Below, one piece after another: positions 1-41,828 of a DNA stretch of 41,828 nucleotides; position 1 is the first letter of the stretch; every line of letters begins with the position of its first letter. The stretch comes from Armatimonadota bacterium (GTDB lineage: Bacteria > Armatimonadota > Fimbriimonadia > Fimbriimonadales > Fimbriimonadaceae). The stretch covers positions 1 to 41,828 of the forward strand of contig JAKOXK010000058.1 in assembly GCA_029781035.1 (NCBI GenBank), written 5' to 3'. The notes under the pieces were generated by a model. That model was not told the origin of the DNA. It did no database searches and saw nothing but the letters and a program-made list of their open reading frames with translations. The position numbers were made by a program, and so were the translations under genes.

Positions 1-789
1 GCGTTCTTCCTCAACCAGATCGTCCGCAATGTCCAGCGAACTCGGTCCAACGACGCCAGATTCGAGATCAGCCCCTACGACTCGAGCTACAAGGTCGCTG
101 ACGCCAATAGTGGGCGCGGAAACAGTCAAGGTTTCCGAGTGAACTACTACAACACGGGCTGGCTCCTTGGACTCTGTTTCGACATTGAACTCAGGGCCAA
201 AACACAGGGCAAGAAGTCGCTCGACGACGTGATGATGGTGTTGTGGAACGAGTGCCGGGACAATAAGCCGGGCTTCCCAGAGGAGGGCATTCGACGAGCC
301 TTGATCAAAGTTGGCGGCGCATCGTTTGGGCCGCTCTATGACACGTGGGTGCTCAAGCCGGGTGAATTGCCGGTCGAGGACCAGCTCAAGAAGGTCGGCG
401 TGTTCATGGGCGACAAAGACGTCGACTTCAGCGACCCTGGGTTTGATGTGGGCCTTTCCAACCGCGGACTCCGCGTGTCGAGTGTCCGTACGGGCGATCT
501 GCGCGAGGGAGATCTGATCACGTCGATCAATGGGACGGCATTGGCAGGGATGTCTCCAGCGCAGACGATCGCCGAGTGGAACAAGGCCACGGCCAATGCG
601 AAGCCAGGAGATCGCCTTGAAGTCAAGTACGACCGTCTCGGCACGGAAGGGACCGCCTTGAGCGCGTTTGTGGCCGGAAAGAAGAAGGTGTTCTCGATCG
701 AGACGATGGGCAATGCCAGCCCTGCCCAAGTCAAGCTTCGGGCGGGATGGTACTGGTCGTCAGCCAAGAAGATCCCGTACACGCCCTAA
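1..789 (+). CDS. M61-family metallopeptidase, C-terminal part with PDZ domain (partial)
   Basis: The reading frame is open from base 1, so the start and the zinc-binding part lie outside the window; 262 residues are visible. The helix YYNTGWLLGLCFDIELR followed by SLDDVMMVLWN is typical of the region after the active site in M61 glycyl aminopeptidase-like enzymes. The last 120 residues look like a PDZ module (NRGLRVSSV, then EGDLITSINGTALAG), which M61 proteins usually carry at the C-terminus. Family knowledge suggests an exported or periplasmic aminopeptidase, but the catalytic HExxH motif cannot be checked here. The stop codon overlaps the stop of the convergent nuclease gene by four bases. 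A GTG at 139 is only an internal codon. Confidence 0.8.
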   Translation, partial: AFFLNQIVRNVQRTRSNDARFEISPYDSSYKVADANSGRGNSQGFRVNYYNTGWLLGLCFDIELRAKTQGKKSLDDVMMVLWNECRDNKPGFPEEGIRRALIKVGGASFGPLYDTWVLKPGELPVEDQLKKVGVFMGDKDVDFSDPGFDVGLSNRGLRVSSVRTGDLREGDLITSINGTALAGMSPAQTIAEWNKATANAKPGDRLEVKYDRLGTEGTALSAFVAGKKKVFSIETMGNASPAQVKLRAGWYWSSAKKIPYTP

Positions 790-1550
790 GCGAGCTCGAA
801 TTCCGGGTGTTTCTGACAGAGGGGCAGGAAGTCGCATTCGGGGCACAAGTCTTTCGGTCGCGGTGCCAAGTTGGCGTAGTCCCGGTCAAGAATCTCCTGC
901 CCGAGGAAGAGGATGTCTCGTCGGAAGTCCTCAGCCTCCGAGTCGCTGAGTGACGCGGTCGCCGAGGCGCCCGACCGAATGGCGATGATCCGCGCTCGGA
1001 CGGGCCGGTCTGGGAACTGGTCGCGCAACAGGATTTGGTAGCAACACATGGCAAGGTCGGTGGCGACATCCTCCGTCCTGACATCCTGTCGGCCCGACTT
1101 GTAGTCCACCACTTCAATGGCACCGTCGTCGTGTTCGTCAACACGGTCTAAGCGGCCGATGAGCACGAAGGGGCCGAGATCCAGTCGCAAGTTCTTCTCG
1201 ACCCAGAGAGTCTTGGCGGTCACAGGCTGTGCCACAACGGCATCGACGTACTTCTCCACGATCGCCTTTCCCTCAGAAAGCGCCTGCATCATTTCGTCTT
1301 GGCTGGAGTAGCCCGCGTCGATCCAGCTTTCCTCAAGCGCGGCCAGCGCCTGCTCCGTCGTCGTGACCCCGGTGTCTCCTTGATCGTGGAACCGCTGCAG
1401 CACGGCGTGCAGGGTCGTACCGAACGAATAGTATGATTTCGACCTCAGGTACCATTTTCCCCTGTCATCGACATATGTCCACTTATATTTGACCGGACAG
1501 GCCAAATATGTCGATATCTTTGACGGGCTCAAGGTAGGCTTTTTTGGCAA
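786..1550 (-). CDS. Stand-alone PD-(D/E)XK nuclease with Fe-S cysteines (Cas4/AddB-like)
   Basis: A 254-residue RecB/Cas4-type nuclease. Visible motifs in order: H48 in FGTTLHAVLQ (motif I), D135 in GRLDRVDE, D149-x-K151 in IEVVDYKSG (the core D-x-K), and the YQ motif at 171-172. C18 plus C236, C239 and C245 (spacing C-x2-C-x5-C near the C-terminus) reproduce the four-cysteine pattern that binds a [4Fe-4S] cluster in AddB, Dna2 and Cas4. It probably cuts DNA from ends, in repair or recombination. No helicase or Cas gene lies beside it. The start is taken as TTG at 1550, preceded by CAGGAG seven bases upstream; it is transcribed divergently from the EEP gene. Family confidence is high, biological role open. 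Confidence 0.85.
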   Translation of the reverse strand: MPKKPTLSPSKISTYLACPVKYKWTYVDDRGKWYLRSKSYYSFGTTLHAVLQRFHDQGDTGVTTTEQALAALEESWIDAGYSSQDEMMQALSEGKAIVEKYVDAVVAQPVTAKTLWVEKNLRLDLGPFVLIGRLDRVDEHDDGAIEVVDYKSGRQDVRTEDVATDLAMCCYQILLRDQFPDRPVRARIIAIRSGASATASLSDSEAEDFRRDILFLGQEILDRDYANLAPRPKDLCPECDFLPLCQKHPEFELA

Positions 1551-1597
1551 ACACGGGCTCCTGCGGAAAAGATTGTGGCCCGTGGAGGGACTGCCGT

Positions 1598-2650
1598 ATG
1601 CGACGACACAGGAAAAAACTCGTAGGGATCGGGCTGGCGGCTTTGGCCGTTGCCTTGTCGCAATGCTCGCCCCAGGTGCACGCGGCTGGTCGCCCTTCCG
1701 GGACGTTCCGGGTGGCCACCTACAACGTTGAATGGTTCAGTGAAGAGGCGAATCCCGCGCGGGTGGCCAACTTGAGGAGTGTCTTGGGCCATGTGGACCC
1801 CGACGTCGTCGCATTCGAGGAGGTTCAGAGCGAAAAGGCACTCCGCCAGATCCTGGACTCCGATTGGGATGTCGGCATGGAAGACGATCCCTCAGACCAA
1901 CAAGAGACGGCGATCGCCGTGCGCAGGCCGTTTGTCCTCGTCAGTGCGCAACCGGTGTTTTCGGGCCCGGCGTTCGAGAAGTCCTTTCCGCACGACCGAG
2001 ACGGACTGCGTTGCGTCGTGCAGTCGCCGGAAGGGGTGCAACTGGTCTTCTACGTTGTTCACCTGAAGAGTCGTCGTGGCGGTCGGCTGGAAACGGATCC
2101 CGAGCGAGAGGCTGCGTGCGGGCTCCTCGCTGCCTATGTACACAGCCATCAGGATGAGAAGGAAGTCATCGTCCTTGGGGACTTCAATGACGCGCCCGAC
2201 GATGCGAGTGCCGAGGCCCTTGAAACGGGCAACTTGTTGGTAGAGGGCGGCCCGATCCCCGATACGAGGAAGTTCCTCGTGAACTTGACGCGCAAGCTAG
2301 CCGACCTCGACTACGTCACGATCGGGATGCACGACCTGTTCCAGGGGCGCGACCTGAGGCCCATCGTTCCGGGAGCCAAGGCCGACAACGATCGGCTCCG
2401 TGGCCTCGACTACTCGTATCCGCGAGACGTCAAGGTGAAGCAGGGGTTCTTCGATCAAATCCTGGTCAGCGACCCATTGTCCGAGCACGCCCAGGTGTAC
2501 GTCTATGGTGGCGCGGACGCCCTGCGAGGGCAACCCGGTCGGACGAGAGTCTCCGGCAACTCAGTCGAATACACGTTCAAGGGCGACCTGGCCAGCGACC
2601 ACTTGCCCGTCTATGCCGACCTGCCCCGACCCGAGAGAGCAGGGCCTTGA
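1598..2650 (+). CDS. Exported endonuclease/exonuclease/phosphatase-family protein
   Basis: A 350-residue protein with an export signal (basic MRRHRKK, hydrophobic core, then a likely signal peptidase site after QVHA). The mature part has the EEP fold motifs in order: VATYNVEWF (Asn43), PDVVAFEEVQ (metal-binding Glu), VVHLKS, VILGDFNDAP (catalytic Asp and Asn) and ASDHLPVYADL (catalytic Asp-His near the C-terminus). Family members cut DNA, RNA, phosphoinositides or sphingomyelin, and the sequence does not decide between them; an extracellular nuclease or phosphodiesterase is most likely. The start at 1598 is chosen because GGAGGG lies eight bases upstream and the signal peptide begins there; the open frame extends back to 1544 but overlaps the divergent nuclease gene. 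Confidence 0.83.
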   Translation: MRRHRKKLVGIGLAALAVALSQCSPQVHAAGRPSGTFRVATYNVEWFSEEANPARVANLRSVLGHVDPDVVAFEEVQSEKALRQILDSDWDVGMEDDPSDQQETAIAVRRPFVLVSAQPVFSGPAFEKSFPHDRDGLRCVVQSPEGVQLVFYVVHLKSRRGGRLETDPEREAACGLLAAYVHSHQDEKEVIVLGDFNDAPDDASAEALETGNLLVEGGPIPDTRKFLVNLTRKLADLDYVTIGMHDLFQGRDLRPIVPGAKADNDRLRGLDYSYPRDVKVKQGFFDQILVSDPLSEHAQVYVYGGADALRGQPGRTRVSGNSVEYTFKGDLASDHLPVYADLPRPERAGP

Positions 2651-2690
2651 CTAGCGGGGAGGTTGGCCTGGATCCGTATCGAAGCGAAGG

Positions 2691-2696
2691 TACGAT
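2691..2696 (+). promoter_or_regulatory. Putative -10 box TACGAT of mqnD (leaderless type)
   Basis: TACGAT ends eight bases before the ATG of mqnD at 2705 and there is no convincing Shine-Dalgarno site. The spacing would place the transcription start at or near the start codon, as seen for several other first genes in this window. Confidence 0.4.
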
Positions 2697-2704
2697 GGTG
2701 CCCG

Positions 2705-3550
2705 ATGCTGATCCGGATCGGTCACTCTCCCGACTCAGACGACGCCTTCATGTTCTACGGACTCGCCAACGGCGCGGTCAAGTCGGAGCACCAGTTTGAA
2801 CACATCCTCCGCGACATCCAGACTCTGAACGAGTGGGCGCGAGAGGGCAAACTGGAGTCCAGTGCCGTCAGTGTCCACGCATTCGCCTACGTCGCAGACA
2901 AGTACGCCCTGCTACGACACGGAGGCTCTTTCGGTGAAGGCTACGGCCCTATGATCGTGGCCAAGGCACCGGTCCCTATCGACGACTTGCGCGACACCGT
3001 CATCGCTGTGCCCGGCAAGTTGACCAGTGCGTTCCTTCAGCTCAATCTGTGGTTTGACGAGACATACGGAGCGGGTGCCAGACCGCGTTATGAGGTCGTA
3101 CCGTTCGATCAGATCATCCCTGCTGTCCTGTCCGGTCGGTATCGGGCCGGACTGATCATCCATGAAGGCCAACTCACCTATAAGGAAGAGGGACTGGTCG
3201 AGGTCGCGAACATGGGTAAGTGGTGGCAGTCCAAGACGGACGGGCTGCCCTTGCCGCTGGGTGTGAACGTTGTACGGAAAGACCTCGGTCCTGACCTTTG
3301 CGCCGAGGTCTCTCGTTGCATGCGGGAGTCGATCGACGCAGGGCTTAAGGAGCGTGCGAAAGCCCTCGACTACGCGTTGCAGTTTGCCCGTGGAATGGAC
3401 AGGCAAACGAGCGACACCTTCGTCGGTATGTACGTGAACGAAAGGACAAGAGACATGGGTGACGACGGGGTCAAGGCGATCCGCATGCTGCTCAGCGAAG
3501 GGGCACGTATCGGCATGGTTCCGAACGTCCAGGTCGAAGTCATCGACTAA
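2705..3550 (+). CDS. mqnD: 1,4-dihydroxy-6-naphthoate synthase (menaquinone, futalosine pathway)
   Basis: A 281-residue protein of the MqnA/MqnD fold. It opens with MLIRIGHSPDSDDAFMFYGL, the MqnD hallmark, followed by LNEWAREG and a serine-containing segment (SSAVSVHAFAYV). MqnD converts cyclic dehypoxanthine futalosine to 1,4-dihydroxy-6-naphthoate, a cytosolic step in the futalosine route to menaquinone. The length matches the family. No other mqn gene is in the window, so the pathway genes are scattered. The start at 2705 is set by the conserved N-terminus; the frame extends to 2663 without a good start site. A hairpin at 3613-3630 probably ends the transcript. Confidence 0.93.
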   Translation: MLIRIGHSPDSDDAFMFYGLANGAVKSEHQFEHILRDIQTLNEWAREGKLESSAVSVHAFAYVADKYALLRHGGSFGEGYGPMIVAKAPVPIDDLRDTVIAVPGKLTSAFLQLNLWFDETYGAGARPRYEVVPFDQIIPAVLSGRYRAGLIIHEGQLTYKEEGLVEVANMGKWWQSKTDGLPLPLGVNVVRKDLGPDLCAEVSRCMRESIDAGLKERAKALDYALQFARGMDRQTSDTFVGMYVNERTRDMGDDGVKAIRMLLSEGARIGMVPNVQVEVID

Positions 3551-3612
3551 GCGTTTCGCGCCCGCTATTGGTGGCCAGAGGCGTGCACTCGTTTCTCCTC
3601 AGTCGCCTCTCT

Positions 3613-3630
3613 GGCCCGTTCTTACGGGCC
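3613..3630 (+). terminator. Hairpin after mqnD
   Basis: Perfect 7-bp stem (GGCCCGT / ACGGGCC) with a TCTT loop, 63 bases after the mqnD stop. A second, imperfect pairing (3573-3583 with 3604-3616) overlaps it. There is no U-run, so termination is plausible rather than certain. Confidence 0.45.
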
Positions 3631-3639
3631 TCCGTCGTG

Positions 3640-3669
3640 TTGACACTTCCTTACGTTTGCAGGCAGAAT
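3640..3669 (+). promoter_or_regulatory. Putative promoter of the FecR-like/cyclase pair
   Basis: TTGACA (3640-3645), an 18-base spacer and CAGAAT (3664-3669), then exactly seven bases to ATG at 3677. The -10 box overlaps the upstream candidate start at 3668, which argues for 3677 as the real start and for a leaderless mRNA. Confidence 0.55.
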
Positions 3670-3676
3670 GGCGGGC

Positions 3677-4321
3677 ATGGTCGGTGCTACTACGGTTCTT
3701 GCGGCGGTGCTCATGTCCCGAGGCACCGTGGAGGCTGCCACTCAGCCCATGACTCTTGGTCTGTGCACTCTGACGTTGCGTAACGGTTGGCTCGTGTGTC
3801 AGGGCACTCGCACCATTTCGACGCCAGGAACAAACGTTCGGTTGATGGTTGGCGACCAGGTCAAAACATCTTCCGATTGGGACGCGTTTAATTGTCAGAC
3901 CGTGGAAGATCCATACGGGCATGCTGAGATCTACAAGTCTTCGACGGTGGTCATGGGCACGAGCGACGCGTCTGAAATCGATTACACACTCGTCTCGGGG
4001 CGGATTATCGTGGAAGAGGGGTTTGCCACGTTCACGGGTTCTTCCAACCTCGTGACACCAAGGAAGCGCAAGGTCACTTGTGCCGGTGTGTCGGCCTCTA
4101 GTCAAGCAGGGACCTTGCGACTCATGGACAACTGCAATCAACCAGTCGGCGTGTTCCAAGTCTCGTTCGACGGAGGACTCGTGACGGTGACAGCCAAAGG
4201 CTCTGCAGTCTCCGTACTCGACGCTGATGGCAACGCGACCACCTTGGCTGCGTGTGAGTCGAAATCCTACACTCCCGCGCCCCAGTTCCGGCACACATTG
4301 CAGGTCTCAGCTACCCACTAG
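3677..4321 (+). CDS. Exported FecR-like protein
   Basis: A 214-residue protein with an N-terminal hydrophobic export signal (MVGATTVLAAVLMSRGTVEAA). The mature part (GWLVCQG, ISTPGTNVRLMVGDQVKTSSD, then beta-rich segments such as SVLDADGNATTLAACES) has the pattern of FecR-type domains: a response element binding a ligand or protein outside the membrane. It sits 20 bases before a CHASE2/cyclase gene. FecR-like proteins encoded beside CHASE2 cyclases or kinases are a known arrangement, so it is inferred to supply the extracytoplasmic signal to the CHASE2 sensor. The start at 3677 is preferred over 3668 because a promoter -10 box overlaps 3668. The FecR assignment rests on motif style and context. 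Confidence 0.62.
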   Translation: MVGATTVLAAVLMSRGTVEAATQPMTLGLCTLTLRNGWLVCQGTRTISTPGTNVRLMVGDQVKTSSDWDAFNCQTVEDPYGHAEIYKSSTVVMGTSDASEIDYTLVSGRIIVEEGFATFTGSSNLVTPRKRKVTCAGVSASSQAGTLRLMDNCNQPVGVFQVSFDGGLVTVTAKGSAVSVLDADGNATTLAACESKSYTPAPQFRHTLQVSATH

Positions 4322-4341
4322 AGTTTCCGAGAGGAGAGCCG

Positions 4342-6096
4342 GTGCCACGGATCACGATCGATTGGGCCAGGCGATTGGTATGGGGATTGCCGATCGTCTT
4401 CGGCGTTGGGTCGGCCGCCTTGTCAAACCTGTGGCGGTCGGAGTCCGATGGGCTGGCCGAATGGGCCGACTCCCTGGAGATCCGGCTCCTCGAGCACCTG
4501 CCGCGTGTCCCGGCTAATCCCAGCATTGTCCTCGTCGTCGTCACGAAGGACAGCGCGAAAAGACTCATGCCCGCCGATGTGGTCGCTCCATTGTCGCGTC
4601 GTGTCTTGGCCGAGACAATCAGGCGTCTCGACGAAGACGGGTGCAGCGTCGTGCTCTCCGATATCGGGATCGATGAGTCGGCACCCAGTAACGTCGAGAT
4701 GTGGGAAGAACTCAGGAAGGTCTCGCGTGCCAAAGTTGTCTTCTCGACTCAACCGGAACCCAATCCCCAATTCGCTGATACGCCAGGTGGCACGGCATAC
4801 AGATTCCCAGGCACGGCCGCGCCTCGAGACCTCTCAAACACCGTCTTTTTCGGTCACCCTCAGACGTTCTCCCCTCAGGGTGTGGCGGTCGGCTTCTGTC
4901 CCCTCATCGAGGACTTTGGCCACGATAAACGGGTCGTCCTTCACGCCGCGACCCTGGCGTCCCTGCTGTACAGGCGACTCAATCCCGGTTCGACCAAGAT
5001 CTCTGACGATGGGGAGACACTCGAAGTTGGCGAGGGTCAATGGCCCATTGGCGGCAATGGGGACATCACGGGGCTCTGGACAGCAAGCCGCAAGGCGTTT
5101 CCCGAGGTTCCGATCGAGGGGGTACTGAGCGGAGACGCCGCGATCCGGAAACTCGTCCGCGACAAGATCGTCGTCATTGGCGACATGCGAAGGACGAACG
5201 ACGTCGTCCAAACCTATGTCTTTGGCCAGGTTCCTGGGCCCGAGTTCATGGCTCAGTGCGTGAACACGATGTTGGCGTCGAACACCCGGCGCCCTCAAGC
5301 TGTGCCCGTCGAAGGGACAGTGGCATGGGCCGCCCTCTTGGCGGCTGCAGCGTCGGCGTTTCTCCTGAGCGGAAAGAGACCGCTCATGATCTTGGGGAGT
5401 GCCGGAACCTTCGTCATTGCGAGCGCCGCGCCGTTCACGGTGGCCGCCCAGGGGAAGCTGATGGAGATCGTCGTCCCTTCGCTGGCCGTCCTCCTGTCAG
5501 TCGTACTGAGCCTTGCTTGTTTGGCTCTGGCTTACGGTCGGATCGATCGGCGCAGGGAGGGCAGCGCGTACGAAGGCGTCGTTCTCTTCATGGACATCCG
5601 TGATTCGACGGGGAAAACTCGGTCTGCAGGTGACAAGGCCTTTCAACGCGAGTACGCCGACTTTATCCGCTGGGCGACAGCGATCGTCACACGCCGTCAT
5701 GGCGAGATCGAACGAACGACCGGCGACGGCTTCATCGCCGTCTTCCACAGTGCGTCCAGCTTGTCCACAGTCAAGAATGCCTTCCACGTCGCGACCGAAC
5801 TGACGCGACCGCACGGTCGCTTCGGCCGACCGAGGGTGGCTCTCGAGTTTGGGGCCTTCTCCGGTGGCTATGTGTCTGAAAGCGGGAGACGGACGTGGAG
5901 TTCGACAGGGGCGACGGTGATTCTGGCCCAGCGCCTCATGTCCGCGTGTGATGAACTCAGCGTGGATTTGGCTATCGGCCCCATGGCTGCCGAACTCCTC
6001 CATACAGACGTAGCCCTCCACTGCGTCGGTGAAGTGCTGCCGAAGGGGTTCGACAGCCCGGTCAAGGTGTATTCGGCGGCGCAGGGCCCTCAGTGA
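4342..6096 (+). CDS. CHASE2 sensor with class III nucleotide cyclase domain
   Basis: A 584-residue membrane protein starting at GTG with GAGGAGAG just upstream. Order: N-terminal membrane helix (about 12-30), extracytoplasmic CHASE2 domain (about 35-315, including VVLSDIGID and DKIVVIGDMRRTNDVVQT), three membrane helices (about 328-400) and a C-terminal class III adenylate/guanylate cyclase domain (about 412-580). Metal-binding aspartates are present: D418 in LFMDIRDST and D462 in TTGDGFIAVF. Two active-site positions differ from the usual enzymes: the nucleotide-base lysine is R458, and the transition-state asparagine is I527 (GATVILAQRL), although R531 is kept. It may be weakly active, altered in substrate or a non-cyclising receptor. 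It is coupled to the FecR-like gene upstream. Confidence 0.85.
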   Translation: MPRITIDWARRLVWGLPIVFGVGSAALSNLWRSESDGLAEWADSLEIRLLEHLPRVPANPSIVLVVVTKDSAKRLMPADVVAPLSRRVLAETIRRLDEDGCSVVLSDIGIDESAPSNVEMWEELRKVSRAKVVFSTQPEPNPQFADTPGGTAYRFPGTAAPRDLSNTVFFGHPQTFSPQGVAVGFCPLIEDFGHDKRVVLHAATLASLLYRRLNPGSTKISDDGETLEVGEGQWPIGGNGDITGLWTASRKAFPEVPIEGVLSGDAAIRKLVRDKIVVIGDMRRTNDVVQTYVFGQVPGPEFMAQCVNTMLASNTRRPQAVPVEGTVAWAALLAAAASAFLLSGKRPLMILGSAGTFVIASAAPFTVAAQGKLMEIVVPSLAVLLSVVLSLACLALAYGRIDRRREGSAYEGVVLFMDIRDSTGKTRSAGDKAFQREYADFIRWATAIVTRRHGEIERTTGDGFIAVFHSASSLSTVKNAFHVATELTRPHGRFGRPRVALEFGAFSGGYVSESGRRTWSSTGATVILAQRLMSACDELSVDLAIGPMAAELLHTDVALHCVGEVLPKGFDSPVKVYSAAQGPQ

Positions 6097-6114
6097 GGCT
6101 GCGAAGTCCCCGGT

Positions 6115-7704
6115 TCACTCCCCAGCTCGGCGAGTGAAGGTCACGTGGCCCACTGTCCAACCAAGGCGGTTCTCCAAGAGAAAGGAGCCGCCGAGCGAAC
6201 GAGCCAAGCCAACAATGATCTGGAGCCCCAGTCGACCTGAGGCCATATCGAAGCCGACTGGCAGTGCGTCACCGTTGTTGCTCACCCAGAGATGGATCTG
6301 GTCCTCGTTCTCCTCGATCGTCACGTGCACCTCCCCGTTGTCCGTCACCTGGAACCCATGGCTGACCGCGTTCTGAATCAGCTCGTTCAGGATCAAGGCG
6401 ACTTGAGTCGCTTGCAGCGTCGTCAACAACACCTGGTCCCCGCGGACCGCAAAGACGATCCTTTTCTCCGGAGAGAGAAAGGACTGCTGTTGGTGCTGGA
6501 TCAGGGTTTCGGAGAGCGACTTGAGGTCGATATGGTCGAGGTCTTCGCGACTCAACAGATCGTGCACTGCTGCGATCGCTTCGATCCGGCTCAGGGTGTC
6601 CGTCAGAGCTTCGTGCAGGGTTTTGGCCGTGCCTTGACGCATCTGAAGCCGGAGCAGCGAGGCCACTTGTTGAAGGTTGTTCTTGACGCGGTGGTGCATC
6701 TCCTGTAGCAGCGTGTCCTTGACTTGGGACTTCGCGTGTTCGATCGCCACAGCTGCCTGCTTGGCGAGAGTCTCCAGCGTAGCGACCTCGTCAGGTGGGA
6801 ACTGTCGGACTTCGCCCGTATAGCAGCTCATGACGCCGACGGCTCGGTTGTACAGCTGCAGCGGTACGCAGACCATGCTCCGCTGACCCTGTTCGACGGC
6901 GAGGTCGTGGCCGAGGAAGTCGTCGTAGTTCTGAACGTCTTCGATGATCATTGGCCGTTGCATCTGGATGACTTTGCCGGCGATGGATTCACCCAGCTTG
7001 ATCACCGGACGTCTGGCATAGGCACGGTGGGCCGAGTAGGCTGCCCTCAAGATGAGTTGCTCTCCCTTCTCGTCGAGGAGACGGAGGCTGACGACCCGGT
7101 AGTTGAACCGGCGTGCGGTGATGTTCACGAGGTGCTGGAGGATCTCCTCCAAGTACGGTGTCCCACTCAGAGTGTCGGTGACTTCCGCCAGCAGGCCGAG
7201 CCGGTTGACGTGCGAGCCAGCTTCGAAAGCCCCCCGAAAGATTCGGAGCGCGGTGCCGAGGGCTCGACCCGCATCCACCAAGGTGACACGCGTCGCTTCG
7301 TCCAGAACGGTCGGTTGCATCCACTCGTTGCAGAGCACGCCAAGGGTCTCACTGGAATCCGCGATCGGGACAAAGGCACCGGCTTCTGCGTCGGGTGCTT
7401 CGACCCCGGGCCAGCGGGCAAAGTCCGGATGGTCTTTCAGGCCCGAGCTGGCGAAAAAAGGCTCGCCGGATTCCGCGACCTGGCCCGCAATGCCGACCCC
7501 CCTGCCGACCCGGATCCGGTCCACGAGTTCGAGCAGTTCAGTCGAAGCCTTCATCACCAAGCCGCCAGTCGGTGCCACCAACAAAATGTCGCACGAGTCT
7601 GAGCCCATGGCGGCCCGGATCGCTTGTGCGGCAGCCTGCAGAGCGATCTCCTCTCCCTGGGCGTGAGCAAACGCCTCGGTGATCGATCCCTGATCGAGCG
7701 TCAT
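6115..7704 (-). CDS. GAF-GAF-HisKA_2 sensor histidine kinase (PdtaS-like)
   Basis: A 529-residue soluble kinase. Two GAF domains (about 15-160 and 175-325) precede a HisKA_2 dimerisation domain with EMHHRVKNNLQ (phospho-acceptor probably H338) and a HATPase domain with LNELIQNAVSHGF (N-box) and SGRLGLQIIVGLA. No membrane segment is visible, so it likely senses a cytosolic small molecule, redox state or gas. HisKA_2/HWE kinases such as PdtaS commonly phosphorylate ANTAR-type antitermination regulators; no such regulator is in the window. The ATG overlaps the TGA of the M16 peptidase gene upstream (ATGA), so the two are translationally coupled. The gene ends 19 bases from the convergent cyclase gene. 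Confidence 0.88.
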   Translation of the reverse strand: MTLDQGSITEAFAHAQGEEIALQAAAQAIRAAMGSDSCDILLVAPTGGLVMKASTELLELVDRIRVGRGVGIAGQVAESGEPFFASSGLKDHPDFARWPGVEAPDAEAGAFVPIADSSETLGVLCNEWMQPTVLDEATRVTLVDAGRALGTALRIFRGAFEAGSHVNRLGLLAEVTDTLSGTPYLEEILQHLVNITARRFNYRVVSLRLLDEKGEQLILRAAYSAHRAYARRPVIKLGESIAGKVIQMQRPMIIEDVQNYDDFLGHDLAVEQGQRSMVCVPLQLYNRAVGVMSCYTGEVRQFPPDEVATLETLAKQAAVAIEHAKSQVKDTLLQEMHHRVKNNLQQVASLLRLQMRQGTAKTLHEALTDTLSRIEAIAAVHDLLSREDLDHIDLKSLSETLIQHQQQSFLSPEKRIVFAVRGDQVLLTTLQATQVALILNELIQNAVSHGFQVTDNGEVHVTIEENEDQIHLWVSNNGDALPVGFDMASGRLGLQIIVGLARSLGGSFLLENRLGWTVGHVTFTRRAGE

Positions 7705-8927
7705 GCGAACGGGCCTATCGCGGTGGTGCGGATCTTCTCTTCGAGGAGGATTCGTCGGGCCAGTTCGACGACACCCTCCGCGGTCACCGCATCAATCTTG
7801 GCCAATGTCTCTTCAAGAGGCACGTCGCGCCCGAACACAAATTCGTTCTTAGCCATGCGGATCATGCGCGAGTTCATGCCTTCCAAGGAAAGGGCCAGCG
7901 TGCCTGAGAGGCTGCGCTTGACCTTGGCGAGCTCGTCCTCAGGCAAGCCGTCAGCCATCAGCTTGTCGAACTCGACTCGAACGACGTGCTCGACCTCTGG
8001 CCATGTTTTCACTCCTGTACCGCCATACACCGTGAACGCACCGCCCACCGAGTAGCCCAGGTGGTAGCTTCCGACGGAATAGGCGAGTCCGCGACGCTCC
8101 CGAACCTCCTGGAACAGCCGGCTGCTCATGCCGCTGCCCAAGACGCCGTCAAGAACGACCATTGTGTAGAGCTCGTCGTCATAGACCGACACACCCTCCG
8201 TCCCGATGCAGAAATGAACCTGTTCAACGTCTTTGGCGACGAGGTTGCGGCCCGGGTTGGGCTTGGGCCTGTCCAGCGACGGGGTCATCGAACCGTTTCG
8301 CAGGGCACCGAGCCGCTCAGTCACTGCATCGACGATCCCGTCGCCCGCCACGTTGCCTGCGACAGCCACAATGACGTTGTCCGCTCGATAGCGTCGATCG
8401 ATATATCCCTTGAGGTCGCCTTGCTCAAAAGAACTGACCGACTCGCGAGTGCCGATGACCGGCCTTCCCAACTCATGTCCGTCCCACAGGCCCTCGATGT
8501 GGAGATCGTGAACATGGTCGCTCGGCTCGTCTTCACCTCGTTTGATCTCTTCCAGGACGACTCCTTTTTCTCGCGCAAGCTCTTCGGGATCCAAGAGTGA
8601 CCCTGTGACCATGTCGGTCAGGACGTCGAGAGCCGTCTCGGAGTCCGTCGCGAGCACCCTGCAGTAGTAGCAGGTCTGCTCCTTGTCCGTAAAGGCGTTG
8701 AGCATCCCGCCCCGGCCCTCTATCTCTTCTGCGATCTGCTTGGCGGTCCTGCGCTGCGTGCCCTTGAAGAGCATGTGCTCGATGAGGTGGGTGATCCCGC
8801 CCTCATGAGGCGTCTCATTGACGCTGCCGGTACGGCACCACAGGCCGATACTGGCGCTCCCGACGTGGGAGACGGACTCGACAAGGACACGGACGCCGTT
8901 GGGCAAGGTCTGTTTGACGACAGGCAT
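7701..8927 (-). CDS. M16-family zinc peptidase (processing-protease type)
   Basis: A 408-residue single-unit M16 peptidase of the YmxG/PqqL type. The inverted zinc motif HLIEH (H47-x-x-E50-H51, in THLIEHMLFKGTQRR) is intact, with the downstream glutamate in VVLEEIKRGED. The second half, the non-catalytic repeat, contains the arginine/tyrosine-rich segment RERRGLAYSVGSYH used for peptide positioning in this family. The length (about 410) fits. These enzymes degrade or process peptides; there is no signal sequence, so it is likely cytosolic. It forms an operon with the sensor kinase downstream (four-base overlap). No Shine-Dalgarno site is seen; CACAAT lies ten bases before the ATG. Confidence 0.92.
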   Translation of the reverse strand: MPVVKQTLPNGVRVLVESVSHVGSASIGLWCRTGSVNETPHEGGITHLIEHMLFKGTQRRTAKQIAEEIEGRGGMLNAFTDKEQTCYYCRVLATDSETALDVLTDMVTGSLLDPEELAREKGVVLEEIKRGEDEPSDHVHDLHIEGLWDGHELGRPVIGTRESVSSFEQGDLKGYIDRRYRADNVIVAVAGNVAGDGIVDAVTERLGALRNGSMTPSLDRPKPNPGRNLVAKDVEQVHFCIGTEGVSVYDDELYTMVVLDGVLGSGMSSRLFQEVRERRGLAYSVGSYHLGYSVGGAFTVYGGTGVKTWPEVEHVVRVEFDKLMADGLPEDELAKVKRSLSGTLALSLEGMNSRMIRMAKNEFVFGRDVPLEETLAKIDAVTAEGVVELARRILLEEKIRTTAIGPFA

Positions 8928-8984
8928 GTGTGGGTTGATTGTGGCCCGACGTTGGGGAAGGAGGACTAGGGACAGGGGGTTTGT

Positions 8985-10178
8985 TCACTTCGATGGATCG
9001 TTCACAACCCCAAGGATAAGCACCATTCGGGTAGACGGATCGAGGACGCTGAACGCGAAGGGGCGGTTGAACCTGTAGGTGTCGCCGGTCGACGCCTTGG
9101 ACATGGCAGCTTCGGTCGCTGCGCTAGCGGACGTGCCCTCTTCGTCAACTTCCACCAGCGTCTTCTGTATGGCTTGAGTGATCCACACAGGCCCAATCTT
9201 GGGAAACTCGGCTTTGCCCTCTGCGACCGACGAGGGGGCCCACTTCGTCAGCCACGGCATCAGGTCGGTCGTTGTGGCGAACTTCCACTTCGGCAGCCAC
9301 AATTCGACGTCGCCTTGGTCCGTCTGGGCCCCGACTGGCCCGTCTCCGAGCAGGAAGGTGAGAGCGTCTTTGTTGTCGAGGAGGACAGCGACCGTCGCGG
9401 TCGCCGCAGGAAGGGTCACCCGCATCTCGAAGCCACAGCGGTAGGGCAGGATCACTCCACTCCAGCTCTTTGTGGTGAATGCCTGTCGCGGCGCGCGGTC
9501 GAACATGAAAGGAACTTGACATTCGGTTCCATCGGCACGTGTGAACGTGCTTGGGGCTGTCATGGCCGGATCAAAGCGCCGTGCCCACTCATCTTTGAAG
9601 GCCACGGCGTTGATAAGTACAGCCGCGCACTCTCGCGGGAATCCGTCCAACATGTGTCCGATCTTGCCCTCAGTTCGTTCCCGTGTCCAGTTGTTGATCT
9701 GGTCGAGCGCCTGGGCGTCGAAGACCGGCACGGTGGATGCCTGAGCATCGAACGACTTCCGGAGGGACTGGACGTAGGCCTCATGGACCGGTGCCTGCTC
9801 GATCCATAGCCCGTTCGCCATGTTCAGAATGCCTGGGCCGTCCAACGGCCTCCACGCTGAGTGCAAGATTCCGAAGGCTCGGACAGCCTCGTCCGATGAG
9901 GCGGTCAGATGCAGAGCCTGGCCCAACTCGGCCTCGGTCTTGCCCGCCGCACCAGTCCAAAGCATGGCAAGCGCCTCTGTCAGGCTGCTCGGCGACACGG
10001 CCCAGTTCGCGTTTGGGGAGTTCTTCACCCGGGACTTGAGCAGATCGAGCCCCGCTTCGCTCGAAGGAGCGAGGACCGTGACGGTGGCCGCTTCGTCCGG
10101 AGTGAGCTTCCTCGCGACTGGTCCGTGGCAACCACAAGCGCTCAGACAAAGAGGAACGAGTGCCCAGCGAGCCTTCAT
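8985..10178 (-). CDS. Serpin lipoprotein (predicted inhibitory serine protease inhibitor)
   Basis: A 397-residue serpin with a lipoprotein signal (LCLSAC lipobox, lipidated Cys in LSACGCHG). Serpin landmarks in order: NWAVSPSSLTEALAMLWTGA, LINAVAFKDEWARRF, the hinge VDEEGTSASAAT, and FNRPFAFSVLDPSTRMVLILGVV. The hinge has the small-residue P15-P9 pattern of inhibitory serpins. Counting from the hinge Gly (P15), and by equal length to FNRPF, P1-P1' is Ala-Ser (SKA|STG), suggesting an elastase-like target. Serpins trap serine or cysteine proteases by cleavage and insertion of the loop; here the protein would act at the envelope surface. Start set at 10178 by the lipoprotein signal and purine-rich AAAGAGAC; the frame runs further upstream but would overlap the sigma-factor region. 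Confidence 0.92.
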   Translation of the reverse strand: MKARWALVPLCLSACGCHGPVARKLTPDEAATVTVLAPSSEAGLDLLKSRVKNSPNANWAVSPSSLTEALAMLWTGAAGKTEAELGQALHLTASSDEAVRAFGILHSAWRPLDGPGILNMANGLWIEQAPVHEAYVQSLRKSFDAQASTVPVFDAQALDQINNWTRERTEGKIGHMLDGFPRECAAVLINAVAFKDEWARRFDPAMTAPSTFTRADGTECQVPFMFDRAPRQAFTTKSWSGVILPYRCGFEMRVTLPAATATVAVLLDNKDALTFLLGDGPVGAQTDQGDVELWLPKWKFATTTDLMPWLTKWAPSSVAEGKAEFPKIGPVWITQAIQKTLVEVDEEGTSASAATEAAMSKASTGDTYRFNRPFAFSVLDPSTRMVLILGVVNDPSK

Positions 10179-10377
10179 GTCTCTTTCTAAGCCGACCGGC
10201 TTGGAGGCGTTCACTCGAACATCTGCCCTGGTGAATCCTGTCGGCAAGATCCAGAAACTCCACAAACACGGGCCCATCGGGCGAAACCGGGAACCTGGCA
10301 AGTCGTCTGACGGGTGTATGATGGTGGCAAGGAGCGCCTTGAGGCTCAATCTCGGGATGCCGGTGAAGAGCGCATCG

Positions 10378-10968
10378 ATGGATACGCGGATCGAACGCGA
10401 CAGCGACGAAGCGCTTGTGGCCTCGGCGCGGAACGGGGATTTCGCCGCCTTCGAGACACTTTTCGAGCGCCATCGCAACCTCGTTTACCGGTTCGTCTAC
10501 CAGATGTCGAACCGGCGGGACGATGCCGAGGATTTGACGCAGGAAGTGTTCGTCCGCGCCTATCAGAACCTGCACCGCTACCGAGATGAGGCCAAGTTCA
10601 CGACCTGGCTGTTGCGCATCGCTACGAACCTGGCAACCGACCGGGCCCGAATGGCTAACCGGCGCCAAGCTCTGGAGAACCAGGAGTCAGGCGCTCAGGG
10701 GGCCCTGGCCTGGATGACGGTCGGCGCGACTGAGGATCCCGTCGAGAACCTTGAACACGACCGGAGGATCGAGGCGGTCAAGCGTGCTCTCTCGGCGTTG
10801 CCAGACCATCACCGTAACGTCATTGTGTTGCGGGACATCGAGGAAATGGATTACAAGGACATTGCTGTAACGCTGAACTGCACGGTTGGCGGGGCGAAAT
10901 TGAGAGTGCTGAGGGCCCGACGGGCACTGCGCGACCGCGTGACGGCGTTGCTCGCGGACGAGGTGTGA
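10378..10968 (+). CDS. ECF RNA polymerase sigma factor
   Basis: A 196-residue sigma-70 family protein. Region 2: LVASARNGDFAAFETLFERH, then DDAEDLTQEVFVRAYQNLHRY and FTTWLLRIATNLATD. Region 4: ALSALPDHHRNVIVLRDIEEMDY followed by the helix-turn-helix IAVTLNCTVGGAKLRVLRARR. It directs RNA polymerase to a stress or envelope regulon. The start at 10378 is preceded by GAAGAG seven bases upstream; ATG at 10357 and at 10321 are in-frame alternatives. Its stop overlaps the start of the next gene, a single-pass membrane protein likely to be the anti-sigma factor, followed by an HtrA-like protein. The arrangement resembles a sigma/anti-sigma/protease-like RseA-DegS logic, though here the protease-like protein is probably inactive. 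Confidence 0.93.
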   Translation: MDTRIERDSDEALVASARNGDFAAFETLFERHRNLVYRFVYQMSNRRDDAEDLTQEVFVRAYQNLHRYRDEAKFTTWLLRIATNLATDRARMANRRQALENQESGAQGALAWMTVGATEDPVENLEHDRRIEAVKRALSALPDHHRNVIVLRDIEEMDYKDIAVTLNCTVGGAKLRVLRARRALRDRVTALLADEV

Positions 10969-11729
10969 GAGTGAAGCGAAGAGACGAAATCATCCATGCG
11001 GCATTTGAGGGAGGCGCCGAATCGTTGCGACCTCGGCTTGATCGTGCTGGCAAGAAGGAACTCGACGGCCTCATCGACATCAAGTCGGCCCTGAAGTCCC
11101 TGGCCGACGTTCCTGAATGCCAACTCTCCAACGAGCACCTCCGCAACGCCGTGCTCAACCGGCCGTCAGTGCCGACGCGTCCGAGGACGTACTGGCTCGC
11201 CACCCCGCTGGTCATGGCTGCGGGGCTCGCCGCGGTCTTCTTCTTGAGCAGGCCCCAGCCTGCCACAAATTCGCCCGTCGCAGAGCGTTCGGGGACGAGT
11301 GTCCCTGCCACGCTCCCGATCGAGAGTGTCCCACAGAAGGGATCTGCTGAGGAACATGTTGCCGTGAAGGTGAGGGACAACGTTCCGGCTCCTTCGGTGG
11401 TTGCCGCTCAGGCCGCGTCGACCACGAGGCCAGTCCGTCGGCACCACGCGGCCTCCAAGGCGCCTAAGATTGACAGCGGTCTGGTCGTGCGGCTCGCCGA
11501 TTCGAACACGTTTGACGGCGCTCACGAGGCGGCCAACCGCTCCACCGCCTCAGACGTTGCAGCGACTGAATCCTACAAGGATGTTGCTGCCTCGGAGTCT
11601 CTACCAACGGCCGGTGGTGCGGTCGAGTCGGCGCCAGAGCCTGTCGTCGTCATCACTCGGGACACGGGCAACGGAGCGTCCGAAGCACAAGAGGTCAAGG
11701 CACCCAGCAATGTTGTTTTTGGCGGCTAG
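10965..11729 (+). CDS. Probable anti-sigma factor, single-pass membrane protein
   Basis: A 254-residue protein whose GTG start overlaps the TGA of the sigma gene (GTGTGA); GTG at 10971 is an alternative. The N-terminal 75 residues are soluble and helical (RDEIIHAAFEGG, KELDGLIDIKSALKSLADV), then one membrane helix (about 76-95, WLATPLVMAAGLAAVFFLS), then a disordered Ala/Ser/Thr/Pro-rich outer segment of about 155 residues. Topology and position suggest a membrane anti-sigma factor holding the sigma factor at the membrane. No HxxxCxxC zinc motif is present, so it is not a classical ZAS-type anti-sigma. Function is inferred from context. The last 20 bases overlap the start of the pseudoprotease gene. 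Confidence 0.65.
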   Translation: MRVKRRDEIIHAAFEGGAESLRPRLDRAGKKELDGLIDIKSALKSLADVPECQLSNEHLRNAVLNRPSVPTRPRTYWLATPLVMAAGLAAVFFLSRPQPATNSPVAERSGTSVPATLPIESVPQKGSAEEHVAVKVRDNVPAPSVVAAQAASTTRPVRRHHAASKAPKIDSGLVVRLADSNTFDGAHEAANRSTASDVAATESYKDVAASESLPTAGGAVESAPEPVVVITRDTGNGASEAQEVKAPSNVVFGG

Positions 11730-12837
11730 TCTCCTCGGAATTGTGATCGGCGCCACGCAGCAGCAGGCCGTTCTCCGGAACCCTGCGTGGGCCAAGGTCG
11801 AACCAAATCTGGTTCGGATCGATTCCGTGGGGCAGTCTCCCGGCTTGGCTGTGCTCATTGACCCGAACGGCTATTTTCTGGCGCACCGCAACGCGGTCGT
11901 GTCGCAGCCGGCCGTTGGTCGGACGAGTTCGGGCGAAGTCGTCCTGCTAACGATCGTCTCAAGCGACGACCAAACGCAGCTCATCCTGCTCCATGCCGAG
12001 AACTGGATAGCGAAGGGCCGGACTGGAGTGAAAGTTGCGGACAAAGTCCCTGCGGGCAGTCAGGTTTTCGCCGCAACCCCGGCTGGCCCCATCATGGGCG
12101 AACTCGTCAGCGACCAGAGAGTGGGACAGATGCGTCCATCCCTGCGGTACGCGCCGCTGTGCGAGGTGCGTCTCGAGTCGAACATCGCTCCGGTTGCCGG
12201 GGCGCTTGTCTTCGATACCAACGGCGGTCTGACGGGCGTCCTCGGAGCGACCCTGACCCCGAACAACGACCAGCTGGCCTATGCCAAGCGCCAAGCGGAA
12301 GGCGACCCCAGTGCAAGTCGCGGCTCATCGGGCATAGGTCGGTTAGGTGGCGGGGGGGGCGGCGTGGCCCCCGGTAAGGCCTCCAGCGGTGCCAACGATG
12401 TCACGAAAAACGTGAAAGGCAGTCTCCCCTATGGCCCGCAGGGAATGACCGTTGCTTATTCGCTGAGCCCAGTCGTCATCCAGCACGCGGTGGAGGGCTT
12501 CCTCAGTGACGACCACAAGGTCGAGCACCCCAGTATCGGGATCTTTTTCAAGTCTTCAGCCTCGCCAGGCGCACTGATCGAGGAAGTCTTGAACGGATCG
12601 CCTGCAGCAGAAGCGGGCATCAAGGTCGGGGACTTAGTGACAGCGGTGGACGGTGAACCGATCAAAGGGCCCGTGGACCTTGCGATCGCCCTCTTCAAGC
12701 ACAAAGTCGGCGACCAAGTCAAAGTGCAAGTCCATCGTGAGGACAAGGACATCGCCTTTGACGTCAAGGTTCGGTCTCAGAGCGAAACCTTTTGGACTTC
12801 CTTGACCTGCCACCGGATGGTCGACTGGCCGTTGTAG
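11710..12837 (+). CDS. HtrA/DegP-like PDZ protein without catalytic triad (pseudoprotease)
   Basis: A 375-residue protein: export signal or anchor (MLFLAASLLGIVIGA), trypsin-like fold (about 30-185), Gly/Ser-rich linker (about 200-235) and a PDZ domain (about 270-360, IEEVLNGSPAAEAGIKVGDLVTAVDGEPI). The segments LIDPNGYFLAH and RLESNIAPVAGALVFDTNGGLTGVL match the places where HtrA proteins carry their catalytic His and Ser, but those positions are Ala62 and Val162/Ala163, and the Asp position is Gln (about 90). It is probably a binding or sensing protein in the sigma/anti-sigma operon. Start at 11710, inside the end of the previous gene. The last 20 codons run through the antisense end of recJ. 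An eight-G tract (12352-12359) lies in the linker. Confidence 0.75.
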   Translation: MLFLAASLLGIVIGATQQQAVLRNPAWAKVEPNLVRIDSVGQSPGLAVLIDPNGYFLAHRNAVVSQPAVGRTSSGEVVLLTIVSSDDQTQLILLHAENWIAKGRTGVKVADKVPAGSQVFAATPAGPIMGELVSDQRVGQMRPSLRYAPLCEVRLESNIAPVAGALVFDTNGGLTGVLGATLTPNNDQLAYAKRQAEGDPSASRGSSGIGRLGGGGGGVAPGKASSGANDVTKNVKGSLPYGPQGMTVAYSLSPVVIQHAVEGFLSDDHKVEHPSIGIFFKSSASPGALIEEVLNGSPAAEAGIKVGDLVTAVDGEPIKGPVDLAIALFKHKVGDQVKVQVHREDKDIAFDVKVRSQSETFWTSLTCHRMVDWPL

Positions 12838-14501
12838 CGGTTCTCCTCCAGCGAGAACGCCACATCCACTGGGTCGCCAGGATCAAGCTCGGCGAGCCGC
12901 CTGCCGATGCCAAACGCCATGCCCGGCATCATTCCGGCTTCCGTGCCAAATGTCACCCTCGCATGGTCGGGGTTTGACGTCGGATTGAGGCCCACAAGCC
13001 TGACCCCGCGCACAGCAAAGACGGGTTCCGGGTTGGCGTTTCCGTAGGGTTCCAGCCTCTGCAGATCGGCCCAAACCTCAGGGCTGGCCTCGTGTGCGGC
13101 GACCTCGGCGTCCAGCTCGATCCGGGGGCGGAAATCATCGGGCTTGAGGGTGGCTCGCGCCAACTCCTCGATGGCGGACGTGAACGCTGGCAGTTTGTCC
13201 GTCTTCAGGCTGAATCCGGCGGCCATCTCGTGGCCCCCACCGCCGAGGGTCAGATGCCGCGTGGCCCGGACGGCCTCTCCAAGGTCAAAGCCCGGTATCG
13301 ACCGGGCGGAACCTTTGGCGACACCATCGGCGACCGACAGGACGAACGCCGGGCGGCGGAACCGCTCCACGAGCCTTCCTGCGACAAGCCCGATCACTCC
13401 TGGGTGCCAACTCTGGTTTGCGAGAACGAGGGTGTAGTTCGATTCGAGTCCTTCCTGTTCCACCTGTGCGACTGCTTCGTCAACAGAACGGCTCTGCTCA
13501 GCACGGCGATCGTTGTTGATTGTGTCAAGGCGGCTTGCGATGAGGTTGGCCTGGATCTCGTCCTCAGTCAACAAGAGGTCGAGTGCGATCGCCGAGTCGT
13601 CGATGCGCCCCACGGCGTTGATGCGTGGGCCGAGCTGAAAGCCGATGTTGCGGGCGGTCAGTTGGGGTTTTGTGGCCAAGTCCGCGACGCGAAGGAGAGC
13701 CTGAAGGCCCGTCTTCTTGGTCTCACGCAGTGTCGTCAAGCCGAAGTGCGTGATGATTCGGTTTTCATCCAGGAGGGGCATTACATCCGCGACCGTTCCC
13801 AGGACGGCGAGGTCTAAGTAGGCTCGGTAGAACTGCTCCACACGGTGCCCGAGTTCGGCCGTGATGCCTGCGCACAGCTTGAAGACGACTCCCACGCCTG
13901 AGAGCTCGGGCCATGGGTAGCGCGAGTCCGGCCGGTGGGGGTTCACGACGGCGACCGCGTCAGGCAATGTGTCGCCGACTTGGTGGTGGTCGGTGACCAC
14001 GACGGTCATGCCGGCTTCCTTGGCGGCGAGCACCTGTTCGTGGGCGCTGATCCCGCAGTCACAGGTCAGAAACAGGCTCGCTCCCTTCTCCCTGGCCCAC
14101 TCGACTGCGTCGAGATGGATCCCGTACCCCTCGCGAAGGCGGTGAGGTACGTGCGGGATCACCTCGCAACCGATCCTGCCGAGAAAACGGGTCAAGAGCG
14201 CGGCACTGGTCACGCCGTCCACGTCGTAATCGCCGTGAATATAGATGGTTTCCTGGCGTTCCCTAGCTCCGAGGATGGCTTTCACTGCGGGTGCAAAGTC
14301 CGGCAGAAGGGTCGGATCGTGAAGATGTTCGAGGCTGGGATGGAGGAACCGGTCCGCTTCGGTCGGGTCGGTGAAGCCGCGGTTGACGAGCACGGCGGCG
14401 ACGATCGGCGGAACTCCCAGTTGGCTGGCTAGGGCCCGTTCCGCCAGCAGGTCACGCTTCGGGACAATCCAGACGGGGGTGGTCTCCGGTGCCAGGGTCA
14501 T
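12777..14501 (-). CDS. recJ: Single-strand-specific 5'-3' exonuclease RecJ
   Basis: A 574-residue DHH-family nuclease. Motifs: IHGDYDVDGVTSAALL (motif I), LTCDCGIS, VVTDHHQVGD (DHH), and the DHHA1 segment LTLGGGGHEMAAGFSL, followed by an OB-fold-like C-terminal part (FAVRGVRLVGLNP to RWQVKEVQKVSL). RecJ degrades single-stranded DNA 5' to 3' in RecFOR recombination and mismatch repair; recO is also in this window. Start taken at the ATG at 14501 (MTLAPETTPV) because TATGCT lies exactly seven bases upstream; an ATG four codons earlier (14513) overlaps that box. Length fits RecJ. The 3' end overlaps the convergent pseudoprotease gene by 61 bases. Confidence 0.95.
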   Translation of the reverse strand: MTLAPETTPVWIVPKRDLLAERALASQLGVPPIVAAVLVNRGFTDPTEADRFLHPSLEHLHDPTLLPDFAPAVKAILGARERQETIYIHGDYDVDGVTSAALLTRFLGRIGCEVIPHVPHRLREGYGIHLDAVEWAREKGASLFLTCDCGISAHEQVLAAKEAGMTVVVTDHHQVGDTLPDAVAVVNPHRPDSRYPWPELSGVGVVFKLCAGITAELGHRVEQFYRAYLDLAVLGTVADVMPLLDENRIITHFGLTTLRETKKTGLQALLRVADLATKPQLTARNIGFQLGPRINAVGRIDDSAIALDLLLTEDEIQANLIASRLDTINNDRRAEQSRSVDEAVAQVEQEGLESNYTLVLANQSWHPGVIGLVAGRLVERFRRPAFVLSVADGVAKGSARSIPGFDLGEAVRATRHLTLGGGGHEMAAGFSLKTDKLPAFTSAIEELARATLKPDDFRPRIELDAEVAAHEASPEVWADLQRLEPYGNANPEPVFAVRGVRLVGLNPTSNPDHARVTFGTEAGMMPGMAFGIGRRLAELDPGDPVDVAFSLEENRYNGQSTIRWQVKEVQKVSL

Positions 14502-14508
14502 GGTCAAA

Positions 14509-14514
14509 AGCATA
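14509..14514 (-). promoter_or_regulatory. Putative -10 box TATGCT of recJ (leaderless type)
   Basis: Reading on the minus strand, TATGCT is followed by TTTGACC and then ATG (14501). The seven-base spacing matches other first genes here and selects 14501 as the start. Confidence 0.5.
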
Positions 14515-14630
14515 GACGATTGTCGGGCGGTCGTTTTTCGACTCTCGCCGACAGATGAGCCGTTCGTAACGAAACGGCGGGGGCCCCGTTGTTTGACCCA
14601 AGGACCGATCTAGAATGAGCCGCCCGTCCG

Positions 14631-15158
14631 ATGTCTGGAGACCCCGAACTCTTGGAATACAGCTTCAAAGCATGGGAGCGACAGCCTTGGCGGCGGTCTG
14701 CCGCCCTTTCCGGCATGCTGATCGCGGGCGCCTCCGGATTGCTCTTGCTCCACCACCCGGTTTTCGCACTGCTCGGAGCCCTGATCGTGTTCGTGTCGAC
14801 GGCCGAGCTGTTCCTGCCGGTGAAGTACAGGCTCGACAAGACCGAGGCGCGTCAACAAGTGGGATTCAGCGTGACCGCCATCAAGTGGACCGATGTGAAG
14901 CGCATCGTCCGAGTGGACGACGGCGTCAGGCTCAGCCCCTTCGACGCTCCGAACCGTCTCGATGCGTTCAGAGGTGTGTTCTTGCGGTATGCAAGCAACG
15001 AGGACGACGTTTGGAGCACAATACGCGTACTCTGGCATGACAATGCGGTCACTGTGGGAAGAGAATCTGAGTCCGGACCAGAAAGCGGAGATGGTGGAGA
15101 AAGTGGCGCAGGCGATCCACAAGCGCGGTCTGGAGACCCCAGCGATCCTGTTTCTTGA
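14631..15158 (+). CDS. Small membrane protein, PH-like domain
   Basis: A 175-residue protein, not recognised as a named family. Two close hydrophobic segments (about 25-62, AALSGMLIAGASGLLLLHH and FALLGALIVFVSTAELFLP) form a membrane hairpin, followed by a segment resembling bacterial PH-like domains (KYRLDKTEARQQVGF, TAIKWTDVKRIVRVDDGVRL). The last 40 residues are polar and low in complexity (ESESGPESGDGG) and lie entirely over the next gene in another frame. It is probably the first gene of, or a neighbour to, the DUF6754 cluster. The start at 14631 is preferred over an ORF starting at 14615 in a different frame, whose product has no such hydrophobic pattern. Confidence 0.62.
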   Translation: MSGDPELLEYSFKAWERQPWRRSAALSGMLIAGASGLLLLHHPVFALLGALIVFVSTAELFLPVKYRLDKTEARQQVGFSVTAIKWTDVKRIVRVDDGVRLSPFDAPNRLDAFRGVFLRYASNEDDVWSTIRVLWHDNAVTVGRESESGPESGDGGESGAGDPQARSGDPSDPVS

Positions 15159-15363
15159 AATGCACAAGCCGCTCGCCGGCTTGGCTTCGCAGTCGATGGT
15201 CGTCTTCTCGCCCTTCCTGATCCCGTTCCTGGGATTCAAGGGCGTTGACGACTACAGCCAGCTGGTCGGTGACCGAGCCGCGATCGAGAGCGTGATCCAA
15301 CGGCTCGAAGACCTGCGACTCAACCCAACAGGAGGATCTGAAAACCTCGATGCAATGGTATGA
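15037..15363 (+). CDS. Small protein opening the DUF6754 membrane cluster
   Basis: A 108-residue protein of unknown function (start ATG at 15037 or 15043). The N-terminal half is charged and helical (LSPDQKAEMVEKVAQAIHKRG), followed by LETPAILFLEMHKPLAGLASQ and one hydrophobic segment (MVVFSPFLIPFLGF), then a polar helix (DRAAIESVIQRLEDLRL). It looks like a peripheral or single-span membrane subunit. It overlaps the end of the preceding gene by 116-122 bases and the start of the DUF6754 gene by 14 bases, so it belongs to the tightly coupled run ending in recO. TACTCT nine bases before ATG 15043 could be a cluster promoter, but this is weak. Confidence 0.7.
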   Translation: MTMRSLWEENLSPDQKAEMVEKVAQAIHKRGLETPAILFLEMHKPLAGLASQSMVVFSPFLIPFLGFKGVDDYSQLVGDRAAIESVIQRLEDLRLNPTGGSENLDAMV

Positions 15364-16330
15364 CACCGGCGTCCTCGGGATGCTCTTCGTCGTCCTTCTG
15401 GTGCTCTTCATCTTGTACAACATCTACAGGACCGAGCACAAGAAGAAGGATCTTTACATTCGCCGGATCCCCGGCTTGAACGCGATCGACGATGCGATCG
15501 GGCGGTCCACGGAAATGGGCCGGCCTGTGCTCATGGTTCCAGGAATCGGCACGTTGAACGCCATTTCTGTCCAGGCTCTCAGCATTTTCGCGCACATCAC
15601 AAAAGCGGCGGCTCAGTTCGGGACGCCGATCCGCATCTGTCTGGCAGACGCGGCCGTCTACACTGTCGCGCAAGAGATCATCCGCGACGTCTACCAACAA
15701 CAAGGGCTGATCGACCGGTATGACACCGACTCTGTGCGCTTCCTGACGGACCGCCAGTTCGCCTTTGCAGCGGGCGTGAGTGGACTCATCCTCCGCGAGA
15801 AAGTCGCAGCGGCGTTCTTCCTGGGAGAGTGGTACGCAGAGTCGTTGATCTTTGCCGAGACCGCGAACAGTATCGGCGCGATCCAAATCGCCGGTTCGAC
15901 GGAAAAGTCCCAAACACCTTTTTTCATCGCGGCGTGCGACTATGTCCTGATCGGCGACGAGTTCTACGCGGCCAGTGCCTATCTGACCCGTCAACCGATC
16001 TTGGTCGGATCTTTGGTCGGGCAGGACTGGGCCAAGATCGCCATGGCCGCCTGCGTTTTGTTCGGGTTCCTTGTGAACAGCGCTCAACGGCTTCCCGAGA
16101 CCGATATGCACCGTGTGCCCCTGAAAGACGGCGCCCCTGAAGTCTGGAGCCAACTGAGCGACGACCAGAAGGCCGATCTCGAGACCGCTGAAACGTGGGC
16201 CAAGGGCGAAAAGGCCAACGCCACCGAAGACACCGGTCTGTACCGGCTTTTCAACCCGTTCTACTCGAAGGAAGACTTGACTGTGAAACGAGCCAAGAAG
16301 CCTAGCGGTGCGGCAGGAGCCACAGAGTGA
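15350..16330 (+). CDS. DUF6754-type membrane protein
   Basis: A 326-residue protein. One N-terminal membrane helix (about 6-27, VLGMLFVVLLVLFILYNIYR) is followed by a conserved globular region (RRIPGLNAIDDAIGRSTEMG, LMVPGIGTLNAISVQALSIF, FLTDRQFAFAAGVSGLILRE, AAFFLGEWYAESLIFAE) and a second hydrophobic region near 225-245 (WAKIAMAACVLFGFLV). I recognise this as the DUF6754 type, known from Armatimonadota, Chloroflexota and similar phyla, function unknown. An AGGAGG sits 13 bases upstream of ATG 15350. The stop overlaps the next start (TGATG). The C-terminal tail is charged and probably cytosolic. The central domain may bind a ligand or partner, but nothing in the sequence names it. Confidence 0.78.
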   Translation: MQWYDTGVLGMLFVVLLVLFILYNIYRTEHKKKDLYIRRIPGLNAIDDAIGRSTEMGRPVLMVPGIGTLNAISVQALSIFAHITKAAAQFGTPIRICLADAAVYTVAQEIIRDVYQQQGLIDRYDTDSVRFLTDRQFAFAAGVSGLILREKVAAAFFLGEWYAESLIFAETANSIGAIQIAGSTEKSQTPFFIAACDYVLIGDEFYAASAYLTRQPILVGSLVGQDWAKIAMAACVLFGFLVNSAQRLPETDMHRVPLKDGAPEVWSQLSDDQKADLETAETWAKGEKANATEDTGLYRLFNPFYSKEDLTVKRAKKPSGAAGATE

Positions 16331-17280
16331 TGAATCTGCTGGCGCAAGCCGCTCCCAACTACAACTTCTGGGCAGCTGAGCCCGGTTCAGCCCGGCTCTG
16401 GATCATGATCCTGGTCAGCCTGCTTGTTGGCGCCGGGTTCTATGCGGCTCTGTTCTATGCTCCGTCGAGGATCCGAAAGCCGATCGTCTGGACCTTCACG
16501 TTCGCGGGTGGTCTGTTCTATGTCCTTTACTGGGCGTGGCCACAGCCCGTGAGCTACCACCCAGACGACATTCCCAATGGATTTGTCGAGAATGTCGGTT
16601 TCTGGCTCCACGATGCGTTGCCCAGGGTCGCGGACATTTCCAACATCCTCACGGCGTTCCTGCTCGGTCTCGGCATTTACTCACTGCTGAGGATCCATAC
16701 CGGGCGCATCGTGAAGCGGCAGGCCGACAGAGGGTTCAGTGTCGTCTTCTTCATCGCGATGCTCGCGATCCTGGTCTTCGGGTACTGGGACTGGAGCTTG
16801 CGAGAGGCTGACACCAAGGGCCTGCTGCAAGATTCGGCGAACTGGCAATTGGCCAACTTCGGCCAGAATCTCCTCTTCGACGGCTTCTTGCAGCAGATGG
16901 ACTCCGCGATGTTCTCAATGATCGCGTTCTTCATCCTGTCGGCAGCCTATCGGGCCTTCAGGATCCGCTCAGTCGAGTCGACCGTTCTGATGGCTAGTGC
17001 CCTCATCCTCATGGTGAGCCTCCTGACCTTGGTGGTCACAAACTGGGACTCGGGCGTAGCGAATCTCGCCAAGAACGTCTTTCACGACTCTAAGGCCGAC
17101 CCGGCCACGTTCCAGGCCGGCTATCTCAACTGGATGAAACTGAGTTCGATCGCGAACTGGCTCAAGGCCTATATGCAGGTTCCCGCACTCCGTGCGGTGG
17201 ACTGGGGCATTGGCCTCGGAGCTCTTGCGATGGGCCTGAGACTTTGGCTTGGCCTGGAGAAAGGCGGGGTGTCGGTGTGA
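16330..17280 (+). CDS. Polytopic membrane protein of the DUF6754 cluster
   Basis: A 316-residue integral membrane protein with about seven hydrophobic helices (near 21-43, 50-68, 104-124, 136-154, 189-213, 217-239 and 289-308). No known family was recognised. An aromatic-rich loop (WAWPQPVSYHPDDIPNGFVENVGFWLHD) follows the second helix, and a second soluble loop (NWDSGVANLAKNVFHDSKAD) precedes the last helix. The ATG overlaps the stop of the DUF6754 gene, and its own TGA overlaps the GTG of the next gene, so all are translated as one coupled unit. A channel, transporter or scaffold role is possible; no catalytic motif is visible. Confidence 0.72.
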   Translation: MNLLAQAAPNYNFWAAEPGSARLWIMILVSLLVGAGFYAALFYAPSRIRKPIVWTFTFAGGLFYVLYWAWPQPVSYHPDDIPNGFVENVGFWLHDALPRVADISNILTAFLLGLGIYSLLRIHTGRIVKRQADRGFSVVFFIAMLAILVFGYWDWSLREADTKGLLQDSANWQLANFGQNLLFDGFLQQMDSAMFSMIAFFILSAAYRAFRIRSVESTVLMASALILMVSLLTLVVTNWDSGVANLAKNVFHDSKADPATFQAGYLNWMKLSSIANWLKAYMQVPALRAVDWGIGLGALAMGLRLWLGLEKGGVSV

Positions 17281-18248
17281 AGACCGAGAAGACAGGGTTC
17301 TGGCAGAAGCTGCAGAACGTTGATCGACGGGTTCTTTACTTGATCCTCGTCGTGACCACGTCGGTGCTGCTTTCACCGATGTTCGCGAACATCTCGATTC
17401 CTGACGATCCCGAGCCCAGCTCCAAGGCGCTCTACTACAAGTTGATGTCGGCACCGGACAACAAGACGGTGTTCGTACAATCTGACTGGACGATCTCGAC
17501 GCGAGGCGAGAACGCGGCGCATCTGGAGGCTTTGCTCCGGGTACTGATGTCCCGGCATATCAAGTTCGTGATCTTCACGGTCGCCGATCCTCAGGCGCCT
17601 GGGGTCTACCGCGACGTGATCCGTACGATCAATTCGGAGCGAAAGAGCGAGGGTCTCAAGGAGTACAAGCTTTGGGAGGACTACCTCGACCTCAAGTACT
17701 TCCCGAACGCCGAGGGCACGTTGAACGCGATCGCGTCCGACGTAAGAAAGGCGTTTGGAGGGGTCACAGCCAAAGATCCCACGACAGGGCAAGACAGAAA
17801 CGTCTTCGAGTCGCCGGTCCTTGCCAACGTGAGGGCGGTGAGCGACGCGAGCTTGTACATGATCGTGACGGCTTCGAGTTCGATCGACCGCGCCGTCGAG
17901 CGACTGAACGAGAAGGCCACCCTCGCCCTGATGTGCACCGGCGTCATCGGCCCGTCAGCGATTCCGTGGTTCCAGGCAGGGCAAGTGAAGGGTGTGGCGG
18001 TCGGGCTTCGGGGTGGACTCGACGTCGAGTACATGATGAAGCATGGCCTCAACTACGGGTCTGATCCAAAGACTGCAAGGTGGGCCGGACATGAGTCTCA
18101 AGTCGCGCCACCGGTCAGCGAGGGTAAGAGCCTCGCTCGCGCGAACCTCTATTTCCTTTCGTTCCACGGGGCCATCATCCTGTTGATCTTGGCGGTCGTG
18201 GTCGGCAACATCGGCATGTTCGTGACACGAAAGAAGAGGACGGCATAA
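17277..18248 (+). CDS. Twice-anchored extracytoplasmic protein of the DUF6754 cluster
   Basis: A 323-residue protein starting at GTG, overlapping the preceding stop (GTGA). One membrane helix near the N-terminus (about 20-42, LYLILVVTTSVLLSPMFANI) and one near the C-terminus (about 295-316, FHGAIILLILAVVVGNIGMF) enclose a soluble domain of about 250 residues. That domain has alternating strands and helices (TVFVQSDWTISTRGENAAHLEALLRVL, HIKFVIFTVADPQAPGVYRDV, LALMCTGVIGPSAIPWFQAGQVKG), suggesting an alpha/beta fold. Its side is inferred as outside the cytoplasm from the basic residues at both tips. Homologues are expected beside DUF6754 genes. Function unknown; it may be the ligand-binding part of the complex. 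Confidence 0.7.
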   Translation: MKTEKTGFWQKLQNVDRRVLYLILVVTTSVLLSPMFANISIPDDPEPSSKALYYKLMSAPDNKTVFVQSDWTISTRGENAAHLEALLRVLMSRHIKFVIFTVADPQAPGVYRDVIRTINSERKSEGLKEYKLWEDYLDLKYFPNAEGTLNAIASDVRKAFGGVTAKDPTTGQDRNVFESPVLANVRAVSDASLYMIVTASSSIDRAVERLNEKATLALMCTGVIGPSAIPWFQAGQVKGVAVGLRGGLDVEYMMKHGLNYGSDPKTARWAGHESQVAPPVSEGKSLARANLYFLSFHGAIILLILAVVVGNIGMFVTRKKRTA

Positions 18249-18249
18249 G

Positions 18250-19017
18250 ATGAACTCACAAGCGACTCTCGACCTCTTCAACTTCGTCAAGATCACGTGC
18301 GGCGTTTTGGCCACGATCGGCCTGTACAGCGTTCTCTACAAAGAGACCAAGCTGTTCCGGTTCTTCGAACACGTGTTCCTGGGGCTTGCAGCGGGCTACT
18401 CGCTCGTGGCGGTGTGGAAGGATGCCCTCTACACGATGTGGTGGCAAAAGATGGTCGGTCACGCCGTAGACGCCACGCATCAGTCGGCCACGGCTGGATA
18501 CTGGATCTACGCGATCCTCGTCCCGATCGGCTTTATGGCGTACCAGGTGTTCAGCCAGAAGCACAACTGGATGAGCCGGATTCCGATCGGACTGATCATC
18601 GGTCTTTGGGCAGGTCAGCAGGTTCAAATCTGGTGGCAGACCTACGGGCCCCAGATCTATGCGTCGATGTTGCCGGTCTGGCCGACCACATTCAGCTCTT
18701 TGGTCAAACCTCCGGTGACTCCGGACCTGTTGCCGGCCCAGATCGCGGCGATCAACAAAGAGCTGTACCTGACGCAGGCGGTCAACAACCTTATCTTCGT
18801 CGTCACGTTGCTCTCGGCCTTTACCTACTTCCTCTACAGTTTCGAGCTGAAAGGGAAGTTCATGCTCGGCTTCAACAAGCTGGGCCGGTGGATGCTCATG
18901 ATCGGCTTTGGGGCGATCTTCGGCAGCACCGTCATGGCCCGGTTCGCGCTGGTTATCGATCGGATGTTTTATATCTGGATCGAGTGGTTCCAGAGCATGC
19001 ACTTCGGTGGGCGCTGA
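18250..19017 (+). CDS. Polytopic membrane protein, last cluster gene before recO
   Basis: A 255-residue membrane protein beginning one base after the previous stop. About seven hydrophobic segments are visible (near 9-27, 36-56, 78-98, 108-128, 170-192, 205-225, 232-250); tryptophans cluster around SLVAVWKDALYTMWWQKMVG and QQVQIWWQTYGP. Not recognised as a named family. Its N-terminal part (VLATIGLYSVLYKETKLFRFFEHVFLGLAAGYS) is the best region for homology search. Spacing and strand make it the fifth member of the DUF6754 cluster. The recO start (GTG 19007) lies inside its last codons, so recO is translated from the same message. Confidence 0.72.
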   Translation: MNSQATLDLFNFVKITCGVLATIGLYSVLYKETKLFRFFEHVFLGLAAGYSLVAVWKDALYTMWWQKMVGHAVDATHQSATAGYWIYAILVPIGFMAYQVFSQKHNWMSRIPIGLIIGLWAGQQVQIWWQTYGPQIYASMLPVWPTTFSSLVKPPVTPDLLPAQIAAINKELYLTQAVNNLIFVVTLLSAFTYFLYSFELKGKFMLGFNKLGRWMLMIGFGAIFGSTVMARFALVIDRMFYIWIEWFQSMHFGGR

Positions 19018-19750
19018 GGTCAGCGCCGAGGCGGTCGTGCTTCGCCGGTCCGACACGGGTGAAGCCGACCGCCGTCTCGTACTCCTGACGCGTGAGTTCG
19101 GCAAGATCGACGTGGTCGCCAAGGGGGCGCGCAAAGCCCGTTCACGGTTTACTGGAGCGAGCGAACCTCTGTCAAGGGCGCTCTTCACGTGGGCGGAAGG
19201 CAAGGTCCGTAGATTCGTGACCCAAGTGCAACCGCTGACGTCGTTTCCCGGCATCCGTTCAGACTACGACAAGGCCCTCGCCGCTATGGCACTCGTGGAA
19301 CTTGTCAGCGTCGGAGTGCCCTACGAGAGCCCCCATGAAGAGGCGTCTGACATGTTCGAGCTCGTTGTCCAGAGTCTCGAAGCGCTCGAACTGTCGCTCG
19401 ACTGGATTCCCGTGCTGGTGTGGGCCGAGGTGCGCCTCCTGGAATCCGAAGGCGTTCACCCGGAGTGGACGTCGTGCGCCGTGACGGGAGCTGCGATGTC
19501 GGTCAACCCATCCTGGGTGTCACCGACGGCAGGAGGTCTCGTGGACGCGATGGTGGCAGACCGCTTCTCGGACAGGTTCCTCGTCTCTTCCGAAGCCTTG
19601 ATCGGACTGCGTAAGACCAGCCTTCTCGAGCGTCCTCCATCGAGCCTGAAGCGGGCCGATGAGTGTCTGAGGACCGTCTTCGCCTTCTGGCGTCATACGT
19701 TGGAGCACAGGCTGCCTGCAAACGAGGCCGTGGTCCAAGGCCTTCCTTAA
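19007..19750 (+). CDS. recO: DNA repair protein RecO
   Basis: A 247-residue RecO. The N-terminal OB-fold is clear: SAEAVVLRRSDTGEADRRLVLLTREFGKIDVVAKGARK, then SRFTGASEPLSRALFTWAEGK, followed by the helical C-terminal domain. The four-cysteine zinc motif found in some RecO proteins is absent. RecO anneals DNA and loads RecA with RecR, and works with RecJ, encoded 4.5 kb upstream. The GTG at 19007 overlaps the end of the preceding membrane gene by 11 bases; the open frame upstream has no RecO similarity. The length agrees with the family (about 240). Being last in a membrane-gene operon suggests only shared transcription. Confidence 0.9.
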   Translation: MGAEVSAEAVVLRRSDTGEADRRLVLLTREFGKIDVVAKGARKARSRFTGASEPLSRALFTWAEGKVRRFVTQVQPLTSFPGIRSDYDKALAAMALVELVSVGVPYESPHEEASDMFELVVQSLEALELSLDWIPVLVWAEVRLLESEGVHPEWTSCAVTGAAMSVNPSWVSPTAGGLVDAMVADRFSDRFLVSSEALIGLRKTSLLERPPSSLKRADECLRTVFAFWRHTLEHRLPANEAVVQGLP

Positions 19751-19799
19751 GGGCCGACTCCTCAATCGGCTCGTCGAGTCGGCTAAACTCGTTGGCACC

Positions 19800-21398
19800 A
19801 TGAGAGCCGTCGGCCTTGCGCTCTTGTTCGTTGCCTTTTTCGCCACTGTCTCGTGCGGCCCCTCTGGAGGCTCGTCCGTGGCAAAGTCGGGTGAACCCGG
19901 AGTCTTCCGGTACCCGATCTTCGCCAATCCCACGACGATGGATCCGCAGAAGGTTCAAGACGGGGACACGATCGACATGCTCCAGCAGGTCTATGAGGGA
20001 CTTGTCGGGTGGTCGCCCGAGAACAAGCCCGTCGGATATCTGGCGGAGAAGTGGGATATGAGCGCAGACGGCAAAACGTACACGTTCACGTTGAAGGCGA
20101 ACGCGAAGTTTCACAACGGGCGCAAGGTGACAGCCGACGACGTCAAGTGGAGCTTCGAGAGATCTGCAAACCCGAAGCTTGCCTCACCAGTGTCCACCGC
20201 CTACCTCAGCGACATCGTTGGGTTCGAAGACAAGTTCAACGGCAAGGCTTCTGAGGTGAGCGGGGTCAAGGTCATAGATCCTGAGCACGTCTCGATCACC
20301 ATCAAAGCACCTGCCCGCTTCTTCTTGGGCAAGCTCACATACCTGGCAGCCGCTGTTCTGCCCAAGGAGTGCTTCCCAGCCGATCAAGAGGTCAGTGACG
20401 TCAAAGACATGATCGGCACGGGCCCGTTCAAGATCGTTTCCTATCAGCCGAACCAGGTGATCATTCTGGAAGCAAACCCGGACTACCATGACGGTGCTCC
20501 GAAGCTCAAGAGGATCGAACGGTATGTCCTGGGTGACGCCTACACCCGGCTCGCCAAGTTCAAAAAAGGTGAGATCGACCTCTGCCAGCTTCAGCGACAG
20601 GATGTGCCCGCGATACAGAAGGATCCCAAGTTCAAGGATCAGATCCACTTCTACCCACGGCCGTCGATCTACTACGTGGGCATGAATCAGTTGATGTACG
20701 AGCCGTTCAAGAACAAGAAGGTCCGTGCAGCCTTCGCCATGGCGATCGATAAAGACAGGATCGTCAACCAGATCATGGGTGGGATCAACACGGTCGCGAA
20801 CTCGATCGTGCCTCCTGGCGTGCCCGGCGGCGACCGAAAGGACTCCCAAGCGTACAAGTTCGACCCCGCTGCAGCCAAGCAGATGCTGGCTGACGCGGGA
20901 TACCCGGACGGGAAGGGGATGCCTCCTCTGACGCTGACTTTCCGCGAAGACCAGCCCGACGTCAAGATCGTGGCCGACGCCGTGGCAAGCCAGATTCGAG
21001 CGAACTTGGGTGTCGAGGTCAAAGAGCAGTCGATGGAATGGCTCGCCTACCTCGATAAGTTCAATAAGAAGCAACAGACCTTCTATCACATGCGTTGGGC
21101 GGCTGACTACGTTGATCCGGAGAACTTCCTCAGCCACATGTTGGCCACGTGGGGCCCCGAGAACAAGTTGGGCTACGACAACCCCGAGTTCGACGCGTTG
21201 TGCAAAGAGGCGGATGCGATGCCCGAACTCGAAAAGGCCCTTCCGCTTTACGCCAAGGCGGAGGACATCGTGCTCCAGGATGCCGCGTGGGTGCCGATCT
21301 ACTTCCAGCGAGACGCCGAACTGATCAGCCCTCGCATCAAGGGCCTGCGAGAGTCCCTGTTCGGCCACTTGCCCCACACGACGGTCACCGCCGACTAA
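19800..21398 (+). CDS. Peptide/nickel-type ABC transporter substrate-binding lipoprotein
   Basis: A 532-residue SBP_bac_5 protein (DppA/OppA family). Lipoprotein signal: LLFVAFFATVSC with lipidated Cys19. Family motifs: TMDPQKVQDGDTIDMLQQVYEGLV near the start, YTFTLKANAKFHNGRKVTADDVKWSFER (signature region), GTGPFKIVSYQPNQVIILEANPDYHDG, and the C-terminal WVPIYFQRDAELISPRIKGL. It binds peptides or related solutes outside the membrane and delivers them to an ABC permease. No permease genes are adjacent; an OppF/DppF-type ATPase gene lies 6 kb away. TAAACT ends ten bases before the ATG, and a hairpin follows the gene. Confidence 0.92.
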   Translation: MRAVGLALLFVAFFATVSCGPSGGSSVAKSGEPGVFRYPIFANPTTMDPQKVQDGDTIDMLQQVYEGLVGWSPENKPVGYLAEKWDMSADGKTYTFTLKANAKFHNGRKVTADDVKWSFERSANPKLASPVSTAYLSDIVGFEDKFNGKASEVSGVKVIDPEHVSITIKAPARFFLGKLTYLAAAVLPKECFPADQEVSDVKDMIGTGPFKIVSYQPNQVIILEANPDYHDGAPKLKRIERYVLGDAYTRLAKFKKGEIDLCQLQRQDVPAIQKDPKFKDQIHFYPRPSIYYVGMNQLMYEPFKNKKVRAAFAMAIDKDRIVNQIMGGINTVANSIVPPGVPGGDRKDSQAYKFDPAAAKQMLADAGYPDGKGMPPLTLTFREDQPDVKIVADAVASQIRANLGVEVKEQSMEWLAYLDKFNKKQQTFYHMRWAADYVDPENFLSHMLATWGPENKLGYDNPEFDALCKEADAMPELEKALPLYAKAEDIVLQDAAWVPIYFQRDAELISPRIKGLRESLFGHLPHTTVTAD

Positions 21399-21427
21399 CG
21401 TTGGCAGTGATCCGCGGTGCTCCAGGC

Positions 21428-21453
21428 CCGTGCCGGCTTGGCTTCCGGCACGG
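21428..21453 (+). terminator. Hairpin after the substrate-binding protein gene
   Basis: Perfect 9-bp stem (CCGTGCCGG / CCGGCACGG) with an eight-base loop, 29 bases after the stop codon and followed by ATTTGG. Strong stem, no proper U-run. Confidence 0.6.
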
Positions 21454-21544
21454 ATTTGGCCTGTCGCCGACAAAGTCCCGTACCTTTGCTCGGCTCAAAA
21501 CCGGCATTCATTCTGTCTACCTTGAGGGGAGACAGGCTCCAATA

Positions 21545-21730
21545 ATGAATGGCGTGCTGATTGCAACGGTTCTGGTTGGATACGTCGTGTCAGCGGTGGT
21601 CTGCTACCTGTGGGCCGCCAAAACGGCAGTGGAAGCCGAAGACAACAAGGCGACCATGCCGGCACGCGTCGTCCTCACCGTCGTAGAAGGCGGGCAGAAC
21701 GACGCCAGCGACTACCAGTCAGCGGCTTGA
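21545..21730 (+). CDS. Small single-span membrane protein
   Basis: A 61-residue protein: one membrane helix (about 4-23, VLIATVLVGYVVSAVVCYLWA), then a short charged segment (AAKTAVEAEDNKATMPARV) and a polar C-terminus. The ATG at 21545 follows GAGGGGAGA by about 12 bases, a rather long spacing. It stands alone between two hairpins (21428-21453 and 21787-21811), so it has its own short transcript. No family recognised. The acceptable start, hydrophobic helix and independent terminators support it as a real gene; the longer open frame upstream is inside the substrate-binding gene and is not used. Confidence 0.6.
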   Translation: MNGVLIATVLVGYVVSAVVCYLWAAKTAVEAEDNKATMPARVVLTVVEGGQNDASDYQSAA

Positions 21731-21786
21731 CGCCCGACTTGACCGAGCAGGCCCGAGGGGCCGCCCGGCGCGCAACACGGAATCCG

Positions 21787-21811
21787 CCCTTGGGCAAAAC
21801 GTGCCCAAGGG
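21787..21811. terminator. Rho-independent-like terminator, possibly bidirectional
   Basis: Perfect 9-bp stem (CCCTTGGGC / GCCCAAGGG) with loop AAAACGT, followed on the plus strand by TTTCGTGT. It lies between the small membrane protein gene (plus) and the convergent lipoprotein gene (minus), so it can serve both. Confidence 0.75.
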
Positions 21812-21831
21812 TTTCGTGTGTCAAGGAGACC

Positions 21832-22248
21832 CTATTGGGCGGAGGCGCGCTGGAGGACGACGGTTCCCCCGCCGAGGACAGTGAGGTTCATCGTCCCGTC
21901 TGGGTTCAAAACGACTTGGCGGTCGCCCGCCATCTTGGCGCCCTCGGGCCCGAGCGATCCAACCGGGCGCTCCATGATTCGGTCGATATGGAGGGTTCCT
22001 GTCTTGGCACCAAGACTGCCAATGCCTTCCTTGTCAAAAGTGGACTCGACCAGTCGAAACGATCCGTCCGTTTTGATCGAGAGTTTGACCTTGGCCAGAG
22101 AGTCCGTGATCAAGGGATCGGCACCCGGAGGTGCAGCCACAGGAGCTTTCCCTTCCCACTCGCCAACCCAGTTTCCCGGTCGCTCGCATCCGGCCATAAG
22201 CAGGAGCGCTGTGGTGGCCAGAGTTATACTTCGGACAATGCCGACCAT
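21832..22248 (-). CDS. Small lipoprotein of unknown function
   Basis: A 138-residue lipoprotein: signal [14 protein letters not shown] with a good lipobox (LMAGC). The mature part has short repeats of strand-like sequence ([57 protein letters not shown]), suggesting a small beta-barrel or sandwich binding fold. Not recognised as a named family. Its start codon (22246-22248) lies inside the first codons of the divergent purL gene, so the two 5' ends overlap by 11 bases. The frame runs further upstream antisense to purL, but the lipoprotein signal fixes the start. Confidence 0.72.
22225..22230 (+). promoter_or_regulatory. Putative -10 box TATACT of purL (leaderless type)
   Basis: TATACT, seven bases, then ATG of purL at 22238; no Shine-Dalgarno site. 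It lies within the coding region of the divergent lipoprotein gene. Confidence 0.55.
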
Positions 22249-24505
22249 CGCTCCCGACGTATACCTCTCGATGGGCCTCACAGAAGAAGAGTACGAGAAG
22301 ATCTGTGCCCTACTGGGCCGAGTGCCCACCGAGACTGAGCTCGGGATGTTCTCCGTGCAGTGGAGCGAGCACTGCTCGTACAAGTGTTCAAAGCCCGTGC
22401 TCTCGTATTTCAAGAAGTACAAGGAGGCGATTGAGGGCGAAGGACTGGAAAACGCTGGAGTGGTGGACATCGGCGGTGGCTTGGGCGTCGTGATGAAGGT
22501 CGAGTCACACAACCATCCATCGGCGGTCGAGCCTTACCAGGGAGCCGCAACCGGGGTCGGCGGCATTATCCGCGACATCTTCACGATGGGCGCACGACCG
22601 GTGGCCTCGCTCAACTCCCTGCGTTTTGGCCCGATCCGGGATGGCGAGGCGGACCATGAAATCGTCCGGCGGAACCGGTACTTGTTCGAGCACGTCGTTC
22701 GTGGCATCGGGGGGTATGGCAACTGCGTGGGAGTGCCGACCGTGGCTGGCGAGGTCGCGTTCCATCCCCGGTACAGCGGCAACCCCTTGGTGAACGCCAT
22801 GTGCGTGGGGATTGTGAAGACAGACTCGGTCGCCACTGCGGGCGCCTCAGGAGTCGGGAACTCCGTGATCTACCTCGGATCGTCTACGGGCAAGGACGGG
22901 ATCCACGGTGCGAGCTTCGCCAGCGAGGTCTTGGGCGAAGACAGCGAGGCGAAACGGCCCAACGTCCAGATCGGTGACCCTTTCGCTGAAAAGCTTCTGA
23001 TCGAGGCGACACTCGAGGCGCTGGAGACGGGGGCCGTCCAATCGATCCAAGACATGGGAGCGGCGGGTCTGACCTGTTCGACGACTGAGATGTCGAGCAA
23101 GGGCGGAGTCGGCATGGAGATCGACCTCGACCTTGTTCCGATGCGCGAAGCCGACATGTCCTCTTACGAACTGATGCTCAGCGAAAGCCAGGAGCGCATG
23201 CTCTGCGTGGCCCATCCGGGCCGCGAGCAGGAGGTCATCAACGTGTTCCGCAAGTGGGGACTGAACGCTGTTGTGATCGGAAAGGTGACGGACGACGGCC
23301 GGGTCAAGGTGTGGCGTCACGGTCGCCTCGAAGTCGACGCGCCGAGCCTCGCTTTTACCGACGAGTGTCCGGTCAACAGGCTCCCTGCTGAGGAGCCGGA
23401 CCACTTCCGGCGGGCAACCGAATTCAGACTGGACGCCCTCGAAGTGATCGAACCGAGAGCGGCGCTTTCCCGACTCCTGGAATGCCCGACTTTGGCGTCC
23501 AAGCTGTGGGTGTACCGTCAGTACGACCAGTCCGTGCAGACTCAAACGGCGCTATTGCCGGGCCAAGGCGACGCGGCCGTCTTGGCGCCACGGGGCACCC
23601 AGAAAGGGATTGCGCTCAAGATCGATGGAAACGCCCGTTGGGTCTATCTCGACCCATACGTCGGCGGACAACTCGCAGTGGCGGAAGCAGCCCGGAATGT
23701 GGCATGTGTAGGGGCCCGACCGCGAGCGGTCACGGATGGCCTCAACTACGGGAGTCCAAAGCAGCCGCATGTGTTCTGGCAGTTCGAGCGCAGTGTTCGG
23801 GGCATTGCCGACGCGTGCGAAGCGTTCGATACCCCTGTCGTCAGTGGCAACGTCAGCTTCTACAACGAGAGCGACTTGGGTGAAGTCCTGCCGACGCCCT
23901 TGATCGGCATGATGGGTGTACTGGAGAACGCCGAGGATCGGATCGGCATGGCACTATCGCCGGGACTGGAAGTGTGGGCCGTTGGCTACCGAGTCGAGCC
24001 GGGCACCCAGCAAGGGTTGGGCGCGAGCGCCTACCTGGCCGAGTGCCACGGGATTGAGAATGGCCGGCCCCTAGCTCCAGACTTGGTTCTCGAACGGCAG
24101 CTTTGCGAGCTTCTGGTCACGGGTGTGGAGAATGGACTGATCCTGTGCGCCCACGACGTGAGCGAGGGCGGGGCGGCGTTCGCCTTGGCCGAGATGGCGA
24201 TGGCCGGTGGGACAGGACTTTCCGTGGATCTGGGTGGCTTGCATGCGGGCCTGGAGCGGGACGACGCGGTGCTCTTCGGAGAGTTTCCGGGCACGGTGTT
24301 CGTCGGACTCCGTCCTGGATCGGGCAAAGATCTGGAGGCGCTCGTGCCAACAGGTCTGCGGGCTGTGCCTATCGGCGAATCGGGACATGACTCGGCGGTT
24401 TGCCTCAAGATCGACGGTCGAAGCGTCTTGACATGTGGCACACTGGAACTGGCTGCGATATCGGAGGGTGCGATCCCGGAACTCATGGCACACGTTCTCG
24501 AGTGA
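22238..24505 (+). CDS. purL: Phosphoribosylformylglycinamidine synthase subunit PurL
   Basis: A 755-residue small-type PurL (FGAM synthase II). Motifs: [16 protein letters not shown] near the N-terminus, [21 protein letters not shown] (catalytic His and ATP region), [40 protein letters not shown], and in the second half [20 protein letters not shown]. It catalyses the ATP-dependent amidation of FGAR to FGAM in purine synthesis, with PurS and PurQ, which are not in the window. Start at 22238 ([19 protein letters not shown]) fits the family; the open frame extends back to 21818 but that part is antisense to the lipoprotein gene. Transcription probably begins at the start codon. Confidence 0.96.
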
Positions 24506-24514
24506 CCTTGAGAA

Positions 24515-24527
24515 GCGGGCCCCCCGC
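24515..24527. terminator. Weak hairpin between purL and the TPR gene
   Basis: Five-pair stem (GCGGG / CCCGC) with a CCC loop, followed by six A residues. Read on the minus strand it would have a U-run before rather than after the stem, so its function is uncertain. Confidence 0.25.
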
Positions 24528-24552
24528 AAAAAAGAGTAATTTATAGAGATCG

Positions 24553-26466
24553 ATGATGAAGAGGCGACTGAACTGGGTACGGTTTATGGCCGTTGCCGTC
24601 TTGCTGACAAGTGTCGCGGCTGCGATGGCTCAAGCACAGCCGAAGGAGCCAGCGGCGTCGGGAGACTTCTCGAAGAAGTTGCTGGAGGCGATCGAGCACT
24701 ACACGAAAGACCATGACTTGGCGACCGCGCTCCAAGGGGTCTCGCAGCTGCAGTCCCAGAACCCAAACGATCTGGACGCCAACACGTGGTTGGGGTTCTT
24801 GCGGGTGCAGAGCAAGGAGTTTGCCGAAGCCGTTGGGCCGCTTGAAGCCGCCGACCGCTCGAAGCCTAGTGATCCTGTGATCCTCTCGAACCTGGCGATC
24901 GCCTACGAACAATCGAACCAGTTGGACAAGTCGATCGATGCTTACCGAAGGCTGGACACTGCCCAACCTGGGAGTGCCAAAGTCCTGGAGAAGATCGCTG
25001 GAATGTACTCGGACAAAGGGGACATGAAGGATGCGATCGCTTACCACGAGAAGGCCGACGCGGCAGCACCCAACGACAAGGTGATCGTAGCCAACCTGGC
25101 TGGCGCCTATCTGAAGGACAACGACCTTCCCAAAGCCAAGGGGGCCTTTGAAAAGCTGATCACACTCTCGCCTGACGACGAGACCATGGAACACGCCCTG
25201 TCTTGGCTCGGTTTCATGGCTCTGCAGGACAAGGACTACGGAAAGTCGATCGACTACCTTGAGAAAGCAAGAGCGATCCGTGAGAACGACCTCGAGGTCT
25301 TGAACAACCTCGCGACGGCCTACAGCAGCGCAGCGCCACCCCAGACGGACAAGGCGATCGAGACATACCGGCAGATGTCGGTGTTGGATCCGAACCTTTA
25401 CGAGCCTTGGTACAACCTGGGTGTCCTTTACCTGAAGCAGGGAAAGGCCCAACCTGCAGTGGACGCCAACGTCAACGCCCTCAAACGAAAGCCGGACGAG
25501 CCGTTCGCCCTGAACAACCTCGGTCGTTCGTACGAGTTGCTTGGCAGGCCGTTGATGGCAGGTGACACGTATGCCAGGGCTTCGAACATTGAGCCCGATA
25601 ACAAGATCTTTGCCCACAACGCCGGCGTCGCCTATGCAGCGGCCAAGCAGGCCGACAAGGCGATCATGTTCATGGAGCGTGCCGTCAAGCTGGGCGACGA
25701 CGACCCGGACATGCTCCTTGTGCTCGGCGAGCTGTACTCTCGGACCGGCAGGCTGCAGGAGGCGGTGACGCTCCTGGAGCGGGTCAGCGAGAGGGTTCAG
25801 AACCGAGCTGATCTTTGGTTCAACTTGGGCGTGATCAAAAGCAAACTTGGCGATCCCGATGGTGCTGCAGAAGCCTATCGCCGTGCGCTCGAACAACAAC
25901 CTGACGACCTCGATGCGAACCAGAACCTCGCCCTGCTGTTGCTGGACAAGGGCGATGCGGCCGGTGCCGTCCCCTTCCTCGAGAAGGTGGTCGGTGCGAA
26001 CCCGAACAGCGTGGATGCCAAGATCAACTTGGCGGCTGCCTACTTCCGATCGGGCCGGACAAAGGACGCGGTCGAGCAGTGGAAAGCCGTCGTGAGGGCT
26101 GCGCCAAAGCGGACCGACATCCGCTTGACCCTTGCCAACGCTCTCTGGAGCCAAGGCGACTACGAGGGAGCCCGACACCATTTTGCCACGGCTCTGGGCG
26201 AGCAACCGAACAACCCGCAAGCGCTGAACGGCATGGGGCTCTGGTACCTGCGGGAAGGGAAGAACGCTGAAGCCGAGGCCGCGTTCCGATCCTCGATCCG
26301 GTTTGACTCCAAGTTTGCGCCAGCGTACAACAACTTGGCGGTAACGCTGGAACGACTGGACCGCAGGAAAGAGGCCATCGCCACACTCGAGCAGGCGCTG
26401 AAGATCGATCCGAACTTCCAGGATGCCCGCAAGAACCTCGAACGGATGAAGTCGGCTGAAGGCTGA
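24553..26466 (+). CDS. Exported TPR-repeat protein
   Basis: A 637-residue protein with an export signal (FMAVAVLLTSVAAAMAQAQ, cleavage after AQA) and TPR repeats over almost the whole mature length, from about residue 35 to 635. Clear repeats include SNLAIAYEQSNQLDKSIDAY, VANLAGAYLKDNDLPKAKGAF, YNLGVLYLKQGKAQPAVDAN, FNLGVIKSKLGDPDGAAEAY and NNLAVTLERLDRRKEAIATL. Such scaffolds bind partner proteins, often in envelope complexes. The partner is not evident from neighbours (purL before, nadK after). Two ATG codons in tandem (24553 and 24556) are possible starts; TATAGA ends eight bases before the second. The stop is three bases from the nadK start, so the genes are co-transcribed. Confidence 0.88.
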   Translation: MMKRRLNWVRFMAVAVLLTSVAAAMAQAQPKEPAASGDFSKKLLEAIEHYTKDHDLATALQGVSQLQSQNPNDLDANTWLGFLRVQSKEFAEAVGPLEAADRSKPSDPVILSNLAIAYEQSNQLDKSIDAYRRLDTAQPGSAKVLEKIAGMYSDKGDMKDAIAYHEKADAAAPNDKVIVANLAGAYLKDNDLPKAKGAFEKLITLSPDDETMEHALSWLGFMALQDKDYGKSIDYLEKARAIRENDLEVLNNLATAYSSAAPPQTDKAIETYRQMSVLDPNLYEPWYNLGVLYLKQGKAQPAVDANVNALKRKPDEPFALNNLGRSYELLGRPLMAGDTYARASNIEPDNKIFAHNAGVAYAAAKQADKAIMFMERAVKLGDDDPDMLLVLGELYSRTGRLQEAVTLLERVSERVQNRADLWFNLGVIKSKLGDPDGAAEAYRRALEQQPDDLDANQNLALLLLDKGDAAGAVPFLEKVVGANPNSVDAKINLAAAYFRSGRTKDAVEQWKAVVRAAPKRTDIRLTLANALWSQGDYEGARHHFATALGEQPNNPQALNGMGLWYLREGKNAEAEAAFRSSIRFDSKFAPAYNNLAVTLERLDRRKEAIATLEQALKIDPNFQDARKNLERMKSAEG

Positions 26467-26469
26467 TCT

Positions 26470-27330
26470 GTGCGGATCAACCTCCTCGTCAACCTATATC
26501 GGCCAGACGCCATTCGTGCGGCCCGTTCCACGGCCGAATGGTTGTTCGAGCGTGGCATCGAGGTCGGTTCAGACCGAGAAGGGGCAGCCACAGTCGGAGT
26601 GGAGCCCCTTGGCTCTGACCAACTGGCCCATGCGGAACTCATGATCACATTTGGGGGTGATGGAACGTTGATCCGAGCCGCACATATGTGTGCCCAGACC
26701 GAAACGCCGATTTTGGGTGTTTACTATGGACGATTTGGTTTCGTGACTCAGGTCACTCCCGAAGAAACGGGCGCGGCCTTGAGCCAGTTTCTCGACGGCA
26801 AAGCCACGATTGTCGACCGTATGATGATCCAGACGGAGCTGATCCGCGAGGACAAAGTCGTCGCCGTGCTCCATTCCCTCAATGAAGGAGCCGTTCAGCG
26901 GTCCGCCACAACACGTATGCTGACCTTTGACACACGCGTGAACGGCCGCGAACTGAGCCGTTATCCCGCTGATGGTGTGATGGTCTCCACACCGACTGGA
27001 TCGACCGCGTACGCCCTTTCGGCGGGCGGGCCTGTGGTAGATCCGTCCATGGAGGCGATCCTCGTCACAGCGATCATGCCTCACACGCTTTCTTGTCGCC
27101 CCCTCGTCTTGCGGGCCGATTCGGTCGTTGAGATCCGGGTAGAGACGCGAGGTGACGCAGTTCTGAGTTGTGACGGGCAAAGCCGCTTGCACCTGCTGAG
27201 TGGGGACCTCGTTCGCGTGACGCGCTCGCCGAGGAGGACGAGGCTCGTCAGCATTGACGAGAGCGACTTTCTGGAGAAGCTGGCGGAGAGACTGCATTGG
27301 AGTCAAAGCAAAAGGGAGGACTTCCCATGA
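26470..27330 (+). CDS. nadK: NAD kinase
   Basis: A 286-residue NAD kinase. The ATP/NAD-binding GGDGT motif is at 62-66 (LMITFGGDGTLIRAA), followed by the conserved segment after GV, the NE motif (SLNEGAVQR) and the glycine-rich YPADGVMVSTPTGSTAYALSAGGP. It phosphorylates NAD to NADP in the cytosol. The usual Asn of the GxNxGxLGF stretch is Tyr here (GVYYGRFGF). GTG start three bases after the TPR gene stop, no clear Shine-Dalgarno site; the stop overlaps the start of the ABC ATPase gene (ATGA). Confidence 0.94.
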   Translation: MRINLLVNLYRPDAIRAARSTAEWLFERGIEVGSDREGAATVGVEPLGSDQLAHAELMITFGGDGTLIRAAHMCAQTETPILGVYYGRFGFVTQVTPEETGAALSQFLDGKATIVDRMMIQTELIREDKVVAVLHSLNEGAVQRSATTRMLTFDTRVNGRELSRYPADGVMVSTPTGSTAYALSAGGPVVDPSMEAILVTAIMPHTLSCRPLVLRADSVVEIRVETRGDAVLSCDGQSRLHLLSGDLVRVTRSPRRTRLVSIDESDFLEKLAERLHWSQSKREDFP

Positions 27331-28235
27331 GCTTGCTCGAAGTCGCGGGCGCCCAGGTCAAGTTCAACGTCGGGGGCGGCCACGTCAAAGCTCTGGATGG
27401 CGTCGACCTTCGTCTTGAGACGGGCGAGACGGTCGCCGTCGTCGGTGAGTCTGGCTGTGGCAAGACGACGCTCGCTCGTTCGATCCTGGGCCTCCAGGCT
27501 CTGAGCGCTGGTTCGATCTCGATCAGCGGACAGCGGGTGACAGGGGTGACCCGGGGCCAGGCCGGAACCGTTGGGATGGTGTGGCAAGACCCGTTTGCCA
27601 GTCTCGACCCCCGATGGAAGGTCAAGGACGTTCTTGCCGAGCCGTTGCGGCTGGCAAGGCGGGATGGCGACGTCACCTCGCTTCTGGCAGACGTGGGCCT
27701 CGACGAGAACATGGGGGATCGCTACCCCCATCAGCTGAGCGGCGGCCAGAGGCAGCGGGTCGCGATCGGTCGGGCGTTGGCCTTGAGGCCACCCTTGGTC
27801 ATTTGCGATGAGCCGACAGCCGCTCTAGACCTGAGCATGCAAGCTCAGATCCTCAACTTGTTGCGGGACATTCAACGGGAGCTGGGATGTGCCCTCCTTT
27901 ACATCTCCCACGACCTGACGACCGTGCGGTTCGTTGCTGACCGCGTCCTGGTCATGTACTTGGGCCGAGTGGTCGAGGAGGGGCTTACCGAGCAGGTCTT
28001 CACCAAGCCCATGCACCCCTATACCGCGGCACTCATGGCCTCTGCGCCTAGCTTGGAGAAGCTAGGTGATTTGCCCGATGCGGCCAAGGGCGAGATCCCG
28101 GATCCTAGAAGCCTCGGAAGCGGTTGTCGCTTCGCGTCGCGGTGCGACAGGGCCCAAGACGACTGCTTGAAAAGTGATCCTTCGGTTATCGAGCGAGAAG
28201 GACAGCGCGCGGCCTGCATTCATCCAATACAATAA
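27327..28235 (+). CDS. Oligopeptide/dipeptide ABC transporter ATP-binding protein (OppF/DppF type)
   Basis: A 302-residue ABC ATPase. Walker A GESGCGKTT, signature LSGGQRQRVAIGRALALRP, Walker B LVICDEP, switch His in YISHDLTTVRF, then the oligopeptide-transporter C-terminal region with its cysteine cluster (CRFASRCDRAQDDC and CIHP), which in this subfamily may hold an Fe-S cluster. It powers uptake of peptides or similar solutes. No permease or second ATPase gene is nearby; the substrate-binding protein gene at 19800 is a possible partner. Start at 27327, preceded by AAAGGGAGGA; the ATG overlaps the nadK stop, so it is translationally coupled to nadK. Confidence 0.93.
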   Translation: MSLLEVAGAQVKFNVGGGHVKALDGVDLRLETGETVAVVGESGCGKTTLARSILGLQALSAGSISISGQRVTGVTRGQAGTVGMVWQDPFASLDPRWKVKDVLAEPLRLARRDGDVTSLLADVGLDENMGDRYPHQLSGGQRQRVAIGRALALRPPLVICDEPTAALDLSMQAQILNLLRDIQRELGCALLYISHDLTTVRFVADRVLVMYLGRVVEEGLTEQVFTKPMHPYTAALMASAPSLEKLGDLPDAAKGEIPDPRSLGSGCRFASRCDRAQDDCLKSDPSVIEREGQRAACIHPIQ

Positions 28236-28303
28236 CCTCGTCCTGCTGTATCGAATCGGCGGCCGGTTCCGTCGTTAACAGGATAGAGGCACCGTTCCCT
28301 CCT

Positions 28304-28987
28304 ATGGAACAAATACACGGAAGCAGACCAGTCTACGCACGCGAGATGGGCGAGCTTGAGCACGACGTGCTGGAGATGGCCAGTCGGGCCGAATCGATGG
28401 TCGCCCGGGGCGTGGACGCCCTGCAGAAGCTCGATCTCAATTTGGCGCGCGAAGTCATGGCGGACGACGACGAACTGGATATCAAGGAGCTTCAGGTCGA
28501 GCAGAGGTGCCTTCGACTGCTCGCTTTGCAGCAGCCCATGGCGACGGACCTGCGCGAGATCGGGACTGTTATCAAGATCATCACGGACATTGAGCGGATC
28601 GGAGATCTGGCGGTGGACGTCGCCAAAGCGACCCTCAAAGTCGACCACGAAATGGGGGTCACGGACTACATCGATATCCCGCTGATGGCCAATGTGGCCC
28701 GCCAGATGTTGCGACAGTCAACCCAAATGTTCGTCAAGAAGGACGCCACTCAGATCCATGACGTGCAGATTCTCGAGGATCGGGTGGATGACCTCTATCG
28801 CGCCATTCGTGGCCAGATCTTCGACTATATGTTGAAGAACCCAGACCAAGCGGTGTCGGCCGGGTGGTTGTTGCTCGCTACCCACCATGTCGAGCGGATG
28901 GCCGACCATGCGCTCAACATCGCCGAGCGGTGCTACTTCATGGTGACGGGCAACCTTGTGCCTCGGGAGACCGTGGAGGGCGCCTGA
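28304..28987 (+). CDS. phoU: Phosphate signalling protein PhoU
   Basis: A 227-residue PhoU with two repeated three-helix units. Metal-binding motifs are visible: ADDDELDIKELQVEQ (repeat 1) and EDRVDDLYRAIRGQ (repeat 2), with LLALQQPMATDLREIGTVIKI and WLLLATHHVERMADHALNIAE. PhoU links the PstSCAB phosphate transporter to PhoR signalling and dampens phosphate uptake genes. No pst, phoR or phoB gene is present here. The start ATG at 28304 has no Shine-Dalgarno site. Confidence 0.95.
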   Translation: MEQIHGSRPVYAREMGELEHDVLEMASRAESMVARGVDALQKLDLNLAREVMADDDELDIKELQVEQRCLRLLALQQPMATDLREIGTVIKIITDIERIGDLAVDVAKATLKVDHEMGVTDYIDIPLMANVARQMLRQSTQMFVKKDATQIHDVQILEDRVDDLYRAIRGQIFDYMLKNPDQAVSAGWLLLATHHVERMADHALNIAERCYFMVTGNLVPRETVEGA

Positions 28988-29018
28988 CGTCCCCATGAAT
29001 CGGAACCACGCCTCCGAG

Positions 29019-29024
29019 TAGACT
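29019..29024 (+). promoter_or_regulatory. Putative -10 box TAGACT of the ABC exporter operon (leaderless type)
   Basis: TAGACT, seven bases (CCAACCC), then ATG of the permease gene at 29032. No Shine-Dalgarno site is present. Confidence 0.5.
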
Positions 29025-29031
29025 CCAACCC

Positions 29032-29901
29032 ATGCGCGCAGACCTCAAAGAGCTCTGGCGGTTCCGCGAACTGCTCTGGGCAATGGTCGAGCGCGAACTG
29101 AGGATCCGGTACAAGAACAGCTTCCTTGGCTTTTTCTGGTCACTGGTCAACCCGCTCATGACCGTACTGGTCATGACCCTCGTCTTCAAGACCTTCCTGC
29201 ACAACGAGACGAAGAACTACTCGGCATACGTGCTGTCCGCGTACTTGCCGTTCATGTTCATCAATCTCGCCGTCATGGACTCGGCGCAATCGATCATCAC
29301 GGCCCTTCCGGTCGTCAAGAAGGTCTATTTCCCCCGCGAGATCTTGCCACTGGCGACGGTCCTCGCCAACTTCATCCACTTCATTTTGGCGTTGCTCGTC
29401 TTCTTTGCCTGGCTTCTCGGAATCTGGGCCATCACGGGATTCAAGGAAACCCCCTTCACCTGGCGGATCGCGTTCCTGCCAGTGCTTCTGGTCGTGACGC
29501 TCGGTCTTTCAACCGGAGGAGCGCTGATCATCTCGGCACTCAACGTGTTCTACGAAGACGTCAAGTACGTCGTCGGAGTGATGCTGTACCTCGCGTTCTT
29601 CCTCACCCCGATCATGTACTTCAGTGAGAACGTATGGATCTCGACCCACAAGCAGGGCGCGCACACTGAGTGGCTCTACACCCTGTACCACCTTAATCCG
29701 GTCGCGACCTTGGCAACGACGTACAAGAAGACCCTGGTTCCACCTGGCGACATTGATGTCGGCGGCAAGTTTGGGATGATCCACCCGATCCACCAGGACT
29801 GGACGCTCTTCGGTGCCGCTGTGCTCGTGTCCTTTGGAGTCCTCCTCTTCGGGTACTGGCTCTTCAACAGGATGAAATGGAGGTTTGTCGAGCGTCCGTG
29901 A
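29032..29901 (+). CDS. ABC-2 type polysaccharide/polyol-phosphate export permease
   Basis: A 289-residue permease of the Wzm/TagG/KpsM type. N-terminal amphipathic stretch (LWRFRELLWAMVERELRIRYKNSFLGFFWSLVNPLM) is the hallmark of this family, followed by six membrane helices (near 34-54, 66-84, 112-134, 146-168, 180-197, 258-278). It exports lipid-linked glycans such as O-antigen, capsule or teichoic acid polymers across the inner membrane. It is followed by its ATPase gene, whose GTG overlaps its TGA. No glycosyltransferase genes are in the window, so the substrate is unknown. TAGACT seven bases upstream of the ATG suggests leaderless expression. Confidence 0.93.
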   Translation: MRADLKELWRFRELLWAMVERELRIRYKNSFLGFFWSLVNPLMTVLVMTLVFKTFLHNETKNYSAYVLSAYLPFMFINLAVMDSAQSIITALPVVKKVYFPREILPLATVLANFIHFILALLVFFAWLLGIWAITGFKETPFTWRIAFLPVLLVVTLGLSTGGALIISALNVFYEDVKYVVGVMLYLAFFLTPIMYFSENVWISTHKQGAHTEWLYTLYHLNPVATLATTYKKTLVPPGDIDVGGKFGMIHPIHQDWTLFGAAVLVSFGVLLFGYWLFNRMKWRFVERP

Positions 29902-30623
29902 GCGAGCCCGCACTTTCCGTGGCGAACCTCCACAAGGAGTTTTTGCTGTCGCACAGCGGTGTCGGCTCGCTGAAGACGCTCGCGCTGTGGTGGCGGCCGC
30001 GCCGGTTGGAGCACCTTCACGTTCTACGTGGCATGTCGTTCGATGTGCCCCGGGGACAGTGCGTAGCGATCGTGGGCCGCAATGGGGCAGGGAAGAGCAC
30101 ACTGCTCTCTCTGTTGGCTAGGGTCTACAAGCCGACATCAGGCGAGATCACAGTGAATGGCCGGATCGCGCCATTGCTCGAACTGGGAGCCGGTTTTCAC
30201 CCCGACCTCACCGGCCTAGAGAACATCCTGTTCAACGGCATGATCCTCGGCCTCAACCGCAAGCAGGCTCTGGACCGGACTGCGGCGATCGTGGAGTTCG
30301 CGGAACTGAAGCACCACATCGATGCGCCGGTTCGCACCTATTCGAGCGGTATGCAGGCACGCCTGGGATTCTCCGTGGCCGTCCACGTTGACGCTGACAT
30401 CTTGATCGTCGATGAGGTGCTCGCCGTTGGCGACCATGCGTTTCAGGAGAAGTGCTACGCCCGGATTGCGGAGTTCCGGAGGGCGGGGGGAACGATCCTC
30501 TTTGTTTCGCACGACATGGACGCCGTGAGACGAGTTGCCGACCGGGTGATCTGGATCGAGAACGGAGCGGTCGCGGCCGATGATGGGCCCGCTCAAGTGA
30601 TCTCTGCATACGAAGGCGCGTGA
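29898..30623 (+). CDS. Polysaccharide export ABC ATPase (Wzt/TagH/KpsT type)
   Basis: A 241-residue ATPase starting at GTG, overlapping the permease stop (GTGA). Walker A GRNGAGKSTLL, signature YSSGMQARLGFSVAVH, Walker B ADILIVDEVLAVGD, switch His in LFVSHDM. The long loop around FHPDLTGLENILFNGMILG is typical of the Wzt/TagH group. The protein ends about 20 residues after the ATPase core, so it lacks the extra carbohydrate-binding C-terminal domain of long Wzt proteins. It drives export through the permease encoded just upstream. Confidence 0.94.
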   Translation: MSEPALSVANLHKEFLLSHSGVGSLKTLALWWRPRRLEHLHVLRGMSFDVPRGQCVAIVGRNGAGKSTLLSLLARVYKPTSGEITVNGRIAPLLELGAGFHPDLTGLENILFNGMILGLNRKQALDRTAAIVEFAELKHHIDAPVRTYSSGMQARLGFSVAVHVDADILIVDEVLAVGDHAFQEKCYARIAEFRRAGGTILFVSHDMDAVRRVADRVIWIENGAVAADDGPAQVISAYEGA

Positions 30624-30659
30624 ACTTCGGTATGAGCGTCCTCGAGGCTTGCCTGCTGG

Positions 30660-30665
30660 TATGAT
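30660..30665 (+). promoter_or_regulatory. Putative -10 box TATGAT of the CADD-like gene
   Basis: TATGAT ends ten bases before ATG 30676; it overlaps the alternative ATG at 30661, making that start unlikely. Confidence 0.45.
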
Positions 30666-30675
30666 CGCTGGTGAA

Positions 30676-31269
30676 ATGACTACCTTGCGATCAAGATTGG
30701 ACGCGATCGTGGCCGAGTTCGACCTTCTTCAGCACCCTTTCTACCAGGCGTGGAACGCAGGCACGCTGCCTCGCGAGGCCCTGGCGACGTACGCCGCGGA
30801 ATGGGGGAACTTCGTGGCTCAGGTGCCACAAGGATGGGCTGCCCATGGAGACGAGGCCATCGCAGCAGAGGAGCGAACGCACGTGGACCTGTGGGCCGAC
30901 TTTGCTGGCGGACTCGGCGTTGCAGTGACGCCACCGTCGATCGCTGAGGTTCGCTCATTAAGCTCAGTGTGCGAGAGGAACTTTGGGTCGTCGGTGACCT
31001 CGATCGGGGCGCTCTATGCTTTCGAAGCCCAGCAACCCAAAACGTCGACTTCGAAGCTGGCTGGGCTCAAAGCGCACTACTCGCTGTCACCGGAGGCCCA
31101 AGAGTATTTCCGGGTCCACTGTGACGACGTTCATGAAATGGAGATCCTGGCTGGCCGCGCCGAGGCTTTGTCGCCCGAAGACCAGGAAAGAACGATTGCG
31201 GCCTGTCACGAGACCGCCAAGGCCCTCTGGGACGCGCTCACCGGCATCCACGGCGTCGTCGGTTGCTGA
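30676..31269 (+). CDS. CADD-family heme-oxygenase-like protein, possible self-sacrificing pABA synthase
   Basis: A 197-residue all-helical protein of the TenA/PqqC-like fold. By memory alignment to Chlamydia CADD: HPFYQAW (Y23 at the self-sacrificed Tyr27), EERTHVDLW (H69 at His88), ALYAFEAQQP (E117 at Glu142), K127 at Lys152, and YFRVHCDDVH (H148, D151, H153 at His174, Asp178, His181). Around the metal ligands it is shorter than CADD: about three residues before H69 and two between H148 and D151. CADD makes p-aminobenzoate for folate from its own Tyr with a metal centre. The gene converges on trpE. Start 30676 is chosen because TATGAT (30660-30665) overlaps the other ATG at 30661. The role is inferred. 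Confidence 0.7.
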   Translation: MTTLRSRLDAIVAEFDLLQHPFYQAWNAGTLPREALATYAAEWGNFVAQVPQGWAAHGDEAIAAEERTHVDLWADFAGGLGVAVTPPSIAEVRSLSSVCERNFGSSVTSIGALYAFEAQQPKTSTSKLAGLKAHYSLSPEAQEYFRVHCDDVHEMEILAGRAEALSPEDQERTIAACHETAKALWDALTGIHGVVGC

Positions 31270-31285
31270 CAGGCGCACGCTCAGT

Positions 31286-32707
31286 TCACGACTCAAGGCC
31301 GGCTTGAGCCATCTCGACGGCCTTGAGCGGCGCTTGGGCTTTGCGCTGGCACTCCTTCCACTCGAATCGAGGCACGGAGTCGAACACGATTCCTGCCCCA
31401 GCCTGGACATAGGCTGTGCCACCTTTGATCAGGATGGTGCGAATGGCGATCGCCAAGTCCAGATCACCAGTCGCGCTGAAATAGCCTACGGCCCCAGCGT
31501 ACAGGTTGCGTCGGGTCGGCTCAAGTTCATCGATGATCTGCATCGCACGGACTTTGGGCGCTCCGCTCACAGTTCCGGCAGGGAACGTCGCCCGCACCAG
31601 GTCAATTCCGTCGAGTCCTTGTCGGAGCTGACCGGTCACCGAACTCACGATATGCATCACGTGGCTGTATCTCTCAACTACCATGAGGTCCTGCACTTGG
31701 ACAGACCCAGTTTCGCAGACTCGGCCCAAGTCGTTGCGGCCCAAGTCCACCAGCATAATGTGTTCGGCCCGCTCCTTCTCGTCCTCGATCAGCTCTTTGG
31801 CCAGGGCGTCGTCCTCCGCAGCGGTTGTTCCCCGGGCTCGGGTGCCCGCGATCGGACGGACCCGCGCCGTTCTGCCGTTCAAGGTCACGAGGACTTCGGG
31901 CGAGGCTCCCACGATGTCGAAGTCCCCAAACCGCAGCAAGTACATGTAGGGCGACGGGTTGAGCGAGCGTAGCGCGCGGTAGACGGTGACTGGATGGGCC
32001 TCAACGTTGGTGCTGAACCTGACCGACGGAACGACTTGGATACAGTCTCCCGCCCCAATGTAGTCGATGATCCTCGTGACAGCCGCCTCGAAGTCATGCT
32101 GGCCTCGGTTCGAGTGGACGCTTCCAGCATCAAAGTGCCCGTTCGGGAGAGCCGGAAGCGGTTGCTTCAGCCGATCGACGATGCGGCTGATCTCTTTTTC
32201 TGCCGTGGCATAACCTGCTTCACTGCCGTCAGCCAGACAGACGACGAGCATTTTGTTCTTCGCATGGTCAAAGACCACGACCGACTCCACGACCATCATC
32301 GCGACGTCGTCCAGGTTCAAGTCGTCCGGCGGCGGCGTTGGAAGCCGCTCTATGTTGCGTACGTAGTCGTAGCTGATCATGCCGACCGCGCCACCGACGA
32401 ATTTCGGCAGGTTTGAAAGGGCCTCGGGCGGCAAGTGGGGCAGGTCTCGAAGAAAAGCAAGGAGATCCGGGCCGTCACTGACTCGGCCACGAACGACCGA
32501 TTTGGGTCGGACTCCCAAGAAGCTATAGCGGGCCAATTGCTCTCCCCCAGTCACACTCTCGAGCAGAAAGCTGTTCGGTTCGTCGTGAGCCAGCTTCCAA
32601 TAGGCAGACAGCGGCGTCTCGATGTCAGCCAGTATTTCGCGCCAGACGGGGACGACAGTTCCAGGTCGCGCCATGGCCAGATAGTCGTCACGAGAGGGGC
32701 GGAGCAT
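31286..32707 (-). CDS. trpE: Anthranilate synthase component I
   Basis: A 473-residue chorismate-binding enzyme. The feedback-inhibitor site motif LLES (48-51) is present, and the catalytic segment reads RPIAGTRARG (PIAGT rather than the PIKGT of PabB), with IQVVPSVRFST, DEKERAEHIMLVDLGRNDLGRV and GTVSGAPKVRAM in order. It converts chorismate to anthranilate, the first step to tryptophan, with a TrpG glutaminase not seen here. LLES predicts inhibition by tryptophan. The length fits TrpE. TAAACT lies exactly seven bases before the ATG. It is convergent with the CADD-like gene (16-base gap) and divergent from yggS. Confidence 0.94.
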   Translation of the reverse strand: MLRPSRDDYLAMARPGTVVPVWREILADIETPLSAYWKLAHDEPNSFLLESVTGGEQLARYSFLGVRPKSVVRGRVSDGPDLLAFLRDLPHLPPEALSNLPKFVGGAVGMISYDYVRNIERLPTPPPDDLNLDDVAMMVVESVVVFDHAKNKMLVVCLADGSEAGYATAEKEISRIVDRLKQPLPALPNGHFDAGSVHSNRGQHDFEAAVTRIIDYIGAGDCIQVVPSVRFSTNVEAHPVTVYRALRSLNPSPYMYLLRFGDFDIVGASPEVLVTLNGRTARVRPIAGTRARGTTAAEDDALAKELIEDEKERAEHIMLVDLGRNDLGRVCETGSVQVQDLMVVERYSHVMHIVSSVTGQLRQGLDGIDLVRATFPAGTVSGAPKVRAMQIIDELEPTRRNLYAGAVGYFSATGDLDLAIAIRTILIKGGTAYVQAGAGIVFDSVPRFEWKECQRKAQAPLKAVEMAQAGLES

Positions 32708-32714
32708 CTGCTGG

Positions 32715-32720
32715 AGTTTA
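32715..32720 (-). promoter_or_regulatory. Putative -10 box TAAACT of trpE (leaderless type)
   Basis: On the minus strand TAAACT is followed by CCAGCAG and then ATG (32707). No Shine-Dalgarno site and no attenuator-like leader peptide is visible. Confidence 0.5.
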
Positions 32721-32770
32721 GCGCGGCAGCGGACGCGCGGGCAGATCCCGAGGCCGAGTCACCGAAGTGA

Positions 32771-32776
32771 CAGAAT
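32771..32776 (+). promoter_or_regulatory. Putative -10 box CAGAAT of yggS-sepF (leaderless type)
   Basis: CAGAAT, six bases, then the GTG start of the YggS-family gene at 32783. There is no Shine-Dalgarno site. Confidence 0.4.
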
Positions 32777-32782
32777 CACGGT

Positions 32783-33436
32783 GTGGGCACACTCGCGGCG
32801 CGATGGAGAGCCATCCAGGAGAGTGTTCGGTCCGCGTGTGACGCGTCGGGCCGCGACTCGACGACGGTGACGGTCGTGGCGGTCACCAAGACTGTGGAGG
32901 TTTCGGCGATCCAGGCGGCTTACGACTTAGGAATCAGGGACTTTGGTGAAAGTCGCCTGCAAGAGGCTCTTCCGAAGATCGAGTCACTTCCCGCGGACAT
33001 CGTCTGGCACTTTGTCGGCAAGCTGCAGTCCAACAAAGCGAAAAAGGCGGCCGGACTGTTCGACGTGCTCCACACGATCGAGGGAGAGGCTCAGATCCAA
33101 GAAGTCGAAAAGTCCCAAACGCGCGTCGACTGTCTGATCGAAGTGAACCTGGCGAAAGAAGAACAAAAAGCAGGCGTTTTTCCTGAGAATCTTGACGGGC
33201 TGGTCCAACGTCTGTTATCCTGCAAATACGCTTGTTATCGAGGTCTCATGACGGTTGGTCCTTTGACCTCGGATCCAGCGCAAAGCCGGGCAGTGTTCCG
33301 TCGTCTTGCGGAACTAGGAAAGCGGTTCGGGGCAGCTTGGCTGAGCATGGGTATGAGCGCAGACTTTGACGTGGCGATCCAGGAAGGAGCCACCCACGTC
33401 AGGATAGGGACTGCGCTTTTTGGCGAGCGTGGCTGA
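32783..33436 (+). CDS. yggS: YggS-family pyridoxal-phosphate homeostasis protein
   Basis: A 217-residue PLP-binding TIM-barrel protein. The PLP lysine is K36 in VTVVAVTKTVEVSA; DFGESRLQEALPKIESL, WHFVGKLQSNKAKKAAGLF, and the C-terminal LSMGMSADFDVAIQEGATHVRIGTALFG are all diagnostic. It buffers PLP and affects amino-acid homeostasis. Linkage to sepF matches the ylmE-ylmF pair of the division locus in Gram-positive and related bacteria. Start is GTG at 32783. Confidence 0.94.
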   Translation: MGTLAARWRAIQESVRSACDASGRDSTTVTVVAVTKTVEVSAIQAAYDLGIRDFGESRLQEALPKIESLPADIVWHFVGKLQSNKAKKAAGLFDVLHTIEGEAQIQEVEKSQTRVDCLIEVNLAKEEQKAGVFPENLDGLVQRLLSCKYACYRGLMTVGPLTSDPAQSRAVFRRLAELGKRFGAAWLSMGMSADFDVAIQEGATHVRIGTALFGERG

Positions 33437-33460
33437 TCCACGGACGGAGAAAACTGCATC

Positions 33461-33847
33461 ATGGAAGAAACGATTGCGAAGCCGGGACTGTTCTCGCGCA
33501 TAGCCGGTCTTGTGAACAGGCAAGACGATTTTGAAGACGATCTTGACGCCCCCACGTCGGCACCGCTGCGTGTGCATTCGGCTCACCGCTACAGCATCAC
33601 GGTGCGGCGGCAGGTTGTGTCGTTCCAAGACGCGGTCGCTGCCGCGGATGGGCTCAAGCGGGGCGAACAGCAGGTTCTGAACCTGTCGATGGCCACGTCC
33701 GACCTTCGAGAAAAGATCAAGGACTTCATGTGCGGCGTGAACTACGCTGCGGAAGGAACTTGGGAAGAACTCGGAGAGAACGTGTTCCTCCTCGCGCCCG
33801 CTTCGGCTTTCGTCGAGGTCGCGCCCGCCACTCCTCGAAGCCACTAG
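33461..33847 (+). CDS. sepF: Cell division protein SepF
   Basis: A 128-residue protein with an N-terminal membrane-targeting helix (KPGLFSRIAGLVN), a short linker and the SepF core (SFQDAVAAADGLKRGEQQVLNLSMATSDLREKIKDFMCGVNYAAEGTWEELGENVFLLAP). SepF binds FtsZ and anchors it at the membrane at mid-cell. Its position after yggS is a classic pairing. GGAG lies 11 bases upstream of ATG. SepF implies division machinery without a full proteobacterial FtsA/ZipA set; no ftsZ gene is in the window. Confidence 0.92.
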   Translation: MEETIAKPGLFSRIAGLVNRQDDFEDDLDAPTSAPLRVHSAHRYSITVRRQVVSFQDAVAAADGLKRGEQQVLNLSMATSDLREKIKDFMCGVNYAAEGTWEELGENVFLLAPASAFVEVAPATPRSH

Positions 33848-33949
33848 GTCTCCTTTTCCCCTCAGGTGAACGCAGGGAAACGCCCCGTTGTCGCACGGTC
33901 GAAAGGCTGTGTCGGCGCGGGGCTCCTTACGTCACGCCCGCGGAATCGT

Positions 33950-33955
33950 CATAAT
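33950..33955 (+). promoter_or_regulatory. Putative -10 box CATAAT of leuD (leaderless type)
   Basis: CATAAT, exactly seven bases, then ATG at 33963. A GGAG lies only three bases before the ATG, too close for normal Shine-Dalgarno use. Confidence 0.5.
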
Positions 33956-33962
33956 CGGAGCG

Positions 33963-34571
33963 ATGCCAGGCCTCACACGGCATTCCGGAACCCTAGCCGT
34001 CTACGCGGAGGACAACATTGATACCGACCGGATCATCCCGGCTCGGTTCCTGAGTCTCCTGAGTCGGCAAGGCTACGGTGAGCTCTTGTTCAAGGATGTT
34101 CGGGGGCCGGAGTTCCCACTCGACCGGCCAGAAGCCGTTGGCGCCACGATCCTTGTCGTGGGAACCAACTTCGGCTGCGGTTCAAGCCGAGAGCACGCGG
34201 TCTGGGCGATCCAACAGGCTGGCTTTCAGGCTGTCGTTGCTCTCAAGACTGAGCAGTCGTCCGGGTTCAGCGACATCTTACGAGGAAATGCTTCCAACTG
34301 CGGCTTATGTCTGGTTGAGCTCAATCCGCGGGCCCATGGCCACCTGGTCCGTCTTGGAAGCGGGGCCCATGCGACGGTCGATGTTCTGAACTGTGTGGTC
34401 GAATCCGGCGGTGAGTCCTTCCACTTTGAGATGAACGATTTGGTCAGGCAGCAGTTGATAGACGGGCTTGACTTGATCGGAACAACGTTACAGTACGAGG
34501 ACTCGATCCGTCGATTTGAGGCTCGCTGGGACAGTTTTGTGCCGGAAAGGAGTTCCATTGGGGCGCGCTGA
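33963..34571 (+). CDS. leuD: 3-isopropylmalate dehydratase small subunit
   Basis: A 202-residue LeuD. Motifs: DNIDTDRIIPARFL near the N-terminus, ILVVGTNFGCGSSREHAVWAI (signature), and the C-terminal FHFEMNDLVRQQLIDGLDLIG. With LeuC it isomerises 2- to 3-isopropylmalate in leucine synthesis. leuC is not in the window. The length equals that of E. coli LeuD (201). Start at 33963 is set by the conserved N-terminus and the CATAAT box; the frame extends back to 33888 with no similarity. It is followed 22 bases later by a DUF192 lipoprotein gene. Confidence 0.95.
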   Translation: MPGLTRHSGTLAVYAEDNIDTDRIIPARFLSLLSRQGYGELLFKDVRGPEFPLDRPEAVGATILVVGTNFGCGSSREHAVWAIQQAGFQAVVALKTEQSSGFSDILRGNASNCGLCLVELNPRAHGHLVRLGSGAHATVDVLNCVVESGGESFHFEMNDLVRQQLIDGLDLIGTTLQYEDSIRRFEARWDSFVPERSSIGAR

Positions 34572-34593
34572 GCGTCAGAATCGGAGGGCGTAC

Positions 34594-35283
34594 ATGCCGA
34601 GGATCCATATGACAATCACCATTCTTGCTGCCGCCATTCTGATCGGCGGGTGTCAACAGGGCGCTGCCCTCTCAGAAAGGCCGAACACAAGCCTCGACTC
34701 AGTCCAGGTGGGCAAGGACGAGGGTAATTCGAGCTCGACCCAGAAAGAGCCCACTCCCAACCCTAGCGAGCCGGGTCAGCAGGCGGGCCAGTCCGGGCAA
34801 GGGAAAGGGAGCAGTGGTGGCGGTCAAGCAACGACGGCCGACGGGAAGCACCGCTTTGTCCCCGAGCGTGTGTTCCAACTCGACAAGCTCCAAGTCGCAA
34901 CCTGCAAGGTTGACAAGCACACGTTTCACCTGTGGGTGATGGACACGGATCCCAAGCGGGAAGAAGGCATGATGTGGCTCGTCAACTCGGATTTCAAGGA
35001 CGACGACGGCATGATCTTCGTGTTCATGAGTGAAGACAGCCGCCGGTTCTGGATGCGGAACACCCTTGTGGACCTCGATGTGGACTACTGTGACAAGACG
35101 GGCAAGATCCTCAACGACTATACGATGAAGGCGCACGACGAGACCACCGACTACTCCAGCAAGGGAAGCGCGATGTACGTCATCGAACTCAAGGCTGGGA
35201 TCCTCAAGAAGCTCGGGATCAAGCCCGGCATGAAGTGGGAGATCCCGGAGTCGGTCGTGAGCAAGGACGACGGAAACAACTAG
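34594..35283 (+). CDS. DUF192 lipoprotein
   Basis: A 229-residue lipoprotein: signal ITILAAAILIGGC (lipobox LIGGC), a disordered Ser/Gly/Gln-rich linker (about 25-80), then a DUF192 domain (about 90-220) with REEGMMWL and RRFWMRNTLVDLDVDYCDKTG, the core signature of the family. DUF192 proteins are small beta-barrel proteins of unclear role. GGAGGG six bases before ATG 34594 sets the start. The last base of the stop codon is the first base of a REP-like palindrome. Confidence 0.88.
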   Translation: MPRIHMTITILAAAILIGGCQQGAALSERPNTSLDSVQVGKDEGNSSSTQKEPTPNPSEPGQQAGQSGQGKGSSGGGQATTADGKHRFVPERVFQLDKLQVATCKVDKHTFHLWVMDTDPKREEGMMWLVNSDFKDDDGMIFVFMSEDSRRFWMRNTLVDLDVDYCDKTGKILNDYTMKAHDETTDYSSKGSAMYVIELKAGILKKLGIKPGMKWEIPESVVSKDDGNN

Positions 35284-35357
35284 GGAGCAGCGACCGTCCT
35301 CGGTCGCCAAACTTGGCCCGGCCGACCAAATGGGAGCAGCGACCGTCCCCGGTCGCC
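35283..35357 (+). repeat. REP-like palindromes, block 1 (two copies, plus orientation)
   Basis: Two 26-base copies at 35283-35308 and 35332-35357. Each is a GGGAGCA tag followed by a hairpin with 7-bp arms GCGACCG / CGGTCGC and a TCCC or TCCT loop. Further decayed pieces (CCGGTCGCC, CTGGTTGCC) follow to about 35410. They sit upstream of the RAYT gene end and in the opposite orientation to blocks 2 and 3. Confidence 0.9.
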
Positions 35358-35447
35358 AGACCAGGTTCGGTCTCCGGTCGCCAGACCGGATCCGGTGCCT
35401 GGTTGCCATCTGTCGCCCGAGTGCAGGTGTGGCGTCGCGTGTGGGGG

Positions 35448-35912
35448 TTACCAACTCAGACGATGGACTTCGCCTGAATAAGGCCAGTCCTCGTGTCGAG
35501 CGACAAGGCCCTTACGCACTGGGTTTTCCAGCACATAGCGCCACTTATCGTCATAGTCCGAAGCACTCCTGATCTGTGTGTCCCAGCCGTCGTACTCCCA
35601 AATCCTTGGAGACACAACACGTGGCCAAGCCTTCGTCGAGAGGCGCTTCCAATACGCCATCCAGTTGTCGAAATCGTGCTCCGACTGCGGTTCGCAAAAG
35701 AAGTGCACGTGGTCGGGCATGACCACGTACCGACCAACGAGCCACGCCGTAGCTTGACTCCAGGCCGACACAAGGGCGGCGTGCTCGGCGCGGCCCAGGA
35801 GCACACCTTGCCTTTCCCACGTGCAGACGGTGACGAACAGGATGTCGGGGCGTCCGTCAACGTGTTTCACGTGGTCTGTCGACGGTCGTTTGCGGTCGGG
35901 CCATCTCCCCAT
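35448..35912 (-). mobile_element. REP-associated tyrosine transposase (RAYT, Y1/IS200-like)
   Basis: A 154-residue Y1-type transposase. The HUH metal motif is MPDHVHFF (H68-V-H70), and the catalytic tyrosine is probably Y126 in RYVLENPVRKGLVARHEDW, the characteristic C-terminal RAYT signature. Such proteins cut and join single-stranded DNA at REP palindromes. This gene is bracketed by REP-like palindromes in inverted orientation (block 1 left, block 2 right), as expected if it mobilises or maintains them. Start at 35912 (MGRWPDRKRP) is preferred; the frame runs upstream through block 2, where translation of the repeats gives only low-complexity peptide. Apparently intact. Confidence 0.88.
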
Positions 35913-36018
35913 GGCCTTTGTTGTAGCGCTGGTTTCGGCTGGCCGCTGCGAGGTTCGGAGGACGGGTCGGGTGAACGCACGACAGACGCGGTGATTTCCA
36001 GCGGAAATGAACCGGGTT

Positions 36019-36105
36019 GGCGACCGGGGACGGTCGCTGCTCCCACCTGGGCGACCGGGGACGGTCGCTGCTCCCCTTGGGCGACCGGGGACGGTCGCTG
36101 CTCCC
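36019..36105 (-). repeat. REP-like palindromes, block 2 (three copies, minus orientation)
   Basis: Three copies at 36019-36044, 36050-36075 and 36080-36105, spaced 31 and 30 bases apart with five- or four-base gaps (ACCTG and CTTG). Same unit as block 1, reversed. They fill the 262-base gap between the RAYT gene and the next gene; I see no other feature there. Confidence 0.92.
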
Positions 36106-36174
36106 GTGACCGCATGTCCGACGTCCACAACGAGATCGAACCCAAGGTAGATTACGGATCGTCACACGAAGACG

Positions 36175-37062
36175 ATGCCGGGCCAGCACTTCTCCGAAGA
36201 GGAGGTCGATACGATTCTCAGTCGCGCTTTGGCGATCCAGGCGGAACGTCAACTTGTGGCCCGAACATCGGGTGAGCAGGTCACGATAGCCTCCCTCCGC
36301 GACCTGGCGGACGAGTCTGGACTCGATCCCGATCGCGCCGAAGAACTCGCAGAGGCGGTCGACAGGCTCCGAGTCGGCGGCTCCGTCGGCGTCCTCACAG
36401 CCCAAGAAGCGAGCCAGGTCCTGCAAACACTGAAGGAAGCCGAGCAGTCACGGGCGACCAGCATTTCGGCCGACCAGTTGAAGGCGATCGCAGCCGAGGC
36501 TGGCATCGGTGCAGGCGATTTGGAGGAAGCGATCCGGGACATCGAGTCCGGGTGGCATACAGCAGCGGAGCCAGCAAGGCGAGTGAAGACCGCAGACGGC
36601 GTGGCTTTTGAGCGGTCGGTCCCGTTCGTCCTCGACGATGCCGACTGGATGGATCTAGTTCAAGCTGCCCGGGATGTGACGGGCCAAATCGGCAGGTTTG
36701 ACTGGATCCCCAGCGGCACTGAGAGGATATGGATCTCCAGCACGATGTCGGGCGACCTCAATCCGGTGCGAGTGTTACAGGCGCGTCGCAGAGGACAAAG
36801 CACCGTTCTTAGGGCCGAGGTAAAGAGTAGTCGGGCCTCTGTTTCACTATCGATTGTCTGTGGAATCGTCCTCTTTCTGGCTATCGTCTCAGGCGCTCAA
36901 GGCGTTAGTCCGGGTGCGATCGGCTTTGGCATCTTAGCTCTCGCAACCTGGACAGTCGGGCAACTCTATCTTCGGGGCGCGCAGCGCCGGTTGGCTCGGA
37001 TCCTGAACGAGGTGCTGGACCGTGCTGTGCAACGGAACAACCTGACTCGGCCCAGGACATGA
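36175..37062 (+). CDS. Membrane protein with duplicated helical module
   Basis: A 295-residue protein, function unknown. The N-terminal half holds two related helical modules: FSEEEVDTILSRALAIQ with IASLRDLADESGLDP, and LTAQEASQVLQTLKEAE with ISADQLKAIAAEAGIGAGDLEEAI. This pattern (an EEV-xx-IL helix, then an LxxIAxEAGI helix) occurs as a repeated N-terminal unit in membrane proteins of several phyla. A middle domain (about 135-215) precedes two membrane helices (about 222-242 and 247-265). Start at ATG 36175, only a weak GAAGACG upstream. The gene lies between REP blocks 2 and 3. Confidence 0.7.
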   Translation: MPGQHFSEEEVDTILSRALAIQAERQLVARTSGEQVTIASLRDLADESGLDPDRAEELAEAVDRLRVGGSVGVLTAQEASQVLQTLKEAEQSRATSISADQLKAIAAEAGIGAGDLEEAIRDIESGWHTAAEPARRVKTADGVAFERSVPFVLDDADWMDLVQAARDVTGQIGRFDWIPSGTERIWISSTMSGDLNPVRVLQARRRGQSTVLRAEVKSSRASVSLSIVCGIVLFLAIVSGAQGVSPGAIGFGILALATWTVGQLYLRGAQRRLARILNEVLDRAVQRNNLTRPRT

Positions 37063-37070
37063 GCCAGTTC

Positions 37071-37158
37071 GGCGACCGGGGACGGTCGCTGCTCCCATTT
37101 GGGCGACCGAGGACGGTCGCTGCTCCCATTTGGGCGACCGAGGACGGTCGCTGCTCCC
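37071..37158 (-). repeat. REP-like palindromes, block 3 (three copies, minus orientation)
   Basis: Copies at 37071-37096, 37102-37127 and 37133-37158, exactly 31 bases apart, gaps ATTTG. The first has a CGGGGACGG core, the other two CGAGGACGG. They follow the preceding stop by eight bases. The remaining sequence up to 37270 shows nothing recognisable. Confidence 0.92.
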
Positions 37159-37270
37159 GCGGCTGAGCAGTAAGACATCGCGCCGACGAGTCAGGCTGCT
37201 TTGTAGGAAGCCGAAGGAGTTCTTGGCGTTCACAGACACGGTCCACTGCGCCGAACGCCAGTATTATTAC

Positions 37271-37298
37271 TTGACATGTACCCCCCCCACCCTATGTG
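37271..37298 (+). promoter_or_regulatory. Putative promoter with C8 tract in the spacer
   Basis: TTGACA (37271-37276), 16-base spacer, TATGTG (37293-37298). The spacer contains eight consecutive C (37281-37288). It lies 58 bases upstream of the thioredoxin-like gene. Slippage in the tract would change the -35/-10 distance, a known phase-variation mechanism; this is an inference from sequence. Confidence 0.45.
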
Positions 37299-37355
37299 AC
37301 ATACCGGCTCACAACACCGTATTAAGTGGGTGTGTAGCACGATCGGAGGCACCAA

Positions 37356-37886
37356 ATGGGTGGTTTTGGACGGGTGACAACGGTTGAGGCTGCTTCACTG
37401 CTAGCGGTGGGGTTGGTTGCGCTGGCCCTAGCCGTGCGAGGGTTCGGTTGGCTAGAGCACTTCCCAGCGAGGTCGTACCAGTTCCTGACTTCGGCCGACG
37501 CCAAAACTGGCACAGTCATTCGACTTCCAGTTCTGGACGTTTTCGGTCGAAAAGTTCTTGCAACGAAGCCACACCTCCTCGTCTTGCTCGGATCGTGTGA
37601 CGGTTGCGCCCTGACATCCTTTGATCCTGACAAACTGAGCGCTCCTGGCTTCGAGGTCATCCTTGTTGGTCAGAGCGCAGAGTCGGACTTACGCAAGGCG
37701 TTCAAACAGGCGAATCCTCGCTACAAGGTGGTTGCCGACCCAGAGGAGGAGCTTGCTTCCCAGCTCAACTTGTGCTTTCAGCCTCGGTGCTACGTCGTCA
37801 CCCAAGGAAGGCTCGTCTGGCAAGCGCTCAGACCGAACGCGTACCCTGCAGGAGTGACCTATGACGGGAAAAACACGTCTGAGTGA
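37356..37886 (+). CDS. Membrane-anchored thioredoxin-like protein (CxxC)
   Basis: A 176-residue protein with one N-terminal membrane helix (about 11-30, EAASLLAVGLVALALAVRGF) and a thioredoxin-like domain: TVIRLPVLDVFGRKVLATKPHLLVLLGSCDGCALTSFDP with the redox motif C81-D-G-C84, then VILVGQSAESDLRKAF and CFQPRCYVVTQGRLVWQ. It likely acts outside the cytoplasm in disulfide exchange, like TlpA/ResA or MauD-type proteins. CGGAGG upstream of ATG 37356 supports the start. It overlaps the next gene by 26 bases and heads a set that includes a 13-cysteine exported protein, a plausible substrate. Confidence 0.78.
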   Translation: MGGFGRVTTVEAASLLAVGLVALALAVRGFGWLEHFPARSYQFLTSADAKTGTVIRLPVLDVFGRKVLATKPHLLVLLGSCDGCALTSFDPDKLSAPGFEVILVGQSAESDLRKAFKQANPRYKVVADPEEELASQLNLCFQPRCYVVTQGRLVWQALRPNAYPAGVTYDGKNTSE

Positions 37887-38463
37887 CCGGCGACGGGGGC
37901 TCACGCTGACGGAGGTCATTGCCGTAGTAGCCATTGCCTTGATCCTCGCTTCCATCGCATACCCCGTGTTTTCGAGAGCGCGTGACCGGTCGCAGGAAGC
38001 AAGGTGTATCTCGAATTTCCGACAGATTTATACGGCTCTTTCCCTCTATAGGCAGGATTGGGGAGGTACTGACGCCCCGGCCCCTAGTGCCGAAATGGGT
38101 TTCCCTGGTTGGGCTTACCGAGCAATCATGGGGGATCAAGCTGCCGAGTCCGTCGTCCATGCGGCTTGGTGGACTTGCCACGGCAGGGCGCCGTTTGCGG
38201 GTGGTCACGCCGCCTATTGGCAAATGTGGGCGCCAGTCAAGGGCATGATGGGAAGTGGGCGTGTCTACGACAGCGAGTGGATCGCGCACGTCGAAAGAGC
38301 TGGCGATGGCGCCGTGATCTTCGCCGATCCGAACCATCAACTGACCTCTCCGACAAACTCTTTCACTGTGCAAAAAGTGCTCGGCATGCACTTGGGTGGG
38401 TCGGTCTCGTTTCGCATCCGTAGGGGGAGCTTCATCCGATACACGTGGTGGGAGAGGTCATAG
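37861..38463 (+). CDS. Type II/IV prepilin-like protein
   Basis: A 200-residue protein with a prepilin signal: RRRGLTLTEVIAVVAIALILA, cleavage predicted after G13 with Glu at +5 of the mature protein. The rest contains DWGGTDAPAPSAEMGF, ADPNHQL and a GGSVSF near the C-terminus, recalling H-X9-DG/DUF1559-type prepilins common in Planctomycetota and Armatimonadota. It would be assembled or displayed at the envelope. No pilus assembly gene or prepilin peptidase is nearby. GGAG lies six bases upstream of ATG 37861. It overlaps the thioredoxin-like gene by 26 bases, so the two are co-translated. Confidence 0.82.
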   Translation: MTGKTRLSDRRRGLTLTEVIAVVAIALILASIAYPVFSRARDRSQEARCISNFRQIYTALSLYRQDWGGTDAPAPSAEMGFPGWAYRAIMGDQAAESVVHAAWWTCHGRAPFAGGHAAYWQMWAPVKGMMGSGRVYDSEWIAHVERAGDGAVIFADPNHQLTSPTNSFTVQKVLGMHLGGSVSFRIRRGSFIRYTWWERS

Positions 38464-38510
38464 CGTGAAGCCAACAAGGACTTGTACGACACTCGATTTG
38501 TGAGGTTAAG

Positions 38511-38834
38511 ATGAGGAATTACGTGAAACTGACTGTCGCCACTCTTCTCGTATCGATGGCGTCTGCTGTTGGCCTTGCGCTCTGCGATTGGAGCCAATTT
38601 GGTGATAATTGCCAGTCGCATGCCTGCAAGCCAGACCAGTGCCACGCAGGGGAGTACTTAACAACGACGTACTCGTGTCAACACCAAGGGACATTGTGTT
38701 GCGAGTGCGAGGAACAGGTCTTCTCGTGCGAAGGCCCCGTACCTTGCACGACTCCCACGTGCTACGTCGCTTACAGGCACGAGAGCGCTGGGGACTGCGG
38801 TGGCTGGCCGCCGCATGTCCGGTGCTCGCTGTGA
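38511..38834 (+). CDS. Exported cysteine-rich protein (13 Cys)
   Basis: A 107-residue protein with a signal peptide (VKLTVATLLVSMASAVGLA). The roughly 83-residue mature part has 13 cysteines, including CCEC and several C-x3/4-C pairs (NCQSHACKPDQCH, TPTC). The odd cysteine number suggests one free thiol or a bound cofactor. No family recognised; it could be a small disulfide-knotted protein, toxin-like or metal-binding. GAGG six bases before ATG 38511 marks the start. It follows the prepilin gene after 47 bases, and the CxxC protein two genes upstream is a likely oxidant or isomerase. Confidence 0.68.
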   Translation: MRNYVKLTVATLLVSMASAVGLALCDWSQFGDNCQSHACKPDQCHAGEYLTTTYSCQHQGTLCCECEEQVFSCEGPVPCTTPTCYVAYRHESAGDCGGWPPHVRCSL

Positions 38835-38844
38835 CAATAGGACG

Positions 38845-39474
38845 ATGAAGACGAGAATCATCGCCGTTGTCGGGGCCTGCACGTTCGTAACGGCATTCCT
38901 TCTCTGGCTCAGCTTTCGGAGCCCCGCTGAAGCGGAAGCCAAGTCGGCGATGCGCGCCCTTCTGAATGGCAATGTCGAGGTTCTGTACTCTTATGCCATT
39001 CCTGAGGAGATTTCGGAATCAGGTCTGACAAAGGACCAGTTGAAGCTGATTCTGGATGAACTGGTCACGCCAAGACTTGGAACCGTCAGGCTCATTGGGG
39101 GCACATTCGTCTCACGGTCTGGTTCTGATGGATCGAAGGCAATACCGATCCAGGCCGTCCAATTGGCGAATGGCCGGGTCACTAATGTGTTGATCGACAA
39201 CTGGCACACGGCCGAGGGTGGCAAGTTCGCAGTCGTGTGCAACCTACTGCGCTGTGCATGGCAGATCGAGTGGCTCAGTCGGAATCCGAGCAACCAGGGC
39301 TTTCGACCGACTTGGAGGGCCATGGACTATGGACTTCAGGCTGACGCGGACAGGTTGCGCCAACTTGGGGTCAAGGGTGTCTACTACGGGCCCGACGAAG
39401 GGTTTCTAACGTTGGATGAGATGGAGGCGCGATATCAGAGGCTGCTGCGAGGCGAAATACCGACGAGCCGATGA
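38845..39474 (+). CDS. Anchored or exported protein of unknown function
   Basis: A 209-residue protein with an N-terminal hydrophobic helix (about 4-22, RIIAVVGACTFVTAFLLWLSF). The rest is soluble: KSAMRALLNGNVEVLYSYAIPEEI is reminiscent of NTF2-like or DUF4878-type lumazine-binding folds, followed by LTKDQLKLILDELVTPRLG and a C-terminal helical part (LTLDEMEARYQRLLRG). Function not recognised; the fold suggestion is weak. Start ATG 38845 lies 11 bases after the Cys-rich gene stop, so it is the last member of the set. It ends one base before the convergent lysS gene. Confidence 0.62.
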   Translation: MKTRIIAVVGACTFVTAFLLWLSFRSPAEAEAKSAMRALLNGNVEVLYSYAIPEEISESGLTKDQLKLILDELVTPRLGTVRLIGGTFVSRSGSDGSKAIPIQAVQLANGRVTNVLIDNWHTAEGGKFAVVCNLLRCAWQIEWLSRNPSNQGFRPTWRAMDYGLQADADRLRQLGVKGVYYGPDEGFLTLDEMEARYQRLLRGEIPTSR

Positions 39475-39475
39475 C

Positions 39476-41011
<1,536 letters not shown>

Positions 41012-41061
41012 GTCAGGTGGCCCAGAGTATTCACGATTCGGGCCATTCCTGTTCAGGGCGG

Positions 41062-41084
41062 ACCAGGTTCCCTGTGAACCTGGT
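41062..41084. promoter_or_regulatory. Perfect palindrome between lysS and rpsL
   Basis: 9-bp arms ACCAGGTTC / GAACCTGGT with a five-base centre (CCTGT). It could be an operator for either promoter or a hairpin at the 5' end of the lysS transcript. Not a known operator to me. Confidence 0.5.
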
Positions 41085-41126
41085 GGTGGTAGGAAAGGCG
41101 CCGTACGGGCCCCTAAGTCCCGTCCC

Positions 41127-41156
41127 TTGACGCTCGACGCCGCTTCAGGGCATAAT
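41127..41156 (+). promoter_or_regulatory. Putative rpsL operon promoter
   Basis: TTGACG (41127-41132), 18-base spacer, CATAAT (41151-41156). It is the best sigma-70-like match before rpsL and would start transcription near 41163. Confidence 0.6.
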
Positions 41157-41260
41157 CAGACCTTGGCGAGACCTATGGGTCGAGCCGACACTTTGCGAGG
41201 TGCAGCTTCGGCAGCGCGAACGTCACGACGAAAAAAACGTGTCAACCGTTCCGACCGGGG

Positions 41261-41288
41261 CCCCTGCGCGAAGAGCCAGGGGTTTTTT
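41261..41288 (+). terminator. Attenuator-like intrinsic terminator in the rpsL leader
   Basis: Stem CCCCTG / CAGGGG with a ten-base loop, followed by TTTTTT (41283-41288). It lies after the promoter and 132 bases before rpsL, so it would stop transcription before the ribosomal genes unless antitermination occurs. Confidence 0.72.
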
Positions 41289-41420
41289 AGTGCCGAAGGC
41301 GGACGGAGTCCGGCGTATGGCGAAGGACACCTGGCAGAACCATAGAACTGGAGCATCTTCGGGGGCCCCGAACGGGCCGAACACTCGGAAAGCTCCGGCC
41401 CACGCAGTACTGAGGAAAGA

Positions 41421-41804
41421 ATGCCGACGGTCAATCAGCTGGTCCGAAAAGGACGGACACCGCAGAAGGTGAAATCAAAGTCGCCCGCGCTGAAGAACAA
41501 CCCGTTCAAGCGCGGTGTGTGCACGGTCGTGAGGACCGTCACACCCAAGAAGCCCAACTCGGCCCTCCGCAAGGTGGCCAGGGTGCGTCTCACCAACGGC
41601 ATTGAAGTGACGGCCTACATTCCGGGTGTCGGTCACAACCTCCAGGAGCACTCGGTCGTACTCGTGCGCGGTGGACGTGTGAAGGACCTGCCAGGCGTCC
41701 GCTATCACATCGTCCGCGGTACTCAACAGACCGCAGGCGTCAACAACCGCAAACAGGGCCGCAGCAAGTACGGCTCCAAGCGACCGAAACCCGCCGCGAA
41801 GTAA
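41421..41804 (+). CDS. rpsL: 30S ribosomal protein S12
   Basis: A 127-residue S12, nearly universal sequence: [72 protein letters not shown], and [11 protein letters not shown] at the end. It sits in the decoding site of the small subunit. Lysines at the two classic streptomycin-resistance positions are wild type (TPKKPNS and RVKDLP). Start ATG 41421 follows GAGGAAAGA. rpsG follows, giving the usual rpsL-rpsG order of the str operon. Confidence 0.98.
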
Positions 41805-41809
41805 GAACC

Positions 41810-41828
41810 ATGCCAAGAAAAGGACAAG
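41810..41828 (+). CDS. rpsG: 30S ribosomal protein S7 (first codons only)
   Basis: ATG at 41810, five bases after the rpsL stop, opens MPRKGQ and runs off the window. The residues and position after rpsL match S7. Only six codons are visible. Confidence 0.75.

Follow-up and report, generated by a model that had tools for sequence, protein, structure and literature searches.

Results

Genes at the locus

The window (the whole stretch of 41,828 nucleotides that was analysed) carries a run of tightly packed genes, here named P1 and A to E (Table 1). An earlier note, made from the letters alone, had described A to E as five genes coupled end to start, preceded by a gene for a PH-like membrane protein and followed by recO. 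We found all five open reading frames at the positions claimed, and the junctions, re-read from the sequence, were as described: A and B overlap by 14 bases (15350-15363), B and C share a single base (16330) in the sequence TGATG, C and D overlap by four bases in GTGA (17277-17280), and D and E are separated by one base (18249). The gene after E is indeed recO, and its start is most likely the GTG at 19007, which adds an 11-base overlap with E to the earlier description. The gene for the PH-like protein, P1, is likewise present upstream of A, and because its frame ends at 15158 and overlaps A by 122 bases we regard it as part of the unit. In the window the P1 frame reaches further into A than in most relatives, and its last ~35 residues are probably an accidental extension. 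Elsewhere, P1 homologues lie no more than 200 bases from A in 59 of the 64 cases with both genes on one strand.

Table 1. Genes of the cluster and predicted features of their products, in window coordinates
Feature	Coordinates	Strand	Basis
P1: PH-like membrane protein, first gene of the unit	14631..15158	+	ORF
A: 108-residue membrane-associated protein, motif TPAILFLEMHKPL	15037..15363	+	ORF, alignment, hydropathy
B: DUF6754 protein, 326 aa	15350..16330	+	PF20539; AlphaFold model
B, first membrane helix (predicted), residues 8-31	15371..15442	+	Model, hydropathy
B, Rossmann-like alpha/beta domain, residues 39-215, predicted cytoplasmic	15464..15994	+	Model
B, second membrane helix (predicted), residues 216-247	15995..16090	+	Model, hydropathy
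C: polytopic membrane protein, 316 aa, conserved SAAYRAFR motif	16330..17280	+	ORF, alignment, hydropathy
D: bitopic protein, 323 aa	17277..18248	+	AlphaFold model
D, Rossmann-like domain, residues 47-256, predicted extracytoplasmic	17415..18044	+	Model, charges
E: polytopic membrane protein, 255 aa, conserved YFFFS and FG.FG.TVMAR motifs	18250..19017	+	ORF, alignment, hydropathy

Distribution and gene order

B is a full member of the DUF6754 family, as the earlier note had recognised (PF20539 in Pfam, 302 bits against a cut-off of 27). The family occurs in 220 of 251 sampled Armatimonadota genomes and in 41 of 149 genomes of the phylum that includes a Planctomycetaceae-titled genome, and was absent from 14 of 14 well-known control genomes and from all plasmids and viral contigs scanned. 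A scan of species genomes located B in WOR-3, Stahlbacteria, Eisenbacteria, Fermentibacteria, Aegiribacteria, Poribacteria, Coatesbacteria, Edwardsbacteria, Zixibacteria, Latescibacteria, Marinimicrobia, Riflebacteria and Planctomycetaceae, these names being record titles, many of them of metagenome bins.

When the profile of each gene was run against all open reading frames of the B loci, C, D and E were found downstream of B, in this order and on the same strand, for 119 of 129 B genes, with median gaps of 9, 0 and -4 bases at the B/C, C/D and D/E junctions. DUF6754 homologues are thus not scattered over unrelated contexts, a point on which the earlier note had made its proposal depend. Six of the ten exceptions are contig ends and four are real: an Armatimonadota copy (L039) with B and C only, a WOR-3 locus (L077) with B alone, and two planctomycete loci (L185, L186) in which G, described below, accompanies B, and C-D-E is separated from B. 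Among 116 loci, all eight genes of what we regard as the full set were present in 19 and all but P1 in 7. The operon order P1-A-F-G-B-C-D-E was read in Planctomycetota (L188, L193, L194), in deep Armatimonadota (L165, L166) and in Fermentibacteria (e.g. L101).

Two soluble partners outside the window

Outside the window's own clade, two further genes, F and G, stand between A and B, and where A and F share a strand, A lies within 200 bases of F in 25 of 26 cases. In the window's genome (G000) each is a single gene on another contig, F at C12:118350-119825 (L151) and G at C64:24604-25716 (L152). From gene content, the window appears to hold the membrane half of the system, the soluble half (F and G) having moved away. 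G was present in 39 of 42 non-Armatimonadota genomes with B, and the F family in 231 of 251 Armatimonadota genomes. In the window's genome, as in locus L154, G lies directly upstream of a response-regulator gene.

F is a MutL/GlmL-type protein of 590-640 residues that matches PF13941 (MutL) with 414 bits in the Fermentibacteria locus L101 and with 427.7 bits, against a cut-off of 27, in the window's genome. Its motifs ATDCGSTTTK and DIGGATTD were invariant in 12 sequences, and F is likely an ASKHA (actin/Hsp70-fold) ATPase. Both the phosphate-1 and the phosphate-2 motif are complete, and so the earlier note, which saw no recognised catalytic motif in any member, was right for the genes of the window but not for the system. 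Compared with GlmL, F carries ~120-130 extra C-terminal residues, and the copy of the window's genome falls under the GlmL cut-offs (NF040745, 220 against 475 bits; glmL_fam, 170 against 204 bits). Weak matches to the hydantoinase/oxoprolinase and BcrAD families were also seen.

G is a 375-residue protein with a barrel-sandwich N-terminal part, a middle domain of its own and a KOW-like end. Among 14 members, nine matched RnfC_N (best E 1e-5), seven Biotin_lipoyl and two NqrA_N, and other barrel-sandwich families scored like RnfC_N. F and G also occur as fusions of ~950-970 residues (L175:3322-6171; L176:5803-8724, minus strand; L178:1623-4502, minus strand); these are paralogues that stand alone, away from B-E, in a second use of the pair.

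Family and database searches

Of A to E only B received a name; Pfam, NCBIfam, PHROGs and PADLOC gave none for A, C, D or E, and the libraries searched contain no family dedicated to P1, A, C, D, E or G. Matches of the members to unrelated known families, which the earlier note had named as evidence against its proposal, were not found. In Pfam, 2 of 28 P1 members matched bPH_6 weakly (E 0.005) and the P1 of the window had no match. PDB sequence profiles were negative for E, F and P1 and also for C and D, whose best E values were 0.3 and 0.5; G had a weak match (best E 0.015), and B matched only fibronectin-III (FN3), in the B proteins of other lineages. No obvious channel or pore motif was found in C or E, and no known motor matched. 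Homology between B and D and between C and E was considered and rejected (hhalign probabilities of 2.7 and 0.5, respectively).

PHROGs yielded no match for A-E and a weak one for F (E 0.002). None of A-G matched a PADLOC model of a known anti-phage defence system, and with B on no plasmid and no viral contig a phage, plasmid or defence origin was rejected.

Predicted anatomy of the membrane proteins

Hydropathy gave one hydrophobic segment in A, two and some weak internal ones in B, six clear segments in C, one at either end of D and five clear segments in E. The earlier note had taken C and E for polytopic proteins of about seven helices each; polytopic they are, and the clear segments, six in C and five in E, make seven the upper end.

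The AlphaFold model of B (mb5089eba8ead, pLDDT 88) has an alpha/beta domain between two helices. Because positive charges follow the first helix, the N terminus is predicted to lie outside and the domain in the cytoplasm. In deep lineages, B carries FN3 sequence (PDB profile: titin, E 3.5e-10) ahead of its first helix, a position that would place the FN3 domains outside. In the model of D (m798b52c0efba, pLDDT 93.9) the helices span residues 17-31 and 288-322, and since positive charges flank both of them on the side opposite the domain, the domain is predicted to be outside; model and charge rule thus support the earlier picture of D as one helix at each end around an outer domain.

Foldseek searches of the PDB with the B and D models returned nothing at E 0.001 or better. 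With VIA-align, the best match of the B domain was Sir2 (Z 11.4), and its Z of ~10 to the RCK domains of MthK and TrkA was close to the values for Sir2, phosphoglycerate kinase, transhydrogenase and others. The D domain reached a best Z of 8.7, with no clear relative and no PDB sequence match. These being generic Rossmann-type matches only, we rejected a named fold for either domain. The C protein of the exceptional Armatimonadota copy (L039:5318-6925, minus strand, 536 residues; D and E not adjacent) has ~300 additional residues inserted between membrane segments one and two. The insert may be of a glycosidase-like beta-propeller type; its PDB match was not significant (E 0.08).

Co-loss and block duplication

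Losses were compared in 179 good Armatimonadota genomes. B was absent from 13, and D from all of these; G was absent from ten, all of them among the 13, and F from 12, ten of them shared with the B-less genomes. The co-absences were significant (Fisher p of 4e-14 for B and G, 3e-12 for B and F), but the p values should be interpreted with some care since the tests ignore shared ancestry; the ten genomes in which B, D, F and G are all missing belong to four families (f1, f8, f11, f13). Three genomes (G023, G055, G106) lack B and D and have F and G, and all three assemblies are fragmented. The control protein Omp85 was present in 178 of the 179 genomes, including all 13 without B, and because it is kept there we rejected the explanation that the losses follow loss of the outer membrane. 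Two members of the window's family with genomes of 1.5 Mb (G181, G185) have lost B, D, F and G and kept Omp85.

Extra copies were present in ten loci, and in every one of them the duplication took in B, C, D and E as a block of four, the copies being 41-61% identical. The same loci had at most one each of G, A and P1, and a single F in all but one. This joint duplication, with the other genes mostly single, suggests that BCDE is a stoichiometric membrane core and that the other four subunits are shared.

Neighbouring genes

In WOR-3, Fermentibacteria and one planctomycete, genes for ExbB and ExbD lie on the same strand within ~5-9 kb of the cluster (12 loci: L084, L098, L104, L110, L112; L080, L092, L099, L101, L114, L122; L184). 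Most WOR-3 and Fermentibacteria loci also have a TonB-like gene with them; between the cluster and ExbB-ExbD, the WOR-3 loci contain a DUF4388 gene and a roadblock-like gene. Confined as it is to 12 loci in three lineages, this neighbourhood could be coincidence. Directly upstream of P1 and on its strand, ten loci (L080, L092, L095, L099, L101, L105, L107, L114, L118, L122) carry genes for glycine cleavage, namely gcvPB and, in several of them, gcvT and gcvH as well; these genes stand beside a set whose G has a lipoyl-like barrel-sandwich domain.

Discussion

From its gene order and inheritance, the eight-gene set very probably forms one functional unit. The coupled cluster that the earlier note had seen is real, but the unit has eight genes and not five, with P1, F and G added. 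The reading that we favor, with a probability of about 0.55, is that the products assemble into a single F-driven complex, an ATP-dependent membrane machine. Support for one machine comes from gene order, block duplication, the fusion of F and G, co-loss, the ATPase motifs and the predicted topology; the physical complex, the ATP coupling and the direction of signal or work we infer. The central idea of the earlier note, an undescribed multi-subunit membrane complex, is upheld in that the homologues are not scattered and the members do not match known families, and its count of genes has to be revised, as does its omission of the soluble partners.

According to our hypothesis, B, C, D and E would be the core in the cytoplasmic membrane, with C and E as its polytopic part. 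The Rossmann-like domain of B would face the cytoplasm and that of D the outside; in deep lineages B would also expose its FN3 domains on the outside. P1 and A may help to dock F, the ATPase, and G, the barrel-sandwich/KOW protein, both of them soluble. Binding and hydrolysis of ATP by F would be relayed via G, A and B to C and E, whose response would change the state of D and of the outer domains, and ATP spent in the cytoplasm would in this way perform work on the envelope side. An envelope role is weakly hinted at by the FN3 domains of B, the ExbB-ExbD neighbourhood and the insert in the C protein of L039. At somewhat under even odds, we further suggest that the set represents a widespread and undescribed class of eight-subunit, ATP-driven trans-envelope machines with Rossmann-like domains on both membrane faces and a GlmL-type ATPase as motor, distributed, in the same tentative view, over many mostly uncultured bacterial phyla and part of the Planctomycetota.

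Among the alternatives, the one that fares best, though we consider it unlikely, is an enzyme system in which F and G would be an ATP-dependent activase, a lactamase- or carboxylase-type enzyme or a coenzyme-B12 reactivase, and the membrane proteins would handle the substrate. The placement of F in Pfam MutL and in the GlmL family, accessory proteins of coenzyme-B12 mutases, points this way, as do its weak hydantoinase/oxoprolinase and BcrAD matches and the Biotin_lipoyl matches of the barrel-sandwich domain of G. However, F lies far below the GlmL cut-off and has its additional C terminus, and none of the operons examined showed a mutase subunit. Moreover, methylmalonyl-CoA-type mutases occur in only 31 of 251 Armatimonadota genomes, and glutamate mutase E (Met_asp_mut_E) is absent from the window's genome and from 250 of the 251, to be compared with an F family in 231. 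The more specific idea of a coenzyme-B12 mutase reactivase was rejected, the partner enzymes being absent from most F-carrying genomes. The sole genome with glutamate mutase E (G063) also has a second GlmL-type gene, of 467 residues.

An ion- or redox-coupled complex seems to us more improbable still. Here G would be a subunit of the RnfC/NqrA kind and B a regulator that binds nucleotides as RCK domains do, with C and E providing the ion path, in line with the RnfC_N and NqrA_N matches of G and with the alignment of the B domain to the RCK domains of MthK and TrkA. Barrel-sandwich and Rossmann folds are generic, however, and the scores of the B domain against Sir2 and phosphoglycerate kinase are no lower than those against RCK; the alignments contain no conserved cysteine sets for Fe-S centres, and nothing like F, an ATPase-type protein, is known from Rnf or NQR. 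Finally, the position of the Fimbriimonadaceae cluster between glmU/prs and recO, unrelated housekeeping genes, could mean that the set is itself only a group of co-regulated housekeeping genes that forms no shared complex, but this is very improbable given that the gene order persists over many phyla in which the neighbouring genes differ, that BCDE duplicates as a block and that F and G, even where they are not linked to the other genes, disappear together with them.

Under the favored reading, a membrane machine driven by F, DUF6754 would gain a function, and so would a branch of GlmL/MutL proteins with no mutase to serve. Six of the eight proteins are without a family name in the libraries searched. 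The set has been retained by roughly nine in ten Armatimonadota genomes as well as in many other phyla, and is lost whole; such broad retention, together with loss as a whole, argues for a general role. In the open-access literature we found nothing on the gene set and no paper that names DUF6754 or PF13941, and we call the set undescribed provisionally, since the search covered open-access texts. The small-genome relatives G181 and G185 are useful natural knockouts, and the role of GlmL-type ATPases becomes directly testable in cultured hosts, a candidate being that of L070, a B-E locus under the record title Chthonomonas calidirosea.

Among known systems, GlmL/MutL (PF13941), the accessory protein of glutamate mutase and ornithine aminomutase, is clearly related to F over a 450-residue ASKHA domain; F differs in its scores under the NCBIfam GlmL cut-offs, in its extra C terminus, in having no mutase partner in most genomes and in an operon that includes membrane proteins. 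The Pfam entry to which B belongs, DUF6754, describes a domain of unknown function only. For G, the comparison is with the barrel-sandwich domains of RnfC and NqrA: its N-terminal domain matches RnfC_N in nine of 14 members, at scores like those to other barrel-sandwich families. G differs in a middle domain peculiar to it and in its KOW-like end, and none of the Rnf or NQR subunits is apparent in the operons read. PilM with PilN-PilO-PilP and MreB with MreC-MreD-RodZ are membrane complexes with an actin-like ATPase partner. No sequence relation of B-E to these emerged, members of C, D and E having no Pfam match to PilN, PilO, PilP, MreC, MreD or RodZ, and the likeness to these complexes is one of architecture only: the predicted layout is the same, a cytoplasmic actin-fold ATPase with bitopic and polytopic partners. 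Judged by that architecture, the set would work most like the complexes that pair an actin-fold ATPase with membrane subunits.
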